Shown: piece after piece, positions 1-64,000 of the stretch
Position numbering within the stretch: position 1 is the first letter of the stretch
Layout: each line of letters begins with the position of its first letter
NCBI GenBank assembly: GCA_903844155.1
Contig: CAIMSU010000232.1
Span: 1-64,000, forward strand
Source of the DNA: an uncultured Pseudomonadota bacterium
GTDB lineage: Bacteria; Myxococcota_A; UBA796; SXON01
Length of the DNA: 64,000 bases
Reading direction: 5' to 3'
Translations under genes and position numbers: made by a program
Notes under the pieces: model-generated
Database searches by the model: none
Told to the model about the DNA's origin: nothing
What the model saw: only the letters and a program-made list of their open reading frames with translations

Positions 1-137
1 CCGTCGTCTACCTGTCCGAAGCTGCCCCACGAAGACCGTTGGAAAGCCGTGTGCGGGAAAACCGCAAGCACGGTTTGAATGGGGGCTTTTTGAAACAAGC
101 CGGCAAAACGCCGGTATTGCGCTAAGAGTCTACCTAT
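1..137 (+). mobile_element. 3' end of a group II intron (domains V-VI)
   Basis: Bases 44-76 fold as a classic domain V: an outer 8-bp stem (44-51 with 69-76), a 2-nt bulge (AG at 67-68), an inner 5-bp stem (52-56 with 62-66) and a GAAAA loop. The catalytic AGC triad lies at 45-47. A GGGGG linker and small hairpins suitable for domain VI follow, and the element appears to end in CTACCTAT near 137. The reverse transcriptase part would lie upstream of the window. Group II introns are self-splicing retroelements. The domain V call is strong; the exact 3' boundary is inferred from the usual terminal sequence. Confidence 0.85.
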
Positions 138-2151
138 GCCTGTTCATCCTGGCGAGGGCCCCGAGCGAGCGGGCGCAGCGATCCCCGATGCCGAAGTCGT
201 CGCGATGCTCCAGGGCATGGGCCTTTTCGCCGAGGTGGCAGAGGCGGACCTGGCCGCGCTCGCGCAAGGCGCCGTCGAGCGCACCTTCGCTGCGGGCGCG
301 GTGGTTGTGCGGGAGGGCGACGTGAGCGACGAGCTCTACCTGGTGCTCTCCGGGACGTTCCAGATCTACGTCGCGCAGGCGAGCATCGGGTTTGATCGGG
401 AGCTTCGACGCGTGACACGAGGTGGCTACCTCGGCGAGATGGCCCCGCTCACCGGCCGTCCGCGCTCCGCCTCGGTCCGAGCGCTCACGCCCGGGGTCCT
501 GCTCGCCATCGGCCGCGACCCCGTCCAGGCCCTGGTCCACCGCTCAGCTTCCTTCGCCATCGCCCTCTGTCGCGGCCTCGCCGCCCGGGCAGCGGACCTC
601 GCCCGTTTGCACTCCGACATCGCCTTTGTCCGGGTCGACCCGCGCAGACTGCAGCGAAGCGAGACGGATCTGCTCCCCCGACGCGCCTCGATCGCCTGTC
701 GCGCGGTGGTCGTCGAAAGGTCCGACGCCCGGCTGCGCGTCGCCATGGTCGAACCCCACGACGACGCAGCCCGCAGCTTCGTCCTGGCGGCGCTGAGGGG
801 CTTCGACGTCGAGATCGTCGCGGTAAGCGAAGCGGACTTCGAGCGCTACGCGCGCACGCTGACCCCGGCCTCCAGCGTCGAACTGCCGACCGATCCGCCT
901 GTCCGCGCGCCCGTCCTGGTGAGCCCGTCGGGCGGCGTCCAGGAGCTGGGGGGCGACGAGACGAGCGGCGTGCTGGGGGCCGTCCTGGAGGCCGCATTGC
1001 AACGCGGCGCGAGCGACCTCCACTTTGAGCCTGCGGGCGATCGATCCCGGGTGCGTCTCCGCGTCGACGGCCGCATGGTCCCCGTCCTCGACGCGATTCC
1101 GGCCACCGACTTCGCGAGGACCGTCTCACGATTGAAGGTGCTCGGCGAGCTGAACATCACCACGCGGCGCGTGCCGCAGGACGGTCGCTTCGTGATCCGC
1201 ACGGCAGGCCGGGAGATCGACGTCCGCGTCTCCAGCACCCCCTGTGAGGGCGGCGAGAAGGTCGTGCTCCGGCTCCTGGACGGCTCGAGTCCGCACCTCG
1301 AGCTCGCGAACCTCATCCCGTTCCGGCCCGTCGCCATGGCGCTTCGCGACGCCTTCCTCGCGCGCGCCGGGCTGATCCTGGCGACCGGGCCGACGGGGTC
1401 CGGCAAGACGACCACGCTCTACTCAGGCCTCCGCGAGCTCTGGAGTCGCACGCGGGACGTCAACATCGTGACCATCGAGGACCCGGTCGAGTACCGGCTT
1501 GACTACGCGACACAGACCCAGGTGAACCCCGCCGCCGGCCTCGATTTCGCCCAGCTCCTGCGGGCCACCCTGCGGCAGGACCCGGACGTCATCCTCGTCG
1601 GCGAGATCCGCGACGAGGAGTCCGCACGCATCGCCGTGGAAGCCGCGATGACCGGCCATCTCCTGCTCTCCTCGCTCCACGCCGATTCGGCCCTGGAGTC
1701 GATCGCCCGGCTCCGGAACCTCGGCGTTCGCGGCTATTCACTCGCCAGCGCGTTGAGCTGTGTGGTCAGCCAACGCCTCTTGCCCCGGGTCTGCCGCAAT
1801 TGCGCCGAGTCTGTGTCCGAGTCGGACCCGAGCCGGGGCCGTTTGATCGCCAGCGGGATCGTGGACGAGCGCACGCCCCTGGTGGTCGGCAGGGGGTGCG
1901 AACTATGTCGGTTCAGCGGGGTGATCGGCCGCGTTGGATTGTACGAGATCCTGTTCGTGGACGAGCCCCTGCGGGGACTCATCGAGGCCGAGGCGCCACG
2001 TGCGGCGATGGAAGCGGCGTTGTCCGAGTCCGGCTCCGTCTCGCGAACCGGGTACGCCCGGATGCTGCTGGAGGCGGGGATGGTGAGCCCTCACCCCCTG
2101 CTCACCGCCCTGATGGGTGAGCGGGAGTTCGGGGGTGCGAGGCCGCGATGA
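136..2151 (+). CDS. GspE/PilB-type secretion ATPase with N-terminal cyclic-nucleotide-binding domain
   Basis: 671 residues. Residues about 25-145 resemble a cNMP-binding beta-roll, with a phosphate-cassette-like GEMAPLTGRPRSASV at about 100. A type II secretion/type IV pilus ATPase follows: Walker A GPTGSGKTTT near 418, Asp box/Walker B (DPDVILVGEIRDE) near 480, and a zinc tetracysteine (CRNC near 553, CELC near 589). Such ATPases power pilus or pseudopilus assembly at the inner membrane; the cNMP domain suggests second-messenger control. The listed ATG straddles the inferred intron end (AT from the intron, G from the exon), and the frame stays open upstream to 94, so the native 5' end may have been altered by the intron. 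No other secretion gene adjoins on this strand, but an operon of the same system lies at 7853-13074. Confidence 0.87.
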   Translation: MPVHPGEGPERAGAAIPDAEVVAMLQGMGLFAEVAEADLAALAQGAVERTFAAGAVVVREGDVSDELYLVLSGTFQIYVAQASIGFDRELRRVTRGGYLGEMAPLTGRPRSASVRALTPGVLLAIGRDPVQALVHRSASFAIALCRGLAARAADLARLHSDIAFVRVDPRRLQRSETDLLPRRASIACRAVVVERSDARLRVAMVEPHDDAARSFVLAALRGFDVEIVAVSEADFERYARTLTPASSVELPTDPPVRAPVLVSPSGGVQELGGDETSGVLGAVLEAALQRGASDLHFEPAGDRSRVRLRVDGRMVPVLDAIPATDFARTVSRLKVLGELNITTRRVPQDGRFVIRTAGREIDVRVSSTPCEGGEKVVLRLLDGSSPHLELANLIPFRPVAMALRDAFLARAGLILATGPTGSGKTTTLYSGLRELWSRTRDVNIVTIEDPVEYRLDYATQTQVNPAAGLDFAQLLRATLRQDPDVILVGEIRDEESARIAVEAAMTGHLLLSSLHADSALESIARLRNLGVRGYSLASALSCVVSQRLLPRVCRNCAESVSESDPSRGRLIASGIVDERTPLVVGRGCELCRFSGVIGRVGLYEILFVDEPLRGLIEAEAPRAAMEAALSESGSVSRTGYARMLLEAGMVSPHPLLTALMGEREFGGARPR

Positions 2152-2162
2152 TGAGCCCGACG

Positions 2163-2378
2163 CTACGCCTTGGCGGCAGCTCGCTCGACTTCGGTCGCGG
2201 TGACTGGATCACCGCCGGCCTTGTATCGGGCAGCCAGACAGCCAGTCTCGTCGATGATGCCCGAGCGCCGAAGGAGCGCCTCGTTTTCAGCCGGGGTCAG
2301 CCTGTCGAGGAACTCGATGAGCTTTTTGTGGTCGTCGGCATGGGGTTGGCTGCCGGCGAAGGACATGAAACCCATCAT
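2163..2378 (-). CDS. small partner protein of ART-like toxin (putative antitoxin)
   Basis: 71 residues, acidic and helical-looking, with a central stretch LTPAENEALLRRSGIIDETG. It is the second gene of a minus-strand pair and overlaps the end of the ADP-ribosyltransferase-like gene by 4 nt (ATGA), so the two are probably translated in a fixed ratio. I do not recognise a named domain. The antitoxin role is inferred only from size, charge and coupling to a toxin-like enzyme inside an island of TA modules. The order is toxin first, the reverse of most type II systems. Confidence 0.6.
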   Translation of the reverse strand: MMGFMSFAGSQPHADDHKKLIEFLDRLTPAENEALLRRSGIIDETGCLAARYKAGGDPVTATEVERAAAKA

Positions 2379-2965
2379 AATCCCGAACGCGGGACGAAGT
2401 AGTCGAGAATCACGCCAAGCTCCCGGACCGCGATCTGCACATGGCTCTTGCGGTGAATCCCCGCGCCGGCAAACGCCGGACCGCCCTCCACAAAAACGCC
2501 CCGCACGGTCTGGAACCGGAGCCCGCCGCCGTCAGCGGCGTCGTAGGCCGCCATCGCGTGATTCAGCACGGCGCAGTCGAGGTTCCGCAGCACCAGATCA
2601 AAGTCGTCAGGCCCGGCGCGCCGATTCGTGGGAATCTCAGCGCCCAACGCCCGGAGCTGACGGACCAGGCGCGCGTGAACCTCGGGCAGCTCGCCCGTCG
2701 CCCCGGTGTCGCCAAGGTCGAAGCATCGGCCCAGATCGATGTGCGCACCGATCACGGCCGGCTCGACGATCTCCCCGCGTTGGCGCTTCCATTCCGCGAA
2801 CTCTCCGGCACGCTTCATGCCGTTCTCCCAGAAGTAGACTCCCTTGCCCAGCCAGTCGTAGGCGTTGTCGCTCGGCTGCAGGCGGTCACCGCGCAGGACC
2901 ACCCGTTCGAGCAGGGAGCGATCGCAGCCGTGGTAGCCGACGACGACGCGACGCTGGGGGTTCAT
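2375..2965 (-). CDS. ADP-ribosyltransferase-like protein (putative toxin)
   Basis: 196 residues. The N-terminus reads VVGYHGC, then SDNAYDWLGKGVYFWE at about 32-47, a pattern seen in small bacterial proteins with an ADP-ribosyltransferase (PARP/diphtheria-toxin-like) fold. There the His of the first strand and the Tyr of GVYF would contact NAD. The later catalytic acidic residue cannot be fixed by eye. The gene starts an operon with a 71-residue partner and has an inverted-repeat operator candidate about 47 bp upstream. The location beside three other TA modules supports a toxin role. Its target is unknown, and the enzymatic call is a motif-level inference. Confidence 0.6.
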   Translation of the reverse strand: MNPQRRVVVGYHGCDRSLLERVVLRGDRLQPSDNAYDWLGKGVYFWENGMKRAGEFAEWKRQRGEIVEPAVIGAHIDLGRCFDLGDTGATGELPEVHARLVRQLRALGAEIPTNRRAGPDDFDLVLRNLDCAVLNHAMAAYDAADGGGLRFQTVRGVFVEGGPAFAGAGIHRKSHVQIAVRELGVILDYFVPRSGL

Positions 2966-3011
2966 GGCCAGGATGAGGTGACCCGAGTGCGGGGTGGCCG
3001 GGGACGGCTAT

Positions 3012-3030
3012 ATGCCAATAATGTTGGTAT
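3012..3030 (-). promoter_or_regulatory. operator-like inverted repeat before the ART-like pair
   Basis: ATGCCAA-taatg-TTGGTAT, 7-nt arms with one mismatch, in an unusually AT-rich patch 47 bp upstream of the start at 2965. Position and symmetry fit an autoregulatory operator of a TA operon. No regulator has been shown to bind it. Confidence 0.5.
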
Positions 3031-3074
3031 AACGCCACAATACCGGAGAGCCGCGGCCGCCGCGATGCGGGGCG

Positions 3075-3392
3075 GGCAACTGGGATTTGAACCGCAAATC
3101 CCGCCTTCCTCCGCCCACAAAATCAAGACCCCCGCTCTCCATCTCTGAAAAGCGGGGGTTCAACGGTGTGGTTGGGGCTAAGGGATGAGGTTCGAACTTT
3201 CTGTGTCGCACCGGGACCGGAGGTCAGAGTGCAAATGGAGATGTTCAAGCTCATGATTACGGGGACGGGGATGGAGACCCGTCGGGGCCAGGTGCCGGAC
3301 CATTCAACGCCTACTGGACACATCGCGCTGGCCGCGGTGCCGGCCGTTTCGAGGTGCAAGTGCGCGGTGGCGGACCGGGTGCCGGTGCGACG
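3075..3392. repeat. long direct repeat, copy 1 (tRNA-3'-end relic, terminator and spacer)
   Basis: About 318 bp, close to 90% identical by eye to 5274-5590; its first ~100 bp also match 7633-7740. Order on the plus strand: a T-arm-like GGGATTTGAACC, a conserved CTCCGCCCACAAAATC block, a hairpin (3129-3158), then GTGGTTGGGG, the complement of a tRNA 3' end with CCA. A degenerate GTTCGAAC and about 190 bp of further repeat follow, ending GGTGCCGGTGCGACG. No gene is evident inside. It marks the boundary between the ART-like and AbrB-VapC modules. Confidence 0.85.
3129..3158 (-). terminator. terminator hairpin in repeat copy 1
   Basis: CCCCCGCT and AGCGGGGG arms around a 14-nt loop. Read on the minus strand, the T-rich TCTTGATTTT follows. 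The equivalent hairpin at 7690-7719 sits just after the tRNA-Gln gene, so this is a copied tRNA terminator. Confidence 0.7.
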
Positions 3393-3442
3393 ACGAGCGT
3401 CGTCGATCCCGCCGTGCAATACTAGGCCGTGAGGTCACGGTC

Positions 3443-3640
3443 ATGTCGAACGCCATCTTGAAGTCCGACGGCAACATCCACATCCCTGCAGGGGCCCGAA
3501 AGTCGGTGGGCGCGAAGGCTGGCCAGAAGTACGACGTGGTCGCCAAGGGCAACATGATCGTGCTGGTGCCGGCCGTTGATGTCCGGACACTGCGCGGGTC
3601 TGCACCGGGTGCGGACACGACGGGGTACCGCGAAAAGTGA
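3443..3640 (+). CDS. AbrB/MazE-type antitoxin (VapB-like)
   Basis: 65 residues. Residues 1-45 have the swapped-hairpin AbrB pattern (ILKSDGNIHIPAGARKSVGAKAGQKYDVV), a DNA-binding fold typical of VapB/MazE antitoxins that repress their own operon. It overlaps the following PIN-domain gene by 4 nt (GTGA). A weak -10-like AATACT lies about 20 bp upstream. It begins just after repeat copy 1. The C-terminal toxin-binding part is short and Gly/Arg-rich. The family call is good; the pairing is inferred from coupling. Confidence 0.75.
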   Translation: MSNAILKSDGNIHIPAGARKSVGAKAGQKYDVVAKGNMIVLVPAVDVRTLRGSAPGADTTGYREK

Positions 3641-4056
3641 GCCGGGTGATCGTCGATAGCTGCGGGTGGCTGGCCTACTTCAGCGATGAGGGACACGCCG
3701 ACAAGTTCGCGCCGCACATCGAGGGGGACGATGCCGTCGTGGTCCCGGCGATCGTGGAGTACGAGGTGTACCGCTGGGCGCTCCGCGATCTCGGCGAGGA
3801 CCGCGCGCTCCAGTACGCCGCCGTCTTGAGCCGGGGCGTCGCTGCCCCGGTGACCGCTGAGGCAGCTCGTCGCGCGGCAGAGCTCGGACATCAGCACACG
3901 CTGGCGGCCTGCGATGCCATGATCCTCGCGATTGCCGAGCATATCGGCGTGCCGCTGGTGCCGCCGGTGTCGAGGGTCAAGTGCGCGGTGACGGACAGGG
4001 TGCCGGTCCGCGGGGCCGGTCAGCCGACCGGTTCCCACACCTCCGGGCGCACCTGA
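3637..4056 (+). CDS. VapC-like PIN-domain toxin with repeat-derived C-terminus (probably inactive)
   Basis: 139 residues from a GTG overlapping the antitoxin stop. PIN features: VDSCGWLAYF (first Asp) at the N-terminus, VEYEVYRWA (Glu), and ACDAMILAIAE (third acidic). In VapC nucleases the next strand normally carries a last acidic residue within a TxD-like motif. Here the protein runs ...GVPLV and then enters the direct repeat at about 3953, so the final ~34 residues (PPVSRVKCAVTDRVPVRG...) are translated repeat. The fourth catalytic acid and terminal helix are therefore missing. VapC enzymes cut tRNA or rRNA; this copy is likely a recombinational truncation, perhaps leaving only the antitoxin functional. 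Confidence 0.75.
   Translation: MSRVIVDSCGWLAYFSDEGHADKFAPHIEGDDAVVVPAIVEYEVYRWALRDLGEDRALQYAAVLSRGVAAPVTAEAARRAAELGHQHTLAACDAMILAIAEHIGVPLVPPVSRVKCAVTDRVPVRGAGQPTGSHTSGRT
3953..4012. repeat. short copy of the repeat's right end
   Basis: About 60 bp (from CGCTGGTGCCGCCGG to GGGTGCCGGTCCG) matching the last part of the long repeat at about 3334-3393 and 5530-5588. The best match is to the 5530 copy. It lies inside the reading frame of the VapC-like gene and separates it from the convergent unknown gene. Confidence 0.8.
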
Positions 4057-4631
4057 AATTCCTCGGCGGCCCAGCGCTTGGCGTCGTCGAGTCCGGCTGG
4101 CTCCCGCAGGCCCTTGTCGAGGAGGATGTTGTCATCGGTGAAGCCGTCGGCGTACTGATGGCGGAGGAAGAACAGGGAGTCAGGGCGGTACGCCACGACC
4201 TCGATTACGCAAGGCGGTGGCATCCGGAGGTCGCGGCCGACGATGACGCGTTTCCCGGTCGGTAGGTGACGCGAATCGAGGGTCGCTCGGGCGACAACCA
4301 CAGGTCGGAGCTGACGATACAGGTCCATCAACTCGAAGAAGCGGTCCAGCGGGTCGGTGCCCTCGCGATGATGCGTTCGGATCGCATAGGCCCAGCCCGC
4401 CGAGAGCGACCAGCCCGTGCGAAGCTGAAGCCACGTGGCGAAGTGCCGGCCCATGTCCGGCACACCCTCGTCGATGCTGTGGACGTGGAGGGCCGTCAGG
4501 TAGCCGTGGACGAGGTCCTCGAGCTCGCGGATACCCCGGACAAACATGGACGGGCGGCGACGAACCTCGTCGAGCAGGTCGAAGATGGTGTCGTGGTGCG
4601 GGCGCTCGTAATAGCGAGGGGGCTCGTCCAT
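4020..4631 (-). CDS. hypothetical protein, TA-island cargo
   Basis: 203 residues from the ATG at 4631, beginning MDEPPRYYERPHHDTIFDLLDEV. The N-terminal LLDEVRRRPSMFVRGIRELEDLVHGY resembles a recurring motif of small uncharacterised bacterial proteins (EVRxRPxMYxG followed by a helix), but I cannot assign a function. No signal peptide or membrane segment is seen. An upstream start at 4715 would overlap the divergent antitoxin gene and was not chosen. It lies between the short repeat copy and the addiction module, so it may be an unpaired cargo gene. Confidence 0.65.
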   Translation of the reverse strand: MDEPPRYYERPHHDTIFDLLDEVRRRPSMFVRGIRELEDLVHGYLTALHVHSIDEGVPDMGRHFATWLQLRTGWSLSAGWAYAIRTHHREGTDPLDRFFELMDLYRQLRPVVVARATLDSRHLPTGKRVIVGRDLRMPPPCVIEVVAYRPDSLFFLRHQYADGFTDDNILLDKGLREPAGLDDAKRWAAEEFQVRPEVWEPVG

Positions 4632-4685
4632 GTACGCATCTGTCCGGGCGCTGGCGCCGCACCTGCCGTTCCGCACCCGCGCGGC

Positions 4686-4691
4686 TATACT
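4686..4691 (+). promoter_or_regulatory. -10 box placed for a leaderless mRNA
   Basis: TATACT ends 6 nt before the ATG at 4698, so the expected transcription start falls on or next to the start codon. A weak CTGCCG sits at -35 with 17-nt spacing. There is no Shine-Dalgarno sequence. Confidence 0.5.
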
Positions 4692-4697
4692 CTGGGC

Positions 4698-4925
4698 ATG
4701 TCCTCCACCTTCCACTCGGTCGCCATCGAAGCCCTGAACCTCGACGAAGCCGACCGTCTCCGCCTCGCTGCTGAGCTGATCGACAGCGTGGACGGGCCCG
4801 CCGATCCCGGCTGGGATGAGGCATGGCTCACGGAAATCCAGGCTCGCCGGGACCGTGGCACCGCCGATGCGATCCCATGGGCAGAGGCGCGCGCCCGGGT
4901 CCTCCGGCGTCTCTCCGCGTCGTGA
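4698..4925 (+). CDS. addiction-module antitoxin component (TIGR02574-type)
   Basis: 75 residues. The layout LNLDEADRLRLAAELIDSVDG ... WLTEIQARRDRG ... IPWAEARARVLRRL is the hallmark of the short addiction-module components usually encoded just before a RelE/ParE toxin. The ATG at 4698 was chosen because the family domain starts about 15 residues later and a good -10 box lies directly upstream. It overlaps the RelE-like gene by 4 nt (GTGA). The antitoxin presumably wraps the toxin and may help repress the promoter. Confidence 0.85.
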   Translation: MSSTFHSVAIEALNLDEADRLRLAAELIDSVDGPADPGWDEAWLTEIQARRDRGTADAIPWAEARARVLRRLSAS

Positions 4926-5260
4926 GCCTCCCGGTCGACGTACACGCCGAAGCCCTCGACGAGCTGGACGAGGCAGCGGCCTGGTACGAGGCCCGTCGAC
5001 CCGGTCTTGGATTCGAGTTCGCCGCGGAGATCGAACGTGTCATTGCTTCCATCTCGGCGCGACCCCTCGCTTTTGCGCCGTGGAAGGCGCAGGACCCGGT
5101 CCGACGCGCCCTGGCGAGCAGGTTCCCCTACGCTGTGTTCTTCGACGTCGAGCCCGAGCGCGTGGTGGTCATGGCGATCGCCCACTCGAGTCGTCGTCCC
5201 GGCTACTGGGGAGGTCGTGTCGGCCCGCCTGGTCGCCGTGGCAAGGACGACGCCGGGTAG
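4922..5260 (+). CDS. RelE/ParE-family toxin
   Basis: 112 residues from a GTG overlapping the antitoxin stop. The sequence has the ParE/RelE layout: an N-terminal strand, the helical hairpin ALDELDEAAAWYEARRPGLG, FAAEIERVIASI, RRALASRFPYAVFFDVE, and the C-terminal AIAHSSRRPGYW signature. Family members inhibit gyrase (ParE) or cleave mRNA on ribosomes (RelE); the sequence alone does not decide which. About 15 residues after the signature are Gly/Arg-rich and run up to repeat copy 2. Confidence 0.85.
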   Translation: MSLPVDVHAEALDELDEAAAWYEARRPGLGFEFAAEIERVIASISARPLAFAPWKAQDPVRRALASRFPYAVFFDVEPERVVVMAIAHSSRRPGYWGGRVGPPGRRGKDDAG

Positions 5261-5273
5261 GTGCACGGGGGGG

Positions 5274-5590
5274 ACTGGGGATTCGAACTCCGAAACCGCC
5301 GTTTCTCCGCCCACAAAATCAAGACCCCCGCTTTCCATCTCTGGAAAGCGGGGGTTCAAGTGTGTGGTTGGGGCTAAGGGATGAGGTTCGAACTTTTTGC
5401 ATCGCACCGGGACCGGAGGTCAGGGTGCAAATGGAGACGTTCAAGCTCATGATTACAGGGACGGGGATGGGGACCCGTCGGGATCCGGTGCCGGACAGTT
5501 CAACGCCGACTGGACATATCGCGCTCGCGCCGGTGCCGGCGGTGTCGAGGGTCAAGTGCGCGGTGACGGACAGGGTGCCGGTGCGACGAT
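5274..5590. repeat. long direct repeat, copy 2
   Basis: About 317 bp matching 3075-3392 along its whole length. It begins with a T-arm-like GGGGATTCGAAC, contains a perfect hairpin (5325-5354), the tRNA-3'-end-like GTGGTTGGGG with a degenerate GTTCGAAC, then the shared 190-bp tail ending GGTGCCGGTGCGACG. It separates the RelE module from the nucleotidyltransferase module. No gene is seen inside. Confidence 0.85.
5325..5354 (-). terminator. perfect terminator hairpin in repeat copy 2
   Basis: A 12-bp perfect stem, CCCCCGCTTTCC / GGAAAGCGGGGG, with a 6-nt loop, followed on the minus strand by TCTTGATTTT. Copies 1 and 3 have imperfect upper stems. It could also stop RelE transcripts coming from the left. 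Confidence 0.75.
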
Positions 5591-5632
5591 GAGGCGCGCT
5601 GCGCTTGGGCGGGCCTTGGACCGCCCCTGGCG

Positions 5633-6424
5633 TCATCTGGCGGCGTCAAGGCGGAAGAAGCCCCGAACAGCGTCCCGGAGCGCTCTGGGCGTGAAGGTCT
5701 GCCTGCCGAACGTCACCTGCAGTCCGACGAGGATGCCGACCCACTCCGTGGCGTCTTCGGGGAAGGCGCTGAGGAATCGAAGCAGATCTGCACGAACGCC
5801 GTCAGGAACCTCCGGCTCGGCTTGACCGGCCAGCGTTGCTGCGAGCCGAAAGACATCGGTGCGATGCTTGTCGACGTCGCGCTGGTCAACGCGCCCACCC
5901 TCTGCGCGTCGCTGGGACAGGTCAAGCCAGGCCCGTGCCTTGAGCGGGATCAGCACCGTTGCCGTGGCCACCGGGATGCCGGCGTTCACCACCGAATGGG
6001 CCCGCAGGAGCGCATAGTAGGCGTCGTCGAGCAGGATCGCCGAGAGGCTCGCGTTGGAGCCCGTCGCGTGTATCGGCACGACGGTCTGGTCGTCGCGAAG
6101 GTCGAGGGTGTCCGGTTTGCGGCTGAACAGTTCGAGCATGTACGGGTAGTTCGGGTCCTGGGGCCTGGAGAAACGGTAGAGCTCGGGGCAGCCGTCGGCG
6201 TGTTCCTTGACGACGTAGCCGCCATCCGCGACGAAGCGGCGCATGTCCGCGATGAACGCTGCGTCGATGGCCTCGATGATGAGGACGATGTCCAGGTCCT
6301 TGGTCGCTCGAAAAGTGAGCCCCCGAACGGCAAACCACTCGTGGCAGGCAGCACCGCCGATCAACACGAAGCCCCCGGCGTGGGGTGCGAAGTGGGCGCG
6401 GAACAGGTCGAGGCCCCTCACCAC
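5633..6424 (-). CDS. AbiEii-like nucleotidyltransferase (putative toxin)
   Basis: 263 residues (two successive GTG codons at 6424 and 6421; the second forms a GTGA overlap with the gene before it). The N-terminal part has the DNA-polymerase-beta-like core: IGGAACHEWF near 23, then FRATKDLDIVL near 38 with the metal-binding DxD. Type IV AbiEii/MenT-like toxins transfer nucleotides to RNA, for example to tRNA 3' ends. It is the second gene after a winged-helix protein, the usual antitoxin-toxin order. It is longer than the other AbiEii-like protein at 32756. Substrate unknown. Confidence 0.72.
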   Translation of the reverse strand: MVRGLDLFRAHFAPHAGGFVLIGGAACHEWFAVRGLTFRATKDLDIVLIIEAIDAAFIADMRRFVADGGYVVKEHADGCPELYRFSRPQDPNYPYMLELFSRKPDTLDLRDDQTVVPIHATGSNASLSAILLDDAYYALLRAHSVVNAGIPVATATVLIPLKARAWLDLSQRRAEGGRVDQRDVDKHRTDVFRLAATLAGQAEPEVPDGVRADLLRFLSAFPEDATEWVGILVGLQVTFGRQTFTPRALRDAVRGFFRLDAAR

Positions 6425-7437
6425 TGTCGTTCTCCAAGGAGGGTTTCGAGGGCTTGCTGCACCCGGTCGTCAGCGGAGTCACGCAGGGACAGGTAGAGCG
6501 ACAGGGGGTCCACGAGGCCCCCCGCGGCAAGGATCGCCGGGTCGTACCGCCATGCCTCGATGAATGCGGCTGCGTCGTCAACCGTGTCGGCCAGGCGCAA
6601 TTCGCCGGCTCGAAGGGCGGTCGCCAGCGAGGTATCGCGACCGGCGTAGCTTGGGACATCGTCATCCCCCAGCCCGGTTTGGCGACTCAACGCAGTGATT
6701 CCCGCAAGCGGGAGGGCGCGTGTGGTTCCGGAGCCGTTCCCATGCGGCGGCCCAGTTTCCGTCCCCGCGTAGGTCCGGCCAACCGGGGAGCGCATCCTGG
6801 GCAAGGCGAGGTGCCAAAGGGCCTTCCCGTCGGCCGCGAACGCGAGGTGGACCGCCCGCCCGGCCTGGCGGGTGGTGCATAGCCCCGCGGCGAGCAGCTC
6901 GTCCTTGGCCTTGGTGATCATCATCGCGGAATAGCCGAGGAGCGCGGCGACTTCGCGAAGGGTACAGCGGTCGAGCGGCTGCCGCTCCAGGTGGTAGAGC
7001 ACGATCAGCTGCGCGACGGTGCTGAGCTTCGGCGTCGGCGGTGACGGAACGTGCTTCGCTCGTTCGCGGAGATCTACCAGCAGCATCGGGAGGAACATCT
7101 GCGTGCCCGGTACGATGAAGGGAATCCGGGCCTGTACGAGCCGGTTGCGGGTCGCTGACGTGAGCGGCTGGGGGACGAGGACCGCCGGCATCGCCGCGGC
7201 CTCTGAGATGGCCGCGAGCTGCAGAGCGTACGCCCTCGGGGCGAGCTGCTCGGCACCCTCCACCTCTTCGGCGAGCACGACGTCGAGCCCGAAGAGGTCA
7301 AGATGGCCCAGGCGGTACCGGTCGCGGACGAACAGCGGCAGACGGTCCTGCGCCGCGACAGCCGCGGGTGTCAGCCTTGCCGGCTGGCCGGTGACGGCCA
7401 GAAGGTAGGTACCGAGGTCAGTTGGTGATCGACGCAT
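6418..7437 (-). CDS. winged-helix regulator/antitoxin (AbiEi-like)
   Basis: 339 residues from the ATG at 7437; a TTG precedes it at 7440. The middle region (VAQLIVLYHLERQPLDRCTLREVAALLGYSAMMITKAKDELLAAGL, residues about 140-185) is a MarR/AbiEi-type winged helix with recognition helix SAMMITKAKDEL. The C-terminal half is likely the toxin-linked regulatory domain. It precedes and overlaps the nucleotidyltransferase gene. Its promoter has TTGACG as -35 and a flanking inverted repeat, which fits negative autoregulation. Whether it acts as a true antitoxin is inferred from the pairing. Confidence 0.7.
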   Translation of the reverse strand: MRRSPTDLGTYLLAVTGQPARLTPAAVAAQDRLPLFVRDRYRLGHLDLFGLDVVLAEEVEGAEQLAPRAYALQLAAISEAAAMPAVLVPQPLTSATRNRLVQARIPFIVPGTQMFLPMLLVDLRERAKHVPSPPTPKLSTVAQLIVLYHLERQPLDRCTLREVAALLGYSAMMITKAKDELLAAGLCTTRQAGRAVHLAFAADGKALWHLALPRMRSPVGRTYAGTETGPPHGNGSGTTRALPLAGITALSRQTGLGDDDVPSYAGRDTSLATALRAGELRLADTVDDAAAFIEAWRYDPAILAAGGLVDPLSLYLSLRDSADDRVQQALETLLGERQW

Positions 7438-7442
7438 CAACG

Positions 7443-7478
7443 TAAACTATGCAGCGGATGATTAGATCGTCAAGTTTA
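7443..7478 (-). promoter_or_regulatory. promoter and inverted-repeat operator of the winged-helix/NTase pair
   Basis: On the minus strand, TTGACG (7473-7468), a 17-nt spacer and ATAGTT (7450-7445) lie just 7 nt before the ATG at 7437, so the mRNA is probably leaderless. The arms TAAACT (7443-7448) and AGTTTA (7473-7478) bracket both promoter boxes. The patch is AT-rich against its surroundings. Confidence 0.55.
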
Positions 7479-7632
7479 TTGTCCACGAAATGGTTTACTG
7501 ATCGTGGCGGCGAGTCCCGGCAACCCCGCGCTGTTGGCCGGAACGCGCCGGGTGCAGCCGCTCAGCGACCAGGCCTCAAAGCTTGGGTGAACTTCCCGAA
7601 ATCGCAGGGTTCGCGGCCGGAGCCTGTCGATG

Positions 7633-7729
7633 TCGGCAACTGGGGTTCGAACTCCGAAACCGCCGTTTCTCCGCCCATAAAAGCAAGATCCCCCGCTCTC
7701 CATCTCTGAAAAGCGGGGGTTCAACGGTG
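7633..7729. repeat. repeat copy 3 (left part only), adjoining the intact tRNA
   Basis: Matches the first ~100 bp of the long repeats: a T-arm-like CTGGGGTTCGAACTCC, the CTCCGCCCATAAAA block and the terminator hairpin. It then runs into the intact tRNA-Gln gene instead of the degenerate tail. This is probably the ancestral arrangement. The stretch 7480-7632 before it shows no gene. Confidence 0.8.
7690..7719 (-). terminator. terminator of tRNA-Gln
   Basis: CCCCCGCT / AGCGGGGG hairpin about 11 nt after the tRNA 3' end, followed on the minus strand by the T-rich ATCTTGCTTTTAT. Confidence 0.75.
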
Positions 7730-7806
7730 TGGTTGGGGAAGAAGGATTCGAACCTTCGAATGCTGGAATCAGAACCCAGTGCCTTACCAGACTTGGCGAT
7801 TCCCCA
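7730..7806 (-). tRNA. tRNA-Gln (anticodon CUG), CCA encoded
   Basis: On the minus strand: acceptor TGGGGAA pairs with TTCCCCA, TC joins to the D arm GCCAAG..., the anticodon stem CTGGG/TCCAG carries loop TTCTGAT (anticodon CTG), and the T arm GAAGG-TTCGAAT-CCTTC is intact. Discriminator A is followed by an encoded CCA (7730-7732). A terminator follows directly. The D loop is slightly longer than in E. coli tRNA-Gln. Its 3' end and terminator are duplicated twice further left in the TA island. Confidence 0.93.
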
Positions 7807-7852
7807 ACGAAGCGCTCGCAGTTTAGCGTGGGGCGGCGGCGTGGTCAAGGCC

Positions 7853-8227
7853 TCACGGGCTGGCTGACGCGCCTGCGGGCGCGGGCGCGGGCGCGCTCGC
7901 GGGTGTGAACCGCTCGGTCCAGGGTCGCTGCTGTACGGTTGCGACAGCGCCCGCGAGCGTGACCTCGGCGGTTGAACCGTCGCCGTCACGCACGTCCACG
8001 GCCGCCTGGCCAGACGGCGTCATCATGTCGTGGTGGCCCTCCACCCCGGCCTCGACCGCGCTGCGTGCGAGCCAAAGGGCCTGGCGTCGGACGTCGTCGT
8101 CGTCGCGCCCGCGAATGTCGGCGTTCACTCGCTGACTGAAGATCGCCGCCGCGACCGCGATCGCCGCCATGATCATCAAGACCAGCAGGAGCACGTGCCC
8201 GCGTTCCTGGCTCCTGCGCGCGCTCAC
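7853..8227 (-). CDS. GspK/PilX-like pseudopilin
   Basis: 124 residues, last gene of the eight-gene secretion/pilus operon; GTG start overlapping the previous stop (GTGA). The N-terminus RGHVLLLVLMIMAAIAVAAAIF is a prepilin-type hydrophobic segment after a Gly, without the usual Glu at +5, as in GspK- and PilX-like tip pseudopilins. A helical region with QALWLARSAVEAGVEG follows, typical of the GspK N-terminal helix. The C-terminus is Ala/Pro-rich. It is much shorter than canonical GspK (about 300 residues), so a minimal minor pilin is equally possible. Confidence 0.65.
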   Translation of the reverse strand: MSARRSQERGHVLLLVLMIMAAIAVAAAIFSQRVNADIRGRDDDDVRRQALWLARSAVEAGVEGHHDMMTPSGQAAVDVRDGDGSTAEVTLAGAVATVQQRPWTERFTPASAPAPAPAGASASP

Positions 8228-8664
8228 GGCGCCTCCGGGGCGGTTGTGGGCACGGGGATGAAAACACGCTCTTCATGCATGGATTCGGGGTGGAGCGCGC
8301 GGACAAACACCACGTCGACGCCCCCCGCCACGGGGGTGAGCCGCGCCACGTCCGAGGCGAGGGCGCGGGCGCCTTCGTCCGACCCGCCCTGGCGCAGCAG
8401 GACGCCGTCCTGCACGGCGTACCGCACCACGCCACCCGGCTCCGCAAACGCCACATCATCGCTCTGCATCGGCCCCCGATGGCCGTCAAACGCCAGCTCT
8501 TCGGAGATCGTATCAACCTCGGCCGCCACCCGGAGCTCCCAGAGTCCGAGCGCCCGCTGGTCCTCCTGGGCCGCGGCAAAGTGGTAGGCAATCGGGACGA
8601 GCACGGCGCTCACTGCCAGGCAGATTGCCAGTTCAACGGCGGAAAAACCGCCACGTCCGGTCAT
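8224..8664 (-). CDS. prepilin-like protein (minor pseudopilin)
   Basis: 146 residues. The class III signal GRGGFSAVELAICLAVSA has a Gly-Phe cleavage site, Glu at +5 and a hydrophobic helix, as processed by prepilin peptidase. The remaining domain, SEELAFDGHRGPMQSDDVAFAEPGG, resembles the beta-strand part of GspJ/H-type pseudopilins. It starts with an ATGA overlap with the gene before and ends with GTGA into the next. It probably joins the pseudopilus tip of the system encoded here. Confidence 0.72.
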   Translation of the reverse strand: MTGRGGFSAVELAICLAVSAVLVPIAYHFAAAQEDQRALGLWELRVAAEVDTISEELAFDGHRGPMQSDDVAFAEPGGVVRYAVQDGVLLRQGGSDEGARALASDVARLTPVAGGVDVVFVRALHPESMHEERVFIPVPTTAPEAP

Positions 8665-9020
8665 CGCTGGGCCCCCTGGAAGACGGTGATGGAGGCGCGC
8701 TCCAGCCCCCCGGCGGTCCCGGCCCCCCGCCAGTGCACGGTCAGGGTCACCGTGGCGTCCGCCCGCACCACCTCAACGCTGGCGCCCGGCAGGGTGTCCA
8801 ACAGCCGGTTCTGGACCGCGTCGTCGACCGGTACGCCACGTGCTGCGCAGTCTGCCCGATAGTCCAGGACCAACCAGGCCCGTTCGCGTTGCAGCTCCCC
8901 CAACCCCTGCAGCTCCGCCGACCGGCCGCCGTTCGACGACAGCGCAAAGAGAATGCCCAGCATCGCCAGCGCGATCATCAGCTCGACAAGCGTGCTTCCG
9001 CCGCGCCTCAGCCCCCTCAT
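8661..9020 (-). CDS. prepilin-like protein (minor pseudopilin)
   Basis: 119 residues from the ATG at 9020, chosen because it sits in a 4-nt ATGA overlap with the ATPase stop and puts the prepilin signal at the N-terminus (MRGLRRGGSTLVELMIALAM). Residue +1 is Ser after GG, and Glu occupies +5. The rest is a short strand-rich domain ending VTLTVHWRGAGTAGGLE. It is similar in design to the following two genes, giving three minor pilins in a row. Confidence 0.72.
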   Translation of the reverse strand: MRGLRRGGSTLVELMIALAMLGILFALSSNGGRSAELQGLGELQRERAWLVLDYRADCAARGVPVDDAVQNRLLDTLPGASVEVVRADATVTLTVHWRGAGTAGGLERASITVFQGAQR

Positions 9021-10210
9021 CGCCCGCCCCCAAAGGTCAGGAGCTCGGCCTCTGGCACGCGCTGCCGACGCGTCCCCCGGCAGACGGTGCACGTCGGGTC
9101 ACACCCGGGAGCGCACGCCGGGCAGGCTATGGTGGCCAAACGCTGAAAAAGGACGGCCCGGAGGGTGTCGGCGAGCGTGACGGGGTCAGCGCCGAGATCG
9201 ACCATGCGCCGCGAGGCCTCCGCGGCAGAGCCGGCGTGGATCCCGGCCAGCACAAGCCGGCCTGTGTGCGCCGCCTGGAGCGCCAGGTCCGCTTCCCCGC
9301 GCGTCCGGATCTCGCCGACGGCGAGCACGTTTACGTCCTGACGGAGCGCGCCGACGAGCACGGCCTCGGCGGTCAACCCACGTTCGGGGCAGAGCTCGAT
9401 CTGGTCGACGGGGATGCCGGCGGGGCGAAGGCGCTGCTCGACGGGGTCCTCGATGCTCAGGTGCGCGTCGGCCGACCCGCGGGCGAGGTGGGCGAGGGCC
9501 GCGTAGAGGGTAGTGGTCTTGCCGGCACCCGACGGTCCGGCGACGAGGACGAGGCCGCGACGGCCCTGAAGCGCGCTGCTCAGACCCGTCAGCACGGCGG
9601 CGGGCAGGCCGAGGCTGCCGAGCGGGATCAGGGACCCGAACAGTCGCAGGGCCGCGCGCTCGCCAAGCGCGGTGGGCAGGAAGGAGGCGCGGACGTCAGC
9701 AGCGATGCCGTCGCGTCGGATGCGCCCCTCCTGCACGAGATCCGAGCGGTAGGGGAGGCAGCCGGCGTCGTGCTTGAGCGCGGCGATCAACCGGGCGCCA
9801 TCTCCAAGGGAGAAGGTGGAGAAGTCCTCGAGTTGCCCGACCAGGCGCAGGCGGGTCTGGTAGTGGTGACCGTGGGGTTCGATGTGGACGTCCGAGGCGC
9901 CCGCGGCCGACGCCATCGCCGCCAGCGTGCGGACCGCGCGCGCGGGGGACCAGGGACCGCTGACATAGGTGCTGAGCGCGGGGGCGTCCCGGGATACGCT
10001 TCCGGTGGCGACGGGGGGAGCCAGCGCGACACGCACGGCCTCGGCGTCGCCGGGCGACGGTCCAAAGGTCATGCCGTCGGAGGTCATGAGGTCGCCGGCG
10101 TCGAACGTGGCGATGTCGTCGAACGGCACGAACCGGGATCCGAACCAGCGGTTCCGGACGATGATGCCTTCGCGGCTCGGGAGGACGGTGGCGGCTGGTC
10201 CGTGCGTCAC
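9017..10210 (-). CDS. GspE/PilB-family ATPase of the secretion/pilus operon
   Basis: 397 residues from a GTG (10210) in a GTGA overlap with the GspF-like gene; a longer frame to 10492 was rejected because it only reads through that gene. Walker A GPSGAGKTTTLY at 225-236, Walker B-like NVLAVGEIR near 294-302, the HTGRLVLAGIHAGS helix, and Cys residues at 363, 366, 370, 374 and 377 for zinc. It is shorter than normal GspE (about 500) and lacks a clear N1 domain that docks on GspL/PilM. It drives assembly of the pilins encoded around it, presumably on the GspF-like proteins. Confidence 0.82.
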   Translation of the reverse strand: MTHGPAATVLPSREGIIVRNRWFGSRFVPFDDIATFDAGDLMTSDGMTFGPSPGDAEAVRVALAPPVATGSVSRDAPALSTYVSGPWSPARAVRTLAAMASAAGASDVHIEPHGHHYQTRLRLVGQLEDFSTFSLGDGARLIAALKHDAGCLPYRSDLVQEGRIRRDGIAADVRASFLPTALGERAALRLFGSLIPLGSLGLPAAVLTGLSSALQGRRGLVLVAGPSGAGKTTTLYAALAHLARGSADAHLSIEDPVEQRLRPAGIPVDQIELCPERGLTAEAVLVGALRQDVNVLAVGEIRTRGEADLALQAAHTGRLVLAGIHAGSAAEASRRMVDLGADPVTLADTLRAVLFQRLATIACPACAPGCDPTCTVCRGTRRQRVPEAELLTFGGGR

Positions 10211-11097
10211 GCCGCTGCCCCACCGTACAGGGCTGAGAGAAACCCGCCGCCCAGCACCACGATTCCCAGGGCCGCCACGCCAAGCGCGGCCAGTTCCACC
10301 TGCGCGAGGGTCTCGGGGACTGCGCGGTCGAGCGCGAGGCGACGACGATCGACGAGCGCGCTCAGCGTCTCCGGCAGGCCCCCCGACCGCGCTGCGGCGA
10401 TGATCTGGTCCCGCTCCAACGGGTCGATCAACCCGCGCACGGCCGGCACGACGCCACCCGCGGGCGCCCCCGCTTCCATCCAATTCGCCCACACGTCCGC
10501 TCGTCGTCGAGCAACCGTCGGCAGTCCGCCGCTTGCCGCCCGAAGTGCCGCGACTGGTTTCGCGCCAGCGCCGATCAGCGCGTCCAGGCTGGCGAGGAAC
10601 CTCAGCCCATCCACCTCGCGCCAGGCCGCGCCAACCACACGCCCCCCAACCAGCCAGGCGATGGCGACCAGCGCCAACAGGCAGCCGCCAACGCCGATCA
10701 GCACTCCCACCACGGGGTGCGCCGGTTCACCGAGCGGCAGGTGCTCCAACGCCGGCCCGGCCACGCCGGCGACGATCGCGGTCGATGCAGCGAGCGCGAC
10801 GGCCAGCACGAGTGGGTAGAGCGCGGCGCCCCGGAGCGACTCCGTGGCAGGCAGGACCGCGGCCTCGACCCGGAGGACCCCCTCCAGCGCCCGCGCCGGG
10901 TCTGCGGGGGCTGAGGCGGTGAGCACGGCGAGAACGCGAGGGTCGAAGCCCGCTCGGGCCGCCGCGTCCGAGAGCGGAACGCCGTTGCCGAGGTCGCGCG
11001 CGAACGCCTCCGAGCGTGGGCGTGGCAAGCCCGCGCCGGGGCCGCCGTGAGCAAGGCGCGCCAGCCGTCCCGCAAGATCGTCGGTCTCGCGGCTCAA
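10207..11097 (-). CDS. GspF/PilC-like inner-membrane platform protein
   Basis: 296 residues from a TTG (11097) that forms a TTGA overlap with the preceding gene; no earlier start is compatible with that gene. It has two T2SSF-like halves: a helical N-terminal part with LGNGVPLSDAAARAGFD, membrane helices (YPLVLAVALAASTAIVAGVA and GVLIGVGGCLLALVAIAWLV), then FLASLDALIGAGAKPVAALRAAS and a last helix LGVAALGIVVLGGGFLSALY. GspF family proteins anchor the pseudopilus motor. It is the third consecutive membrane protein of this type. Confidence 0.68.
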   Translation of the reverse strand: MSRETDDLAGRLARLAHGGPGAGLPRPRSEAFARDLGNGVPLSDAAARAGFDPRVLAVLTASAPADPARALEGVLRVEAAVLPATESLRGAALYPLVLAVALAASTAIVAGVAGPALEHLPLGEPAHPVVGVLIGVGGCLLALVAIAWLVGGRVVGAAWREVDGLRFLASLDALIGAGAKPVAALRAASGGLPTVARRRADVWANWMEAGAPAGGVVPAVRGLIDPLERDQIIAAARSGGLPETLSALVDRRRLALDRAVPETLAQVELAALGVAALGIVVLGGGFLSALYGGAAA

Positions 11098-11861
11098 TGG
11101 ACGGCCATGTCGAGCTGCGGGATCAGGCCGTAGACCGTGCTCACCATCCCGAACGCCGCGCCGACGAGGACGGCGTAGCCGACCACCCGAAATGCAACGA
11201 CAAAGCGTCCAAACGTGACGACCGAACGTACGATTTCCCGTGCGCACAGATCGTCCAGCTCGGCCGCGTCACCGTCCGCCGCGCCGAGCGGCGCCAGGAG
11301 CGCCGCTGGTGCCCCGCTCTCGATCAACGCGGCAGCGAGCGCAGCTTTTCGGGCGTTTACCAGTGACTTCTGCCATGGCAGCGCGACGCCGGGCCCACCC
11401 AGGAGCACCCAGACGCCCACGCAGAGCAACACCACCAGCAGCAGCAGGGTCACGAGCGGTAGGGCACCCAGCGGGTCGGGCGGCGCGGCGTGCCCCGCCT
11501 CCTGGACGATGTAGAGCTCGGAAGGCAACACCTTCACCGAGAGGACGATCCCCACAAGCTCCAGAACGCCGCCAACAAAGCCGAAATACACCAGCGTCTG
11601 CGCGAGCGGGGCGACGAAGGCCAGCGCGGACGGAAAGCCAGCCAGGCGGCGAAACGCTGGCTGCAGCGCCGGCGGCCAGTCCCGGGTCAGCCGCGCGAGG
11701 TCCCTGGGTACGCGGACGCCTTGCAGCGCCTGGTCGAGGTTCCCGGCCTCTGCCGCGGCAGCCGCCCCCGCCCGGGCGTGCTCCCGAAGCAGCGGCCCCA
11801 CGGCCTCGCCGTCGGCGAGAGCCCTCCCAAGCAGCAGGTGCAGCGCGCGGGTCCGATTCAT
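11094..11861 (-). CDS. GspF-like membrane protein (second of three)
   Basis: 255 residues. An N-terminal helical domain (LLLGRALADGEAVGPLLREHARAG) recalls the soluble part of GspF. Two membrane helices follow (PLAQTLVYFGFVGGVLELVGI; PLVTLLLLVVLLCVGVWVLL), then a second helical region with LAAALIESGAPAALLAPLG and a C-terminal helix near VVGYAVLVGAAFGMVSTVYG. It is joined by ATGA and TTGA overlaps to its neighbours. Sequence similarity to GspF is weak, so this is a layout-based call; it could be a divergent platform subunit. Confidence 0.55.
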   Translation of the reverse strand: MNRTRALHLLLGRALADGEAVGPLLREHARAGAAAAAEAGNLDQALQGVRVPRDLARLTRDWPPALQPAFRRLAGFPSALAFVAPLAQTLVYFGFVGGVLELVGIVLSVKVLPSELYIVQEAGHAAPPDPLGALPLVTLLLLVVLLCVGVWVLLGGPGVALPWQKSLVNARKAALAAALIESGAPAALLAPLGAADGDAAELDDLCAREIVRSVVTFGRFVVAFRVVGYAVLVGAAFGMVSTVYGLIPQLDMAVH

Positions 11862-12655
11862 GAGACGTGCGATCCCATCGCGAAGATCGGCCAGGCGAAC
11901 AGGATCATCGCCGCGATGACGAACGGCAGGAAGACGACGACAGCCACGCTTCCGACAAGCTCCCGGAACAGGCCGAGGTCGCGCTTCGCTTCCGCGAGCA
12001 GCTCTCCCGCGAGCTCCCCAGCCGCCGCCTCGTGGCCCACGCGCCCGCGCCGCGCGAGAAAGTACTCCCGCTCAGCGGCGTTCAGCGAGGCGACCACGGC
12101 TCCGTCGTCGACCAGGCCCGCGCCACCGGCCGCGACCGTCAACAGCGCGGCGGCTTTCTCGCTCGGCCGCCGGCCGGGTACGAACGTCGCCCGCGTGAGG
12201 CCAAACCAGGTCCCGAGCACGAGAATGGGGCTGGTGTCCCGAATCGCGATGCAGAGGCCAAGCAGGCCGTCCGTCGCTCTGGGGAGCACCATCACGCCGT
12301 TCGCCGTCTGTCCCATGACCAGGGTCATTGCGGTCGCCCAGACGCAAACAAGCACAACCGGCACAACTGCGGTGGCGCGGCCGGTGCGCATCGCGCTTTG
12401 GGCCCACATCCGCGCCTCCGCTGTGGTCGCGGCCTGCACGAGCTGGTCGGGGGTCGTCGTGGACCGGGCGAGCAGGTCTTCGGGGAGCTCACGGCCGCCG
12501 CTGAGCGTCGTTTGCGCGCGAATGACGCGCTCCCGCATGGCCCCGGCGGGGAGGGCCGTCCCCGCGGCCCGAAGCGCATCCAGGTGGTCCCAGCCGTGCC
12601 GCCTGAGCGCTGCGATCTGCCGCAGAACCAGCGACTCCTGGTCCAGGGCGTTCAC
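11858..12655 (-). CDS. GspF-like membrane protein (first of three)
   Basis: 265 residues from a GTG (12655) overlapping the pilin stop (GTGA). It opens with RQIAALRRHGWDHLDALRAAG, a GspF-like helical domain, followed by three hydrophobic stretches (VVPVVLVCVWATAMTLVMG; SPILVLGTWFGLT; VVVFLPFVIAAMILFAWPIF). The pattern soluble helices - TM - loop - TM matches half or more of a canonical GspF. With the next two genes it suggests that the platform is made of three paralogous subunits instead of one. Confidence 0.55.
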   Translation of the reverse strand: MNALDQESLVLRQIAALRRHGWDHLDALRAAGTALPAGAMRERVIRAQTTLSGGRELPEDLLARSTTTPDQLVQAATTAEARMWAQSAMRTGRATAVVPVVLVCVWATAMTLVMGQTANGVMVLPRATDGLLGLCIAIRDTSPILVLGTWFGLTRATFVPGRRPSEKAAALLTVAAGGAGLVDDGAVVASLNAAEREYFLARRGRVGHEAAAGELAGELLAEAKRDLGLFRELVGSVAVVVFLPFVIAAMILFAWPIFAMGSHVS

Positions 12656-13074
12656 TCGAGCTCGTCCCGGATCGTGAGCGTCATGTCCGCGCCGGAGAGC
12701 GAAAACAGGCTGGGGACGCCGTCCGCGTTGAGGTCCCCCTCGGCCGTCGCCACAAAGGTGGCCGCATCCAGGACGACGCCGTAGCGAAAGCGCACGGGGC
12801 CGTCGACCCGGAGGTTCAGGGCCTGCCAGCACGTCGCGGCTGGGAAGGGCACGGCGCCGGTGGGCACCGGGCCGACGGGTGGGCAGGCCACGTAGTGCCC
12901 GGTGTCCCGGAACGCGCGCTGCTCTGCGTGTGCGACGGTCTCCAGCATCGTGCGGGCCTCGTCCGTGCGCGCCCGGTCCACGAGCAGGGTGTAGCCGGGT
13001 ACGGCGCTCGCCGTCAGCAACGCCATGATCGCGAGTACGGCGCTCAGCTCCAGGATGGTGAACCCTCCGCGCAC
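12652..13074 (-). CDS. type IV pilin / GspG-like major pseudopilin
   Basis: 140 residues. The GTG at 13074 was chosen because AAGGA lies 7 nt upstream and the prepilin leader then is very short: MRGGFTILELSAVLAIMALL, with G/F cleavage and Glu at +5. The mature domain contains YTLLVDRARTDEARTMLETVAHAEQRAFRDTGHY, the usual pilin helix leading to a loop with two Cys (ACPPVG, ATCWQAL). The end ADGDLN-like region (EGDLNADGVPSLFSL) resembles the calcium-binding tail of pilins/GspG. It is the first and probably most abundant product of the operon. Confidence 0.83.
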   Translation of the reverse strand: MRGGFTILELSAVLAIMALLTASAVPGYTLLVDRARTDEARTMLETVAHAEQRAFRDTGHYVACPPVGPVPTGAVPFPAATCWQALNLRVDGPVRFRYGVVLDAATFVATAEGDLNADGVPSLFSLSGADMTLTIRDELE

Positions 13075-13151
13075 GATTCTTCCTTGTTGGAGGCGTTCTA
13101 GCCGATCCCGGGCGCCAGTGCTTGAAATCCGGGTTGACGGGCCGAGCCATG

Positions 13152-13185
13152 CATAATAGGCAGACGTGGGCAGATTCACCTGCCC
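13152..13185 (+). promoter_or_regulatory. promoter and 5'-leader hairpin of the small ORF/MATE transcript
   Basis: CATAAT (13152-13157), preceded directly by TG, is a good -10. Eleven nt further is a perfect inverted repeat GGGCAG-attcac-CTGCCC (13168-13185), which ends just before the AAGGAG at 13187-13192. The hairpin could control access to that ribosome-binding site. No clear -35 is present at standard spacing. Confidence 0.45.
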
Positions 13186-13198
13186 GAAGGAGCCAACG

Positions 13199-13294
13199 AT
13201 GATGAAGACCCGCGCCCCCTACGCCTGTGTGGTTGCTGTCTCTATCGTCGCGCCCCCGAGCGTGAACGGCAACCCGGGAATCGGTCCGCAGTAG
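13199..13294 (+). CDS. 31-residue small ORF, possible leader peptide
   Basis: ATG ATG start with an ideal AAGGAG six nt upstream; the peptide begins MMKTRAPYACVVAVSIV and ends GNPGIGPQ. A basic N-terminus followed by a hydrophobic stretch is compatible with a small membrane or secreted peptide, but the position about 100 bp before a MATE exporter, with GC-rich hairpins in between, also fits a regulatory leader. No known family is recognised. The remaining 100 bp to the exporter hold no further gene. Confidence 0.45.
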   Translation: MMKTRAPYACVVAVSIVAPPSVNGNPGIGPQ

Positions 13295-13396
13295 CGGCTG
13301 ATTCGTCCCGCCGGCACCCGCCGGTTCGCCCCTCGGGGCTCCTGCCCTCGGCCTTCACGCCGCCCCAACCGTCCGCCCCTGCGGTCGGAGGTTCCC

Positions 13397-14773
13397 ATGT
13401 CGGATCTTGCCTTTTCCATCGAGTCGTCGGCTCGTGCCGGTGCCTCACCGATGTCCGTGCGTCGGGTGCTCGCGCTGGCCTGGCCAGTGATGGTCAGTAT
13501 GGTCAGCTACTCGCTGATGTCCGCGGCAGACGCCATCTTTGTCGGCCGTCTCGGCACTGCTCCGCTCGCTGCGATCGGCCTCGCCGTCACGACGACGTGG
13601 CTCTTCTTGGCGATGCCAATGGGGTTGATGCGGGGCCTACGCGTTGCGGCTGCACAGGCGACCGGCGCTGGCCGGGTGAAGGACGCGGAGAGCCTCGGCT
13701 GGCAGTCGCTCTGGCTTGCGGGCGGCGTCGGGGTGCTCGTCGCGGTGGCGTCGCTGGTCGGCGTCCGGGTGTTCCTGCTGCTCGGTGCGACACCGCAGGT
13801 CGCGGCGTTGGCACAAGCCTACTTCGGGATTCGTGCGCTCGCGGCGCCGATCGCGCTGGTGGAGATGGGCCTGACGTCCTGGTTCGAGGGGCGGGGCGAC
13901 ACGGTCACGCCGATGCGGGCGAACGTCGCGTCGAACATCCTGTGGATCGCGTTGGATGCGGTGCTCGTCAACGGCTTTGGGCCCGTGCCCGCGCTGGGGA
14001 TCGCCGGGGCTGCGTGGGCGGGCGTCATCGCGCTCGGCGTCGCCGCCATCTGGCTGTTGATCGCGGCGTGGCCCACGCTCCGGGCGACCCGGTTCTGGCC
14101 CGATCGCCGCCTGCTCGCCGAGTCCTCCCGGCTCGGGCTTCCGATCGGCGTTCAGCGCACGCTCGACATCGTCGCCTGGACCGTCCTCACCGGCGTGCTG
14201 GCTGGCATCTCGGACGCCCAGCTCGCGGCGCACGTCGTCGCGATCCGCGTGCTGATGACGAGCTTTCTGCCCGGCATGGCCATCGCGGAGGCGACTGCGG
14301 TGCTGGTCGGGCAGTCGGTCGGCGCGCGTCGGCCTGACGATGCCGTCATGGCGTGGAAGTCCGGGGTGAAGGCCGCCATGGCGCTGATGGCTGCGGGTGG
14401 ACTCACGTTCATCCTGTTCCCTGATCTGCTGCTCGCGCCGTTCCACGTCGCCGCCGACGTGGCCCCCATCGCCCGCAATCTGCTGGCGATAGCCGCGGCA
14501 TTTCAGCTCCTCGACGCCATCGCCACGGTGACCTACTTCTCGCTGGATGGCGCGGGCGACACCCGATTCACGCTCAAGGCGTCGATCGTGCTGTCGTGGG
14601 GCGTCAAGCTGCCGATCGGCGTGCTGCTCGCCCGCACGGCCGGTCTTGGCGCGGTCGGCGCGTGGCTCGGCCTCACCGCCGAGCTGGTGCTGCTGCTCGT
14701 GATCCTGGTCGGGCGCTGGCAGTCGCGACGCTGGTACGTCGCGACCCCGGCGTCAGGGCAGGCGGTCGCCTAA
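13397..14773 (+). CDS. MATE-family multidrug/metabolite exporter
   Basis: 458 residues with about 12 hydrophobic helices. The start region VLALAWPVMVSMVSYSLMSAADAIFVGRLG is the typical MATE opening, and the second half repeats it (LGLPIGVQRTLDIVAWTVLTGVLAG). MATE proteins export cationic drugs or metabolites using Na+ or H+ gradients. The ATG at 13397 has GGAGG 6 nt upstream. Its TAA stop overlaps the convergent porin stop. Substrate is not predictable. A leader ORF upstream may regulate it. Confidence 0.88.
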   Translation: MSDLAFSIESSARAGASPMSVRRVLALAWPVMVSMVSYSLMSAADAIFVGRLGTAPLAAIGLAVTTTWLFLAMPMGLMRGLRVAAAQATGAGRVKDAESLGWQSLWLAGGVGVLVAVASLVGVRVFLLLGATPQVAALAQAYFGIRALAAPIALVEMGLTSWFEGRGDTVTPMRANVASNILWIALDAVLVNGFGPVPALGIAGAAWAGVIALGVAAIWLLIAAWPTLRATRFWPDRRLLAESSRLGLPIGVQRTLDIVAWTVLTGVLAGISDAQLAAHVVAIRVLMTSFLPGMAIAEATAVLVGQSVGARRPDDAVMAWKSGVKAAMALMAAGGLTFILFPDLLLAPFHVAADVAPIARNLLAIAAAFQLLDAIATVTYFSLDGAGDTRFTLKASIVLSWGVKLPIGVLLARTAGLGAVGAWLGLTAELVLLLVILVGRWQSRRWYVATPASGQAVA

Positions 14774-15816
14774 AAGCCGGCCTGCATCCGGGCGTAGATG
14801 CCGTGGCTGGCATCCCCGACCTCGGGCTGCGTGCGCTCGTAGCTGAGCGACGCAGAGACCTTCGGCAGAAAGTCGTGGTTGACCCCGGCGAAGATCTTCA
14901 TCGCAGCGTCCTTGTCCGTCGCCTGGTCGGGGTCGAAGCGGTCGACGCGCAGGAGCAGGCCGCCGTATTTCGGCATGCGGGGCGAGAGCTGCACCGAGAA
15001 ACCGCCCGAATTGACGCCCTTCACCCCGGCGATCGCGCCGTGCATCGACTCCACGTACTCGGCCCAGGCGTAGAGGTGGGGGACCTTGAGGCCGAGCGCG
15101 CCGACGACGTCCGTGACCGAGGCCGCGCCCTTCGCCGGCACGGCGTACGAGACAAAGCCCGTGATCGGCAGCGCCATTTTGTCGCTCTTGGACAGCGGAT
15201 TCACCGAAAGTCGCCCGGAAAGGGTCTTTCCGGCGTCCACTTCCGGCTTGGAGTAGCCTTCGCCGTTGAGGATCGCGGCGTGGTAGGACAGCAGGCCTCC
15301 GCTCGCCTCGCCCTGGAAGTTGAGGCCGATGTCCGCGGTCGAAAGCACCTTCTCGTCGTCCGCGAACATCTTCATCTCGTACCGGCCGCCCATGAAGTTC
15401 TCCTCGAACGGCACGTAGCCGGTGTCAACCACGCCAAAGCGGGCCTTTACGGGCTTGCCGTTCGACGCTTCCAACCAGGCGTTCTTCACGAACACGCGGA
15501 ACCGGCTGTCGGCGCTCACGTCGTCGAGGTGGTTCGCGTCGAAGAGCACCTTCGCGGCCAGATGTTCGGTCATCTGGGACTGTGCGCCGAGGTAGGCTCG
15601 GTCGAGGTCAAAGGAGTTCTCGGGGGTCGTGCTGGTCTTTGCGTTCCAGCCGAGGTCGAGGCCGTAGTGGGCGAACACGAGCGCGGTGACCGTCACGGGC
15701 GGGATCTCCGCCTTCTTGTCGGCGGCGTTTTCCCCAGCTTTGTCGGCTTTCTTGTCGCCGTCCTTGTCGGCGGCGAGCACGGGGTGGGCGAGGGCGAGGG
15801 CGAGCATGAAGGTCAT
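14770..15816 (-). CDS. outer-membrane porin-like beta-barrel protein
   Basis: 348 residues from the ATG at 15816 (AAGGAG upstream). Signal peptide MTFMLALALAHPVLAA, then a short Lys/Asp-rich linker (DKDGDKKADKAGENAADKK). The rest consists of alternating aromatic/polar strands (VFAHYGLDLGWNAKTS, RAYLGAQSQMTEHLAAKVLFD, RFGVVDTGYVPFEENFMGGRY) and ends in Phe (YARMQAGF), the outer-membrane sorting signal. It resembles phosphate-selective/OprO-type porins in general layout; the ligand is unknown. Tandem palindromes lie in its upstream region. Confidence 0.75.
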   Translation of the reverse strand: MTFMLALALAHPVLAADKDGDKKADKAGENAADKKAEIPPVTVTALVFAHYGLDLGWNAKTSTTPENSFDLDRAYLGAQSQMTEHLAAKVLFDANHLDDVSADSRFRVFVKNAWLEASNGKPVKARFGVVDTGYVPFEENFMGGRYEMKMFADDEKVLSTADIGLNFQGEASGGLLSYHAAILNGEGYSKPEVDAGKTLSGRLSVNPLSKSDKMALPITGFVSYAVPAKGAASVTDVVGALGLKVPHLYAWAEYVESMHGAIAGVKGVNSGGFSVQLSPRMPKYGGLLLRVDRFDPDQATDKDAAMKIFAGVNHDFLPKVSASLSYERTQPEVGDASHGIYARMQAGF

Positions 15817-15867
15817 GAGGGCTCCTTGAATCGGTGGATTTCGGCCGGAGTGGCCGCGGCGAATCTC

Positions 15868-15960
15868 GCACGTTTCGTGCCAGCCGGCGACCCGGCGTTG
15901 GTCCGTGCCGGGGTGCAGGCTTTCACGGACAAGCCGTGAAACCGTCACGGATTCGCCGTG
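15868..15960. promoter_or_regulatory. cluster of CACGG-N5-CCGTG palindromes between porin and DJ-1 genes
   Basis: Two tandem sites share the half-site CACGG: TTTCACGG-acaag-CCGTGAAA at 15921-15941 (8-bp perfect arms) and CACGG-attcg-CCGTG at 15946-15960, with centres 22 bp apart (two helical turns). A third, GCACG-ttt-CGTGC, lies at 15868-15880. The arrangement suggests a dimeric regulator acting on the porin (start 15816) and/or the DJ-1 gene (start 16073). The rest of the 15817-16072 gap shows no gene. Confidence 0.55.
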
Positions 15961-16072
15961 CACGCGTGCTCCCCGGGGCCGGGCACCCGGGGGGACTCGC
16001 CGCGCCTGCGACTGACGCGGGGCTCCAGGTCCGTCGTAATAGTGTCGTTAGAAAGATTGAGATGTCCGGGGC

Positions 16073-16900
16073 ATGCTGACTCCTTCGGCCGTCCCGCCCG
16101 GCCAAGCCGCCGCGCCGGTTAGGCCGAGCGCGAGGCCCGCCCACGTGTCCACCATCCTTTTTCCATTGCCGGACCGTGACTTTGACGTCACCGAAGTTTC
16201 GGTTCCCTGGCGCGTCCTCACCCGGGCGGGCCACATCGTCCGCTTCGCGACGCAAGACGGCAGCGTCGCCGCCTGCGACCCCCGCCTGCTGAGCGGCGTG
16301 CTGCTTGGCCAGCTCGGCGCCGACAAGGAACCAAAGGCGTTCTACGCCGAGATGATCGCGTCGCCGGAGTTCCTGGCTCCGTGGTCCTGGAACGTCGGCG
16401 TCGACCTCGACAGCGTGGATGCGATGTGGTTCGCGGGCGGGCACGCCAGGGGCATGCGGCAGTACCTCGAGAGTCTTGCACTACAGGCGTTGGCCCGACG
16501 TTTCTGGGAGACGGGCCGACCGGTCGCGTCGATCTGCCACGGGCCGCTGGTGTTGGCGCGCGCGGGGCTCCTTGCTGGGCGCCGGACGTCGTGCCTGCCG
16601 CGCTACATGGAGCTGACGGCATGGTCATTGACCGCCTGGAAGCTTGGGGATTACTACCGGACCTACCCCGAGTGCGTGGAGGATGAGGTCCGGCGGCTCG
16701 GCGGGGTGGTGGAGACCGGGCCGTTCACGCTCATCGCACGCGGCACCAACGAGAACGATGCTCCCGCCTGGATCCTCGAGGACCAGCAGTACCTGTCGGC
16801 GCGCTGGCCGGGTGACAGCTACCTGCTCGCCAAGCGGCTCGCTGGACGCCTGGCCGAGGGCTCTCCGGTCAGCGGCGCTTCGCCTTCACCGACCAGGTGA
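16073..16900 (+). CDS. DJ-1/PfpI-family protein
   Basis: 275 residues. The core reads VSTILFPLPDRDFDVTEVSVPWRVLTRAGHIVRFAT, and later the nucleophile elbow PVASICHGPLVLARAGLL with Cys near residue 162. A helical insert (LGADKEPKAFYAEMIASPEF) recalls HSP31/glyoxalase-III-like subfamilies. Members detoxify methylglyoxal, act as chaperones or deglycases, or cleave peptides; the specific activity is not assignable. The first ~25 residues are Pro/Ala-rich, so a GTG near 16148 is an alternative start. It overlaps the convergent DUF4442 gene by 32 bp. Confidence 0.8.
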   Translation: MLTPSAVPPGQAAAPVRPSARPAHVSTILFPLPDRDFDVTEVSVPWRVLTRAGHIVRFATQDGSVAACDPRLLSGVLLGQLGADKEPKAFYAEMIASPEFLAPWSWNVGVDLDSVDAMWFAGGHARGMRQYLESLALQALARRFWETGRPVASICHGPLVLARAGLLAGRRTSCLPRYMELTAWSLTAWKLGDYYRTYPECVEDEVRRLGGVVETGPFTLIARGTNENDAPAWILEDQQYLSARWPGDSYLLAKRLAGRLAEGSPVSGASPSPTR

Positions 16901-17396
16901 AGCTGAACCGGCTGACCTCGAGCCCGGGCGTCGGCCCGTCCAGCATCGTCCCCACCGTCCGAAGCACGAACGTCTGCGCCTCGCCTGTCGCTTTCGCCGC
17001 ATCGATCGCCGCAAAAACCGTGGCACCGTCCTCGCACACGAACGTTGACCGCGCGACCGCCTTCTTCCCAAAACTCGCCTCCATCCCGGTGATCAGGAGT
17101 GAGATTGGGACGCCTGCGTCCTCGATCGCCAGCAAGCCGAGCGCGCCCGTCGACAGCTCCGCCGCCATCGCCTGTGCCGCAAAGTACGTGGAATGAAACG
17201 GGTTCTGGCTTCGCCAGCCGTACGGGACCGACGTGACGCAGCGCTCGGGCGTCAGGGACTCCAGTCGCACCCCTGCAAACCGCGCCGCAGGCAGCTTCCA
17301 CAGGGACCACGCCCAGAAAAGGCTAGGCCGGCTCACGCGCGCCTGCATCGCCTGCGCGTTGGCCGTGAGGGTGCGTGTCGGCTTCAGCGCTTCCAT
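16869..17396 (-). CDS. DUF4442/hotdog-fold thioesterase-like protein
   Basis: 175 residues from the ATG at 17396. The pattern FWAWSLWKLPAARFAGVRLESLTPERCVTSVPYGWRSQNPFHSTYFAAQAMAAELSTG is that of DUF4442 proteins, predicted hotdog-fold thioesterases: NPFHSTYFAAQA aligns with the active-site region of PaaI-like enzymes. It overlaps the CapA-like gene end by 13 bp, suggesting one transcript from 19140 downward. Substrate unknown. Confidence 0.75.
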   Translation of the reverse strand: MEALKPTRTLTANAQAMQARVSRPSLFWAWSLWKLPAARFAGVRLESLTPERCVTSVPYGWRSQNPFHSTYFAAQAMAAELSTGALGLLAIEDAGVPISLLITGMEASFGKKAVARSTFVCEDGATVFAAIDAAKATGEAQTFVLRTVGTMLDGPTPGLEVSRFSFTWSVKAKRR

Positions 17397-18646
17397 GATG
17401 TCCCCAGGAGCGCGTCCAGGCGCGCGTTTTCCGCGACGACGTCGACGTCGGTGCTGTCCTTCGTTGGTTCCGCCTCGATCCCGTTGGGCCCCGAGGTCGA
17501 CACTTCCGCCTGCCAGCCCAGGCCCGTCACGTCCGGGTCGAGCGACACGCTGGCGACGATGCCCTCCTGGCACGGCAGCGTCTGCAGCGTGGTCCCAAAG
17601 TCGCCGAGGCTGTAAAGAACGGCAGCGGTACGGGGTTTTCCGAGGCCGTCGTCGATGGCGCACGTGCCGATTGCGGGTGTTTCCCCGCCGTCGACCGAGC
17701 AGATCTCGGGCGGCTCGACCACGTGCGGCCCTTCGCCGACGATCAGGTCAGCCCCCATCGCGATCATCTGGCGCGCGAGGATCAAGTAGTGCGGATCGGC
17801 GTAATACTCGTATTCGTAGCCCCAGTGCACCAGGAGCACCACGCTCGTGGCCCCGGCCGCGCGCGCGCCGTCGATCGCGTCCTGGACCGGTGTGAGGTCG
17901 ATGTCGCCCTCGCCGTCGCTCCCGCCGAGGTGCCCGAACGGCACGACGTAGAGGTTGCGCTCGGGGACGTCCACCCGGTTGTTCATGCCCCAGGCGAACG
18001 CCAGGAACGCGATCTGGCCGCCGTTGGGCGCGGGGACGATCACGTGGGTGTCGATGCCGGTGCGTTGGAACCCGCGGGCGTCGACCTGCGCGATCGTCGC
18101 GCTGACGCCGTCATTCCCCATGTCCATCGTGTGATTGTTCGTGAGCTGGAGGACGTCCAGCGGCACGCTATCGAGGATCTCCGGCGGCGCGTTGAAGGAG
18201 TAGGGCGGCAGGGAATTCTTGTCCGTCGGCAGGTCCGGATCGATCGGCGTCTCGACGTTGCCGACCCGGATGTCGCCGTCGAGCATCCCGGCGACAGGAT
18301 CCAGGAAGTGACTCCAATTATCGCCCATCCACATCACGTCGCCGACGAAGTCCACCTGCGTTCCCGACCCGAGCGGCGGCAGCTTCGGGCGCATGGCCAC
18401 GTAGTGGTCAAGCTCCTCTTTGGGGGCGCTCTTCCGGTGGAGGATGGACTTCTCGGCGTACAAGGCGGCCTCAGCCGTATCGGAGAGCGGATCCCAGGTC
18501 TCGGTCTCCCAGCGGACCTGCTCGTAGTCCTGCAGATCGGTCTGCGGGGTGTAGGTATACGGAAAGACCAGGGGTGCGGCCGAATCCGCCGGCTTTCCGG
18601 TGCAGGCCGTCGCGCCGACGACGAGGAGCGCTCCGACCCGCTTCAT
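17384..18646 (-). CDS. CapA-like (PGA synthesis-type) metallophosphatase-fold lipoprotein
   Basis: 420 residues from the ATG at 18646. N-terminus MKRVGALLVVGATACTGKPADS has a lipobox (ATAC, Cys15). CapA-type motifs: FVGDVMWMGDN, GNVETPI, LQLTNNHTMDMGNDGV, LLVHWGYEYEYYADP, GADLIVGEGPHVVEP, LYSLGDF. The PGA_cap family takes part in poly-gamma-glutamate capsule handling or other cell-surface reactions; a function for this lipid-anchored form is not known. It is coupled (ATGA) to the preceding membrane protein gene. Confidence 0.85.
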   Translation of the reverse strand: MKRVGALLVVGATACTGKPADSAAPLVFPYTYTPQTDLQDYEQVRWETETWDPLSDTAEAALYAEKSILHRKSAPKEELDHYVAMRPKLPPLGSGTQVDFVGDVMWMGDNWSHFLDPVAGMLDGDIRVGNVETPIDPDLPTDKNSLPPYSFNAPPEILDSVPLDVLQLTNNHTMDMGNDGVSATIAQVDARGFQRTGIDTHVIVPAPNGGQIAFLAFAWGMNNRVDVPERNLYVVPFGHLGGSDGEGDIDLTPVQDAIDGARAAGATSVVLLVHWGYEYEYYADPHYLILARQMIAMGADLIVGEGPHVVEPPEICSVDGGETPAIGTCAIDDGLGKPRTAAVLYSLGDFGTTLQTLPCQEGIVASVSLDPDVTGLGWQAEVSTSGPNGIEAEPTKDSTDVDVVAENARLDALLGTSWKR

Positions 18647-19140
18647 GGCTTCCACCGCCGGTGGGCGAGGTGCGCCCCATGGCTCTTTCCGGGGCTTGGG
18701 TGCTCGTCGAGCCGCTCGGCCAGCCACTGCATCCATTCGCCGTACGACACACCCATGTCCCGGCGCTTCACCTCGACATGCGGCCGAACTTTTCGCCAGC
18801 TTTGACGAACATAGCCGCCCATCAGATCGTCCACGAGGTGCAGCGGGACGATGCGGTGGAACACCAGCACGCCAAGGCTCTCGAACACGTGCGAGAGCGA
18901 GAGCACGGCCGCGGACATCTCGGGGTTGTTGGCGATCATTGCCGGGTCTGCGTGGTCCGGGAGCGTCATCACGAGGCGCACGCTCTGCGTGAACTCCGTC
19001 GTGAGCATCGCGTGGACCAGCTCGGTCGACGTAAAGAGCGCCCGCGTCTTGGCCATCTGGCGGATCTGGAGGCTGCCGAAGAACACGGCGACCAGCACCG
19101 CAACGGCGCTGGCGATGTTCGCGATCGTGGCGATCTGCAC
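18643..19140 (-). CDS. DUF4760-like membrane-anchored protein
   Basis: 165 residues. One N-terminal membrane helix (IANIASAVAVLVAVFFGSLQI) followed by a helical cytoplasmic domain (QMAKTRALFTSTELVHAMLT...FESLGVLVFHRIVPLHLVDDLMGGYVRQSW). This layout is typical of DUF4760 proteins, which have no known function. It is the first gene of a run with the CapA-like lipoprotein (4-nt overlap) and the thioesterase-like gene. Confidence 0.65.
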   Translation of the reverse strand: MQIATIANIASAVAVLVAVFFGSLQIRQMAKTRALFTSTELVHAMLTTEFTQSVRLVMTLPDHADPAMIANNPEMSAAVLSLSHVFESLGVLVFHRIVPLHLVDDLMGGYVRQSWRKVRPHVEVKRRDMGVSYGEWMQWLAERLDEHPSPGKSHGAHLAHRRWKP

Positions 19141-19158
19141 GGCCCGATGGCTATCCCC

Positions 19159-19611
19159 CTACCAGTATTCGCGCATGAGCTCCGTCGCCCAGCCCGGCTG
19201 GTTGACCGCCTCGCGCGGGAGGAATTCCCGCATCACCGGCTTGATGTCCAGGACCGGCGTTCCGTCGATGGCGTCGAGCTCGGCGACGCGCAGCGTACGG
19301 CCTTCTACGCCGAGAATACGCACAATCGTCGTCCCGATCCGGTTCGGGCGGTCCTTCGCCCGTTGGGCGAGGATGCCGACGCAGGGCCAGTCCGGGTTGC
19401 CCCGGGGGTGTCGGGCGCCGCGCTCGACGGTGGAGGGGGCGACGCGGTCGAAGACGAAGAGGATCTCGGCGTGCGAGAAGGCGTCCAAGCCGGTGAGGGC
19501 CTCGGACGGCATCGCGTCGACGAGCTCGATGCGCGCGACACTCTGGCCCCAGTGATCGTCCGTCGGGGCCAAGCGTTCCGCCCGAACGTAAGCGATGGGT
19601 TCGATTTGCAT
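19159..19611 (-). CDS. trmO: TrmO-type tRNA (t6A37) methyltransferase
   Basis: 150 residues, the size of the single-domain TsaA/TrmO fold. Motifs: IEPIAYVRAER at the start, SHAEILFVFDRV, ARHPRGNPDWPCVGILAQRAKDRPN (the conserved SAM-binding RxNPIGxxxxRxxxxxxN-like segment), LDIKPVM. TrmO uses S-adenosylmethionine to N6-methylate t6A37 in tRNAs that read ACN codons. It stands alone, divergent from the YqiA-like gene. Some TsaA homologues lack proven activity, so the substrate is inferred from family. Confidence 0.83.
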   Translation of the reverse strand: MQIEPIAYVRAERLAPTDDHWGQSVARIELVDAMPSEALTGLDAFSHAEILFVFDRVAPSTVERGARHPRGNPDWPCVGILAQRAKDRPNRIGTTIVRILGVEGRTLRVAELDAIDGTPVLDIKPVMREFLPREAVNQPGWATELMREYW

Positions 19612-19708
19612 CGCCGAGCCTACCGCGGAATGCTCGGAATCGCAGAGGGCGGTTCTGGATCATCGGACAGATTCTGGCCGGGCGGGCGATTGGGGATACC
19701 GCGGGGCG

Positions 19709-20347
19709 ATGCGCTACGTCTACCTGCATGGCTTCGCGTCGAGCCCGGACTCCTCGAAGGGCCTCGCCGTCGCCGCCCACCTCGCCGCTCGCCGGCCGTC
19801 GATCCATGTCGAACGCCTGAACATGCGCCAGCCCAGCTTCGCCCACCTCCGCGGCTCGGCGATGATCGCGCACGTCGAAGCAAGGATCGGCGATGAACCA
19901 ACGATCCTGCTCGGCTCCAGCCTCGGTGGCTGGGTGGCCCTGCGCGTCGCGGAGCGCAACCCCAACGTCCAGCGGTTGATCCTGCTGGCGCCGGCGATCG
20001 GCCTTGCCGCAAATTGGAAGCGTCGAATGCCGCATGACATCGAGGCGTGGCGCCGAACGGGCTGGCGCACGGTCGATGACCACGCCTTTGGCGGCACCGC
20101 CGAGATCGACATCGGTTTTCTCGACGACGTCGACGCCATCGACGCGAAGGGCGACCCGGACGTGACCGTGCCCACCCTCATCGTCCACGGCCGTCGCGAC
20201 GACGTGGTCCCGATCGCCGGGTCCTTCCGTTGGGCCGCTGAGCGCGACAATGTGCGGATCGTAGCGGTCGACGACGACCATCAGCTCACCACCTCGCTGC
20301 CGACCATCCTCGCCGAGATCGACCTCGCGCTCCCGCCGGGCGCCTAG
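19709..20347 (+). CDS. YqiA-like alpha/beta-hydrolase esterase
   Basis: 212 residues from the ATG at 19709, which gives the family start MRYVYLHGFASSPDSSKG. Nucleophile elbow GSSLGGW near residue 72, acidic residue in HGRRDDVVP, and catalytic His in VDDDHQL complete the triad. YqiA-type enzymes are small cytosolic carboxylesterases with short acyl preference. Its stop and that of the convergent histidine kinase share a CTAG palindrome. Confidence 0.82.
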   Translation: MRYVYLHGFASSPDSSKGLAVAAHLAARRPSIHVERLNMRQPSFAHLRGSAMIAHVEARIGDEPTILLGSSLGGWVALRVAERNPNVQRLILLAPAIGLAANWKRRMPHDIEAWRRTGWRTVDDHAFGGTAEIDIGFLDDVDAIDAKGDPDVTVPTLIVHGRRDDVVPIAGSFRWAAERDNVRIVAVDDDHQLTTSLPTILAEIDLALPPGA

Positions 20348-21795
20348 CGGGCCACGTTCACTGAAAACCGTGTTTCTCCCGGCTGACTCGTCACCGCGAC
20401 GGTTCCGCCGCACGCCTCCACGGTCGCGCGCACGATCGGTAGCCCGAGCCCGGTGCCTTGCCGGTCGTTCCCGGTGGTGAAGAAGCGCTCGAACACCCGC
20501 GGGAGGTTGGCCGCCGAAATCCCCGGCCCGGCGTCGATCACCGAAAAGCCGGTTGCATCGGCTTCAATATGGACGGGCTCGGCCCCGTGCACGCGCGCGT
20601 TCTCGACTAGATTGCGGACGACCGTCGACCACCCCTCCCGCTCGCCCCGCACCCGTCCAACGGAACCTCGAACCGGGCAGCCGGCTTCGCCGAGGATCGC
20701 GTCCAGATCGACGCGATCGCTCGATCCCGGGCTCCGCGCCTCGGCGCGCGCGAGGTCCAACAGGCCGGTCACCATGCGCGAGAGCCGGTCCAGATCCGTC
20801 CGCGCCCCGTCCAGAAAAACGCGCGCTTGCTCCGGCGGAAGCGGGTTTTCCTGGTCGTCCAGCAGCTCCACGATCCCCCGGAGCGTCGTCAACGGCGTCT
20901 TGAACTCGTGCGCGACGTTCGCCGCGAGATCCCGGTTGTAGGCCACCCGGGCGCGCAGCCGCTCGGTGACGGCCGAGAAGGCGATCGCCAACTCCCGTAC
21001 TTCAAGCACGCGACTTCGAGTGAGAGCCTCGAGGTCAGGCTCCGGTCCGGCGTCGAGACGCCGGCTGTAGATGGCGAGGCTCTTGAGCGACCGCGAGAGC
21101 CGCCAGCTCACAAAGCCGATGCCCAGAACGCCAGCTCCGAGCAGAAGAAACCCGCGCGGCCCGATCCCCCTCACCATCGTCGCCATCGCCCCGGAGGCCT
21201 CGCGCGTCGGGCGGCTCAGCACGAGCACGCCCCGCTCGCCCCCGCCAAGGTCCAGGGGTGCGGTCGCGATCGCCCACGTCACCGGGATCTCCTTTCGCGG
21301 ATCCAACCGACTGACGCCAACCTTCGGCACCATCTGCGTGCGTCCGGCCGTGCCCTGTTGCCCACGCAAGGCGGCCTGCACCTCGTCGCGCCCCGAGATG
21401 TCCATCCCGAGGTTCGGGCCTGTCGTCGCGATGATGATGCCATGTTCGTCGAGCACGCGCACCCCCGCACCGGTGGACTCCCGAACGTCACGGAGCAGCT
21501 GCTGCACGTCGTCGCCGGTCCAGTCCACGTCGCAGTCGACGAGCGGTCCCGCTCCCGAACAGAAGGACGCGTCAAACAGGCGCGTCACCAGCACAGTTGC
21601 CCGTTGCAGCTCGTCTTCGCGCTCGGTCAGCAGCTCGTGCGACAGCGCCCCGCCGAGCAGGAGCACGACGAGCGGGAGCGCGAACACCCCCAGATACGAG
21701 GCGAGCAACGCCGTCTGCAGCGGCAGGCCGGCGTCCAGCACCCGCCACCGCCGCCGCGCTGTGCCTCGTGGCGCGTCAGGACCAGCGCCAGCCAA
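20344..21795 (-). CDS. sensor histidine kinase
   Basis: 483 residues. TM1 at about 25-52, a periplasmic sensor domain of about 160 residues with two Cys (CSGAGPLVDC) and a dCache-like strand pattern, TM2 at about 214-235, a HAMP-like linker, H-box NVAHEFKTPLTTLRG with phosphorylated His296, then N, G1 (VIDAGPGISAANLP), F and G2 (GTGLGLPIV) boxes. It is encoded directly after, and overlaps by 20 bp, the response regulator gene. Signal unknown. Confidence 0.9.
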   Translation of the reverse strand: MAGAGPDAPRGTARRRWRVLDAGLPLQTALLASYLGVFALPLVVLLLGGALSHELLTEREDELQRATVLVTRLFDASFCSGAGPLVDCDVDWTGDDVQQLLRDVRESTGAGVRVLDEHGIIIATTGPNLGMDISGRDEVQAALRGQQGTAGRTQMVPKVGVSRLDPRKEIPVTWAIATAPLDLGGGERGVLVLSRPTREASGAMATMVRGIGPRGFLLLGAGVLGIGFVSWRLSRSLKSLAIYSRRLDAGPEPDLEALTRSRVLEVRELAIAFSAVTERLRARVAYNRDLAANVAHEFKTPLTTLRGIVELLDDQENPLPPEQARVFLDGARTDLDRLSRMVTGLLDLARAEARSPGSSDRVDLDAILGEAGCPVRGSVGRVRGEREGWSTVVRNLVENARVHGAEPVHIEADATGFSVIDAGPGISAANLPRVFERFFTTGNDRQGTGLGLPIVRATVEACGGTVAVTSQPGETRFSVNVAR

Positions 21796-22483
21796 GCCCG
21801 ACCAGCGTCTCGATCCCCTCAGCGGCTACGTCGCCGGGTTCTGGGCTTTCGCGGTCGGCAAGGCCGGCGTCGCGGAGCTTCTGGCGGACGCCCCGGATGT
21901 GCGAATCGAGCGTGCGGGGCGAGATGTGGTGGCTGCCGCCGTAGGCCTGCTTCACCATCGTCTCGCGGCTCACCATCTGCCCGGGGTGTCGTAAAAGCGC
22001 TTGCAAGATGCGGAATTCCGTGACGGTCAGATCGACCGTCCGACCGTGCGCGGTGACGCGGAAGGCGGCGGGGTCGAGGGTGACGGGACCGTGGGTGATG
22101 ACGCCATCGCTCGGAGGCGGCGCAGCCCGTCGGAGCACCGCGCGGACCCGGCTCACCAATTCGCTCGGTAGAAAGGGCTTTGGCAGGTAGTCATCCGCCC
22201 CGAGGTCGAGGCCGGCGACGCGGTCGAACGCCTCGCCACGGGTGGAGAGGAACAGGATCGGGACGGTCGTGGGCTGGGCCCGCAAGGCGCGGCAGACGGA
22301 GTGGCCGTCCAGCTCGGGCATCAGCACGTCCAAAACGATGAGATCGGGCATGGAACGTGCGCAAGCGTCGAGCGCCTCGACGCCGTTGCTGGCCTCGCGG
22401 ACCGTGAAGCCTGCCCGAGCCAGCGTGAACCGCGCCATCTCGCGTAGCCGTGGGTCGTCGTCGACGAGGAGGAGCTCTTGCAT
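21776..22483 (-). CDS. OmpR-family response regulator
   Basis: 235 residues. Receiver domain with acidic pocket DDD (8-10), phospho-acceptor Asp52 (VLDVLMPELDG) and Lys102 (LPKPF). A C-terminal OmpR/PhoB winged helix follows: DLTVTEFRILQALLRHPGQMVSRETMVKQAYGG ... RTLDSHIRGVRQKL. It is the partner of the overlapping kinase and divergent from alaS, sharing about 110 bp of regulatory DNA with it. Confidence 0.92.
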   Translation of the reverse strand: MQELLLVDDDPRLREMARFTLARAGFTVREASNGVEALDACARSMPDLIVLDVLMPELDGHSVCRALRAQPTTVPILFLSTRGEAFDRVAGLDLGADDYLPKPFLPSELVSRVRAVLRRAAPPPSDGVITHGPVTLDPAAFRVTAHGRTVDLTVTEFRILQALLRHPGQMVSRETMVKQAYGGSHHISPRTLDSHIRGVRQKLRDAGLADRESPEPGDVAAEGIETLVGLGWRWS

Positions 22484-22532
22484 CGTCCCAGTCTATGCGA
22501 CTTTCGGCGCGCCGAGGTGCAGTCGGGGTGCA

Positions 22533-22566
22533 GCGTCAGCGGGGGTGACGATCCCCGCGCTGACGC
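22533..22566 (+). promoter_or_regulatory. strong hairpin in the alaS leader
   Basis: GCGTCAGCGGGG and CCCCGCGCTGACGC pair through 12 bp with a 2-nt (GC) bulge and a 7-nt loop, 30 nt before the alaS ATG. No T-run follows, so a simple terminator is unlikely. A translational or attenuation role, or a protein-binding palindrome, is possible. Confidence 0.45.
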
Positions 22567-22596
22567 TTAGAAGCCGCCTCCTCCCGGGTCTCGTCC

Positions 22597-25260
22597 ATGT
22601 CCGCCCCCTTCTTGTCCTCCGCCGAAGTCCGCAGCCGATACCTCCGCTTCTTCGAGAAGTACGGGCACTCGATCCAGCCCTCCGGACCGCTGGTGATCCC
22701 CAACGACCCGACGCTCTTCTTCGCGAACGCCGGCATGGTGCAGTTCAAGGACGTGTTTTTGGGCCGCGATCCTCGGCCCTACACGCGCGCGACGACCTCG
22801 CAGAAGTGCCTGCGCGTCTCTGGCAAGCACAACGATCTCGAGAATGTCGGCCACACCGCCCGCCATCACACGTTCTTCGAGATGCTGGGAAACTTCAGCT
22901 TCGGCGACTATTTCAAGCGCGAGGCCATCCGGTTCGCCTGGGAGTTCCTGACCGGCAGCCGCGACGCTGGAAACCTCCAGATCGACCCCGACCGCCTCTG
23001 GGTCACGGTCTACGAGGAGGACGACGAGGCCCTCGCCATCTGGCGCGACGAGGTCGGCGTGCCGCCGGCCCGCATCCAGAAGCTCGGCAAGAAGGACAAC
23101 TTCTGGCAGATGGGCGACACCGGGCCCTGCGGACCGTGCACCGAGATCCACTACGACCACGGCCCCGCCATCTCGAACGATCTCCGCGGACCTGCCGGCG
23201 AAGATCCCCGCTATGTCGAGATCTGGAACCTCGTGTTCATGCAGTACGACCGCTCGGCCGACGGCGTCCTCACCCCCCTCCCGCGCCCCAGCATTGACAC
23301 GGGCTCCGGCCTCGAGCGCGTCTGCGCCGTCGTTCAGGGCGTCTACTCCAACTACGACACCGACGTGTTCCTGCCGATCCTGCACCGTGGCGCCGGCCTC
23401 GCGGGCCACACCTACGGCACCGACCCCGCCATCGACGTCGCGTTGAAGGTCATCGCGGATCACAGCCGCGCAGCAGCCTTTCTCATCGCCGAAGGGGTGA
23501 TGCCGTCCAACATCGGGATTGGGTACGTGCTGCGGCGCATCATGCGGCGGGCCATCCGTTACGGCGTGAAGATCGGGCTGAAGCCGGGCTTCTACACCGA
23601 GACTGTCGACGCCGTCATCGCGCACGTCGGCAGCGCGTACCCCGAGCTGACCGAGCGGGCCGGGTTCATCCGGGATGTGACCCACGCGGAGGAGGAGCGG
23701 TTCGCCGCGACGTTGGGCCGCGGGATGGTCGTCCTCGAAAAAGAGCTGGAGACAAGCCCGACGTTGGTCCGTGGCCCGGTCGCGTTCCAGCTCGCAGACA
23801 CATACGGGTTTCCGCTCGACCTGACCGAGATGATCGCGTCCGAGCGTGGTGCCACGGTCGACGAGCCGGGATTCAAGACGTTGCTCGCCGAGCAGAAGGC
23901 AAAAGGCCGGGCGGCCTGGAAGGGCGCAGGCGGGGCGTTCGTCGAGGGCGTCTGGTTGCCGCTGGCGCAGCGCTCGCCGACGACGTTCACCGGGTACGAC
24001 GCCGAGAAGGGCGAGGGGACAGTCGTGGCGGTGGTCAGCGAAGGGGCGCTGGTGACGACCGCACACACGGGCGAGGAGGTCGCCGTTGTATTGGATCGGA
24101 CGCCGTTCTACGCCGAGTCGGGCGGCCAGGTCGGGGACGTCGGCCGGCTGCTTGGCGCGGGCTTTGAGGCAGCAGTCACCGAGACCTCCAAGCCGACGGG
24201 CGATCTGCACGTCCACCACGTCACGATCACGTCGGGGACGGTCCGGGTTGGCGACGTCGTCGTCGCGGAGGTGGACCACGCGGCGCGCTCGCAGACCCGC
24301 GCGAACCACAGCGCGACGCACCTGCTGCACGCGGCGCTTCGCGAGGTCCTCGGCACGCATGTCACCCAAAAAGGCTCGCTGGTCGGGCCGGATCGGCTGC
24401 GTTTCGACTTCGCGCACCACAAGGCGATGTCATCGGCCGAGCTGCGCGCGGTCGAGGATCGCGTCAACGAGCAGATCCGGCTCAACAACCCCGTCACCAC
24501 CGAGGTTCTGGCGATCGCGGACGCCCGTGACGCCGGCGCGATGGGCTTGTTCGGCGAGAAGTACGGCGACCGCGTGCGTGTGTTGACGATGGGGCCGTAC
24601 TCCAAGGAGCTGTGCGGTGGCACGCACGCCACTCGTACCGGCGATATCGGCTTGTTCAAGCTGGTCTCCGAGGCGGGGATCGCGGCCGGGATCCGGCGCG
24701 TCGAGGCGCAGACCGGGCTCGGTGCGTTGAGTTGGGTGCACAGTCAGGAGGACGGGGTGCGGGCACTGGCGACGGCGCTGAAGTCCCCGGCGGCTTCCGA
24801 GAACGCGCTGGCGCGGATCCTGGAGAGCGTCGAGCAGTTGCAGGAGGCGCGCGCGAGGCTGCAGCGAGAGTTGGAGGCGGCGAAGCGGGAGCTTGTCCAA
24901 CTCAAGGCGGGCGACCTGACCAAGGCGGCGGTCGTCGTCGACGGGGTCAAGGTGCTCGCGGCGGAGATGGAGGTCGACGCGAAGACCCTGCGAGAGGAGG
25001 CCGAGCGGCTCCGGGATCAGCTAGTGAGCGGGATCGTCGTGCTCGCCGCGAAGGACGAGGGCGGCGTGAAGCTCGTCGTCGCCGTCTCCAAGGATCTCGC
25101 GGGGGCAAGGTACAACGCGGGTAAGCTCGCGGGGGCGCTGGCCGCCATTGTCGGCGGGCGAGGGGGCGGTCGCCCGGACGTGGCGCAGGCGGGTGGGACG
25201 GACGCGTCGAAGCTGGCGGAGATGCTGGCGAAGGTGTCGGACCTGATCGCGGCCGGCTGA
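22597..25260 (+). CDS. alaS: alanyl-tRNA synthetase
   Basis: 887 residues, normal length for bacterial AlaRS. The class II catalytic core has LVIPNDPTLFFANAGMVQFK, TTSQKCLRVSGKHNDLENVG and HHTFFEMLGNFSFGDYFK. The editing domain carries zinc ligands in NHSATHLLH (His571, His575) and CGGTH (Cys673, His677). A C-terminal helical/DHHA1 domain ends in GRGGGRPDVAQAGG. It charges tRNA-Ala and deacylates mischarged Ser/Gly. Monocistronic in appearance. Confidence 0.97.
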   Translation: MSAPFLSSAEVRSRYLRFFEKYGHSIQPSGPLVIPNDPTLFFANAGMVQFKDVFLGRDPRPYTRATTSQKCLRVSGKHNDLENVGHTARHHTFFEMLGNFSFGDYFKREAIRFAWEFLTGSRDAGNLQIDPDRLWVTVYEEDDEALAIWRDEVGVPPARIQKLGKKDNFWQMGDTGPCGPCTEIHYDHGPAISNDLRGPAGEDPRYVEIWNLVFMQYDRSADGVLTPLPRPSIDTGSGLERVCAVVQGVYSNYDTDVFLPILHRGAGLAGHTYGTDPAIDVALKVIADHSRAAAFLIAEGVMPSNIGIGYVLRRIMRRAIRYGVKIGLKPGFYTETVDAVIAHVGSAYPELTERAGFIRDVTHAEEERFAATLGRGMVVLEKELETSPTLVRGPVAFQLADTYGFPLDLTEMIASERGATVDEPGFKTLLAEQKAKGRAAWKGAGGAFVEGVWLPLAQRSPTTFTGYDAEKGEGTVVAVVSEGALVTTAHTGEEVAVVLDRTPFYAESGGQVGDVGRLLGAGFEAAVTETSKPTGDLHVHHVTITSGTVRVGDVVVAEVDHAARSQTRANHSATHLLHAALREVLGTHVTQKGSLVGPDRLRFDFAHHKAMSSAELRAVEDRVNEQIRLNNPVTTEVLAIADARDAGAMGLFGEKYGDRVRVLTMGPYSKELCGGTHATRTGDIGLFKLVSEAGIAAGIRRVEAQTGLGALSWVHSQEDGVRALATALKSPAASENALARILESVEQLQEARARLQRELEAAKRELVQLKAGDLTKAAVVVDGVKVLAAEMEVDAKTLREEAERLRDQLVSGIVVLAAKDEGGVKLVVAVSKDLAGARYNAGKLAGALAAIVGGRGGGRPDVAQAGGTDASKLAEMLAKVSDLIAAG

Positions 25261-25411
25261 CCGTGGGGCTGGTCGCGGCGGGGGTTGTTCCCCGGGTCCT
25301 GCCGCATGACGGACAACGGTGGCGCGGGCCTACGCGCGGGGCTAGAAGCGGCGCGGCCTGCGCATGTGCGCGGTCGTCCCACCCTCTCAGACCCGATTCC
25401 GGAGCCCCAAA

Positions 25412-26194
25412 ATGAACGTCAAAGGCATGAACATCCTCGTCACCGGCGGCGCTTCTGGAATGGGGCGTGCGTTTGTCCTCGCGCTCGCAAAGGATGGCGC
25501 GAACGTCGCCTTCTGCGACGTCAACGACGCCGGCATCGCGGAGACCACTGCGATGGCTGCCGAGTTCGGCACGAAGGTCGTCGGCTTCAAGGCCAACGTC
25601 GCCGATGAGGCCGAAGTCGTCGCCCTCGTCAAGAACGCGGCGGACGCTCTCTCGTCGGGCGGAGCGGGCGGGCTGAACGGCCTCGTCAACAACGCCGGCA
25701 TCTTCCGGGACGGCCTGATCGTCAAGGTCGACAAGGAGACCGGCGCCGTCATCAAGTTCCCGCTGTCGAAGTGGAACGACGTCCTCGGCGTCGACCTCAC
25801 CGGCCCCTTCCTCCTCACTCGTGAGTTCGCCGCCCAGGTCATCGAGCGCAAGCCCGGGCCCGCCGTCGTCGTCAACATCTCCTCGATCGCGCGCTACGGC
25901 AACCGCGGCCAGGGTAACTACTCGGCCGCCAAGGCCGGACTTGTCGCCGACACCCGCGTCTGGTCGCTCGAGCTCGCGCCCTACGGCATCCGCACTGGCG
26001 CCATCGCGCCCGGCTTCGTCGACACGCCCATCCTCGCCGGCATGAAGCCCGAGGCGTTCGAAGCGATGGTCAAGCCCGTGCCGCTCAAGCGCGTCGGCAC
26101 GCCCGGCGAGATCTACGCGGGCGTGAAGTTCATCCTCGAATGCGACTATTTCACCGGTCGCTGCATCGACATCGATGGTGGGCTCAACGTCTGA
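25412..26194 (+). CDS. short-chain dehydrogenase/reductase (SDR)
   Basis: 260 residues from the ATG at 25412 (GGAG upstream). Rossmann Gly motif TGGASGMGRA (about 10-19), NNAG near 98, catalytic Ser in NISSIAR, and YSAAKAG (Tyr/Lys) near 170, followed by the PGFVDTP loop and a C-terminal DGGLNV. CDVNDAG after the second strand, with an acidic residue, points to NAD(H). Classical SDRs of this type include 3-hydroxyacyl-CoA dehydrogenases (HSD10-like), which also have an AGGL-like insertion. Convergent, 7 bp from the SPFH gene. The 25261-25411 gap shows nothing else. Confidence 0.88.
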   Translation: MNVKGMNILVTGGASGMGRAFVLALAKDGANVAFCDVNDAGIAETTAMAAEFGTKVVGFKANVADEAEVVALVKNAADALSSGGAGGLNGLVNNAGIFRDGLIVKVDKETGAVIKFPLSKWNDVLGVDLTGPFLLTREFAAQVIERKPGPAVVVNISSIARYGNRGQGNYSAAKAGLVADTRVWSLELAPYGIRTGAIAPGFVDTPILAGMKPEAFEAMVKPVPLKRVGTPGEIYAGVKFILECDYFTGRCIDIDGGLNV

Positions 26195-26200
26195 GGGCCT

Positions 26201-27169
26201 TCAGGCGCCATGCCCCGGCGTCTTGGGCGGCAGCGGCGCGACGGGGATGCGCGCCATGCCCATCATGTGCTTCATCGTGTCCTGCATGTTCTCGGGCGAG
26301 CCGTCGAGGAAGAGGATGTTGCCCTTGCCGAATTCGGCGAAGTGCTTGATGGACTCGGTCCACATCGAGAACAGGATGAAGCTGACGTCGAGGTTCGCCT
26401 TGGCCATCTCGGCGGCGGCCTCGGTCATGCCCTTCGCCACCTCGGCGCGGAACAGCGCGATGCCCTGACCGCGCAACTGCGCGGCTTGACGCTCGGCTTC
26501 TGCCGCGATCTTGATGGCGTTCCCCTCGGCCTCGGCACCCTTCGTCTTGGTGATGAGCAGCGCCTGCCCTTCGTTCTCGGCGGCGGCCTTGAGGTTGGAC
26601 GACGCCACGACCTTCGCCATCGACCGGCTGATCTCCTCGTCAAAGCCGATGTCGTTGATCTGCAGGTCGATGAGGTGGTAGCCCCAGCTCGCGAGCGCGT
26701 GGTCCAGCTGGTCTTTGACCGAGTCGATGATCTCGCGGCGAAGCGCGAGGATCTCCGACTGCTTCTTCGTGGCGACGAACGCGCGCACCGAGCCCTCGAC
26801 CGACCGCGTCAGCGCGACCATGAACGAGCGCTCGTCGACGAACTTGAACGCGACGTTCAGGATGGTGTCCTCTTCGGAGTTCAGCACCGAGTAGAGCAAC
26901 ATCGCCTTGAAGTGCACGTTGGCCTGGTCAAAGGTGATCGCCTGAAAGACGAGCTCGACCGACTGGTTTTGCAGCGACAGCCGCTTGGCCGCGCCCTCGA
27001 TGATCGGGAGCTTGAAGTTCAGCCCTGCGCGCTGCACCCGCGCGAATTTGCCGAAGCGGGTCAGCACGATGACCGTGCCCTGCGCGACCACCGTGAAGCA
27101 CCCTCCGAGCAGGATCAGGGCGAAGAACCCGCCAAACATCAACATTCCGAGCACGACGACGATGTCCAT
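26201..27169 (-). CDS. SPFH/Band 7 (stomatin/HflK-like) protein
   Basis: 322 residues. One N-terminal membrane hairpin (VVVLGMLMFGGFFALILLGGCFTVV), then the SPFH domain (GTVIVLTRFGKFARVQRAGLNFKLP; VDERSFMVALTRSVEGSVRAFV; INDIGFDEEISRSMAKVV), and an Ala/Glu-rich coiled coil (NLKAAAENEGQALLITKTKGAEAEGNAIKIAAEAERQAAQ). Such proteins scaffold membrane microdomains or control proteases such as FtsH. No partner NfeD gene adjoins. Confidence 0.88.
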   Translation of the reverse strand: MDIVVVLGMLMFGGFFALILLGGCFTVVAQGTVIVLTRFGKFARVQRAGLNFKLPIIEGAAKRLSLQNQSVELVFQAITFDQANVHFKAMLLYSVLNSEEDTILNVAFKFVDERSFMVALTRSVEGSVRAFVATKKQSEILALRREIIDSVKDQLDHALASWGYHLIDLQINDIGFDEEISRSMAKVVASSNLKAAAENEGQALLITKTKGAEAEGNAIKIAAEAERQAAQLRGQGIALFRAEVAKGMTEAAAEMAKANLDVSFILFSMWTESIKHFAEFGKGNILFLDGSPENMQDTMKHMMGMARIPVAPLPPKTPGHGA

Positions 27170-27225
27170 GAATCAACCTCTGCAGAAAAAAGGGTGGAAG
27201 GACGCGGAGGGTAACCGCATTCGGT

Positions 27226-27828
27226 TCAGTTGGTGAACGCCGGACAGTCCTGGTCGCACGTGAGGTTCGTGCCATCCAACGGGCAGGAAAGCGTGCCGAA
27301 GTCGCAGTCGGCGACGAACGCGGTGGCGCCATCGTCGGAACAGCAGGCGACGACGCCCCAGCCTTCGCAGGCGTCGTGCGGCGCGCAGCAGATCGACCCG
27401 ACGCCGTACGCGGCCGAGCACTCGTCGCCGTTTGGCGTGTACCAGCCCTGCGTGGCCCCACAGCCGCCGATGGGCGCGCAGACGCCCCCGCTGGCCGCGC
27501 AGGTGCTCCCGGAGGCTGCGGGCGGGGGTGGGACGCAACAGTACCCGGGGCCGTCCGAGAAGGTGCACTCGCCGTCGAACGCGGACTGGAGCGTGCCGTC
27601 CGCGCACGCCGCCTGGTCGGAGACGCAGACCCCGCCGGCCCCTGCACACCCCGGTGCGTCGGGCTGGCCAAGCTCGTTGTCCATGTCCTGGCAGGTCGCG
27701 GTGTCGATCTGCCCGCTGTCGTGGCCGCTGTCGCCGGTGTCGGTGCCGCTGTCGACGGGCGTGTCCTTCGTTGGATTGCACGCGACGAGCGCGAGAATGG
27801 CGACGACGGCTGCGAGAGAGGCGCGCAT
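27226..27828 (-). CDS. Cys-rich lipoprotein with Asp/Thr linker
   Basis: 200 residues. Signal MRASLAAVVAILALVAC with a lipobox Cys17, then a low-complexity linker (VDSGTDTGDSGHDSG) and about 18 further Cys in short repeats (CADGTLQSAFDGECTF, CCVPPPP, GDECSAAYGVGSICC, CDQDCPAF). Multiple disulfides suggest a surface-exposed stable domain. No family recognised; similar Asp/Thr linkers occur in the proteins at 38672 and 45136. The function is unknown. Confidence 0.7.
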   Translation of the reverse strand: MRASLAAVVAILALVACNPTKDTPVDSGTDTGDSGHDSGQIDTATCQDMDNELGQPDAPGCAGAGGVCVSDQAACADGTLQSAFDGECTFSDGPGYCCVPPPPAASGSTCAASGGVCAPIGGCGATQGWYTPNGDECSAAYGVGSICCAPHDACEGWGVVACCSDDGATAFVADCDFGTLSCPLDGTNLTCDQDCPAFTN

Positions 27829-27861
27829 GGGAATCCCGGTTTCCCTCCCGCTAACCGGCCG

Positions 27862-30189
27862 TCAGCCCGTCGCCCGCCGCTCCACCTTCCCCATCGCCCC
27901 CGCGAGCACGGCCGCGAGCGCGTACGCCGCCAGCGCCAGCACAAAACCCTCGCTGTACCCCCACATCCGCGCGACAAGCACCGTCCCCAGGCTCGCGACG
28001 ACGCTCATCCAGCCGTTGATCGCCCAGGCCCACGGCACCAGCGGGCTCGCGACGTCGGGCAGCGCCCGCATCCCCACGGGGAACGGCATCCCCATCGCAA
28101 AACCAAGGGGCAACAACAACAATCCGGTCACCACGCAGCGCGCCAGCAGCGGCCAGGTCAGGGCCGTCGCGTAGAGCAGCGGCGGGACCACGAAGGCCTG
28201 GAAGGCACCCAGGATCACCACGGCGATCAGCACCTGGCGCAGCTTTTGGACGGGCACGCGGTCGGCGTACAGACTGCCCGCGCCCGAGGACACCAGCATC
28301 GCCAGCACCACGACCGTGATTGCATAGGTTGGATGACCGACAAACAGGACCAGCGCGTGGATGAGCACCGTCTCGACCGCCAGGTAGCCGTACCCGAGGC
28401 ACGCAACGTACGCGAGCGCCGCCCCGCCGCCCTTCAACGTCGCGACCTCGCTCCGGCCCCGAAGCGCCCAGGGAACCGCCAGAAGCAGCGCCCCGGCCGC
28501 GAACACGACCGCGCATTGCACCACGATCGACCGCCACATCACCGCCAGCGGCTTCTCCGTCTCGCCCGCGGCGTGCGTCCACGCCTCCTTCAGCGTCGCC
28601 CCAACGATGCTCGGGCTGTCCTGGTAGGGGTGGTCGTCGGTCATGGCCGGCTCGTTCATCACGTGCTTCCAGGCCGATCCTGGGCCGGTCGCGGCGGGGT
28701 CGAGCGTCAGCTTCAGCCCGAACTTGTCGACGAGCGCGATGAGCGCTGCGTGCTCATCTTCCGTCCACGCGCGGGGGCGGGCGAGGAGGACCGAGCTGTT
28801 TCCTTCGACAAAAGCGATGTTCTTCCAGGGGTCCTTCACGCCGCGGCCGACGAGGGAGGCCACACAGGCCCGGACGATCTCGTCCGTTTGCGAGCCCTTG
28901 CCGAACGAGAGCATGCCGTCCGGGTTCAGGTGCGCAAAATAGTCGTCGAACGCCTGGGATGTCTCCAGGAGTGCAGGGGACCAGACGTTGGAAAGCAAGC
29001 CGGCCGAGGACCACAGGTTCGCGTGCACCATCTGGATGACGTCGAACTTCTCGGTCGCGCGCAAAATGGCCGCGCGACCGTCCGAATGCACGCGGACGGT
29101 GTCGCCATGCGTGTACGGGTTGACGTCGTTGTCCGGCCAGCGCGTGGCGACGATGTCGAAGATCTCCGAGGCGATGTCGACGGCCATGATGTGGGTGTGG
29201 CCGAAGGACTGGGCGACGGCGACGTCCGGACCGGCCGAGGCGGCGAGGATGGCGCCGTGGGTGGTCGGCGGGATGAGCTGCCACACCATCGACCGGTTTG
29301 CGCCGAGGGCGTGCTTGGTCACGTCTGCCCTGGTGCGGACGACCTCGGAAGCGGACGAATTGTCGAGGAGGACGAAGGCTTCCTTCGGTCGTTGGAGCAC
29401 GGAGAGGCGGGTCAACGGCGTCCACATCGACGAGACGATCTCCTCCTCCTTGAAGCCCGCGGCGCGGCTGATCTTCAGCACCTCGGTGTGCAGGGAGAGG
29501 CCGACGAGCCCGAGGCTGACGACGCCCGCAATCGCCGGCGCAACGACCGAGGCACCACCCGCGCGAGACAGCAGGAACCCGGACAGCGCGCAAGCGGCCA
29601 GCACGACAAAAACCACGTCGGGACCTGCGAGAGCGCCGAGCAACGGGAGAAAGACGGCAGCACCGGCGGCGGCGCCGAGCAGATCCGCGGCGTAGAGCCT
29701 GGAGATGTCCGCCTTCCGACGCTGGAACAGCCCTGCGAAAACCAGTCCGGCGCTGGCGAAGGGTGCGGCGAGGACGGGCAACAACGCGGCGAACCACCAG
29801 GGGTTCAGCAGATCATCCTTGATGTAGGAGCGGTCCTGGTAGCCCTCGACGGGCGTCTCCAGGTACTTCAGCACCGGGAAGTAGAGGACGGCAAGCACTG
29901 CCGCGAGCGTGAGCGCCCCCTGCACCAGGGAGAGCAGTCCGAGCCGGCGTTCCAGGCCCGTTTCTGGGATGAGCGAGGGCCGAAGGTGCTGGGCGAGCGC
30001 CCCGGCCGCGATGCCGCAGAGCGCCAGCGCGAGCGCGAGGTGCGCAAAGTCCGCGAACAGCACCACGGCGAAGAGCCGCGTCAGCAGCAGCTCGTAGAGC
30101 AGGAGCGCGAAGGAGAGGAGGAACGCCGCAGTGGCGAGAGGCCGGAGGGGAGCATCGACGGGCGACATTGGATTCTGATCAGGGGGCAC
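27862..30189 (-). CDS. membrane-embedded spermidine-synthase-like protein
   Basis: 775 residues. About eight N-terminal TM helices (LLSFALLLYELLLTRLFAVVLF ...) and a further set at the C-terminus (about 530-770) flank a central soluble Rossmann-like domain: DVAVAQSFGHTHIMAVDIASEIFD, VHSDGRAAILRATEKFDVIQM, PDGMLSFGKG. This resembles spermidine/spermine synthase-like aminopropyl- or methyltransferases fused to membrane domains in delta-lineage bacteria. The canonical GGGDG loop is not evident, so catalysis is uncertain. Possibly modifies a membrane or envelope substrate. Confidence 0.72.
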   Translation of the reverse strand: MPPDQNPMSPVDAPLRPLATAAFLLSFALLLYELLLTRLFAVVLFADFAHLALALALCGIAAGALAQHLRPSLIPETGLERRLGLLSLVQGALTLAAVLAVLYFPVLKYLETPVEGYQDRSYIKDDLLNPWWFAALLPVLAAPFASAGLVFAGLFQRRKADISRLYAADLLGAAAGAAVFLPLLGALAGPDVVFVVLAACALSGFLLSRAGGASVVAPAIAGVVSLGLVGLSLHTEVLKISRAAGFKEEEIVSSMWTPLTRLSVLQRPKEAFVLLDNSSASEVVRTRADVTKHALGANRSMVWQLIPPTTHGAILAASAGPDVAVAQSFGHTHIMAVDIASEIFDIVATRWPDNDVNPYTHGDTVRVHSDGRAAILRATEKFDVIQMVHANLWSSAGLLSNVWSPALLETSQAFDDYFAHLNPDGMLSFGKGSQTDEIVRACVASLVGRGVKDPWKNIAFVEGNSSVLLARPRAWTEDEHAALIALVDKFGLKLTLDPAATGPGSAWKHVMNEPAMTDDHPYQDSPSIVGATLKEAWTHAAGETEKPLAVMWRSIVVQCAVVFAAGALLLAVPWALRGRSEVATLKGGGAALAYVACLGYGYLAVETVLIHALVLFVGHPTYAITVVVLAMLVSSGAGSLYADRVPVQKLRQVLIAVVILGAFQAFVVPPLLYATALTWPLLARCVVTGLLLLPLGFAMGMPFPVGMRALPDVASPLVPWAWAINGWMSVVASLGTVLVARMWGYSEGFVLALAAYALAAVLAGAMGKVERRATG

Positions 30190-30225
30190 GCGGCGGGCTA
30201 ACCCAGCGGTCGGCTACGTTGCCGC

Positions 30226-30489
30226 ATGGTCCTCCTCCTGACGCTACTGGCCTGCCGCGACGCCACCGTCGTCAGCGCGTGCGACGAGGACCCCGCGAAT
30301 TGCGTGACGTGCATCGACGACGGTCAGTGCGTGCTGATGGGCAACCCCTGCCTGTCGACTGTCTACTGCGCTGAGCAGGATCTCCAGCTTTCAACCATCG
30401 ACATCGGCTGCACATCAAACGCTGAGTACACCTGGCCGCCGCCGTCGTCATGCACCTGCCAAGCCAACCGCTGCGCGCCAACGCCGTGA
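30226..30489 (+). CDS. small Cys-rich lipoprotein
   Basis: 87 residues. The N-terminus MVLLLTLLACRDATV has a very short signal with lipobox LLAC (Cys10). Eight more Cys occur in CDEDPANCVTC, GQCVLMGNPC, VYCAEQD and SSCTCQANRC, a small-disulfide-domain pattern. No family is recognised. Its stop overlaps the GTG of the alkylguanine transferase gene (GTGA), an odd partner for an exported protein. Confidence 0.65.
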   Translation: MVLLLTLLACRDATVVSACDEDPANCVTCIDDGQCVLMGNPCLSTVYCAEQDLQLSTIDIGCTSNAEYTWPPPSSCTCQANRCAPTP

Positions 30490-30977
30490 AGCACCCGTCC
30501 GGCGAGCGTGCCCGCTGCGTACATCCCACGCCCCTCGGCCCGATGCAGCTCGTCGCCGATGAAGCTGGCCTTCAGACGGCTGTATTCCTCGACGACGCCG
30601 TGCCCGACCCTGCCGAGAGGTCGCCCATCCTCGACCAGGCCCGCACGGAGCTGGATGCCTACTTCGCCGGCACGCTCATGCCGTTCGCCACGCCGCTCTC
30701 TCTCGCTGGAACGCCCTTCCAACGCCGTGTCTGGGCCGTCCTGACGACCCTTCCGTACGGTCGCACGACGACCTACGGCGCCATCGCCGCGACCCTTGGG
30801 GATCCGCGCTGCGTCCGCGCGGTCGGCACGGCAAACGGCGCAAACCCGGTCGCGCTTTTTGTTCCCTGCCACCGGGTGATCGGCGGGGACGGTTCCCTCG
30901 TCGGCTACGCGGGGGGGATCGAGCGGAAAGCCGCGTTGCTGCGGCTGGAAGGGGTGGGGAACCCGCTCTTTCGCTGA
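30486..30977 (+). CDS. ogt: methylated-DNA-[protein]-cysteine S-methyltransferase
   Basis: 163 residues from a GTG in a GTGA overlap with the preceding lipoprotein gene; an ATG at 30450 is an alternative. The N-terminal part TPLGPMQLVADEAGL is typical of Ogt. The C-terminal DNA-binding/active domain has TPFQRRVWAVLTTLPYGRTTTYGAIAATLG, the acceptor Cys motif PCHRVIGGDGSLVGYAGG. It repairs O6-methylguanine and O4-methylthymine by suicidal alkyl transfer. Confidence 0.92.
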   Translation: MKHPSGERARCVHPTPLGPMQLVADEAGLQTAVFLDDAVPDPAERSPILDQARTELDAYFAGTLMPFATPLSLAGTPFQRRVWAVLTTLPYGRTTTYGAIAATLGDPRCVRAVGTANGANPVALFVPCHRVIGGDGSLVGYAGGIERKAALLRLEGVGNPLFR

Positions 30978-31020
30978 CGCTCTCGCCATCCGCGCGCGGG
31001 CGCGGGCTACGCTCGCGCGC

Positions 31021-32751
31021 ATGAACCCCCGCGTCACCGCCGTCGCCCTCTCCGCCTCGCTCCTCATCCTGGTCGGCGCCAGTGTGGGCCCGGCTTCCCC
31101 GCCCGCGTCCGTCGCCCGCCTCGCCACCATCCCGATTCCCGGCGATGAACGCCTGGTCCGCATCGCCCGTGACGTCATCGCGGCAAAGGTGGCGCTCAAC
31201 CCGGACCTGGCTTCCTCCGTCGGGCTCTATGACGACGCCATCGTCGTCCCGTCCTACTCTCCCGCGGCGGTTGCGCGCCAGGATGCCCGGTTTACTGCGG
31301 ATCTTGCCGGCCTTGCCAAGCTCGAGACCGGGCCTGGCAAGCGCTGGTCGGTCGATGAGCGGATCGACGCCCGTTGGCTCCGGGCGAGCGCCGAGATCGC
31401 GCATCGCCAGCTCACCGTCGAAAAACTCTGGACGCATCGGTACGGCGAATACCTGGAGCCCGTCGGCGACGCCTTCATCTCGCTCACGGCGTACGCGCCC
31501 GAACGCGTGGATCTGCGCCTGAAGTTGGCCGCGCTCATCCCCGGAATGCTCGTGGAGATGCAAGCGGAGGTCGCAAGCCCGACGTCCCGGGACGTGACCA
31601 CCGGCCTCGGTCTCCTCGATGGCCTGCAGGTCGCGATCGACCAGCTCCCGGATGGCGCCGAAAAGGCTGGTGCGACGAAGGCGATCGCCTCGACCCGTAC
31701 CGCGATGGCCGCCCGCGTCGCCCCCGGCGCGCCCGCCCTCCCCGAATTCGCGGTGATTGGCGCGGACAACTACGGGTGGCGCCTCCAGAACGAGCTGCTC
31801 CTGCCGTGGACCGCGAAGGGCCTCCTCGCGCGCGCCGAATCCGAACTCACAGCCGTGGACGCCGAACTATCGAAGCTCCCTGCCGCCGCCCCGGCCGCTC
31901 CGGCCACCCCCGAGCAGATCGCCCAGGCCACCGCCCTCGACCGCGACGGGTTCCTGCAGCTCTACACCGGACTCGTGGCGAACAACCTGGCCGCGTTGCG
32001 CGCGATGAAGATCCTGACCGTCCCAGCCGACTTCCCGACCATGCGCGCCCGCGAGACGCCGGCTGCCCTCGTCCCGCTCACCGGCGACGGTGGCAGCATG
32101 AACCCTCCGCCTGCCTTCGGCCCTCCGTCAGATGGCTGGTGGAACGTCGAACATTTCCATCCTGAGATGTCGCTCGCCGATCGGACCGCGCTCATCACCG
32201 GGGTCTCCGCAGCCAGCACCACCGGACTTGGGCCGTACGCGGCGCACGAAGGCGTCCCCGGCCATCACCTCCAACTCAGTCTCTTGCGCGGCATGGACCC
32301 CATCCACACGATCCTGCAGGACGGCAGCGCCGTCGAGGGTTGGGCGCTCTACGCCGAGCAGCTCTTCGAGGAGAACGGAGGCTACGGTACGTCTGACGCG
32401 GCAAAAGCCGCGATGCTGCGCTCCTACCGGGTGCGCATTCGGCGGGTGTACTACGACGTGAACATTGAGTCAGGCACGTGGACGCTTCAGCAGGCCGCCG
32501 ACTGGAAAGCAGGGACTGAGGCCGGAAAGACCGATCCAGACCCGGACGTCCTGCGGGCGATCAATTGGCCGACCCAGCTCATCACCTATTTTGCGGGCAA
32601 GTCCCAGATCCTCGCGCTCAAGGAGGAGGTGAAGGCCAAAGAGGGCGCGAGCTACTCAGAGCGCGCGTTCAACGACGCGCTGCTCGCGGAGGGTCCGATC
32701 CCGATCGCGCTGATCCGGGCGAAGATGCTCCGCGTTCCGGTTCCGCCTTAG
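31021..32751 (+). CDS. DUF885-family exported peptidase-like protein
   Basis: 576 residues with an N-terminal signal (VALSASLLILVGASVGPAS). The body is helical, as in DUF885 proteins, with the zinc-site-like AAHEGVPGHHLQLSLLRGM near residue 408, GSAVEGWALYAEQLFEE near 440, and YRVRIRRVYYDVNIESG. DUF885 members are predicted metallopeptidases (HExxH variant HEGxPGHH with a downstream Glu). Probably periplasmic or lipid-associated. Monocistronic; the substrate is unknown. Confidence 0.83.
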   Translation: MNPRVTAVALSASLLILVGASVGPASPPASVARLATIPIPGDERLVRIARDVIAAKVALNPDLASSVGLYDDAIVVPSYSPAAVARQDARFTADLAGLAKLETGPGKRWSVDERIDARWLRASAEIAHRQLTVEKLWTHRYGEYLEPVGDAFISLTAYAPERVDLRLKLAALIPGMLVEMQAEVASPTSRDVTTGLGLLDGLQVAIDQLPDGAEKAGATKAIASTRTAMAARVAPGAPALPEFAVIGADNYGWRLQNELLLPWTAKGLLARAESELTAVDAELSKLPAAAPAAPATPEQIAQATALDRDGFLQLYTGLVANNLAALRAMKILTVPADFPTMRARETPAALVPLTGDGGSMNPPPAFGPPSDGWWNVEHFHPEMSLADRTALITGVSAASTTGLGPYAAHEGVPGHHLQLSLLRGMDPIHTILQDGSAVEGWALYAEQLFEENGGYGTSDAAKAAMLRSYRVRIRRVYYDVNIESGTWTLQQAADWKAGTEAGKTDPDPDVLRAINWPTQLITYFAGKSQILALKEEVKAKEGASYSERAFNDALLAEGPIPIALIRAKMLRVPVPP

Positions 32752-32755
32752 CGGC

Positions 32756-33373
32756 CTACTCGGCTGAGTCGCGCAGAGCGAGGAGGGTCGCGAGCGCTGC
32801 GTGCAGGTCCCGGCCGCGGTTGTACCCGCGGGCCTCGATGAGCGTGATGGCGTCGCGGCAACGTTGGAGCTCGGCGTCGTCGGCCACGTCGAGAAGTGCG
32901 TGCAGGTCAGTGGTATCCTGGCTTCGACGCGGCGTGGCGGAGAGGAGCTTCATCGCCATCAAGTGACCGACCTGGGCGACGGGGAGAAGCAAGTCGGGGA
33001 GCACCTCGACCGGATCAGCCGCCGCGACGACCTCGGGTTCGATGCCGCAGGAGGCGAACAGCACGTCGACGAGCACCGCGTCCTCAGCGCCACCGGGAGG
33101 GATGAACCGAGCGGTGGAGAGTCGGCCCGAGGCGTGTTCGAGGACGGCGAACGTGCGATATCCGCGTGCCAGCAGGGCGTGGACGAGAGCCTCGGCGTCC
33201 GCGTCCGATGCGACGGAGACCGCCAGGTCCACATCGCGGGTGAACCGTGGCCCGGAACGCGCAGACACCGCGAGGCCGCCGATCACGGCCATGCCGAGCG
33301 TCGCGTCCCCTCGGTCATGGGCCTCCACGAACCTGCGCAGCTCCCGCGCGAGGTCGGTCAGGAGCGTGGCCAC
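32756..33373 (-). CDS. AbiEii/MNT-like nucleotidyltransferase (putative toxin)
   Basis: 205 residues. The nucleotidyltransferase core reads VIGGLAVSARSGPRFTRDVDLAVSV (residues about 30-53), with the Gly-Gly loop and DxD metal ligands. A later helix VGHLMAMKLLSATPRRSQDTTDLHALL holds the Lys and DxxDL of the family. It overlaps by 16 bp the end of a 64-residue gene typical of its antitoxin partner. It is the second nucleotidyltransferase TA pair in the window, of a different subfamily from 5633-6424. Confidence 0.8.
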   Translation of the reverse strand: MATLLTDLARELRRFVEAHDRGDATLGMAVIGGLAVSARSGPRFTRDVDLAVSVASDADAEALVHALLARGYRTFAVLEHASGRLSTARFIPPGGAEDAVLVDVLFASCGIEPEVVAAADPVEVLPDLLLPVAQVGHLMAMKLLSATPRRSQDTTDLHALLDVADDAELQRCRDAITLIEARGYNRGRDLHAALATLLALRDSAE

Positions 33374-33552
33374 GGCACCTCCCGATGGTCGGGGATCTTC
33401 GGCGGGGGTCCGCGCAACCAGTCGCGAAGGCGTGCTGCGATCTCGGCCTCGGAGTCGTTCGGATATCGGCGCCCGAGCTGGAGCTGCATGATCTGCACCC
33501 CGGCCTCATGCAGGTCGATCGCGCAGCGGAGGCGTGCGGCGAGCTTGGACAT
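33358..33552 (-). CDS. small antitoxin-like partner of the nucleotidyltransferase
   Basis: 64 residues: SKLAARLRCAIDLHEAGVQIM..., then LGRRYPNDSEAEIAARLRDWL. Helical, Arg-rich proteins of this size and pattern are commonly encoded just before AbiEii-like nucleotidyltransferases. It is first in the pair and overlaps the toxin gene by 16 bp. It follows the channel gene by 31 bp, so it may be partly co-transcribed with it. Confidence 0.7.
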   Translation of the reverse strand: MSKLAARLRCAIDLHEAGVQIMQLQLGRRYPNDSEAEIAARLRDWLRGPPPKIPDHREVPWPRS

Positions 33553-33583
33553 GTAGGGGGTGTAACCTCGTCTCCGCGCGGGC

Positions 33584-35494
33584 TCAATCCTCGGCGATGA
33601 CGATGATCTTGTCCGCGTCCGTGAAGGTCACTGCGAGTGATTTGTCGGGGTTGACCTTGACACCGTACTGGGCGCCGGCGTCGCGCGCGTTGGCGGCGAT
33701 GCGGTAGCCGATCGCGATCTCGTTGCGACGGCGGGCCGCTTCCACGACGGTGTAGAAATTCACAGGCTTCCCCGCCGCAATGTAGTCGGTCGCGGGCTTC
33801 ACGTAGATCTCCGAGCCGGCGGGGTCGAAGAGATCATCAAAGACGGCGTTCAACTCCTTGTTCTCGGAGACCTGTGAGAGCATCAGGCTGACAAGTTTTT
33901 CGCTCACGATGAAGTCGTCCGCCTTGGTCACCTCGGCGAGGGCGCGGTTGCGCACGTCGAGCATCTCGCTGACGATGGCGAATTCACGCCCAAGTTTCTC
34001 GCCGATGTCGCGCAAGTGCAGGAGGGTGACGAGCACGCGGGAGTCGGCGCGCTGCGGATCGATGGCGTCGGAGCAAAGCACGATGATGTGGTCGAAGCTG
34101 GCGAGGGGGAGGGCGTCGAGGGTCCGCCGGTTTGTGGTCTCGCCGACTACGTGGGTGACGACCTGATGCTTCAAATCCCCGCGAAGCAGCTCGATTTCGG
34201 TGGCGATCGACTCCTCGGCGACCACGGTGACCGTCGAGCCCACGGTGACGTATGCGTCAAGCCCGCGGACGATGCTCGCCCCCTTCCAATTCCAGCCAAG
34301 GACCAGCGTGCTCTCCGGCTTCGCCGGCGACTTGGGGGTGGTGCGAATCGCTGCGTGGTCGATCGCTGGCGCCTTGCCGGAGAGCCGGATGGTGTCGTCG
34401 TCCTCGCTGATGGCGATGAGCTTGTCGCCGGCCGCAAGCGTCGTCCCCATCGGCGGGTTGATGAGCACGCGGGCGTCATGGGTGCGGATTCCCATGATGC
34501 TCGATGTCTCGTAGGCCTGGAGCGCCTCGGCGAAGGATTTTCCGACCAGCGCCGGCTCCTCCTGGAAGTAGATCTCGTCGCCGCCGAAGTCCAGTAGCTC
34601 GGTGTGGACCACCGAGAGCCCGCTCTGCCTGCAGGTCTGGACGGTGATGCGGCTGATGAGGTCGCCCGCGACGACGATCTCGAGCTCCTTTCGGCCAACG
34701 AGCCGCGCCGCCTCGACATTTTCCGGGCTCTGGATCTCTGCGACGATGTGGTAGGGCTCCTTGCGCCGATTGGGCCCGTTCGTCAGCGCGAGGACCGCCT
34801 TGATCACGTCGCTGTCGGGATCCTCAGCACCCTCCTGCCCGAGCACGATGATCGACCGGCTCGTCTGGACCGAGGCCATGTCCAGATCGTTCAGCTCCAT
34901 CGGCGTCCCGCTGCGGCACACCACGCGCGTGTTGCGCAGGTCGCCCACCTGCTCCCGAATCGCGTCCTCCATCTCGGCCTTGTCCTTCTCGGCGAGGATG
35001 ACGATGCACGCGCTCTTGCGGTTTGCGTTGGCTTGCACCAGCTCGCCGAGGATCGAGAATACGTGAGGCGACCAGTTCAGGATCACGGTGTGGTCACGCT
35101 CGATGACGCGGGAGCGGCCCTTTCGCAGGGCGTCGATGCGCGCCTCGATGCCGTTGTTCAGCACGCCGATGAGCGTCGAGACGATGAAGACGCCGCCAAG
35201 CGTGATCCAGAGCCCCGACAACCGGAAAGCCCAAGTCCCCTGGTCGCCGCCCATGGTGCCCGAGTCCAGGGTCCGCATCAACCCGAACCACAGGGTCTCC
35301 GGGTAGCTCATCGGCACGACCGTGCTGGGGTCGTCGCCGGCCGGGCCCAATCCGGCGATCCAGATGATCAGCGCGGATCCCAGCAGGAACGCCCCGGTGA
35401 ACAAGGACAACCAACCGATCAGCGCGGGGGTGCCGCGGGACATCGAGTTGTCGAAGGCGTAGCGGAGGCGGTCGCGGAGGGAGGCGTCGGACAT
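33584..35494 (-). CDS. CASTOR/POLLUX-like ion channel with RCK-type domains
   Basis: 636 residues. Two N-terminal membrane helices (LIGWLSLFTGAFLLGSALIIWIAG; LWITLGGVFIVSTLIGVLNNGI) flank a pore-like segment (YPETLWFGLMRTLDSGTMGGD). Tandem cytosolic nucleotide-binding-like domains follow (DHTVILNWSPHVFSILGELV; STLVLGWNWKGASIVRGLDAYV). This matches the bacterial relatives of plant CASTOR/POLLUX cation channels, where RCK domains bind Ca2+ or nucleotides and gate the pore. The selectivity filter lacks GYG, so K+ selectivity is not assured. Confidence 0.82.
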   Translation of the reverse strand: MSDASLRDRLRYAFDNSMSRGTPALIGWLSLFTGAFLLGSALIIWIAGLGPAGDDPSTVVPMSYPETLWFGLMRTLDSGTMGGDQGTWAFRLSGLWITLGGVFIVSTLIGVLNNGIEARIDALRKGRSRVIERDHTVILNWSPHVFSILGELVQANANRKSACIVILAEKDKAEMEDAIREQVGDLRNTRVVCRSGTPMELNDLDMASVQTSRSIIVLGQEGAEDPDSDVIKAVLALTNGPNRRKEPYHIVAEIQSPENVEAARLVGRKELEIVVAGDLISRITVQTCRQSGLSVVHTELLDFGGDEIYFQEEPALVGKSFAEALQAYETSSIMGIRTHDARVLINPPMGTTLAAGDKLIAISEDDDTIRLSGKAPAIDHAAIRTTPKSPAKPESTLVLGWNWKGASIVRGLDAYVTVGSTVTVVAEESIATEIELLRGDLKHQVVTHVVGETTNRRTLDALPLASFDHIIVLCSDAIDPQRADSRVLVTLLHLRDIGEKLGREFAIVSEMLDVRNRALAEVTKADDFIVSEKLVSLMLSQVSENKELNAVFDDLFDPAGSEIYVKPATDYIAAGKPVNFYTVVEAARRRNEIAIGYRIAANARDAGAQYGVKVNPDKSLAVTFTDADKIIVIAED

Positions 35495-35521
35495 GGGAGC
35501 AGACCTGGAAGCGGGCGCTGG

Positions 35522-36976
35522 CTAACCGATCTCGCCGCCAAGTCCGCCGAAGATCGCGCGTGCATCGGCCTCTCCAAGCTCCGGGGTCTCCAGGCGGGCA
35601 CCGGCCACCCAGACGGACACCCGCCACAGCCCAAAGCGCCGTTGCAGCGGGCCCTGCCGGAGATGCACGGACTGGACCTTTTCGACGGGGACGGCGGTGC
35701 TCTGCCGCGAGAGAAAGCCGCGGCGGACAAGGAGTAGCTTGGGTGTGCGCTTCCAGCCGGCGGTGCCCCAATCCCGCCACCCCGTCCAGGCGCCGAACAG
35801 CGCCCCGAGCCCAGCGACGACGTCGTACCGACCGAGCCCGATCGCCGGAAGGACGAAGTGACCGACGAGCCAGAGGAGCGCGGTCCACCGCAGCATGCCG
35901 AGGAACACCGCGGGGATGAACGCGAGCGTCGCGGACGGCCGCCAAGGAACCGCGGCTGTGGCGGCGTACCCCGGGAGGACGGCGTCGAGCGTCTCGGCGA
36001 GCAGATCCTGGGCGACCATCGGGATGATCGCCTCGGCGGCGGCGGTCGCCGGCATCCCGGACTCGACCTGCGGGGAGTTGGACCCAGCCGTCTCGATCTG
36101 CACGCTCGCGTAGCCCATCAGCCGTCGGAGCAGGCCCTCGTCGATCCGCAGCAGTTGGACGCGTCCGGCGGGGATCTGCACCCGCCGACGGGTGAACAGC
36201 CCCGACTCAGCGCGCAAGCCATCGCGCGAGCGAATCAGGCGAAACCCGTAGTAGCGCACGACCGCGCCGAGGACCGACCAGGCGTACCCAAGCGAAAGGA
36301 ACACCGCCAGCAGCACCGCCCCCGCGCCCGGACGGGCGAGCGTATCGGCGAACAACGTGGGGTAGAGCTCACGCGTGACCTCCTCGGCCACCCCGTACAC
36401 GATGAGCGCGGCCCCGGCGCGGGCGACGGCGACACCATGTCCCAGCACCTCCACGATCCCGTTGCGCTCGATCTCCTCATCGCCCGGATCCCCCGCCTCG
36501 ATCAGGCCGTCTCCCTTCCGACGCGTGGCCTGGAGCGCCGCCTGCAGCGCGCTTGCGTCTGCCAGCGAGAGCGCCGAGAGCAGGCCCTCAGCACCCGCCT
36601 GTCCGGACGTCTCGACCCGAAGCTCGACGAGCCCGAACAGCCTGTGGAGCGGGTTCTGGAGGAGCTCGGTGTTTTGAATGTGCGCGGGGTCGATCACCCG
36701 GTTCTGCCTGCCGAGCAGACCGCTGCGGATCTCGAGCTTGCCGGCCGACATCCGGTAGCGCAGGGTGAGGAAGTGCGTGACGGTGCGGCCGAGGGACAGC
36801 AGAAAGAACAGGCCGACAAAGCCGAGATCGCGGACCACGGCACCACCACCGGAGACAACCATCGCCAGGACCAACGGCCACGCCGAGCGGAGGGTCCGCC
36901 AGATGTTCGGGAGGAGGTTGATGGCGAGGGAGGCGGGCTCAAGGCGCTTCCACTCGCCGTCGGCGGGGCTAGACAC
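35522..36976 (-). CDS. YdbT-like membrane protein with multiple bacterial PH domains
   Basis: 484 residues from a GTG (36976) that overlaps the preceding gene by 8 bp. Three TM-pair plus PH-like units are visible (RYRMSAGKLEIRSGLLGRQNRVI; GFRLIRSRDGLRAESGLFTRRRVQIPAGRVQLLRID; TPKLLLVRRGFLSRQSTAVPVEKVQSVHLRQG), each ending with the shared Q-x-x-x-x-x-G motif (HLRQGPLQRRFGLW). It is the usual partner of a YdbS-like protein, here immediately upstream. Their physiological role is unclear; some confer tolerance to envelope stress or bacteriocins. Confidence 0.82.
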   Translation of the reverse strand: MSSPADGEWKRLEPASLAINLLPNIWRTLRSAWPLVLAMVVSGGGAVVRDLGFVGLFFLLSLGRTVTHFLTLRYRMSAGKLEIRSGLLGRQNRVIDPAHIQNTELLQNPLHRLFGLVELRVETSGQAGAEGLLSALSLADASALQAALQATRRKGDGLIEAGDPGDEEIERNGIVEVLGHGVAVARAGAALIVYGVAEEVTRELYPTLFADTLARPGAGAVLLAVFLSLGYAWSVLGAVVRYYGFRLIRSRDGLRAESGLFTRRRVQIPAGRVQLLRIDEGLLRRLMGYASVQIETAGSNSPQVESGMPATAAAEAIIPMVAQDLLAETLDAVLPGYAATAAVPWRPSATLAFIPAVFLGMLRWTALLWLVGHFVLPAIGLGRYDVVAGLGALFGAWTGWRDWGTAGWKRTPKLLLVRRGFLSRQSTAVPVEKVQSVHLRQGPLQRRFGLWRVSVWVAGARLETPELGEADARAIFGGLGGEIG

Positions 36977-37457
36977 CGCCGTCGCCCGGCTCCGAGCGCT
37001 GGAGCAGCTCGTCGCGGAGCTGCTCGGCAACGTCCTCGTCGAGGCCGGGAATGCTCGCGTCGACGCTGATGCCGGCGGCCGTGTACAGCGCGAGCGTGCT
37101 CAGGCCGAACGCGCGCTCGATCGGGCCCTGGCGCAGATCCGCGTGCTGGATGCGATGCCGGGGGACGGCCACGGTTTGCTGAAAGAGCACTCCCTGCCGC
37201 ACCAGCAGCGCATCGTCGCGCACGGCGAACCGGAACGCACGCCAGGAGAGCGATGGCCAGATGAGCGCCTGGACGACCGAGAGCAGGATTCCCACGATCC
37301 CGAAGCCGACGCCGATCCGCCAACTCGCGACCACCGAGAGCCCCACCGCCGCGCCGACGAGCATCGGCCCAAGCCCGACAAACGTCCGGATCACGCCCTG
37401 CACCCGCCACATGCCGATGGCAGCGGGGTCCACGGCGCGCCACGTGACGTCGCTCAT
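36969..37457 (-). CDS. YdbS-like bacterial PH-domain membrane protein
   Basis: 162 residues. Two TM helices (FVGLGPMLVGAAVGLSVVA; GVGFGIVGILLSVVQALIW) precede one PH-like domain (FRFAVRDDALLVRQGVLFQQTVAVPRHRIQHADLRQGPIERAFGL). It is encoded before the YdbT-like gene (8-bp overlap) and after an integral membrane protein (ATGA overlap), forming a three-gene run from 38647 to 35522. Confidence 0.82.
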   Translation of the reverse strand: MSDVTWRAVDPAAIGMWRVQGVIRTFVGLGPMLVGAAVGLSVVASWRIGVGFGIVGILLSVVQALIWPSLSWRAFRFAVRDDALLVRQGVLFQQTVAVPRHRIQHADLRQGPIERAFGLSTLALYTAAGISVDASIPGLDEDVAEQLRDELLQRSEPGDGGV

Positions 37458-38647
37458 GCGGGGGGCCAGCGCGTGCGCTCGGCAAAAATCGCGCCGCTAT
37501 CCATCTGGAATTGCGTGGTTGGGGATTCCCGCTGGCCCCCAGCCCGCCGTTCCGCGCACGAACCGTGACAGGCGGCGTCTTCGCCGGCTGGCGGGGTTCG
37601 TGGCCTTGGAACGGTGAGAATTGACCGCCGAGGTCGGTGCGAGGCGCGCCGAGCGCCGGCATCGGTGGCCCGCTCGGGCGTGATCACGCTGGCAACGCGG
37701 GTGCGCAGCACGCCCAGGCCCCAGGCGCCACGCGCGAACGCCACCGACGCGAAGCCGTGCGCAAAGACAGCTTGCAACGGTGGGATCTGCTCGGTGTAGT
37801 AGGTCCAGCAGTGCCTGCTCGTCCCCCAGTATTCAAGGAACCAGCCCAGCGCCGCGCCGCCCCAGAAGATGCAGAGATCCTCCCGATGATCCTTGGGGAG
37901 GCCGAGGACCAGCAACATCCCGAAGAACGCGAGCTGGGTGGCCCAGTCGTGCCCCGTCGGCGAGACGAACGCCGTGAACCAGGCCACGAACGGGGGGAGC
38001 GAACACCACCACAGCGCCTGCGTTGCGCGCGGGGACAGCGGCGGGAGGGCTTTGTCGAGAAACCATGCGATGCGGTCGATGGCCAGGGCGGCAACGGGCC
38101 AGGCGGGGAGGATCCAGATGGGCGGGCGCTCTTGCGTGTAGTAGTGCCAGAGCACCGTCACCGTCCCCCATGCCTCGATCAGCAAGCCACCGACAAAGCC
38201 AACAAACGCGCGCGTGAGGTCCCGCTCGGGCACGATGCGCCAGCACAGCAGCGCCGACATGAAGATCCAGATGCACGGCAGCAGCAGGTCCACATGGCGC
38301 CAGGCTTCCCCGAGCACCGCGCGCCAGTCGTTGGACTCAAGCGCCGGCAAGCTCGGCGCTGCCCACTGAAAGATGAACAGGTTCGAGAACACCATTCCCA
38401 CGAGGCCGTAGAGGACCGACAAGCACACGAGCGCGTAGATGCTGCGCGCATCGTAGCCCTCGACAACGACATCCCGCGCCCGGAACAGCAGCGATCGCGC
38501 ACGCTCGCGCAATGCGCTGCGGGCCTGCGCAGGGGCGCGCTCGGCGGGGGGCGGCGGCGGGGGTTGCACGGGCCGTCGTCTATCGCGCCGCTCCACGAGG
38601 AGCGCCAGGATCGGCGTCCCCTTGCTTTCCATGGCCCGCGGAGGCAT
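37454..38647 (-). CDS. multipass integral membrane protein of unknown function
   Basis: 397 residues from the ATG at 38647; a second ATG at 38632 is also possible. A Pro-rich cytosolic stretch (PVQPPPPPPAERAPAQ) is followed by about eight TM helices (YALVCLSVLYGLVGMVFSNLFIF; LLPCIWIFMSALLCW; AFVGFVGGLLIEAWGTVTVLW; ...). Aromatic motifs WHYYTQERPPIWIL and CWTYYTEQIPP recur as internal repeats. The C-terminus is a disordered Arg/Pro tail. I do not recognise a family. It is coupled to the PH-domain pair and divergent from the large MopE-repeat gene 24 bp away. Confidence 0.65.
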   Translation of the reverse strand: MPPRAMESKGTPILALLVERRDRRRPVQPPPPPPAERAPAQARSALRERARSLLFRARDVVVEGYDARSIYALVCLSVLYGLVGMVFSNLFIFQWAAPSLPALESNDWRAVLGEAWRHVDLLLPCIWIFMSALLCWRIVPERDLTRAFVGFVGGLLIEAWGTVTVLWHYYTQERPPIWILPAWPVAALAIDRIAWFLDKALPPLSPRATQALWWCSLPPFVAWFTAFVSPTGHDWATQLAFFGMLLVLGLPKDHREDLCIFWGGAALGWFLEYWGTSRHCWTYYTEQIPPLQAVFAHGFASVAFARGAWGLGVLRTRVASVITPERATDAGARRASHRPRRSILTVPRPRTPPAGEDAACHGSCAERRAGGQRESPTTQFQMDSGAIFAERTRWPPA

Positions 38648-38671
38648 GATCGCCCGGCTCACGAGACGACC

Positions 38672-41600
38672 ATGCGAACCAGCGCCCTCCCCACCCTCCT
38701 CGTCCTCCTTGGCCTCGGCCTCCCGTCCGTTGCCCACGCCGCCACCTGGACCGTCGACCGGTACGGCAGCGGCGACTTCACCAGCATCCAGGACGCGATC
38801 GACGCGTCCAGCGAGGGCGACACCATCGAGGTCAAGCCCGCGACGTACGCCGAGCAGGTCGATTTTGACGGCAAGGACGTGACGGTGGAGAGCACGGATG
38901 GTGCAGCCCGGACCGTCATCGACCCGGGCAGCGCCGCTGCGACGTACGCGGTTCGTTTCGCGAGCGGCGAGGGGCCTGGCGCGTCGTTGCAGGACGTCAC
39001 CGTGCGCAATTCCGCAGGCGTCGCCGTCGACATCGAGGGCGCCAGCCCGAGCTTCCTGGACGTCGACATCTCCGACTCCGGCTCCTACAGCGTGAACGGC
39101 GGCGGCGTATCGGTCAACGGCGGTGCACCAAGCTTTCTCGGCGGAACCATCTCGTCCAACTACGGCTACTACGGCGGCGGCGTCTACGTGACCGGCGGCG
39201 GGTCGGCGTCCTTTGACGGTACGACACTCTCCGGCAACAACGCCTATTACGGGGGCGCTTCCTTCGACGACAGCGCGGCGATCACGTATGTGAGCGCGTC
39301 CGTCGCCTCCAACGTCTCCGTTTACGCTGGCGCCCTGTATGTCACGGGCAGCGGCCTCGACAAGCTGACCAACACGGACCTGACCGGAAACCTCGCCTAC
39401 TACGGAAACGGCGCGGCGATCTCCGCCAACAATGGCGGCACCGCGAGCATCACTGGCGGTACGATCTCTGGCAACTACAACTACTATTGGACGTCGGGCT
39501 ACTGGGGCGCCGTTTTCGCGGGGGTGAACGCGGGCATCTCGGCCACTGACGTGACATTCTCAGGCAACTACGGCTACTACGGCGCCGCGATTGGCGCGTA
39601 CGACAACTCTGAGCTCCTGATCGACGGGTGCACGTTCAGCGGCAACACCGCGTACTACGGGGGCGCCGCGATCGTCTACTACCTCGCCACGTCGACCATC
39701 ACCAACAGCGAGTTCAGTGGGAACACCGCCTATTATGGGGGCGGCGGCATCTACAGCTACGACGGCACGGGCCTCGACATCAGCGACTCGCGGTTCGACG
39801 GGAACACCGCTTCGTACGGGTATGGCGGTGGCATCGAGGTCAATTCCGACGGCGTGCTCGATCTCTCAGGCGACGTTTTCGACGGCAACCTCGCCTACTA
39901 CGATGGCGGCGGCATCTACGCTTACGCGGTCTATGGGGGCGTGAGCCTCTCGGACACGACGCTCTCGGACAACGAAGCCTATTACTATGGGGGTGGGCTC
40001 TACGCCTACTACTACACGCCCACGACCATCGTCGATGGTGCGGTGACCGGCAACACCGCGTACTACTACGATGGCGGCGGTATCGACATGTACTACTATT
40101 CGGCCGGCTCGATCGACGGGACGACGTTCTCGGACAACACGGCCGGTGAGTATGGGGGCGGCGTTTGCTTCTACCCGAACTACTACTACAGCCTGGACGT
40201 GACGGGCGCGCGCTTCACCAACAACTCGGCGTACGACGGGGGCGCTCTGATGCCCATCTACGCGAACGCCGTGACCATCGATCAGACGAGTTTTCAGGGA
40301 AACACGGCGACCTACGGCGGCGCACTATTTGACGATGCAACGTCGACAAAGACCGTTTCCAACAGCTACTTCTGCGGCAACAGCGCCAGTGGCTCTGGCG
40401 GCGCCGTCTACAACTACTACACCTACGGCGGGACGGACGCCTGGACGAACAACATCTTCCAGGAGAACTCCGCGACCAATTCTGGCGGCGCGTTCTACAC
40501 CGGCTACTCCTACTACATGGCCATGACCAACAACACGTTGGTCGGCAACACCTCTGCGTCGGGCGGTACGTTCTATCTCACCTACTACACGGCGTTGACC
40601 CTCACGAACAACCTCGTCGCCTACACGGCGGCGGGCAACGGCCTCGACGGGTACTACTCCACCGCGTCTGCGACCTACAACGACTGGTACGCGAACACGG
40701 CCGCGGACGACCCGTCTGGCTTTGGGGTCACCGGCGGCACGAACCTTGGCGTCGACCCCAAGCTCACCAACTACACCCTCGACGGCGACTGCACGAACGA
40801 CGATCTCACCCTCGCGCACGGGAGCCCACTCGTCGACGCCGGCTCGCCGTCCATCTACGATCCGGACGGCAGCGTGAGCGACATCGGCGTCTACGGCGGG
40901 CCCGCCTCGTCCGTCTACGATGCCGACGGCGACGGCTATAACAACACGGTCGACTGCAACGACAGCGACGCCACCGTGTACCCCGGCGCCACCGAGATTC
41001 CCTATGATGGCATCGACCAGGACTGCGACGGCAAGGATGTGACGGACGTGGACGGCGACGGTTGGGACGCAAGTGAGGCGGGCGGCCCCGATTGCAACGA
41101 CAACGACGCCACGATCAACCCCGCGGCGACCGAGGTTGCGTACGACGGCATCGACCAGGACTGCAACGGCAGCGACCTCACGGACGTCGACGGCGACGGC
41201 TTCGCGGCGACCGGCAGCGGCGGTGGCGACTGCAACGACAACGACGCGACCATCAACCCCGCAGCCTCGGAGATCTGGTACGACGGTGTCGATGAGAATT
41301 GCGACGGCCTCTCCGATTACGACGAGGACGGCGACGGTTTTGACAGCTCCAGCTACGGCGGTACCGACTGCGACGACTCCGACGCAACCGTCTACCCCGG
41401 CGCCCCCGACGACCCCTACGACGGCAAGATCACTGATTGCAACAACGCAAGCGAGGGGGACGCAGACGGGGACGGCTACACCAGCACGGTGGTCGGCGGC
41501 ACGGACTGCGACGACAGCAACGCGAGCGTGAACCCCGGCGTCGCCGAGACCTGGTACGACGGCGTGGACGAGGACTGCTCCGGCGGCTCGGACTTTGACC

Positions 41601-42115
41601 AGGACGGCGACGGGCACGACGCGCTGGCCTACGGCGGCGACGACTGCAACGACGTGGACGCGACCGTCTACCCGGGCGCCACCGAGATCTGGTACGACGG
41701 CGTCGACCAGAACTGCGACGGCAACGACGTCGATCAGGACGGCGACGGCTACGCGAGCGCTGACTACGGCGGCACCGATTGCAACGACACCGACGCCAGC
41801 GTTCACCCAGGCGCGGGCTGCGGCGGCGACACCGGTACCGGCGACACGGGCAGCGGTGACACCGGCAGCGGTGACACCGGCAGCAGGGATTCCGGCGACA
41901 CCGGGAGCGGCGACACCGGCGGTGGGGACACGTCCACGACGGGCGATACGGGCTCCGATACCGGCGATCACGGCGGCCCGATCGACACCTCCGGCAATGG
42001 CCAGACCAAGGGCGGTGGCGGCTGTGGCTGCGCGTCCGCGCCCGATGGCGGCGTCGCGGGTGCGATGCTGGTGGTCGCGGGCTTGATGGTCGGGCGTCGG
42101 CGCAAGTCGGGCTGA
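38672..42115 (+). CDS. giant surface protein: beta-helix, seven MopE-type metal-binding repeats, MYXO-CTERM-like tail
   Basis: 1147 residues from the ATG at 38672. Signal peptide 1-23. Residues about 25-700 form a right-handed beta-helix with a pectinesterase-like start (GSGDFTSIQDAIDASSEGDTI) and many GNTAYYGGGxY rungs, unusually rich in Tyr-Tyr pairs. Residues about 750-1050 hold seven MopE-type repeats (DxDGDG ... DCNDxDATxxPGAxE ... YDGxDxDC), the fourth degenerate (YDGKITDCNN) and the seventh truncated. A GDTGSGDTG linker (about 1053-1106) leads to the tail: a Cys-Gly-Cys motif, a hydrophobic helix, then RRRKSG. MopE repeats are putative metal sites; the tail fits MYXO-CTERM sorting. Confidence 0.9.
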   Translation: MRTSALPTLLVLLGLGLPSVAHAATWTVDRYGSGDFTSIQDAIDASSEGDTIEVKPATYAEQVDFDGKDVTVESTDGAARTVIDPGSAAATYAVRFASGEGPGASLQDVTVRNSAGVAVDIEGASPSFLDVDISDSGSYSVNGGGVSVNGGAPSFLGGTISSNYGYYGGGVYVTGGGSASFDGTTLSGNNAYYGGASFDDSAAITYVSASVASNVSVYAGALYVTGSGLDKLTNTDLTGNLAYYGNGAAISANNGGTASITGGTISGNYNYYWTSGYWGAVFAGVNAGISATDVTFSGNYGYYGAAIGAYDNSELLIDGCTFSGNTAYYGGAAIVYYLATSTITNSEFSGNTAYYGGGGIYSYDGTGLDISDSRFDGNTASYGYGGGIEVNSDGVLDLSGDVFDGNLAYYDGGGIYAYAVYGGVSLSDTTLSDNEAYYYGGGLYAYYYTPTTIVDGAVTGNTAYYYDGGGIDMYYYSAGSIDGTTFSDNTAGEYGGGVCFYPNYYYSLDVTGARFTNNSAYDGGALMPIYANAVTIDQTSFQGNTATYGGALFDDATSTKTVSNSYFCGNSASGSGGAVYNYYTYGGTDAWTNNIFQENSATNSGGAFYTGYSYYMAMTNNTLVGNTSASGGTFYLTYYTALTLTNNLVAYTAAGNGLDGYYSTASATYNDWYANTAADDPSGFGVTGGTNLGVDPKLTNYTLDGDCTNDDLTLAHGSPLVDAGSPSIYDPDGSVSDIGVYGGPASSVYDADGDGYNNTVDCNDSDATVYPGATEIPYDGIDQDCDGKDVTDVDGDGWDASEAGGPDCNDNDATINPAATEVAYDGIDQDCNGSDLTDVDGDGFAATGSGGGDCNDNDATINPAASEIWYDGVDENCDGLSDYDEDGDGFDSSSYGGTDCDDSDATVYPGAPDDPYDGKITDCNNASEGDADGDGYTSTVVGGTDCDDSNASVNPGVAETWYDGVDEDCSGGSDFDQDGDGHDALAYGGDDCNDVDATVYPGATEIWYDGVDQNCDGNDVDQDGDGYASADYGGTDCNDTDASVHPGAGCGGDTGTGDTGSGDTGSGDTGSRDSGDTGSGDTGGGDTSTTGDTGSDTGDHGGPIDTSGNGQTKGGGGCGCASAPDGGVAGAMLVVAGLMVGRRRKSG

Positions 42116-42442
42116 CTACCCTGCCCTGCGCCCCCGCCGCCGGCCTCGTCGACGGCGTCGCTGCCAAGCGATCCCCAGGAACAAGGCGGCGATCACCGTC
42201 GCGCTGACGAGAGTCGCGGCCGTGCCCCAGCCGGTAGCGAGTGGTGTCGACGGCGAAGGGGGTGGGGCAGCCTGGACGGTCCCCGCGGTCACGGGTGGGG
42301 CTGGGGAGCTGTGGCCCGAGGGGCGCCACGTTCCTGCTGCGATCTGCGCCGCTACGACGTCCTCGGGCGCGGTGCCGGGCAGGTCGGGCGCGGGGGGTGG
42401 GACTGGCAGGTCCTTCCCGGGGGGCGGCGAGAGGGGGCTCAC
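42116..42442 (-). CDS. Pro-rich single-pass membrane protein
   Basis: 108 residues from a GTG in a GTGA overlap with the EF-hand lipoprotein stop. The N-terminal 70 residues are Pro/Ala-rich (SPLSPPPGKDLPVPPPAPD). One TM helix (GTAATLVSATVIAALFLGIAW) is followed by a very basic tail (QRRRRRGRRRGRR). The layout recalls a MYXO-CTERM-like or tail-anchored protein, but no Cys motif precedes the helix. Function unknown; last gene of an envelope run beginning at 45699. Confidence 0.55.
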   Translation of the reverse strand: MSPLSPPPGKDLPVPPPAPDLPGTAPEDVVAAQIAAGTWRPSGHSSPAPPVTAGTVQAAPPPSPSTPLATGWGTAATLVSATVIAALFLGIAWQRRRRRGRRRGRRAG

Positions 42443-42960
42443 GGCAGGCCCGCCGGCCAGGCCCAACCCTGCCCAAGCCAGGCCGGGCGGAGCGTGTCGA
42501 GCACCGCGAGGGTCTCGGGGCTGTTCAGGTCGCCGGTGGTGACGGCGGCGGCGACGGCGTCCGGGTTGGGGCCGGGGAGCCCGTGGGAGCGCAGCGCGTC
42601 CCCGAGCAGCACGAGCACCTCCAGGACGTGCTCCTGGTCAGCGTCGGGCGCGCTGTGCGGGCCTCCAGATGGCGCTGGCTCGGCCGCCGGCGGCCCATCG
42701 AACGCGGTGGAGGACTGGACCTGGACGAGGTGGACGAGCTCTGGCGCGGAGAGGTCGCCGTCACCGTCGAGGTCGGCAGAGGCAAAGTCGGGACCGCGCC
42801 AGAGGGTGCGTTCATACTCGTCTTTGGTGACGCGGCCATCGTGGTTCAGATCAAGGCGGAGGCGGTGAGGGGCGAGGGCGTCCGCCTCGGTCCAGCGCGT
42901 CGGGGCGGCGGGCGCGCACGCGACGGTGAGCGTCAGGAACGCGAGGGCGTGTCGGTTCAC
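42439..42960 (-). CDS. EF-hand-containing lipoprotein
   Basis: 173 residues. Signal MNRHALAFLTLTVACAP has a lipobox (TVAC, Cys15). Two EF-hand loops are visible, DLNHDGRVTKDEYE (about 37-50) and DLDGDGDLSAPEL (about 63-75), both with Asp/Asn at positions 1, 3 and 5 and Glu near 12, so calcium binding is likely. A Pro-rich linker leads to a helical C-terminus (HVLEVLVLLGDALRSHGLPG). It overlaps both neighbours by 4 nt. Confidence 0.75.
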   Translation of the reverse strand: MNRHALAFLTLTVACAPAAPTRWTEADALAPHRLRLDLNHDGRVTKDEYERTLWRGPDFASADLDGDGDLSAPELVHLVQVQSSTAFDGPPAAEPAPSGGPHSAPDADQEHVLEVLVLLGDALRSHGLPGPNPDAVAAAVTTGDLNSPETLAVLDTLRPAWLGQGWAWPAGLP

Positions 42961-44357
42961 CGCGGCCCTCCGGGCGTCCGGAACGCGACGAGATCTCGGC
43001 GCAACGCCGGGATCTCCTCGGGGTCGCCCTCCGCGCGCAGCGAGACCCCGTCGACCGGGATCGCGGCGAGGAGCGAGGCAGCGAGCGGGTTTTCGGCGCT
43101 GACGCCCTCCAAAGTGAGGCGAGCGTGGGGTCCGCGGGCGCTGAGGAGGTGCAGCGCGCCTTCGCTGATGACGCTGCTTCGTCCAGGATAGTCGCGGCCG
43201 AGGATCGCGTCCCGCACGGGATGACCGGCGTCGCCGAGGCCCTGGTAGCCCTGCAGATCGAGGATCGCGGGGGCGACATCGACAAGGCTGGTGAGCCCGG
43301 TCAACCGCCTCCCGCCGTGCGCGCCTCCGGGCAAGCGGACCATCAGCGGCACGTGGGTGGTCGCGTCGTCCAGGCTGTACCGATGCTGGAATACGCCGGC
43401 TTCACCGAGCTCTTCGCCGTGGTCAGAAAGGACGATGACGGTGACCCGGTCGAGCAGTCCGCGCGCGTCGAGCCCCGCCATGAACAGTCCGAAGCAGGCG
43501 TCCGCCCAGGCCACCGAGCCGTCATAGACGGCGTTGAGTTGAACGATGTCCGCGGGGGACAAGGGTTTTGCGTCGGGGTCCAAGGTGCGGATGCCGCGGC
43601 CCCGGTCAAAGCGCGGGTGTTCCAGGCCGAGCAGCGCCTCATCGTCGATGGACGGCGAGTAGACGCCGTCGATCACGTGCCCGGCGGCGCCTGCGGTGCG
43701 GGCGATGAGCGACCCGAGGCTCTGGCCGACGTCGGGCTCGGGCGCGGTGAACGCGTAGCCGAAGGGGGTGGGCTTGAGGTAGCGGTCGTGGGTGTCGTAG
43801 CCGTGGACAAAAATGAAGAAAGGACGGCCGTTCTTCGAGTCCCGAGCGTCGAGCCAGGCGAGGGCCTTGGGTCCGGTGTCGTGCAGCGACCCCCAGGCGC
43901 TTGCGTCGTCCCACGTCGAAAAGCCGGCGTTCAACCCAAAGTAGCGCGAGAGGTGGCCGCCAGCCACGAAGCCGGCGGTGTCCCAGCCGGCCGCGGTGAG
44001 GACGCCAGCGAGCGTCGGCGCCTCAGTGGGAATGGCAAAATGCCGGGACAACGAGGAGAGTCTGGACGGCGCCTGACCGGTGAACAGCGCAGCGTGGCTG
44101 TAGAGCGTCTCGTTGGCCGCCGCGTACGTCTGGTCGAACACGACGCTCTCGGCGGCGAAGCGGTCGAGGTTGGGGGTCAGGCCGTTGCTGCCTCCGTACA
44201 CGCCAAGGTGGTCGGCGCGGAGCGTGTCGAGGCTGATGAGGATGACGCCTTCGGACGAGGACACCGGGGATGCGCAGCCCAGCGTCAGGGCGATGATGCA
44301 CCACAGGGGGCCAGTGCTGGCGCGAGGTGTGCCGAGCGCCGGGATCGGCGGCCTCAT
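42957..44357 (-). CDS. sulfatase/alkaline-phosphatase-superfamily lipoprotein with Thr at the nucleophile position
   Basis: 466 residues from the ATG at 44357. Lipobox LTLGC (Cys28). Sulfatase fold: VILISLDTLRADHLG (metal Asp44), TYAAANETLYSHAALFTGQAPSR, FVHGYDTHDRY, and IVLSDHGEELGE. In sulfatases the nucleophile is a Cys or Ser converted to formylglycine in C/SxPxR; here the aligned residue is Thr84, as in LtaS-like phosphoglycerol transferases. A phosphotransferase or phosphodiesterase role on the cell surface is therefore as likely as sulfatase activity. Encoded between two lipoproteins. Confidence 0.82.
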   Translation of the reverse strand: MRPPIPALGTPRASTGPLWCIIALTLGCASPVSSSEGVILISLDTLRADHLGVYGGSNGLTPNLDRFAAESVVFDQTYAAANETLYSHAALFTGQAPSRLSSLSRHFAIPTEAPTLAGVLTAAGWDTAGFVAGGHLSRYFGLNAGFSTWDDASAWGSLHDTGPKALAWLDARDSKNGRPFFIFVHGYDTHDRYLKPTPFGYAFTAPEPDVGQSLGSLIARTAGAAGHVIDGVYSPSIDDEALLGLEHPRFDRGRGIRTLDPDAKPLSPADIVQLNAVYDGSVAWADACFGLFMAGLDARGLLDRVTVIVLSDHGEELGEAGVFQHRYSLDDATTHVPLMVRLPGGAHGGRRLTGLTSLVDVAPAILDLQGYQGLGDAGHPVRDAILGRDYPGRSSVISEGALHLLSARGPHARLTLEGVSAENPLAASLLAAIPVDGVSLRAEGDPEEIPALRRDLVAFRTPGGPR

Positions 44358-44385
44358 CGCGGGTTCCGGAGCGTCACCGCGCCCG

Positions 44386-45123
44386 TCAGCGCGTCTCGGT
44401 CTGCGATGGCGGCTGCACCGCGCCCGCGAGGGGCACCGGGCCTGTCTTCGGCACGTCCTGGAACGTCTCGCGCAGCACGTAGCGGCCATGGCCCTGGTTC
44501 GTGAGCGTGACGGTCGCACGGTAGTCGGCGAAGTCGTATTCGCGACGGTCCTGCTGGAGCGGACCGTGGTCGATGTGCTCGACTGTGCCGAGGCCGCGCT
44601 CGGTGGTGACGGGGCCGGCCGCGGCCATCAGCGCGTCGCTGATCGATTGGTAGAGCGCGATCGCGTCCGTCGAGTCGGTGAGATCGTAGTGGACGTCCAC
44701 GGAGATGAGCAGGCCCGCGGCGTCGAACCCGAAGCGGACCTCCTGGGCCTGTCGGGCGCTCCCGTACGCCGCGGCTGCCGCGTCAAGCGCGTTGGCGGGC
44801 ACGTTCTCGCAGCGGGTCGTCCCGACGTCCTGGGGACAGGTGAGGGAGTGTGCCGCTTCCCACGCCGTGATCTCGGCGGCGGTGGTCACGGCGAGCGTGA
44901 AGCCCATGGCCGGCCGCGCATGCGCCGGCACGGTGCCGGCTGCCGGCGCGAGCACCTGAGCGCGCACGGCATCGCGCGCCTCAGGCTTCATGTCGCCTCC
45001 AACCGGGCATTTTCCGCCGAGCCAGAGGTAGGGCAGAAGGAAATGGCCCGACGGGGTGTGGGCGAAGCCGATGAGCGCGACGAGCGCGATCACGACACCG
45101 CCCAGGCCGGCGAGCCACTTCAT
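44386..45123 (-). CDS. membrane-anchored hypothetical protein
   Basis: 245 residues. One N-terminal hydrophobic helix (LAGLGGVVIALVALIGFAHT) without a lipobox anchors an exported alpha/beta domain with three Cys (GGKCPVGG, SLTCPQD, TRCENV). Strands near FGFDAAGLLISVDVHYDLT and YDFADYRATVTLTNQGHGRYVLRE. No family recognised. It lies between the globin-like lipoprotein and the sulfatase-like gene with short gaps, so probably same transcript. Confidence 0.6.
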   Translation of the reverse strand: MKWLAGLGGVVIALVALIGFAHTPSGHFLLPYLWLGGKCPVGGDMKPEARDAVRAQVLAPAAGTVPAHARPAMGFTLAVTTAAEITAWEAAHSLTCPQDVGTTRCENVPANALDAAAAAYGSARQAQEVRFGFDAAGLLISVDVHYDLTDSTDAIALYQSISDALMAAAGPVTTERGLGTVEHIDHGPLQQDRREYDFADYRATVTLTNQGHGRYVLRETFQDVPKTGPVPLAGAVQPPSQTETR

Positions 45124-45135
45124 CCGCGATCCCGC

Positions 45136-45699
45136 TTAGTGGCCGATGATCGTGGCTTCGAACGCCGGATCGGTCAGCGGCGGGGCGAAGCAGTTCGCGA
45201 TGTCGCTGTCCGGAACGCTGTCGCTCGACAACACGCCGGCGATGAGGGCGATGAAGTCGTCGTACTGGGCCTGCGTGATGGCCATGCCCGTGTGGGCGGT
45301 GATCATGTCAGGGCCCGTGTAGGCGCCGGTGGTGCAGCCGTAGGCGTCCGAGATGAAGTTCGCGAGGCTGGTCTCGAACGCCGCGACGGCGTCCGCACCG
45401 CTGGCCACCAGGGGGGCGAAGAACGGCGAGAACTCGGGGTCCGACGCCGCGGTCGTGGTGATCTGCTGCGCGACGAGGGGGACCGCGCCACCGTAGGTCG
45501 CACACACGTCGGTCGTGCAGGCGTTGGTGTCCGTGTCGGTGTCCGTATCGGTGTCCGTATCGGTGTCCGTGTCGGTGTCCGTGTCGGTGTCCGTGTCGGT
45601 GTCCGCTGAGCTGTCCATGGACGGGGACGAGTCAGACGCGCCCTTGCCCGAACAGGCGGTGAGAGAGAGGAACGGGGTGAGAATCAGAAAAGCGTGCAT
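45136..45699 (-). CDS. lipoprotein with Asp-Thr repeat linker and truncated-globin-like domain
   Basis: 187 residues. Lipobox LTAC (Cys16), a Ser-rich stretch, then a run of 13 Asp-Thr pairs (33-58). Residues 67-187 follow the truncated haemoglobin plan: YGGAVPLVAQQI, DPEFSPFF (CD region with Phe), AAFETSLANFI (E helix), YTGPDMITAHTGMAIT with a candidate proximal His136, then YDDFIALIAGVL and a last helix before IIG. The B10 Tyr typical of trHbN is not seen. A lipid-anchored extracytoplasmic globin is unusual. Heme binding is inferred from motif order; two extra Cys pairs suggest disulfides. Confidence 0.62.
   Translation of the reverse strand: MHAFLILTPFLSLTACSGKGASDSSPSMDSSADTDTDTDTDTDTDTDTDTDTDTDTDTNACTTDVCATYGGAVPLVAQQITTTAASDPEFSPFFAPLVASGADAVAAFETSLANFISDAYGCTTGAYTGPDMITAHTGMAITQAQYDDFIALIAGVLSSDSVPDSDIANCFAPPLTDPAFEATIIGH
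45530..45602. repeat. 12-bp tandem repeat encoding Asp-Thr linker
   Basis: About six tandem units of GTGTCGGTGTCC with small variants (GTATCGGTGTCC). It translates on the minus strand as alternating Asp-Thr. Likely to vary in length by slippage without shifting frame. Confidence 0.8.
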
Positions 45700-45782
45700 A
45701 TGGCCTCCAACGCGGGGGTATCCCGCGCGTACCCATAACTACGTTTGAGCGGCCGCGCTGGATCGGCCGATATTTTCGGTCC

Positions 45783-47345
45783 TCAGGGCCCGACGAATTC
45801 GAAGCCGTCCTGCGTCGCAAGCTTCTTCACGTTCTCCATCACCGGCACATCCACCTTGATGGGCTTGCCGTCGGCGTCCTTGTCGTCGATGGTGACGGTC
45901 TTCGGCCCAACGACGACGATGATCTGGCGTTCTGGCGCGAAGTAGCCCTTCGCGGCTGCATAGATCCCGTCCGGGAGCGCGGCGTTGGCGTCCTTGACGT
46001 ACTGCTGCCACATGTCCGTCCCGAGCCCGAAGTCGGGCACCTGCTCAAAGGCGGCGGCGGTGTTCTCGTTCGTGTCGAAGTTGCCGGCGAGGGACTTCAG
46101 GAGCGAGTCGCGGGCGAGCTTGAGGTCGGCGTCGGCCGGGGGCTTGGAGGCTGCGGCTTTCAGTTCGATGAGGATCTGGTCGATGGCCTCGGCGGTCTTG
46201 TCGGCCTGCACGCTGGTGCGGACCGTGAACGTGCCGAAGTCCCGCGCGTCGCTGAACCCGCCGCCGGCGCCGTAGGACCACTCGTGCTCCTCGCGCAGGT
46301 TCATGTTGATCCGCGAGGAGAACATCCCCGCCGTGATCGTCCCTGCGAGGTTCGCGTTCCAGTATTCGGGACCCGTGCGGCTCACACCCGTCGTCCCGAC
46401 GCGCAGGATCGACTGCACCGCGCCCTTCTGCTCGATGAACACGACGCGGGTCTTCAGCGGCGTCGCCGGTGCCGCCACCGTCGGGCGCTTGATCGAGGGC
46501 TTCGTCCACGCCCCGAAGCGCGCGTCGAGCATCGTCTTCGCGTCTGCCGCGCTGATGGCCCCGGAGAGCACGATCGCGGTGTTCGCGGGGGTGTACCAGG
46601 TCTTGTAGTAGGCCTGGACGTCGGCGACCTTCAGTGACTTCACCGAGGCGGTATCGCCGATCGAGGGCGTGCCGTACGGGTGGTCCTTCCCGAAGATCTG
46701 CCGCGCGAACTGGCGGTTGGCGATGTCGCGCGGGTCGCTCGCGAGGTTCTGGAGCTGGGCGAGCGTCTCCTTCTGGACACGCGCGAATTCCTTGGAATCA
46801 AACTTCGGCTTGAGCGCCACGTCCGCCAGCAGGTCGAGGCTCGCCGCGAGCGTGTCGCCCGTGAGCGCGTCCAGCGCGATCTCGGCATAGTCGCTGTTGG
46901 CCGACGTGCTCAGCTCGGCGCCGAGGCCGGTCGCATCGGAGCTGATCTGCAGCGCTGAACGCGTGGCCGTGCCCTCGTCGAGCATGTCCGCGGTCAACGA
47001 CGCGAGCCCTGCCTTGCCCTTCGGGTTCGTCTCCCGGCCGGCCTCGATCATCAGCCGCACGCTCACGAGCGGGAGGCCCGGGCGTTGGACGAGGTAGACC
47101 GGAATCCCGTTCTTCAACGTGAACGTTTCGGCGACAGGTGCCTGCCAGCTCGACTCGGCGCCGGGCGTTGGCGGCGTTGCGCGCCAGGCGTTCGGGTCCG
47201 GCGGCGGCGGCGCCGGTTGGACGACAACGGGGACGTCGTCGACCTTCTTCTTCTTCTTGGCTTCGGCGGTGCCGGGGCTGACGGCGATGCCGAGGAGGAG
47301 CAGCGCGAGGACGGAGCGGGTGAGTGTCTGGGTGGCGCGCATCAC
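45783..47345 (-). CDS. M16-family peptidase homologue lacking the zinc motif (inactive subunit)
   Basis: 520 residues. Signal sequence (VLALLLLGIAVSPGTAEA), then a Lys/Pro-rich linker and the M16 fold (FTLKNGIPVYLVQRPGLPLVSVRLMIEAGRE). The zinc motif HxxEH is replaced at GLASLTADMLDEGT, so it cannot be catalytic on its own. Later conserved parts (YYKTWYTPANTAIVLSGAI; GTFTVRTSVQADKT) are intact. It follows the active paralogue with a 4-nt overlap; such pairs form heterodimeric M16B peptidases in the periplasm. Confidence 0.87.
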   Translation of the reverse strand: MMRATQTLTRSVLALLLLGIAVSPGTAEAKKKKKVDDVPVVVQPAPPPPDPNAWRATPPTPGAESSWQAPVAETFTLKNGIPVYLVQRPGLPLVSVRLMIEAGRETNPKGKAGLASLTADMLDEGTATRSALQISSDATGLGAELSTSANSDYAEIALDALTGDTLAASLDLLADVALKPKFDSKEFARVQKETLAQLQNLASDPRDIANRQFARQIFGKDHPYGTPSIGDTASVKSLKVADVQAYYKTWYTPANTAIVLSGAISAADAKTMLDARFGAWTKPSIKRPTVAAPATPLKTRVVFIEQKGAVQSILRVGTTGVSRTGPEYWNANLAGTITAGMFSSRINMNLREEHEWSYGAGGGFSDARDFGTFTVRTSVQADKTAEAIDQILIELKAAASKPPADADLKLARDSLLKSLAGNFDTNENTAAAFEQVPDFGLGTDMWQQYVKDANAALPDGIYAAAKGYFAPERQIIVVVGPKTVTIDDKDADGKPIKVDVPVMENVKKLATQDGFEFVGP

Positions 47346-48787
47346 TTGGCACCTCCGGCCTTGGCCGGCGTGGTCGTCGGTGCTGCGGGCGCGGCCGGTG
47401 CCGGCGGCGAAACCTGCACGACAACCCGGTTGTCCTTCTTGATCTGCTCGCCGTAGACCTTGGCCAACGACTCAGGGGTGACAGCTTCCATCCGCGCAAA
47501 ATCCTTCGGGAGATAGCCCGGATCGCCCGTGTGATGATTGTAGTAGTTGAGCATGTCCGCCTTGCCGCCAAAGCCGCCGAGGGACTGAAGTTGCCGGAGC
47601 GTCGTCGCCTGCCACGCGGTCAGCGCCCGGTTCAACTCCTCCTTTGTCGGCGGCGTCGTCGCCAGGCCCTGGATGACGGGCCACGCGGCATCCTCGACCT
47701 GCTGGGCGGTCTCACCCGGGTTGCCGGTGACCTGCACGGAGAACACGCTGCCGTGCTGCAGATCGTACTGGGAGGCCGACACGTCCGAGGCGATGGCCTT
47801 GTCGATGGTCAGGGCCTTCTGGAGCCGGCTCGCCTTCCCGTTGGAGAGGACGTTCGCGGCGAGCGTGAGCTCGGCGTCGCCGGGCTGGAAGCTCGAGGGC
47901 GTGACCCAGCCGAAGTAGACGCGAGCAAGCTCCACATTGTCCGTGAGGGAGAGGCGCTGCTCGGTGGTGTGCGGGACGAGGGTGATCTGCTCCTTCGGCG
48001 GGTCCGCAGCGCGCGGAATATCGCCGAAGTACTTGGTGATCTCGTCCTTGATGGTGAGCGGGTTGTAGTCGCCGACGACGGCGAGCGTCGCGTTGTTCGG
48101 CACGTAGTAGGTCTTGAAGAAGCCCTTCACGTCGTCGAGCGTGGCGGCCTGCAGGTCGGCGTGGGAGCCGATGACGACTCCGTTGTAAGGGTGCGGGGCG
48201 GGGAAGAGCTGCTTGTAGAACTGCTCCTCGGCCTTGCCGTAGGGGACGTTCTCGGTGGACTGCTGGCGTTCCTTGCGGACAACGTCGCGCTGGTTGTCGA
48301 GGCGGGCCTGGGAGAGCGTGTCGAGCAGGAAGCCCATCCGGTCACTCTCCAGCCAGAGCGCGAGGTCGAGCTGGTTGGAAGGGACGGTCTCAAAGTAGTT
48401 GGTGCGGTCAAAGTCCGTGGTGCCGTTGATCAGCGTGGCGCCGGCGCCCTCGAGGTACTTGAAGTACAGATCCTCGCCAACGTCCCGCGAGCCCTGGAAC
48501 ATGATGTGCTCAAAGAGGTGCGCGAACCCCGAACGACCCGGGACCTCGCTCTTTGCGCCGACGTGGTACCAGATCTCGACCGAGGTCAGCGGGACCGAGT
48601 GGTCCTCCGAGAGCAGCACCTGGAGCCCGTTCGGCAGGGTGAACTGGGTGAAGTTGAGCTCGGGGGTGGCGATGCCGGCCCAGGCGAGCGGGGCGAGGAG
48701 GGCGACGACGCCGACCGCGGCCACGCGAAGGCCGACCGTGGGTACGCGGGGGCCGACGTTGTTGAGACGGAAAGGAGAAGGCTGCAA
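47342..48787 (-). CDS. M16-family zinc metallopeptidase (active subunit)
   Basis: 481 residues. Signal region (VAAVGVVALLAPLAWAG), M16 start FTLPNGLQVLLSEDHSVPLTSVEIWYHVG, inverted zinc motif HLFEH with His90, Glu93 (base) and His94, and the downstream Glu ligand region RDVVRKERQQSTENVPYG. The second half has the R/Y-like substrate region. C-terminal Ala/Pro tail. It is expected to degrade peptides in the periplasm together with its inactive partner. Confidence 0.92.
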   Translation of the reverse strand: MQPSPFRLNNVGPRVPTVGLRVAAVGVVALLAPLAWAGIATPELNFTQFTLPNGLQVLLSEDHSVPLTSVEIWYHVGAKSEVPGRSGFAHLFEHIMFQGSRDVGEDLYFKYLEGAGATLINGTTDFDRTNYFETVPSNQLDLALWLESDRMGFLLDTLSQARLDNQRDVVRKERQQSTENVPYGKAEEQFYKQLFPAPHPYNGVVIGSHADLQAATLDDVKGFFKTYYVPNNATLAVVGDYNPLTIKDEITKYFGDIPRAADPPKEQITLVPHTTEQRLSLTDNVELARVYFGWVTPSSFQPGDAELTLAANVLSNGKASRLQKALTIDKAIASDVSASQYDLQHGSVFSVQVTGNPGETAQQVEDAAWPVIQGLATTPPTKEELNRALTAWQATTLRQLQSLGGFGGKADMLNYYNHHTGDPGYLPKDFARMEAVTPESLAKVYGEQIKKDNRVVVQVSPPAPAAPAAPTTTPAKAGGAK

Positions 48788-48840
48788 GAGGACTCCGGAA
48801 AGCGGTCGCGGGGTAACGCACGGACAGGCTACGGGAAAGG

Positions 48841-49740
48841 ATGGCCGGCCATCTCCTCCAGTTCCTCTGCCCGCGCGCGCCCGTGCCGACCGGGGACCCC
48901 GGCTCGGGAACGCGGCGCCTCACCTTCCTCGGCACGGCGGGGTTCGTCCTGGAAGCGCCCGGGCGCACCCTCGTCCTCGACCCGTACCTTTCCCGTCCCG
49001 GCCTTTTCCGTACAGCGTTCGCGCGCCTCGCCAGCGACGAGGATCTGCTCCGGCGCGTCATCCCGCACGCCGACGACGTGCTGTGCGGGCACAGCCACCA
49101 CGACCACGCCCTCGACGCCCCCGCGCTCTGTCGGCTGACTGGCGCCCGCCTGATCGGCTCCTCAGCGACGCTGCACATGGGCCGGGCCGCGGGGCTGCCC
49201 GAGTCGCAGATGGTGCTGGCGGGGCCGATGCAAGGCGATGCGGGGGCCCGGTTTCCCGCGATCCGGTGCGGCGATGCCCTGGCGACGCCCATCCCCTCGC
49301 TCCACGGCAAAGCGCTGTTTGGACGCGTGCCGTTGCCCGGCGACATCGTCGCGCCCCCTCCCTGGCCGCCCCGGGTGTACGAGCTACGGCACGGCCAGGT
49401 CCTCCTCTGGCTGGTCGACGTGGCCGGCGTGCGGGTCCTCCACGTCGACTCGGCCGAATTCCTCGTCGACGACGTGCGTGCGGCCGTCGGCGACGAAGGG
49501 GTCGACGTTCTGTGCCTGTGCGCGGTCGGCCGACAATACCGCAAGGACTACACCCGCGAGATCGTCGCCATCACCCGGCCCAAAGTGGTGGTGCCGTGCC
49601 ACTGGGACGACTTCACCCTGCCCTACTACACGCCCCCGCGCCAGCTCCCCGGCGTGGACGTGGACGCGTTCTGCGCCGAGATCCGCGCGGCGGGAAGTTC
49701 CGCCGTCGTCCTTGGCTTCGGCCAGTCCTGGGCGTTCTGA
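48841..49740 (+). CDS. metallo-beta-lactamase-fold hydrolase (NAPE-PLD/UlaG-like)
   Basis: 299 residues. LTFLGTAGFVLEAPGRTLVLDPYLSRPG, metal motif CGHSHHDHALDAP (HxHxDH), later His in SLHGKALFG, Asp in LHVDSAEFL, and final His in VVPCHWDDF. The layout without an RNA-processing domain matches lipid- or lactone-type hydrolases. It is divergent from the M16 pair and convergent with the PilB-like gene (3-bp gap). Substrate unknown. Confidence 0.83.
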   Translation: MAGHLLQFLCPRAPVPTGDPGSGTRRLTFLGTAGFVLEAPGRTLVLDPYLSRPGLFRTAFARLASDEDLLRRVIPHADDVLCGHSHHDHALDAPALCRLTGARLIGSSATLHMGRAAGLPESQMVLAGPMQGDAGARFPAIRCGDALATPIPSLHGKALFGRVPLPGDIVAPPPWPPRVYELRHGQVLLWLVDVAGVRVLHVDSAEFLVDDVRAAVGDEGVDVLCLCAVGRQYRKDYTREIVAITRPKVVVPCHWDDFTLPYYTPPRQLPGVDVDAFCAEIRAAGSSAVVLGFGQSWAF

Positions 49741-49743
49741 AGG

Positions 49744-51507
49744 CTACTCGGGCGGGGCGAGCACCCGACGGACCTCCTCGAAGCTGGTCTCGCCGGCCAG
49801 CGCGCGCGCGACGCCCGCGTCCCAGAGCCACACCACGCCCGAATCGTCGCAGGCCTTGCGCAGCGCGTCCTCGCCGCCGTTCGCCCGCAGGATCGCCCGC
49901 AAATTGTTGTTCGGCGCGAGCACTTCGTAGACCGCGATCCGGCCGCGGTAGCCGGTCTCGTTGCACTGCTTGCAGCCAACGGGCACGCGGTGGAGCGCCG
50001 TGGTGACCTGCTCCGGGCTGAGATTGAACTCCACGACCGTGTCGCCCTTGATGGGCTCGGTCTTTGCGCACTGCGAGCACAAGCGCCGCATCAGCCGCTG
50101 AGCGACCACCAATTGCAGGCAGCTCGCCAGCAAGTAGGCCTCCAGGCCCATGTCCATGAGCCGCGCGAACGTCTCGACGATGCCGTTCGTGTGCAGCGTC
50201 GAGAGCACCATGTGCCCGGTCAACGACGCGCGAATTGCGATGGACGACACCTCGTTGTCGCGCATCTCGCCAACGAACACGACGTCCGGGTCCTGGCGCA
50301 GGACCGACCGCAGCGCGCTGGAGAACGTGAGCCCGGCCTTCTCGGCGATCTGCACGTGGTTGGAGCCAGGGATCGCGGATTCGACCGGATCCTCCAACGT
50401 CACGATGTTGATGTCGGGGTCGTTGATGTCGTTGATCGCGGCGTGCAACGTCGTCGTCTTGCCGCTGCCGGTCGGTCCGGTGACGAGCACGAGGCCCTGC
50501 GAGAGGCGGATGACGCGCTTGATCGTCTTGAGCTGGTCCGGGCTGAAGCCAAGCCGCGCCAGATCGGCAAGGTGGGCCTCCTTTTTCATCAACCGGATGA
50601 CGCACTTCTCGCCAAAGACGGTCGGCAACGTCGAGACGCGGAACTGCACGTCCTGGTCGTCCACGCGCATGGACATGTGCCCGTCCTGCGGCTTGCGCTT
50701 CTCGGAGATGTCCATCTCCGAGAGGAGCTTGATGCGCGAGACCATCGGTGGATGCAGGCGTAGGGGCGGGGCGAGCTCGGTCGCCAGCTTCCCGTCGACG
50801 CGAAAGCGGATGCGGAAGAACGTCTCGTAGGGCTCGATGTGGATGTCGCTGGCGCGGCGGTCGATGGCCTGCTTGAGCACGTAGTTGGTGAGGCGCACGA
50901 CGATCGGCACGGCGGCTTCGGGATCTTCGGCCCGAACGCGGCGCGAGATCTCGTCGAGGCCCTCGGTGGGGCTGCCGGGCAGGCCGGGCTGGACGTTGCT
51001 GCGGTCGAGGCCGGTGTCGTTCCCGATCTGGTCCATCAACATGGCCGAGGCGTACCTCGTACTGATGAAGCGGCGGAAGGTCGTCTCGGTGACGAGGCGC
51101 GGCTCCACGCGGGCGAGGCGGGTGCGGGCGAGGATCTCGTCGATGGCCGCGAGGTTCGTGGGGTCGATCATGCCGACGATCAGCACCTTGCCCTTGACCG
51201 CGAGCGGGATGATCTCATGCTTGCGGATGACCGCTTCGGGCAGCAACCGGAGGATCTCGGGGGGCGGGTTGATCGACTCCACGTCGCACGTCTCCAGCCC
51301 AAGCTGCTTGCCAAGGCTGGATTCAAGGTGCTGCTCGGTGATGTAACCCAGGGTGACGAGCACGGATCCGAGGCGGCCGCCGTGGGTTTTCTGGTGTCCC
51401 AACGCGAACACGAGCTGGTCGGGCGTGATGAGCCCCGACTCCACGAGCATGTCGCCGAGGCGGCGCTTGCGCCGCTGGGGGTTGAGGGTCTTCCGGGGGT
51501 CGGCCAA
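49744..51507 (-). CDS. PilB/GspE-family ATPase with MshEN-type N-terminal domain
   Basis: 587 residues from the TTG at 51507 (GGAG 5 nt upstream), which gives the usual opening KTLNPQRRKRRLGDMLVESG. An ATG at 51450 would cut into this domain; a frame up to 51744 adds non-homologous sequence. MshEN-like N-terminal domain with LITPDQLVFALGHQKTHGGRLG, typical of c-di-GMP-binding members. Walker A GPTGSGKTTTLH near 345, DPDVVFVGEMRDNE, LSTLHTNG, and zinc Cys CSQCAK and CKQCNETGYRG. It powers type IV pilus or type II secretion assembly. The second full-length ATPase of this family here, alone without its operon. Confidence 0.88.
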   Translation of the reverse strand: MADPRKTLNPQRRKRRLGDMLVESGLITPDQLVFALGHQKTHGGRLGSVLVTLGYITEQHLESSLGKQLGLETCDVESINPPPEILRLLPEAVIRKHEIIPLAVKGKVLIVGMIDPTNLAAIDEILARTRLARVEPRLVTETTFRRFISTRYASAMLMDQIGNDTGLDRSNVQPGLPGSPTEGLDEISRRVRAEDPEAAVPIVVRLTNYVLKQAIDRRASDIHIEPYETFFRIRFRVDGKLATELAPPLRLHPPMVSRIKLLSEMDISEKRKPQDGHMSMRVDDQDVQFRVSTLPTVFGEKCVIRLMKKEAHLADLARLGFSPDQLKTIKRVIRLSQGLVLVTGPTGSGKTTTLHAAINDINDPDINIVTLEDPVESAIPGSNHVQIAEKAGLTFSSALRSVLRQDPDVVFVGEMRDNEVSSIAIRASLTGHMVLSTLHTNGIVETFARLMDMGLEAYLLASCLQLVVAQRLMRRLCSQCAKTEPIKGDTVVEFNLSPEQVTTALHRVPVGCKQCNETGYRGRIAVYEVLAPNNNLRAILRANGGEDALRKACDDSGVVWLWDAGVARALAGETSFEEVRRVLAPPE

Positions 51508-51681
51508 GCGGGCTCCAGGGTGGGCCGGGGCAGGGTCTCCCGGCTCCCTCCGCCGAGGCCAAGGGCGGGATGAGACCGGCATCGGGGGCGGTCGGCCGGG
51601 TTTCGGGTGTGCAGGCGCACACGGGGCTGTGCGATATCGCCCAATCTGCGACGCGGCGTGCCGTGAAGACGAGTTCAATGC

Positions 51682-51697
51682 TGGCACAGCCATTGCA
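51682..51697 (+). promoter_or_regulatory. sigma-54-type -24/-12 promoter
   Basis: TGGCACAGCCATTGCA matches the consensus TGGCAC-N5-TTGCW exactly. Transcription would start near 51708, 29 nt before the small ORF at 51737 and about 106 nt before the TolC-like gene. Confidence 0.75.
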
Positions 51698-51736
51698 GCG
51701 GGGCTCCACATCCACACCCTGCTACCGGAGTTCAGC

Positions 51737-51796
51737 ATGGTCACCTTCCGCCTCTTCGCGCCCTACCCCGCAGGAAACTGCGGGGTCACGTTCTGA
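51737..51796 (+). CDS. 19-residue leader ORF before the TolC-like gene
   Basis: ATG at 51737 with CCGGAG six nt upstream; the peptide is MVTFRLFAPYPAGNCGVTF. It lies 17 bp before the TolC-like ORF and downstream of the sigma-54 site. The stop follows a stable hairpin inside its own coding sequence. A cis-acting leader peptide is a reasonable guess. Too short for any homology argument. Confidence 0.4.
   Translation: MVTFRLFAPYPAGNCGVTF
51766..51785 (+). promoter_or_regulatory. perfect 8-bp hairpin with GAAA tetraloop inside the leader ORF
   Basis: CCCCGCAG-GAAA-CTGCGGGG, fully paired with a GNRA tetraloop. No T-run follows, so it is not a standard terminator. A ribosome translating the leader would melt it, offering a coupling or pausing mechanism. 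Confidence 0.55.
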
Positions 51797-51813
51797 CGGC
51801 GGGGCGTCCAGCC

Positions 51814-53268
51814 GTGGGTGCCCGGGGGATCACGTTTTGCGGATTACTGGCGTTATCGCAGGTGTTTGCCGTTCGACATGCCCGCGCGGGTGACGCTCCC
51901 GCTGATCTCGACGCCCTCCTGGCTCTCGCTCTGGACCGTCACCCCGAGGCCGCGGCGTTGACGGCTGACGCGCACGCTGGTCGTGCTGAGGCCATCGCTG
52001 CCGGTCGCCCGATGGACCCGGAGTGGATGATCGGCGCCCAGGCGCTCGGCGCGATGCCGTCCTCGCTCGACCCGACGATGCTGATGGTGGGCTTCAACCA
52101 GACGATCCAGCTCCCTGCCGCGTACCAGGCCCCTCGCGCCCGGGCGTCGTTGGACGTGCGATGGGCGGAGGAGGAGGAGTTCCGCCTCGAAGCCGACCTT
52201 CGCGAGACCCTCTGGGAGACCGCCGCCCGCCTGCATGCCGATGGCCTCGAAGCCACCGCGCTCGACGACGAGGTCGCCGCCGCGGAAGCCGCGCTCGCTT
52301 TTGGGCGGGCCCGATACGCGGCAGGTGCGGGCACGACGGCGCCGATGCCACGGTCGTCCTCGGCCGTCCCGGCTGCGGCTGGAGCGGGTCGGCCCGTGGT
52401 CCAGCGCCCGGAAGCTGGCGCGGTCGGGATGGGGGCGATGACGGGGATGGGCGGCGGGCAGGCGACAACCGGGACGATGACGGGGACCGGGTCGATGCCG
52501 GGGATGGGTGGGTCGACGCCGGGGATGGGGGCGATGACGGGGATGGGCGGGGCGATGACGGGGATGGGGGCTGAGGGGCTCGCCGCGTTGCTCGGGCTGC
52601 AGACGCAGGTGGCGCGCGTGCAGGCCGACCGGGCGGCGCTCGCGGCGACCACGGATGGCGAGCGTGCGCGGCTCGCCTTGATCGTCGGCGACGACGTTGC
52701 CGGACTGGTCGCTGCCGACCCATCCCGGTTCGTCGGTGTGCCGACGGCGCCCCGCGCGCAGCCCGAGCGCACCCTGGCCGCCACCACGGTCCGGATGGCG
52801 ACGGCGGACCTGACCATCGCGCGGACGGCCCGCCAGCCGACCTTCATGGTCGCGACCGCGCTCCGGGTGATGCCTGAGGGCATGATCGACGGTGTGGATG
52901 CGCAGCTTGGCGTGATGTTCCCGGTCTGGGACGGCGCCCACGCGCGCATCGAGGCGGAAGCGGCAGACGTGGACGCCGCGAGTCGCCGCGCCGACATGGT
53001 CGGCCGTGAGCTGGACGAGGCCATCGCCATTGCGCGGAGCGACGAAGCCGCCGCCGAAGCCCGCGCCACCGCGCTGAACACCCTCGCCCGGCCATCCGCT
53101 CGCGCCGCCTGGAGCGCCGCGCTCGCCGTCTGGGGCACCGGCTCCGGCACCACCGCCGACCTCGTCAGCGCATGGCAGCAGGACGTGGCCGTCACCCGCG
53201 ACGCCATCGCTGCAGACCTCGCCGCCGAGCTTGCCCGCGCGCGCGTCGCCCGCCTGGAGGGGAGATGA
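51814..53268 (+). CDS. TolC-family outer-membrane efflux protein with a Met/Gly-rich insert
   Basis: 484 residues. Signal-like N-terminus (GITFCGLLALSQVFAVRHARA). The first OEP half has LALALDRHPEAAALTADAHAGRAEAIAAGRPMDPEWMIG and a long coiled coil (EEEFRLEADLRETLWETAARLHADGLEATALDDEVAAAE). Residues about 200-253 are an insert with 11 Met (GMGAMTGMGGG, SMPGMGG, AMTGMGGAMTGMG). The second half repeats the helical hairpin. TolC/CusC proteins form the outer channel of tripartite exporters; Met-rich motifs often bind Cu(I)/Ag(I). No periplasmic adaptor or RND pump is adjacent. Confidence 0.8.
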   Translation: MGARGITFCGLLALSQVFAVRHARAGDAPADLDALLALALDRHPEAAALTADAHAGRAEAIAAGRPMDPEWMIGAQALGAMPSSLDPTMLMVGFNQTIQLPAAYQAPRARASLDVRWAEEEEFRLEADLRETLWETAARLHADGLEATALDDEVAAAEAALAFGRARYAAGAGTTAPMPRSSSAVPAAAGAGRPVVQRPEAGAVGMGAMTGMGGGQATTGTMTGTGSMPGMGGSTPGMGAMTGMGGAMTGMGAEGLAALLGLQTQVARVQADRAALAATTDGERARLALIVGDDVAGLVAADPSRFVGVPTAPRAQPERTLAATTVRMATADLTIARTARQPTFMVATALRVMPEGMIDGVDAQLGVMFPVWDGAHARIEAEAADVDAASRRADMVGRELDEAIAIARSDEAAAEARATALNTLARPSARAAWSAALAVWGTGSGTTADLVSAWQQDVAVTRDAIAADLAAELARARVARLEGR

Positions 53269-53305
53269 ACCGCATTGTTGCCCGTTCCCGGGCTGAGGAG
53301 TGACG

Positions 53306-54676
53306 ATGTTCCTGACATTTCTGGGTGGTGCCGGCACGATGACCGGATCGAAGACGCTGCTGGAGGCGGGCGACGCGCGCATCCTCATTGACTGCGGCTT
53401 GTTCCAGGGGTTGAAGCAGCTACGGCTGCAGAACCGCGCCACGCCGCCGGTGGATGTGCGGTCACTCTCGGCCGTCATCCTCACGCACGCCCACATCGAC
53501 CACTCCGGCTACCTGCCCGCGCTGGTGAAAGCCGGCTTTCGTGGTGACATCTGGTGCACGGACGGCACCGCGGATCTCTGCCGTGTCATCCTGCCCGATG
53601 CCGGGCACCTCCAGGAAGAGGACGCGCACTATGCCAACAAACGGGGCTTCTCCCGCCATCATCCGGCGCAGCCGCTGTTCACCCGCGACGACGCGGACCG
53701 GTGCCTGGAGCGCCTCAGCCCGGTGCGGTACAGCGCCGAATTCGCCCCGGCGATGGGCATCACCGCACGCTTCCGGCGAGCCGGGCACATCGTCGGCGCC
53801 GCGCGCGTGGAATTGACTGTTGGCGGCCGACAGATCGTGTTTTCCGGCGACGTCGGCCGGCCCGTCGACCCCCTCCTCCTGCCCCCCGATCCGCTCGATC
53901 CCGCCGACGTGATCCTGGTCGAGTCCACCTACGGCGACCGGAGGCACGAGCCCGGCGATCCGGCCGATGCCCTGGCGACGATGCTCCGCCCCGTCCTCGA
54001 ACGCGGCGGCGTCGTGATGGTGCCCGCCTTCGCCGTCGGCCGCGCGCAGACGATCCTGCACCTCGTCACCCGGTTGAAGGCTGAGGGGCGTCTGCCGGAC
54101 GTGCCCGTGTACCTCGACAGCCCCATGGCGATCGACGCGACCGAGATCTACCGCCGCCACGTCGACGACCACCGCCTCTCCCCGCAGGAGTGCGCCGCGA
54201 TGTGCCGCGCGGCCACGTTCACCCGCACGCCCGACGAATCCAAGGCGATGAACCGTCAGGAAGGGCCGATGATCATCATCGCCGGGAGCGGCATGGCGAC
54301 GGGCGGACGGATCGTCCACCACCTGGCGCAACGCGGGCCGGACCCGAAGAACGCCTTGTTGTTCGCGGGGTTCCAGGCGGCGGGGACGCGCGGGCAGGCG
54401 CTGCTGAACGGGGCGGAGGGCGTGAAGATCCACGGGCAGTGGGTGCCGATCCGGGCCGAGCGTCTGCGGCTGGACAGCATCTCCGCCCACGCCGACGCGG
54501 GCGAGCTGCTGGACTGGCTGGCGACGATGGTGGCCAACGGCGGGTCCGGGCCCTCCCGCGTGTACATCAACCACGGCGAGCCGGCGGCGTCCGACGCGCT
54601 CCGGGTCCGCATCCGGGACCGGTTCGGCTGGGAGGCCGAGGTGGCCAGGCCCGACCAACGCGTGGAGCTGCCGTGA
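53306..54676 (+). CDS. beta-CASP metallo-beta-lactamase ribonuclease-like protein
   Basis: 456 residues from the ATG at 53306 (GAGGAG 5 nt upstream). MBL part: FLGGAGTMTGSKTLLEAGDARILIDCG, metal motif LTHAHIDHSGYLP, GHIVGAARVEL, SGDVGRP, ESTYGDRRH. Beta-CASP part: FAVGRAQTILHLV, YLDSPMAIDATEIYRRH, IIIAGSGMATGGRIVHHL, SISAHADAGELLDWL (motif with final His). This family (YmdB/Ysh1-like) processes RNA 3' or 5' ends. Its stop overlaps the P-type ATPase start (GTGA). Confidence 0.9.
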   Translation: MFLTFLGGAGTMTGSKTLLEAGDARILIDCGLFQGLKQLRLQNRATPPVDVRSLSAVILTHAHIDHSGYLPALVKAGFRGDIWCTDGTADLCRVILPDAGHLQEEDAHYANKRGFSRHHPAQPLFTRDDADRCLERLSPVRYSAEFAPAMGITARFRRAGHIVGAARVELTVGGRQIVFSGDVGRPVDPLLLPPDPLDPADVILVESTYGDRRHEPGDPADALATMLRPVLERGGVVMVPAFAVGRAQTILHLVTRLKAEGRLPDVPVYLDSPMAIDATEIYRRHVDDHRLSPQECAAMCRAATFTRTPDESKAMNRQEGPMIIIAGSGMATGGRIVHHLAQRGPDPKNALLFAGFQAAGTRGQALLNGAEGVKIHGQWVPIRAERLRLDSISAHADAGELLDWLATMVANGGSGPSRVYINHGEPAASDALRVRIRDRFGWEAEVARPDQRVELP

Positions 54677-57096
54677 CGCCGGCGGCTCCGGTGTCCGGCC
54701 GGACCGTCGCCGCGAGCCCGTCAACCGGATTGACCGCCGCCATCGCCGCAGAGCGGCTCGCGGAATTTGGCCGGAACGAAATCCAACGCCAGGCCCGAAC
54801 GCCGCCGTGGAAGATGCTCGTCGGCCAGTTCACGAGCCCCGTCATCGCGCTGCTCGTCGTGTCCAGCATCATCGCGCTGGCGCTCGGGCAGGTCGCGGAC
54901 GGGGTCGCGATCCTCACGATCGTCGCGCTCAACGGCGTCATCGGCTTTTTTCAGGAGTTTCGTGCCGAACGTGCTGTCATGGCGCTGCGAGCGATGACCG
55001 CCCCGCGCGCTCGTGTCCTGCGCGACGGGCACGCGCAGGTGATCCCCGCAGCCGACGTCGTCCCCGGCGACCTCCTCCTCCTCAAGGCCGGCGACCTCGT
55101 CGCCGCAGACGCCCGGCTTGTCGAGGTGAACGGCCTCGCCGTCAACGAAGCGGCGCTCACCGGCGAGTCCCTTCCCGTCGACAAGGACCCCACGCCCCTC
55201 GGCGACGACGTCGCGCTGCCCGACCGGCGCGACCACGTGTACGCCGGCACCGCCATCGTCGCCGGGACTGCCACCGCCGACGTCTACGCGACCGGCATGA
55301 AGACCGAGCTTGGCCACATCGCGCACCTGCTCGCGACCGCCGAGGACGCCGACACGCCGCTGCAGATCGAGCTGGCACGCGTCTCCGGCACGCTGATCAA
55401 GCTCTGCCTCGGGATCGTCGCAGCCGTGGGGATCCTCGGGTTCGCGCAGGGGCTGGGCTGGCTGGACGTGCTTCTCTCGTCCGTCTCGCTCGCTGTGGCG
55501 GCGGTGCCCGAAGGCCTCCCGGCCGTCGTCACCATCGCGCTCGCTGTTGGGATCCAGCGGATGGCGGCCCGGAATGTGCTCGTCCGACGCCTGCCTGCGG
55601 TTGAGACCCTCGGCGCCGCCACGGTCATCTGCACGGACAAGACCGGCACGTTGACCACTGGAAAGATGACCGTCCGCGACGTGTGGGCCAGGGACCCGCG
55701 CGCCGCCGCCACCGCCGCTGTCGCGTGCTGCGATGCCGACCTCGTCACCGCGACCGGCGACCCCACCGAGCTGGCGCTCCTGGCGTGGGGGCGCGGCCTC
55801 GGGCTCGACCGGGCGACGGTCGAAACCGCGAACCCCCGTCGCTCGGTGCACCCCTTTGACGCCACCCGAAAACGCATGTCGATCCTACGGAGTGACGGCG
55901 TCCTGTACGTGAAGGGCGCGCCGGATCGCATGCTTGGGCTGTGCGTCTCCGGGACGGATGGGGCGACGGAGGCGGGCGAGGCGATGGCGGCGCGGGGGTT
56001 GCGGGTCCTCGCGCTGGCGACGGGTACGGACGACGGGAGTGACGATCCCGAACGCGGGCTCACGCTGCTCGGCCTGGTCGGCATCGCGGATCCGCCGCGC
56101 CCGGACGCGGTCACAGCGGTGGCAGCGGCCGCCGCCGCGGGCATTCGCACCGTCATGATCACCGGCGATCACCCCGTCACCGCCGAGGCCATCGCCCGCG
56201 AGATGGGCATGCTTTCACCGGGCGAGGCCGCGGAGGGCTTCGTGCACGCCCGCGCGACCCCCGAGGACAAGCTGCGCATCGTGCGGATGTGGAAGGAGCG
56301 CGGCGCCATCGTTGCGATGACGGGCGACGGCGTGAACGATGCGCCTGCGCTGCGCGAAGCCCACGTCGGCATCGCGATGGGGCGCGGCGGGACGGAGGTC
56401 ACGCGCGAGGCGGCGGACATCGTGCTCTCCGACGACAATTACGCCAGCATCGTCGCCGGCGTGCGCGAGGGGCGGGCGATCTATGACAACATCCAGAAGA
56501 CCGTCGTGTACCTGATGGCTGGGAACCTCGGGGAGCTGCTCGTGATGTTGGGCGCGGGGCTCGCGGGGATGCCGCTCCCGCTGCTGCCCATCCAACTCTT
56601 GTGGATCAACCTCGTCACCGACGGCCTCCCGGCGCTGGCGATGGTCGTGGACCCGCCCGAGGCCGACGTGCTCGCGCGACCGCCGCGTCGCCAGTCCCAG
56701 CCGATGCTCGGGCGGCAGGAGTGGACGACGATCGTGTGGACGGGCGCGCTTCAAGGGGCGACGACGCTGGGGATCTACGCGTGGACGTTGCCGCACGAGG
56801 GGCTGGCTGCGGCGCGCAACATGGCGTTCACCACGATCGTGTTCGGCGAGCTGTTCCGGGGGTTCGCGGCCCGCAGTCGCACGCGGACGTTCTGGGAGGT
56901 GGGGGCGCTGTCGAACATGCCGCTGCTGCTCGTCGTCATCGTCTCGACCGCAGTCCAGCTCACGCTCCACCACGTCCCGGTCGCGGAGCGCTTCTTCGGC
57001 GTCACGCCCATCTCGCTCGCCGATTGCCTGCTTTCGTTGGGGCTTGGGCTCGTGCCCGTCACGTTGGTGGAGCTGAGCAAGCTGGCGCGGCGGTGA
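54673..57096 (+). CDS. P-type (P2) cation-transporting ATPase
   Basis: 807 residues from a GTG overlapping the beta-CASP stop. N-terminal cation-ATPase domain (GLTAAIAAERLAEFGRNEI), A-domain NEAALTGESLPVDK, M4 AVPEGLPAVVTIALAVG (PEGLP as in Ca2+ pumps), phosphorylated Asp322 in ICTDKTGTLTTGKMT, hinge MTGDGVNDAPALREAHVG, M5-M6 with NLVTDGLPALAM. These motifs are those of P2-type Ca2+/Mn2+ ATPases; no CPx heavy-metal motif. It is likely an inner-membrane Ca2+ or Mn2+ exporter, odd beside a Met-rich TolC. Confidence 0.9.
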   Translation: MTPAAPVSGRTVAASPSTGLTAAIAAERLAEFGRNEIQRQARTPPWKMLVGQFTSPVIALLVVSSIIALALGQVADGVAILTIVALNGVIGFFQEFRAERAVMALRAMTAPRARVLRDGHAQVIPAADVVPGDLLLLKAGDLVAADARLVEVNGLAVNEAALTGESLPVDKDPTPLGDDVALPDRRDHVYAGTAIVAGTATADVYATGMKTELGHIAHLLATAEDADTPLQIELARVSGTLIKLCLGIVAAVGILGFAQGLGWLDVLLSSVSLAVAAVPEGLPAVVTIALAVGIQRMAARNVLVRRLPAVETLGAATVICTDKTGTLTTGKMTVRDVWARDPRAAATAAVACCDADLVTATGDPTELALLAWGRGLGLDRATVETANPRRSVHPFDATRKRMSILRSDGVLYVKGAPDRMLGLCVSGTDGATEAGEAMAARGLRVLALATGTDDGSDDPERGLTLLGLVGIADPPRPDAVTAVAAAAAAGIRTVMITGDHPVTAEAIAREMGMLSPGEAAEGFVHARATPEDKLRIVRMWKERGAIVAMTGDGVNDAPALREAHVGIAMGRGGTEVTREAADIVLSDDNYASIVAGVREGRAIYDNIQKTVVYLMAGNLGELLVMLGAGLAGMPLPLLPIQLLWINLVTDGLPALAMVVDPPEADVLARPPRRQSQPMLGRQEWTTIVWTGALQGATTLGIYAWTLPHEGLAAARNMAFTTIVFGELFRGFAARSRTRTFWEVGALSNMPLLLVVIVSTAVQLTLHHVPVAERFFGVTPISLADCLLSLGLGLVPVTLVELSKLARR

Positions 57097-57368
57097 CGGG
57101 ATCGCCGGAGCGATCGGTGGTGCCCTGGCCCTCGTTGGTGATGTCGCCGAACCTCGGCTCAAATTGAGTCGCACAGGGTCAGGGTGATGGACAGGCTCCC
57201 GCCGGGCAAGACCCGCGCCGAACGTCCGGGCGGAAACTTCCGACGTTCGCTGGGGATCGGAGGGCGTGGAGGGACCCGGACCGCCGCCGGGGCGCGGGTG
57301 GCATGGATCGTGCTTGCGCCAGAGGCATTGCTCGCCCGACGCCCACATTTCCACCGAGGACCCCTGCC

Positions 57369-58019
57369 ATGCGCCATCCCCTACTCGCCTCGTACCCGCG
57401 CCGTGGTGGCCCCGTGCTTTTGCTCCTCGCCGCCGGTCTCCAGCCGACGCCGCACGCGTTCGCGGGCGCTGATCCGATGGGCATCGCGTTGTCCGAGGTC
57501 GCCCTCCCCACCACCGAGAGTGCTGTCGCGCCCGAGGTGAATCCGCCAGGCGACATTCCCGACTCCCAGGTGTTCATCCGGTACAATTCGACGAGCGGCG
57601 GCTTTTCGTTGGAAGTCCCGGAGGGCTGGGCCCGAACGCAGTCTCCCGCCGCCACGACGGCGACCGCCGCGCAGTGGGCACGCTGGATCGACAAGCTCGA
57701 TGGCGTCATCGTGACCGTTGCGCCTGCGGCTGCTGCCCCGTCGACGGACGCGATTCGGACGACGCTGGACAGCGCCAGCCGCGCCGTGATCGTGGACAAG
57801 GTCCAGGCCATCCAGTTGCCGATGGGCAGCGTGTTCAGGGCGGACTTCCATGCGAACTCCGATCCAAACCCCGTGACCTCCAAGCAGGTTCGGCTGGAAG
57901 AGGCCGCGTGGTTCTGCTTCCGCGGCGGCAAGCTGCTGACCCTCACCGTTTGGGCGCCGGCCGGGGCGGACAACGTGGACCAGTGGGACCGGATGTCCAA
58001 GAGCCTGCGGTGGAAATGA
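57369..58019 (+). CDS. exported protein of unknown function
   Basis: 216 residues from the ATG at 57369, chosen because it starts a signal-like stretch (RRGGPVLLLLAAGLQPTPHAFAGA). The mature part (SQVFIRYNSTSGGFSLEVPEGWARTQSP ... TLDSASRAVIVDKVQAIQL ... TVWAPAGADNVDQWDRMSKSLRW) has the pattern of PsbP/DUF1795-like exported domains, which have no settled role. The 57097-57368 gap before it holds only a short CTCAAATTGAG palindrome at 57158-57168. Confidence 0.65.
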   Translation: MRHPLLASYPRRGGPVLLLLAAGLQPTPHAFAGADPMGIALSEVALPTTESAVAPEVNPPGDIPDSQVFIRYNSTSGGFSLEVPEGWARTQSPAATTATAAQWARWIDKLDGVIVTVAPAAAAPSTDAIRTTLDSASRAVIVDKVQAIQLPMGSVFRADFHANSDPNPVTSKQVRLEEAAWFCFRGGKLLTLTVWAPAGADNVDQWDRMSKSLRWK

Positions 58020-58104
58020 CCCATCCGCGGCCGAGTTCGACCGCGGGTGCGGACGCCCCGGAGTCGGACTACGGGACGAGCGCGACGCTCGATGGGCTGG
58101 AGCG

Positions 58105-59769
58105 CTACTTCCCGTCGTGAATCGGCGCCATCAGATCGGCGAAGAAGTCGTTCCCCTTGTCATCCACGACCATGAACGCCGGGAAGTTCTCGACCTCGAT
58201 CTTCCAGACCGCCTCCATTCCAAGCTCGGCGTAGTCCAGCACCTCGACCTTCCGGATGTTCTCCTTGGCGAGGATCGCCGCGGGGCCGCCGATGCTCCCC
58301 AGGTAGAACCCGCCGTGTTTCTTGCACGCATCCGTGACCGCCCTGGACCGGTTGCCCTTCGCGAGCATGACCATGCTGCCACCAGCGGCCTGGAGCGCGT
58401 CGACGTAGGCGTCCATCCGGCCGGCGGTGGTGGGGCCGAAGCTGCCGGACGCCATGCCGGTCGGGGTCTTGGCAGGGCCGGCGTAATAGACCGGATGATC
58501 GAGGAGATATTGGGGGAGGCGCTCACCCCGCTGGAGCCGTTCCAGGAACCGCGCGTGGGCGATGTCGCGGGCGACCACGAGCGTTCCGGTGAGCGACAGA
58601 CGGGTCCGGATGGGGCAGTTGGACAGAGCCGCCCGGATCTCTGCCATCGGCCGGTTGAGGTCGATGTGGACGCACTCCTCGGCCAGTCCAGTGGCCTCGG
58701 GCAGGTACTGGGCTGGGTTGGTCTCCAACTGTTCCAGGAAGACGCCGTCCCGTGTGATCTTGCCGAGCGCCTGCCGGTCCGCGGAGCAGCTCACGCCGAT
58801 GCCGACGGGGCAGGACGCGCCGTGCCGGGGGAGTCGGATCACGCGCACATCGTGACAGTAGTATTTGCCGCCGAACTGCGCACCGATGCCCGTGCGCTGT
58901 GTCAGCGCGAGCACCTCCGCCTCCAGCGCTCGGTCGCGGATCGCGTGGCCGAGCCGGTTTCCGACGCTCGGGAGGTCGTCGAGGTACCGGGCCGACGCCA
59001 ACTTTACGGTCTTGAGTGTCATCTCCGCAGAGGTGCCGCCGAGGACGATCGCGAGGTGGTAGGGCGGGCAGGCGGACGTGCCAAGCTTGCGGAGGTTGAT
59101 GTCCAGGAACTTCATCAGGGAGACCGGGTTCAGCAGCGCCTTGGTCTCCTGGAACAGGAACGTCTTGTTGGCCGAGCCGCCGCCCTTCGTCAAGAACAGG
59201 AACCGGTACTCGCCCCCGGGCACCGCGTAGAGGTCGATCTGGGCCGGGAGGTTGGTTCCCGTATTCACCTCGTCGAACGTGGAGAGTGGCGCGAGCTGGG
59301 AGTAGCGGAGGTTGGACTCGGCGTAGGTCCTGTGGACGCCGCGGGCGATGGCGACCTCGTCGTTGGCAGGGCCGTCGGCGTCGCCAACCCACACCGATTG
59401 TCCCTTCTTGCCGATGACGATGGCGGTGCCGGTGTCCTGGCACCCGGGAAGGACCATTCCCGCGGCGATGTTGGCGTTCTGGAGCAGCGTGCGGGCGACG
59501 AAGCGGTCGTTGGCGCTCGCCTCGGAATCATCAAGGATCTTCCGGAGCTGTGCGAGGTGGCCGGGGCGGAGGAGGTGGGAGACGTCGCGCATCGCGGCGG
59601 CGGTCAGCGTGGTGAGGGCGGCCGGGGCGATGGTGAGGACGGGGCTACCGCGGAAGGTGTCGACGCCAACGCCATCGGTGCCGAGGGAGCGGTACGGCAC
59701 GGCGTCCGCGCCACTGGTCAGGCCGTGGTGGTCGAGGGGGAACATGTCCTGGAAGGCAAAGTCGGGCAT
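58105..59769 (-). CDS. fumA: class I (iron-sulfur) fumarate hydratase
   Basis: 554 residues from the ATG at 59769, normal length for two-domain FumA/FumB. The N-terminal alpha domain has [34 protein letters not shown] and [17 protein letters not shown]. [4Fe-4S] Cys candidates lie in PGCQDTG, SACPPYH and [17 protein letters not shown]. The C-terminal beta domain has [43 protein letters not shown] and [20 protein letters not shown]. It interconverts fumarate and malate in the TCA cycle. Oxygen-sensitive in other bacteria. Confidence 0.93.
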
Positions 59770-59819
59770 GTCGCCGGGTATCAAGGAAAATATCCGGCGG
59801 GTGTAAGAACCTCGAACGT

Positions 59820-62800
59820 GTGACGTTGTCTGCCCCGATGGTGACACCCCTGCCGCTCCTGACCCTCTTGACCCTCGCGCGGTTGACCCCGACGTGGGCT
59901 GCGCCGGCACCCGCGCCGACGGACTGGGTGGTCGATCACGCCGATGTCACCGTGCATATCCACGCCGCTCCCGACTCGGGCGAGGCCGCTGCGGACCCCA
60001 CCATCGACCTCACCTACACCTTCCGACGGGTGGGCCGGCACTGGGCCACGCTTCGCCTCTGCGACAACGTCGTCGCATCGGCGACCACCGGCCCGCTCAC
60101 GCCCGAGGGAGAGGCCGAGTTCGTGACGTTGGACCCTGCGAAGGACACCGTCGTCACAACCGTCTCTGGCGTTCTGGCGGCCGACGGTCCCGACCACGTT
60201 GCCGTGCACCTGCCCGAGGGCGCGCGCACGCTCGTCCACATCGACGCGCCGGGGTTGGACGTCACAGCCGCAGGGTCGCTCCCCGCCAACGCGGGTGCCC
60301 GGACCTCCGCGGAGGTAGACGCCCTGCGGATCCTGCCGGCAGACGGCACGCTGGACCTCACGTGGCAACCGCATCAGGCGGAGGTCGCCGAGGTCGAGGG
60401 CACGGTCGTCCGGGCAGAGGTGTCGACGGCGGCGTGGCCGCAAGACGGGGCGTTGAACGTCCGGAGTCGCGTGCGCTTCGTGGTCACCCGGGGGACGGCC
60501 GAGTCGTTCTCGATCGACACCGGGGGGCTGGACGAGGTCGAGGCGACGGGGCCCTTTGAGCACACGTTGACGGGGACGACGCTGACGTTCACGCCCGCAT
60601 CCGCGGTGTCGGGCGCGGTGACGTTTGAGTTCACCGGCCGACGTCCCACGATCAACGGCCAGTTTCCTAGCCCGGCGCCGCTGGACGTGAGCCGCGTGGA
60701 GACCTGGTACACGCTCGGCAAGCCGGACGAGGGGGATGTGGTCCCATCGGGCGGAACGGCCGTTTCAGCACGGCAATTGCCTGTCTGGGCGCGGGGCTTG
60801 TCGGAGGCGACGCCCGTGGCCTACTGGTCAGCGGCACCCTCGCTCACCGCGGGCAGCTTCGACACGGTGATGGGCCCGGATACCATCGTGCAATCGGCCG
60901 AATACGTCGTGAGCCAGAGCGAGGATGGCCACGTCCTCGCGCGGGCGACGTGGCTGGTGCGCAATGAGCGCAGCCAGTACCTGAAGGTCACGCCGCCGAA
61001 GGGCTACACCCCGCTGACGGCGCGCGTTTCGGGCCGTCCCGCCGTGCTTTTGCACGAGGGCGATGATTATTACGTGCCGCTCGAGAAGTCGATCGAGACC
61101 GTCCAGGGCCTGCTCGCGTTCCCGGTGGAGGTCGCGTGGGTAGGCGACGACACCGTGTGGAGCGGGGCCCGGCACGACAAGCGCGACCTGAAACTCCCGG
61201 CGGTGAACGCCCCGATCCAGGCGGCGACCTGGGAAGTGCACCTGCCGCGCGGCTGGCGCCAGGACGGCAAACGCCCCGGCGGTCCGGTCGGCTCGCCCGT
61301 CTCGTCCACGGCCGTGCTCGATCCCGCGAAGGAACAAGCTCGGGAATCGTGGACGAACGCCATCGACGCGTACAAGAAGAACGACTTTGACAGCGCGCAG
61401 AAGTGGCTCGACGCCTCGCGCAGTTATGCCGGGCAAAGCACCGCTCCAGACGCTGCGACGATGGACAACGTCGGTCGCCTGCAGTCGAACCTGGACGTGC
61501 TGATCCCGAAGGCGCCGCCGCAGGACGCCGGAGCCGCGGCCGCGAACCCGCAGGCCGGTGACGACGTCCTCGCCCGTCGGGTGAAGGACCTCGCGAACGC
61601 CAAGACCACGGACGCCCAGATCGCCCAATCAAACCTCGAAGAAGACGCGCGAAAGGCCCTGCTCGCGGGCGACGATGAAAAGGCCACGGAAGCGCTGAAG
61701 CAGGTCACCGCGCTCGCGAAGGACATCGGCGTCACCGAGCAGACTGAGTCCACCGAACAATCAGACAAGGTCGCCGAATATTCGCAGACGCTCTCGGACG
61801 CGGAGGCGCGAGTCGAGAAGAAGAAGTCCAAGTCGGCGTACGGGAACGGCTTCGGCAACGGCGACGGGAAGGAGATGGCCGGAAAGGCGGGTTTGCTGGG
61901 GTCGATCGGCACGCGCGGGACCGGCGAGGGCGGGGGCGGCCAGGGGTACGGGAGCAACGGGCCCGGCGGCACCGACGAAGGGCGGATGGGCGGGGTCGAA
62001 AATGGCGTCGAAGGCGGGGTGCTCGGCGGAGACGTCAGCGGGAGTGTCGGCGGCGAGGTCGCGACGCAAAAGGGCGAGGTGCTGGTCGTGAAGGGGGAGG
62101 CGATCACTGGCGTCGCGGGCGACGGAAACGCCGATGCCGACGGCGTCGCAGACGACTACGGTGCGGCCAACAACGCGCCCTCGGGTGGACCCGTGGTCGA
62201 CCAGACGATCGACGTTGCGCCGGCGGCTGCGGCACCCGGACCAAAGGAGCTGGACGAGAAGGACGCTGGTGGCGACAGCACCGGAAACCTGCGCGGGGAC
62301 GAGTTGAACGGGTCCCTGCACGAGGCGCCCGAGGCGAAGCCGGCGGACTATCAGATCGACTATTTGGAGGCACCCGCTCACCACGCGACGGGCGCGGCGA
62401 GCAACGAATATCGAGGTTCGACGCGGTCTCGCGCGGGCGGGAAGTCGGCGTCAGCGCCCCAGCCGGTCGTCGCGCAGCGATCGATCACGGTCGGCGCCAA
62501 GGCCCCTTCGCCGGATGCAGAGCCCGCCCCGATGGCCGACGAGCCTGCCCCCGGGCCCACGCCTGTCGCCGCTGCGCCACGTCCGCCGCCCGCGTCGCCA
62601 CAAGCGTCCCCGCAGGCGACGCCCCCGGCTCAGGCTGTGGCGCGTTCGACCGTCGCCACGACCACGCCGGCGCCCACAACCCGCGCTGCGTCCGCCGCGG
62701 ACGAAAACACCATCCTGCTCGACGGCGTCAACACGACAGACCCGAACACGGGCACGTTTTCCATGAACTTCAACTACGACGCCATCCAGCAGATCGACGA

Positions 62801-63497
62801 GTCCAAGGACAACGGAAAGGCCGCAAACGCCGAGGAGGAGTCCTCGACCACAAAGGACACGCTCGTCCGCATCCCGACCGGTCGCACCTACCAGACTGCC
62901 CTCGGCGCGGCGGCCGGTGTGGTCGCCACGCCTGCTCCGACGGTCCCGATGCCCTCTGGGGCGTTCGGCGTGCCGAAAACCGCGCTCCCGCCCTCGTCGC
63001 CCTATGCCACCCGGCAGCCGCCGAAGCCTGCTCCGCGCGGCCCCGCCACGATTGTCTCGAGCGACACCGCCTACGACCTCCCCCAAGGCGGCGCGCCCGC
63101 CTACCGCGACGAGGACACGCCGTACTTCAACCCCCAGACCGACGGCTTCATGGCTCCACCGCCGCCGCCTCCTCCGCCCGCCTACGAGCGCGATCGCGCG
63201 AAGGCCGACGAGGAAAAGGGAAAGGACGAGGACAAGAAGCGACAGCTTGTCGCGAAGCAATCCGCGAAGGTGAAGCACCTCCAGGCCGTCTCGAGGACGA
63301 AGGCAAACGCGCACAACGGGCCGGACACGCGGGTCCGTATGAACCCGCTCGAAGTCAGCGCCTCGCCGCTCACCCCCGCACTGCCGCTCGACGGCGCCCT
63401 TTTGACACACTCGGCGGCGCTCCTGAACCCCGACGAATTCCCCAGCTTCACCTACACCGTTTCCCCCGATCCCCGCTCTCTACACTCCAAGGAGTAG
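59820..63497 (+). CDS. large exported protein with permuted TonB-receptor plug motifs
   Basis: 1225 residues. Signal peptide ([17 protein letters not shown]). Residues about 35-500 are beta-rich ([13 protein letters not shown] ... [26 protein letters not shown]). Residues about 500-680 form a helical/coiled-coil region ([23 protein letters not shown]), then Gly-rich segments ([21 protein letters not shown]). Near 962 is [16 protein letters not shown] and near 1018 [16 protein letters not shown], both typical of plug domains of TonB-dependent receptors but in the opposite order from usual. The C-terminus is Pro/Lys-rich with a PPPPPPPP tract. No barrel is present. Function unknown; probably works with the next gene. 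Confidence 0.7.
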
Positions 63498-63500
63498 TCC

Positions 63501-64000
63501 ATGTCCTCGTCTTCCTCCCGCCTGCCCGGCGCCATCCTCTCCCTCCTCGCCCTCGCCGTTGTGTTGGCCCTGCCGCTCCTCGCCGCCGCGCCGGCCTCGG
63601 CCGCCGAGCCTCGCGCCGAGGTCACGCTGCCCTGGCAGGATTTCAAGACCCTCTACGATCAAGGCCAGGCGCCGAAAGAGCCGCCCGCCATCGCGCCGCT
63701 CGACTACACACTCGACAACGCGACGTACACCGGCAAGGTCGTGGGCACCGGCGATGACGCCTACGCGCTCGTCCACGTGACCATCCACGGCCGCATGCTC
63801 AAGGACAACGCCTGGGCCAGCATCCCGCTCTTGTCCACGAACTCCGCCCTGAAGACCGCGAAGGTCGACGGCAAGGACGCCGCGATCTACCTCACGGACG
63901 GGTTCTACACACTCATCACCAACCAGAAGGGCGCGGTCACCGCCGAGCTGGACGTCGCGATGGCGCTTGCGACGGCGGATGGCGAGACGGGCTTCGCGCT
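63501..64000 (+). CDS. exported hypothetical protein, truncated by window end
   Basis: At least 166 residues, from an ATG with AAGGAG seven nt upstream, 3 bp after the previous stop, so co-transcribed. Signal peptide (LPGAILSLLALAVVLALPLLAAAPASAAE), then AEVTLPWQDFKTLYDQGQAPKEPPAIAPLDYTL and a beta-rich domain (YTGKVVGTGDDAYALVHVTIHG). The LPWxDFKxLY motif recurs in uncharacterised exported proteins of planctomycetes and delta-lineage bacteria. Partner role with the 1225-residue protein is inferred from operon position. Confidence 0.7.
   Translation, partial: MSSSSSRLPGAILSLLALAVVLALPLLAAAPASAAEPRAEVTLPWQDFKTLYDQGQAPKEPPAIAPLDYTLDNATYTGKVVGTGDDAYALVHVTIHGRMLKDNAWASIPLLSTNSALKTAKVDGKDAAIYLTDGFYTLITNQKGAVTAELDVAMALATADGETGFA

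Follow-up and report, generated by a model that had tools for sequence, protein, structure and literature searches.

The window analysed here is a 64,000-nucleotide stretch of a contig from an uncultured bacterium with a genome of myxobacterial type. On its minus strand lie two neighbouring genes, one for a predicted exported lipoprotein with a globin-like domain and one for a second exported protein, here called the partner (Table 1). The first of these reading frames is real, as the first-pass annotation, which gave no strand, had held; it runs on the minus strand from an ATG at 45699 to a stop codon ending at 45136 and encodes a 187-residue precursor. The same annotation described the product as lipid-anchored and carried on a 26-residue Asp–Thr spacer, and both points are supported: the lipobox reads LTA-C16 with a Cys that is kept in relatives, and a Ser-rich linker leads from Cys16 to the (DT)13 array. 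It missed, however, a paralogue on contig C65, relatives with several globin domains in tandem and the conserved partner gene.

Table 1. Features of the globin–partner locus, in window coordinates.
Feature	Coordinates	Strand	Basis
Stalked lipoprotein globin gene, 187 aa	45136..45699	minus	ORF and translation; conserved relatives
Shine–Dalgarno GGAGG, 4 nt before ATG	45704..45708	minus	sequence
Predicted lipoprotein signal peptide MHAFLILTPFLSLTA, residues 1–15	45655..45699	minus	sequence; lipobox Cys in 32/32 complete stalked ORFs
Lipobox Cys16, predicted lipid attachment site	45652..45654	minus	LTAC motif; equivalent Cys in relatives
Asp–Thr stalk (DT)13, residues 33–58, in-frame GAYACS hexamers	45526..45603	minus	sequence
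Predicted truncated-globin domain, residues 61–187 (127 residues)	45139..45519	minus	profile matches, AlphaFold, Foldseek
His136, predicted F8 proximal haem ligand	45292..45294	minus	aligned with His81 of M. tuberculosis HbN
Cys61, invariant in single-domain clade	45517..45519	minus	alignment
Cys66, invariant in single-domain clade	45502..45504	minus	alignment
Cys122 (EF corner), invariant in single-domain clade	45334..45336	minus	alignment
Cys170 (H helix), invariant in single-domain clade	45190..45192	minus	alignment
Partner gene, 245 aa, exported	44386..45123	minus	starts 12 bp after globin stop

That the window protein is a lipoprotein is highly probable. A lipobox is present in all 32 distinct, complete stalked ORFs (eight with a single globin domain and 24 tandem; one more ORF is cut by a contig end). 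A script requiring a Met, a hydrophobic stretch and a lipobox recognised 24 of them, and the other eight, with a lipobox-like Cys, were recognised by eye; for L048 the script chose an upstream site. Among the unstalked globin ORFs retrieved, only the one from Hymenobacter has a lipobox. One feature counts against the lipoprotein-globin reading, namely that the n-region of the window protein's signal peptide contains no Lys or Arg. In E. coli, an Asp after the lipobox Cys retains lipoproteins in the inner membrane. As Ser17 of the window protein is not such an Asp, the protein would be sorted to the outer face of the cell envelope, and a location on the outer surface appears rather likely.

Because the stalk is encoded by GAYACS hexamers, slippage could alter its length without a frameshift. 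Similar (DT)n-encoding hexamer arrays occur in the same genome on at least 19 contigs, suggesting that such stalks are a general device of the organism. NCBIfam matches of the window protein to MSCRAMM/SdrC were rejected as due to the low-complexity stalk only. In five of the related lipoproteins (L016, L003, L005, L011 and L048) a Cys motif, CPxGQKxNLDGLCVVDPYA, lies between lipobox and stalk; it is absent from the window protein.

The globin domain is well hidden at the level of single sequences. Taken alone, the window protein gave no significant globin match in searches of Pfam, NCBIfam and the PDB, phmmer included. It does not reach the Pfam globin model PF01152 (Bac_globin), which six close relatives matched once and weakly (E 0.15), a failure that tests the sensitivity of one curated model and is not a structural criterion. 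A profile built from six members (P0001, the 81% identical C65 paralogue, G002, Nannocystaceae SSF46, Deltaproteobacteria Ga0077550 and Enhygromyxa salina) gave a different picture: it matched group 1 truncated haemoglobins in the PDB, and its 19 best matches there were all truncated haemoglobins, 16 of them at E < 0.001 and the best at 4.7e-5. The structure prediction proposed in the first-pass annotation as a check on its truncated-globin reading was run and returned a globin fold. The AlphaFold model of the domain has a pLDDT of 93.1 and a pTM of 0.84, from a folding alignment of 13 rows, of which nine hold an ordinary truncated globin or the lipoprotein globin from Hymenobacter. In Foldseek, the best 48 PDB matches of this model are all truncated globins, led by 1dly, with a TM-score of 0.77 by query for 1dly and up to 0.82 by target; the E-values are modest (7e-3) though the probability is 1.00. 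On this modelling, a globin fold is close to certain. The profile matches favour placing the domain in group 1 (N-type) of the truncated haemoglobins.

Gly-Gly motifs at the AB and EF corners are typical of truncated haemoglobin groups N, O and Q and variable in group P (PMC4720485). The tandem relatives retain both motifs in nearly all domains. In the single-domain clade, the AB Gly-Gly is gapped in the alignment and the EF motif has become Gly-Cys, one Gly having been replaced by Cys. This clade is well supported in the tree and sits on a long branch, which the tree does not place firmly with the TrHbN-2 subgroup or elsewhere.

Relatives of the window protein were found at loci outside its genus (L026–L028 and two in G043), in the same-genus genome G002 and in the C65 paralogue. 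They share about 60–81% identity over the domain and all keep the lipobox, a low-complexity stalk, the His and the four Cys, more conservation than chance would give. Tandem relatives from the same GTDB family and order are lipoproteins in which two or three truncated-globin domains follow one another. Their domains score 89–147 bits against PF01152, for which the cut-off is 21, and one matches 1dlw, the haemoglobin of P. caudatum, at 2.8e-18. Another twenty PF01152 matches from other parts of the phylum, considered as candidate group 1 forms, were set aside as other truncated globins without lipobox or stalk.

The partner protein consists of an N-terminal hydrophobic helix (signal or anchor), the motif GFAHTPxGxxLL...CP and an alpha/beta domain in which two Cys are invariant in 11 aligned homologues. 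It has no Pfam or NCBIfam match and no recognised signalling domain. A fold of the DcrB/PA1624/Mog1-PsbP class was considered and is not claimed, given a mean AlphaFold pLDDT of 72 and Foldseek TM-scores below 0.3 by query length. The partner gene immediately follows the globin gene in L026, L027, L028 and L070 (G043, contig C87), and its homologues also adjoin tandem-globin genes. Adjacency was seen at 20 loci, the window included (G000, L026, L027, L028, G043, G024, G025, G021, G016, G010, G008, G011, G019, G020, G017, G009, G052, G054, G053 and G049). No adjacent partner is present at the C65 paralogue, the G002 copy or the G043 copy on contig C39.

Among 60 genomes of the order, both genes occur in 24, the globin only in one (G002, which is 79% complete), the partner only in one (G045) and neither in 34. 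The partner is therefore present in 24 of the 25 globin-lipoprotein genomes versus 1 of the 35 others (Fisher p 1.7e-14, in a test that ignores shared ancestry). G034 was left out of the globin-lipoprotein genomes, its sole match being an unstalked 132-aa ORF. In seven of the 24 genomes the partner lies away from the globin gene on the draft assembly. The pair is found in four families of the order (f1, f2, f3 and f5), and in every one of them other genomes lack both genes. Collectively, these observations make a functional pairing of globin and partner likely. The linkage is new here, and no family is assigned to the partner.

A third component appears in some species. In five genomes the partner sits within a frame of ~480–600 aa, and in the three that were read (G019, G020 and G021) an OB-like lipoprotein is fused in front of it; in G010, G052 and G054 the OB-like lipoprotein is encoded next door. 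It occurs as a separate gene at L081:9229-10002 and L082:5666-6334 and fused at L071:4656-6098 and L083:8629-10074, carries the motif VRGRVVKA..GIFG.NWYHLRDGTG..DLTVT and has no Pfam or NCBIfam match.

Beyond these genes, no further gene was widely common to the globin neighbourhoods compared. An operon with the upstream M16 peptidases or the downstream sulfatase was discarded, as neither arrangement is conserved around relatives. A link to denitrification was likewise rejected because NosZ is missing from all 25 globin-lipoprotein genomes. A BKACE (PF05853) gene (L067:7205-8080, L068, L077, L073) comes after the single-globin paralogue that has no partner, both in the same genome and in G002; in two other genomes, BKACE homologues are found close to tandem-globin genes. 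Elsewhere in the window, the plus-strand ORF at 37637-42115, whose true start is probably ~38.7 kb, encodes a large protein. Its DxDGDGY repeats are MopE-like and putatively bind metal, and it also contains a Gly-Asp-Thr stretch and ends in a tail resembling MYXO-CTERM. A further plus-strand ORF at 51814-53268 is outer-membrane-efflux-like and has a Met-Gly-Thr-rich repeat insert (TGMGGAMTGMG).

The haem pocket was compared across 62 lipoprotein globin domains (eight single and 54 tandem) aligned with M. tuberculosis HbN and P. caudatum haemoglobin. The His136 of AHTGMAIT, put forward in the first-pass annotation as the candidate proximal ligand, corresponds to F8 and is invariant, as are CD1 Phe and F4 Met (each 8/8 single, 54/54 tandem). 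That annotation was also right that the B10 Tyr is lacking: B10 is Thr in the window protein; the eight members of the single-domain clade divide equally between Thr and Val, four each, and the tandem domains have Leu, Val or Ile there. With Tyr in none of the 62, its absence is a conserved trait of the family. E7 is Leu or Phe throughout (Phe in the window protein), E11 is Leu in 61 of 62 domains, the window protein included, and G8 is Phe in the single-domain clade. The Tyr B10/Gln E11 pair of NO dioxygenase globins is absent from all 62 domains. Hydrophobic distal residues at B10, E7, E11 and G8 are typical of TrHbN-2 and predict low O2 affinity (PMC11904497, PMC4720485). Measured against this hydrophobic pocket, the window protein agrees at E7 (Phe), E11 (Leu) and G8 (Phe), with Thr at B10. 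Haem binding by the domain is considered likely, and a distal pocket without the usual hydrogen-bonding residues would be expected to have a loose hold on O2, CO or NO and to let them go quickly. Since B10 Tyr and E11 Gln are missing, much as in TrHbN-2, gas exchange that is fast and of low affinity is a better fit than NO dioxygenation. Exactly four Cys are present in all eight single-domain members and two in 40 of the 54 tandem domains. The four conserved Cys probably form disulfides, which would suit an exported protein in an oxidising compartment.

Taken together, the explanation that we favour, with some confidence, is a lipid-anchored, stalked N-type truncated haemoglobin that binds gas loosely and is assisted by its partner. 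The domain would be exported, acylated at Cys16 and sorted outward. One haem b, loaded in the envelope, would be held through His136, and O2, CO or NO would exchange loosely at the end of a flexible, acidic Asp–Thr stalk. Such a protein may serve as a gas buffer, carrier or sensor rather than as a tight O2 binder or NO dioxygenase; the largely apolar distal pocket argues against NO dioxygenation and against tight O2 sensing. The partner, as a second exported protein, would most likely be an accessory that helps to load haem, to assemble the globin or to read it out. That the actual function is to buffer or carry gas is a tentative proposal. We place somewhat more trust, though still slightly less than even, in a broader view, in which stalked lipoproteins of one to three globins, a near-obligate partner belonging to a new family and, in certain species, the OB-like lipoprotein form a Myxococcota surface system relaying gas or haem.

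The module could instead scavenge or store haem: the apoprotein would be exported, take up extracellular haem and pass it on, with the partner and the OB-like lipoprotein as a relay. Sec-exported proteins arrive in the envelope unfolded, so that haem must be obtained there by any exported apoprotein; further, two or three domains per protein would increase capacity, and no reductase gene is conserved alongside in the neighbourhoods compared. We nevertheless judge this unlikely, as the constraint on CD1 Phe, E7 and E11 roughly equals that on the haem ligand itself, beyond what a scavenger needs, and no other gene is widely common to the neighbourhoods. The near-perfect co-occurrence with one partner would suit a sensor, in which the stalked globin, placed at the cell face, detects O2 or NO and signals its ligand state to the partner. 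Apolar haem pockets can favour NO or CO over O2, as H-NOX proteins illustrate. However, the neighbourhoods compared contain no conserved kinase, cyclase or regulator gene, and the partner offers a TM or lipoprotein anchor with no recognised signalling domain, so that a sensor too seems improbable.

Detoxification of NO or peroxide at the surface, close to what the first-pass annotation had suggested, is less probable again. The group 1 relative M. tuberculosis HbN is an NO dioxygenase. Further, the TrHbN of S. benthica reacts with peroxides, a reactivity tied to Tyr at CD1 (PMC11904497). Against this role stand the loss of B10 Tyr and E11 Gln in every domain aligned, a Phe rather than the peroxide-linked Tyr at CD1, the lack of a reductase partner in the neighbourhoods compared and the missing NosZ. 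Finally, a haem-free pseudo-globin acting only as a surface module or adhesion domain, for which the altered Gly-Gly motifs and long branch of the single-domain clade could speak, is very improbable given the invariance of F8 His, CD1 Phe and F4 Met in single and tandem domains alike.

The preferred reading, a stalked N-type globin with its partner, points to an undescribed haem- or gas-binding system of the cell envelope. To our knowledge, work on truncated globins has dealt almost exclusively with soluble proteins of the cytoplasm. The standard survey of the family was restricted to sequences of < 160 residues (PMC4720485), a limit by which stalked and tandem forms would be removed. A literature search, with most subscription papers outside its reach, turned up no truncated globin in this group that is stalked, tandem or a lipoprotein, and no description of the partner; the closest forms were the cable-bacteria fusions. 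Exported truncated globins are already known from cable bacteria, and sequence searches show lipoprotein forms in Hymenobacter; mono- to tri-globin stalked lipoproteins were not found described. Together with the partner, these lipoproteins allow globin chemistry to be tested in a setting other than the cytoplasm, raising the questions of how haem is loaded, which gas is bound and why there is a stalk. Tests look feasible, as the named strain Enhygromyxa salina SWB007 (L028) has the gene pair.

Among known systems, TrHbN-2 (S. benthica SbHbN, PDB 8UGZ) shares the fold, the F8 His and mostly hydrophobic distal residues, and the best-matching database relatives outside Myxococcota share the motif MITAHTGM. 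TrHbN-2-type relatives, however, start at the globin domain without a signal peptide or stalk, whereas the window clade has signal peptide, lipobox and stalk; it differs further in four invariant Cys, Ala rather than His at B13, Phe at CD1 and the lack of an AB Gly-Gly motif. M. tuberculosis HbN (1idr) has the same fold and proximal His, but it is no lipoprotein, and its distal pocket carries Tyr at B10 and Gln at E11. The lipoprotein truncated globins of Hymenobacter (L030/L156, L158–L161), of which we know of no study, likewise combine a lipobox, a single globin domain and the F8 His. They differ in having no long stalk, in a large insertion ahead of the E helix and in belonging to Bacteroidota, and apparently represent an independent export of the globin domain. 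The first-pass statement that truncated globins are cytoplasmic therefore does not hold as a rule, as cable bacteria also show, in which exported proteins contain one or two truncated globin domains each (lPHCtX, PMC11976967). The cable-bacteria globins are periplasmic and fused to pentahaem cytochromes, whereas the window protein has no multihaem cytochrome, carries a lipid anchor and a stalk, and is accompanied by a different partner.

Follow-up and report, generated by a model that had tools for sequence, protein, structure and literature searches.

Enhancer-driven transcription from a sigma-54 (RpoN) promoter probably places a metal-efflux operon of an uncultured bacterium in a low-oxygen regulon, under a response regulator encoded on contig C319 of the same genome (G000:C319). 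The operon would comprise genes for a CusC/TolC-like outer membrane channel (OEP), a beta-CASP protein and a P-type cation ATPase, predicted to share a single transcript. Its activator would be a regulator of the NtrC family, bound at a TGTG-N6-8-CACA enhancer, whose candidate gene lies beside a cbb3 oxidase operon and the gene for a protoglobin histidine kinase. Once activated at low oxygen, this regulator would engage RNA polymerase-sigma-54 at 51682-51697, transcription would then begin near 51708, and the likely use of the operon would be relief of Cu(I) or other cation stress at low oxygen. The operon is predicted to belong to the low-oxygen regulon because the C319 regulator is proposed to be active when oxygen is low. 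A short leader ORF and hairpin in front of the channel gene would then form a 5′ leader particular to this lineage, whose influence on translation is local at most. Such a predicted operon is a variant on a known kind, whilst the translation coupling that a preliminary description of this DNA had proposed is unsupported. Throughout, the window is the whole stretch of DNA that was analysed (64,000 nucleotides).

The promoter and its predicted start are:
51682-51697, + strand: sigma-54 -24/-12 promoter, TGGCACAGCCATTGCA, an exact consensus match
51708, + strand: predicted transcription start, placed about 12 nt past the GC of the -12 element

The exact TGGCAC-N5-TTGCA site on which the preliminary description was built is indeed present. 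It reads TGGCAC-AGCCA-TTGCA on the + strand, its GG and GC elements are spaced 10 bp apart as in the consensus, and it is the sole exact match within the window; six further sigma-54-like matches each carry one or two mismatches. Sigma-54 promoters usually start transcription about 12 nt downstream of the GC in the -12 element. The genome encodes RpoN (PF04552 match, E 5e-60), and neither an intrinsic terminator nor a sigma-70 promoter was found in 51400-51900.

Moreover, the site is conserved. [T/C]GGCAC-N5-TTGC lies upstream of the OEP gene in all eight loci with a readable upstream region (the window, L013, L014, L015, L016, L017, L018 and L020), weak homologue rows such as L009, L012, L027, L028 and L030-L047 having been left out before the count. 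In dinucleotide shuffles of each 280-bp upstream region, GGCAC-N5-TTGC occurred on the same strand at a frequency of 0.0003-0.0037 per locus. Because L014-L016 are alike, as are L018 and L020, the eight loci represent about five independent lineages. The sites of L013 and L017 read CGGCAC and have no dyad upstream in an alignment-free site scan, both of which count against the main reading. So does the lack of any genome-wide excess of the bare 16-mer, which has 6 exact matches over the 8.13-Mb genome versus 4 for the reversed control. These last figures are what might be expected of a chance match in GC-rich DNA, but conservation makes such a match unlikely: the position is kept in 8/8 loci at the low shuffle frequencies just given, and with the dyad and its phasing described below also standing against it, chance is scarcely credible as an explanation. 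The distance from TTGC to the start codon is 12-14 nt in L014, L015, L016, L018 and L020, 19 nt in L017 and 107 nt in L013. Given the usual sigma-54 spacing, transcription in the first five would start on the start codon itself or no more than about 4 nt from it.

Three genes lie downstream of the promoter:
51814-53268, + strand: OEP outer membrane channel gene, CusC/TolC-like, with a Met-Gly-rich insert (PF02321, alignment, model and fold match)
53300-54676, + strand: gene for a beta-CASP metallo-beta-lactamase protein, occupying the position of the relatives' cusB-cusA
54718-57096, + strand: gene for a type-II (calcium-like) P-type ATPase, 66-71% identical to the post-cusA ATPase of L014, L015, L016 and L018

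The first product had been called TolC-like, which agrees with its PF02321 domain and with a structural model (mean pLDDT 74.9, moderate confidence, with the insert and signal region below 50) whose fold matches TolC-family channels, including CusC (3pik) and SilC (9rmm). Matches to the OEP were found in 8/58 related genomes by protein search and in 9/22 family genomes by profile search; strong matches are confined to seven genomes, the window's own included, and a class-wide search returned only weak matches beyond the family. A wider scan of genome contigs gave six loci, whose contigs have the same lengths as contigs already represented. Among the relatives, the OEP gene heads a CusC-CusB-CusA-P-type-ATPase operon. 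Further efflux genes follow it in L013-L016 and L018, with CusB-type domains confirmed in L013 and L018 and RND domains in L013 and L016, and the RND protein of L016 passes the CusA/CzcA model. The operons of the window and its relatives correspond, since the ATPases that follow the RND gene in the relatives are this similar to that of the window. No cusA or cusB match was found in the window or in the next 16 kb, and the missing CusB-CusA counts against the main reading. In L013, which belongs to the window's genus, similarity to CusA (L013:9547-10605, G004:C53) runs at 69% identity over the first 285 residues and then stops. Together, these two loci suggest that the pump is being lost from the window's genus, where its part of the operon seems to be eroding. 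The Met-rich insert is only suggestive as a sign of Cu(I)/Ag(I) export, and copper is a candidate substrate.

Several features of the neighbourhood are recorded here in their own right. The beta-CASP protein (53300-54676) matches the NCBIfam type VII CRISPR Cas14 model with 328 bits versus a cut-off of 800, and also matches an archaeal aCPSF1 model below its cut-off. A divergent gene (49744-51510, - strand) encodes a PilB/GspE-type ATPase with a c-di-GMP-binding MshE-type N-terminus and starts about 100 bp from the dyad described next; the pilus gene pilR is also acted on by NmpR of Myxococcus xanthus. A short predicted protein at 45136-45699 (- strand) contains a long Thr-Asp dipeptide run.

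Upstream of the promoter, two inverted repeats can be distinguished:
51607-51622, no strand assigned: predicted enhancer dyad S1, GTGTG-N6-CACAC (core TGTG-N6-CACA, 51608-51621), centred at -67 from the sigma-54 site
51628-51643, no strand assigned: possible second dyad S2, TGTG-N8-CCCA, one mismatch, centred at -46

S1 is absent from the preliminary description and emerged from comparison of upstream DNA. Similar inverted repeats lie upstream in L014, L015, L016, L018 and L020, where they were compared by alignment-free site scan; their spacings differ between promoter regions. A one-mismatch site resembling S2 also occurs in L018 at -47. Searching the class for TGTG-N6-8-CACA, then 40-70 bases, then TGGCAC-N5-TTGC returned 29 rows, corresponding to 27 distinct promoters in 18/71 genomes, and the reversed pattern gave 0 matches in the same 71 genomes. 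An everted dyad control returned 13 rows in 12/71 genomes, six at the same promoters and seven elsewhere, and this counts against the main reading. Across 377 phylum genomes (the 71 class genomes included) the pattern was matched in 36, namely 18/71 inside the class versus 18/306 outside it, and the reversed control gave 3 matches. With one dyad taken per promoter, the 22 centres fall into groups around -48, -59 and -71, and the period that fits them best is 11.1 bp (P = 0.0005 versus uniform placement, n=22, kinship among promoters ignored). Such phasing would be expected of an enhancer-bound protein, which has to face the polymerase. At -67, the window's S1 does not fall in step with these groups, which counts against the main reading; the imperfect S2 at -46 comes nearer to doing so. 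As a separate observation, GTGTG-N8-CACAC was spotted by eye in L013:6763-6885 (G004:C53), between the sigma-54-like site and the ATG.

The genes behind these promoters point to respiration. Five of the 27 dyad promoters precede OEP genes (window, L014, L015, L016, L018), and 16 of the other 22 (L082-L103) lie ahead of respiratory or low-oxygen-type genes, as judged by domains. Six precede ccoN of a cbb3 oxidase (L082, L092, L094, L095, L096, L101), three a CBS protein gene (L083, L085, L088) and two a NosZ gene (L099, L102). Single cases make up the rest. L097 has a cytochrome c552 gene of NrfA type; in L084 a short ORF comes first, then a DsbD_2 gene and a USP gene; in L086 the gene for an Fe-S protein comes before that for a hydrogenase-like small subunit; L098 encodes a disulphide reductase-like protein, part of which resembles DsrC, and then a DsrE protein; and in L093 a multihaem cytochrome gene stands behind a gene that belongs to no family. 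Six of the 22 have no evident low-oxygen link and count against the main reading: an acyltransferase (L087), genes of no family (L089, L090, L091), Host_attach (L100) and a transglycosylase 1.7 kb away (L103). Start codons at these other dyad promoters often lie 14-31 nt from the promoter.

A candidate for the protein that binds the dyad is found beside the oxidase genes. Pfam searches place a response regulator with a sigma-54 interaction domain and a Fis-type HTH, together with a Protoglobin-PAS-HisKA kinase, next to the cbb3 operons of L095, L096 and L101; in L094, scanned for the regulator alone, and L092, scanned for the kinase alone, the respective gene was likewise found beside the cbb3 operon. 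The window's own genome carries an NtrC-type regulator, a protoglobin kinase and ccoN in the same arrangement on C319, the regulator being 73% identical to that of L101 and the ccoN having TGGCAC-N5-TTGC just ahead of its ATG. No dyad with one mismatch or fewer was found at this own cbb3 promoter, which counts against the main reading. A near-perfect dyad, TGTGGCATATCCCACA (L110:5136-5151), lies about 22 bp ahead of the C319 regulator gene (L110:5173-6546), making autoregulation possible, and CGGCAC-N5-TTGC occurs near the same gene on the opposite strand (L110 position 5054). The preliminary description had suggested looking for an enhancer-binding protein nearby, and this was not borne out: no PF00158 activator gene was found on the window's 142.5-kb contig, the candidate being the one on C319.

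Some 19 strong sigma-54 activator domains are encoded in the genome, and the operon is of the metal-efflux type. Both points would suit a metal-responsive, ZraR-type enhancer-binding protein acting at a genuine promoter in place of the globin-linked regulator. We nevertheless regard such an activator as unlikely, since the dyad is common to respiratory, not metal, genes in 16/22 of the other promoters. The globin-linked NtrC-type regulator is the probable activator, with low oxygen as the probable signal. Globin kinases described in print (PMC11841059) are active in the presence of oxygen, which counts against the main reading and leaves the direction of the low-oxygen response here a prediction. 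Taken together, the site at 8/8 loci, a dyad common to other sigma-54 promoters, and RpoN and a candidate activator in the same genome uphold one half of the original account: judged from sequence, the sigma-54 promoter was soundly observed and correctly read as activator-driven. Its other half, the translation-coupled leader, did not stand, as discussed below.

The enhancer-driven reading leads to a further, more tentative proposal. A fall in oxygen alone, sensed by the globin kinase and relayed through the NtrC-type regulator and sigma-54, might induce the periplasmic metal-efflux channel operon in a feed-forward manner, ahead of any copper sensing and without it. Combined with this would be a leaderless or nearly leaderless pump mRNA in five of the seven relatives, given that their predicted starts coincide with the start codon or lie about 4 nt from it at most; if true, this would be an unusual output for a sigma-54 promoter. 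We consider this combination somewhat doubtful, albeit possible.

Between promoter and channel gene lie the two elements that gave rise to the translation-coupled account:
51737-51796, + strand: 19-codon leader ORF plus stop (ATG 51737, TGA 51796), with GGAG at 51727-51730 and 6-nt spacing
51766-51785, + strand: 8-bp stem CCCCGCAG-GAAA-CTGCGGGG inside the leader ORF, with no T-run after it

As structures, these are just as had been reported: a good ribosome-binding site six bases ahead of the ATG, a perfect GAAA-capped stem within the leader codons, and a stop whose TGA begins 8 nt after the stem, 17 nt before the OEP start (GTG 51814). Among comparable stretches, about 2% contain a perfect 8-bp stem and about 3.5% an ORF of 10 codons or more with an SD ahead of it; the two coincide in 0.02% of shuffled sequences (n = 5000) and in 0.13% of the 3116 tiles taken from the window itself. 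The pair is uncommon, though it was picked after the sequence had been seen. No terminator-like stem with a T-run was found in 51400-51900. An imperfect direct repeat, GGGG(A)TCACGTT(C/T)TG(A)CGG, links the end of the leader ORF (51782-51799) with the inside of the OEP start (51825-51842).

If the leader were regulatory, ribosomes would traverse the hairpin within the 19-codon ORF and then start again at GTG 51814, making synthesis of the OEP dependent on translation of the leader. The good Shine-Dalgarno sequence, the stem, the 17-nt gap from stop to start and the rarity of the combination would all suit such an arrangement, and in a fold of 51708-51860 the region around the OEP start is base-paired with the leader's 5′ end, which makes a local effect on translation possible. 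L013 likewise has a short ORF in its long leader, of 14 codons, whose TGA overlaps the OEP ATG. However, the sequence and fold of the L013 leader are unlike those of the window, with no such hairpin, and five of the seven relatives, whose start codons come 12-14 nt after TTGC, have next to no leader. Moreover, a DNA search of 22 family genomes with the leader (51690-51822, 133 bp; E up to 10) recovered the leader itself as the sole strong match; weak rows appeared in all 22 genomes, the next best having E = 0.0016 over 34 positions. On these results the leader was discarded as a conserved element. A regulatory leader is accordingly quite improbable; its ORF and hairpin seem to be a local peculiarity and are most likely incidental to the conserved design.

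The leader ATG might instead be the ancestral OEP start, with the present leader produced by a frameshift or an assembly error in the metagenome-assembled genome (MAG). Proteins of L014-L016 start MVL just past the promoter and the leader peptide starts MV, and the start distances of 14-31 nt common at other dyad promoters are not far from the 40 nt that this would require. Against this, the OEP starts 12-19 nt past TTGC in 6/7 relatives, not 40, the leader peptide is without a hydrophobic signal segment, and a plausible signal peptide begins at GTG 51814. We therefore think it very unlikely that the ancestral start has been displaced in this way.

In summary, a sigma-54-driven, low-oxygen efflux operon would, if true, tie control of metal efflux to oxygen limitation in uncultured bacteria known from MAGs, whose cells may switch on metal export as oxygen runs low. 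A concrete enhancer motif (TGTG-N6-8-CACA, with its phasing of about 11 bp) and a candidate regulator-kinase pair make the whole low-oxygen regulon directly testable. It also follows that a striking leader ORF and hairpin can be local to one genome. Efflux at low oxygen would fit the greater toxicity of copper without oxygen, where Cu(I) predominates, as stated in the accessible text of PMC9302797. No Cus operon controlled by both sigma-54 and oxygen was found in a literature search whose scope left most subscription journals outside, and the word copper is absent from the accessible part of a sigma-54 regulon survey (PMC12316311).

CusCBA of the E. coli type, which is regulated by CusRS, resembles this system in the OEP-CusB-CusA order and Met-rich segments of the relatives and in the fold of the window's OEP, which is like CusC and SilC. 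It differs in that here the promoter is of the sigma-54 type with an enhancer and a type-II P-type ATPase belongs to the operon, and in that the window is without cusB-cusA and has a beta-CASP gene in that place. DosR of Mycobacterium tuberculosis is not known to act as a sigma-54 activator. Its target CtpF offers a parallel in that a P-type ATPase of the calcium type is placed there under two-component control tied to low oxygen, whereas no efflux channel gene is mentioned in the accessible portion of that paper (PMC9180918). AfGcHK of Anaeromyxobacter likewise has a globin domain on an oxygen-sensing histidine kinase, but was studied as an enzyme, and promoters like these are not described in the sections available (PMC8697598).

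The closest published system, as far as the available text of PMC11841059 extends, is NmpRSTU, which governs an oxygen-utilisation regulon in Myxococcus xanthus. In this system an NtrC-like regulator works with a protoglobin kinase and a hybrid kinase, its targets include CBS, USP, P-type ATPase-cbb3 and hemN-hemerythrin genes, and a sigma-54 site was shown to be necessary for one gene set under its control (PMC11841059). The word efflux is absent from that portion of the paper, and no NmpS-like hybrid kinase was found beside the regulator-kinase pair in L110. The NmpRSTU site reads GCGCA-N5-TGCGC, against TGTG-N6-8-CACA here, and NmpR is fed via the hybrid kinase NmpS, whereas here kinase and regulator stand side by side with a cbb3 operon (PMC11841059). 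Both systems nonetheless combine a protoglobin sensor kinase, an NtrC-like regulator, dyad enhancer sites and sigma-54 promoters (PMC11841059), and six ccoN, three CBS and one DsbD_2-Usp promoter among the 22 dyad promoters of the class genomes extend the likeness to the genes that would be controlled.
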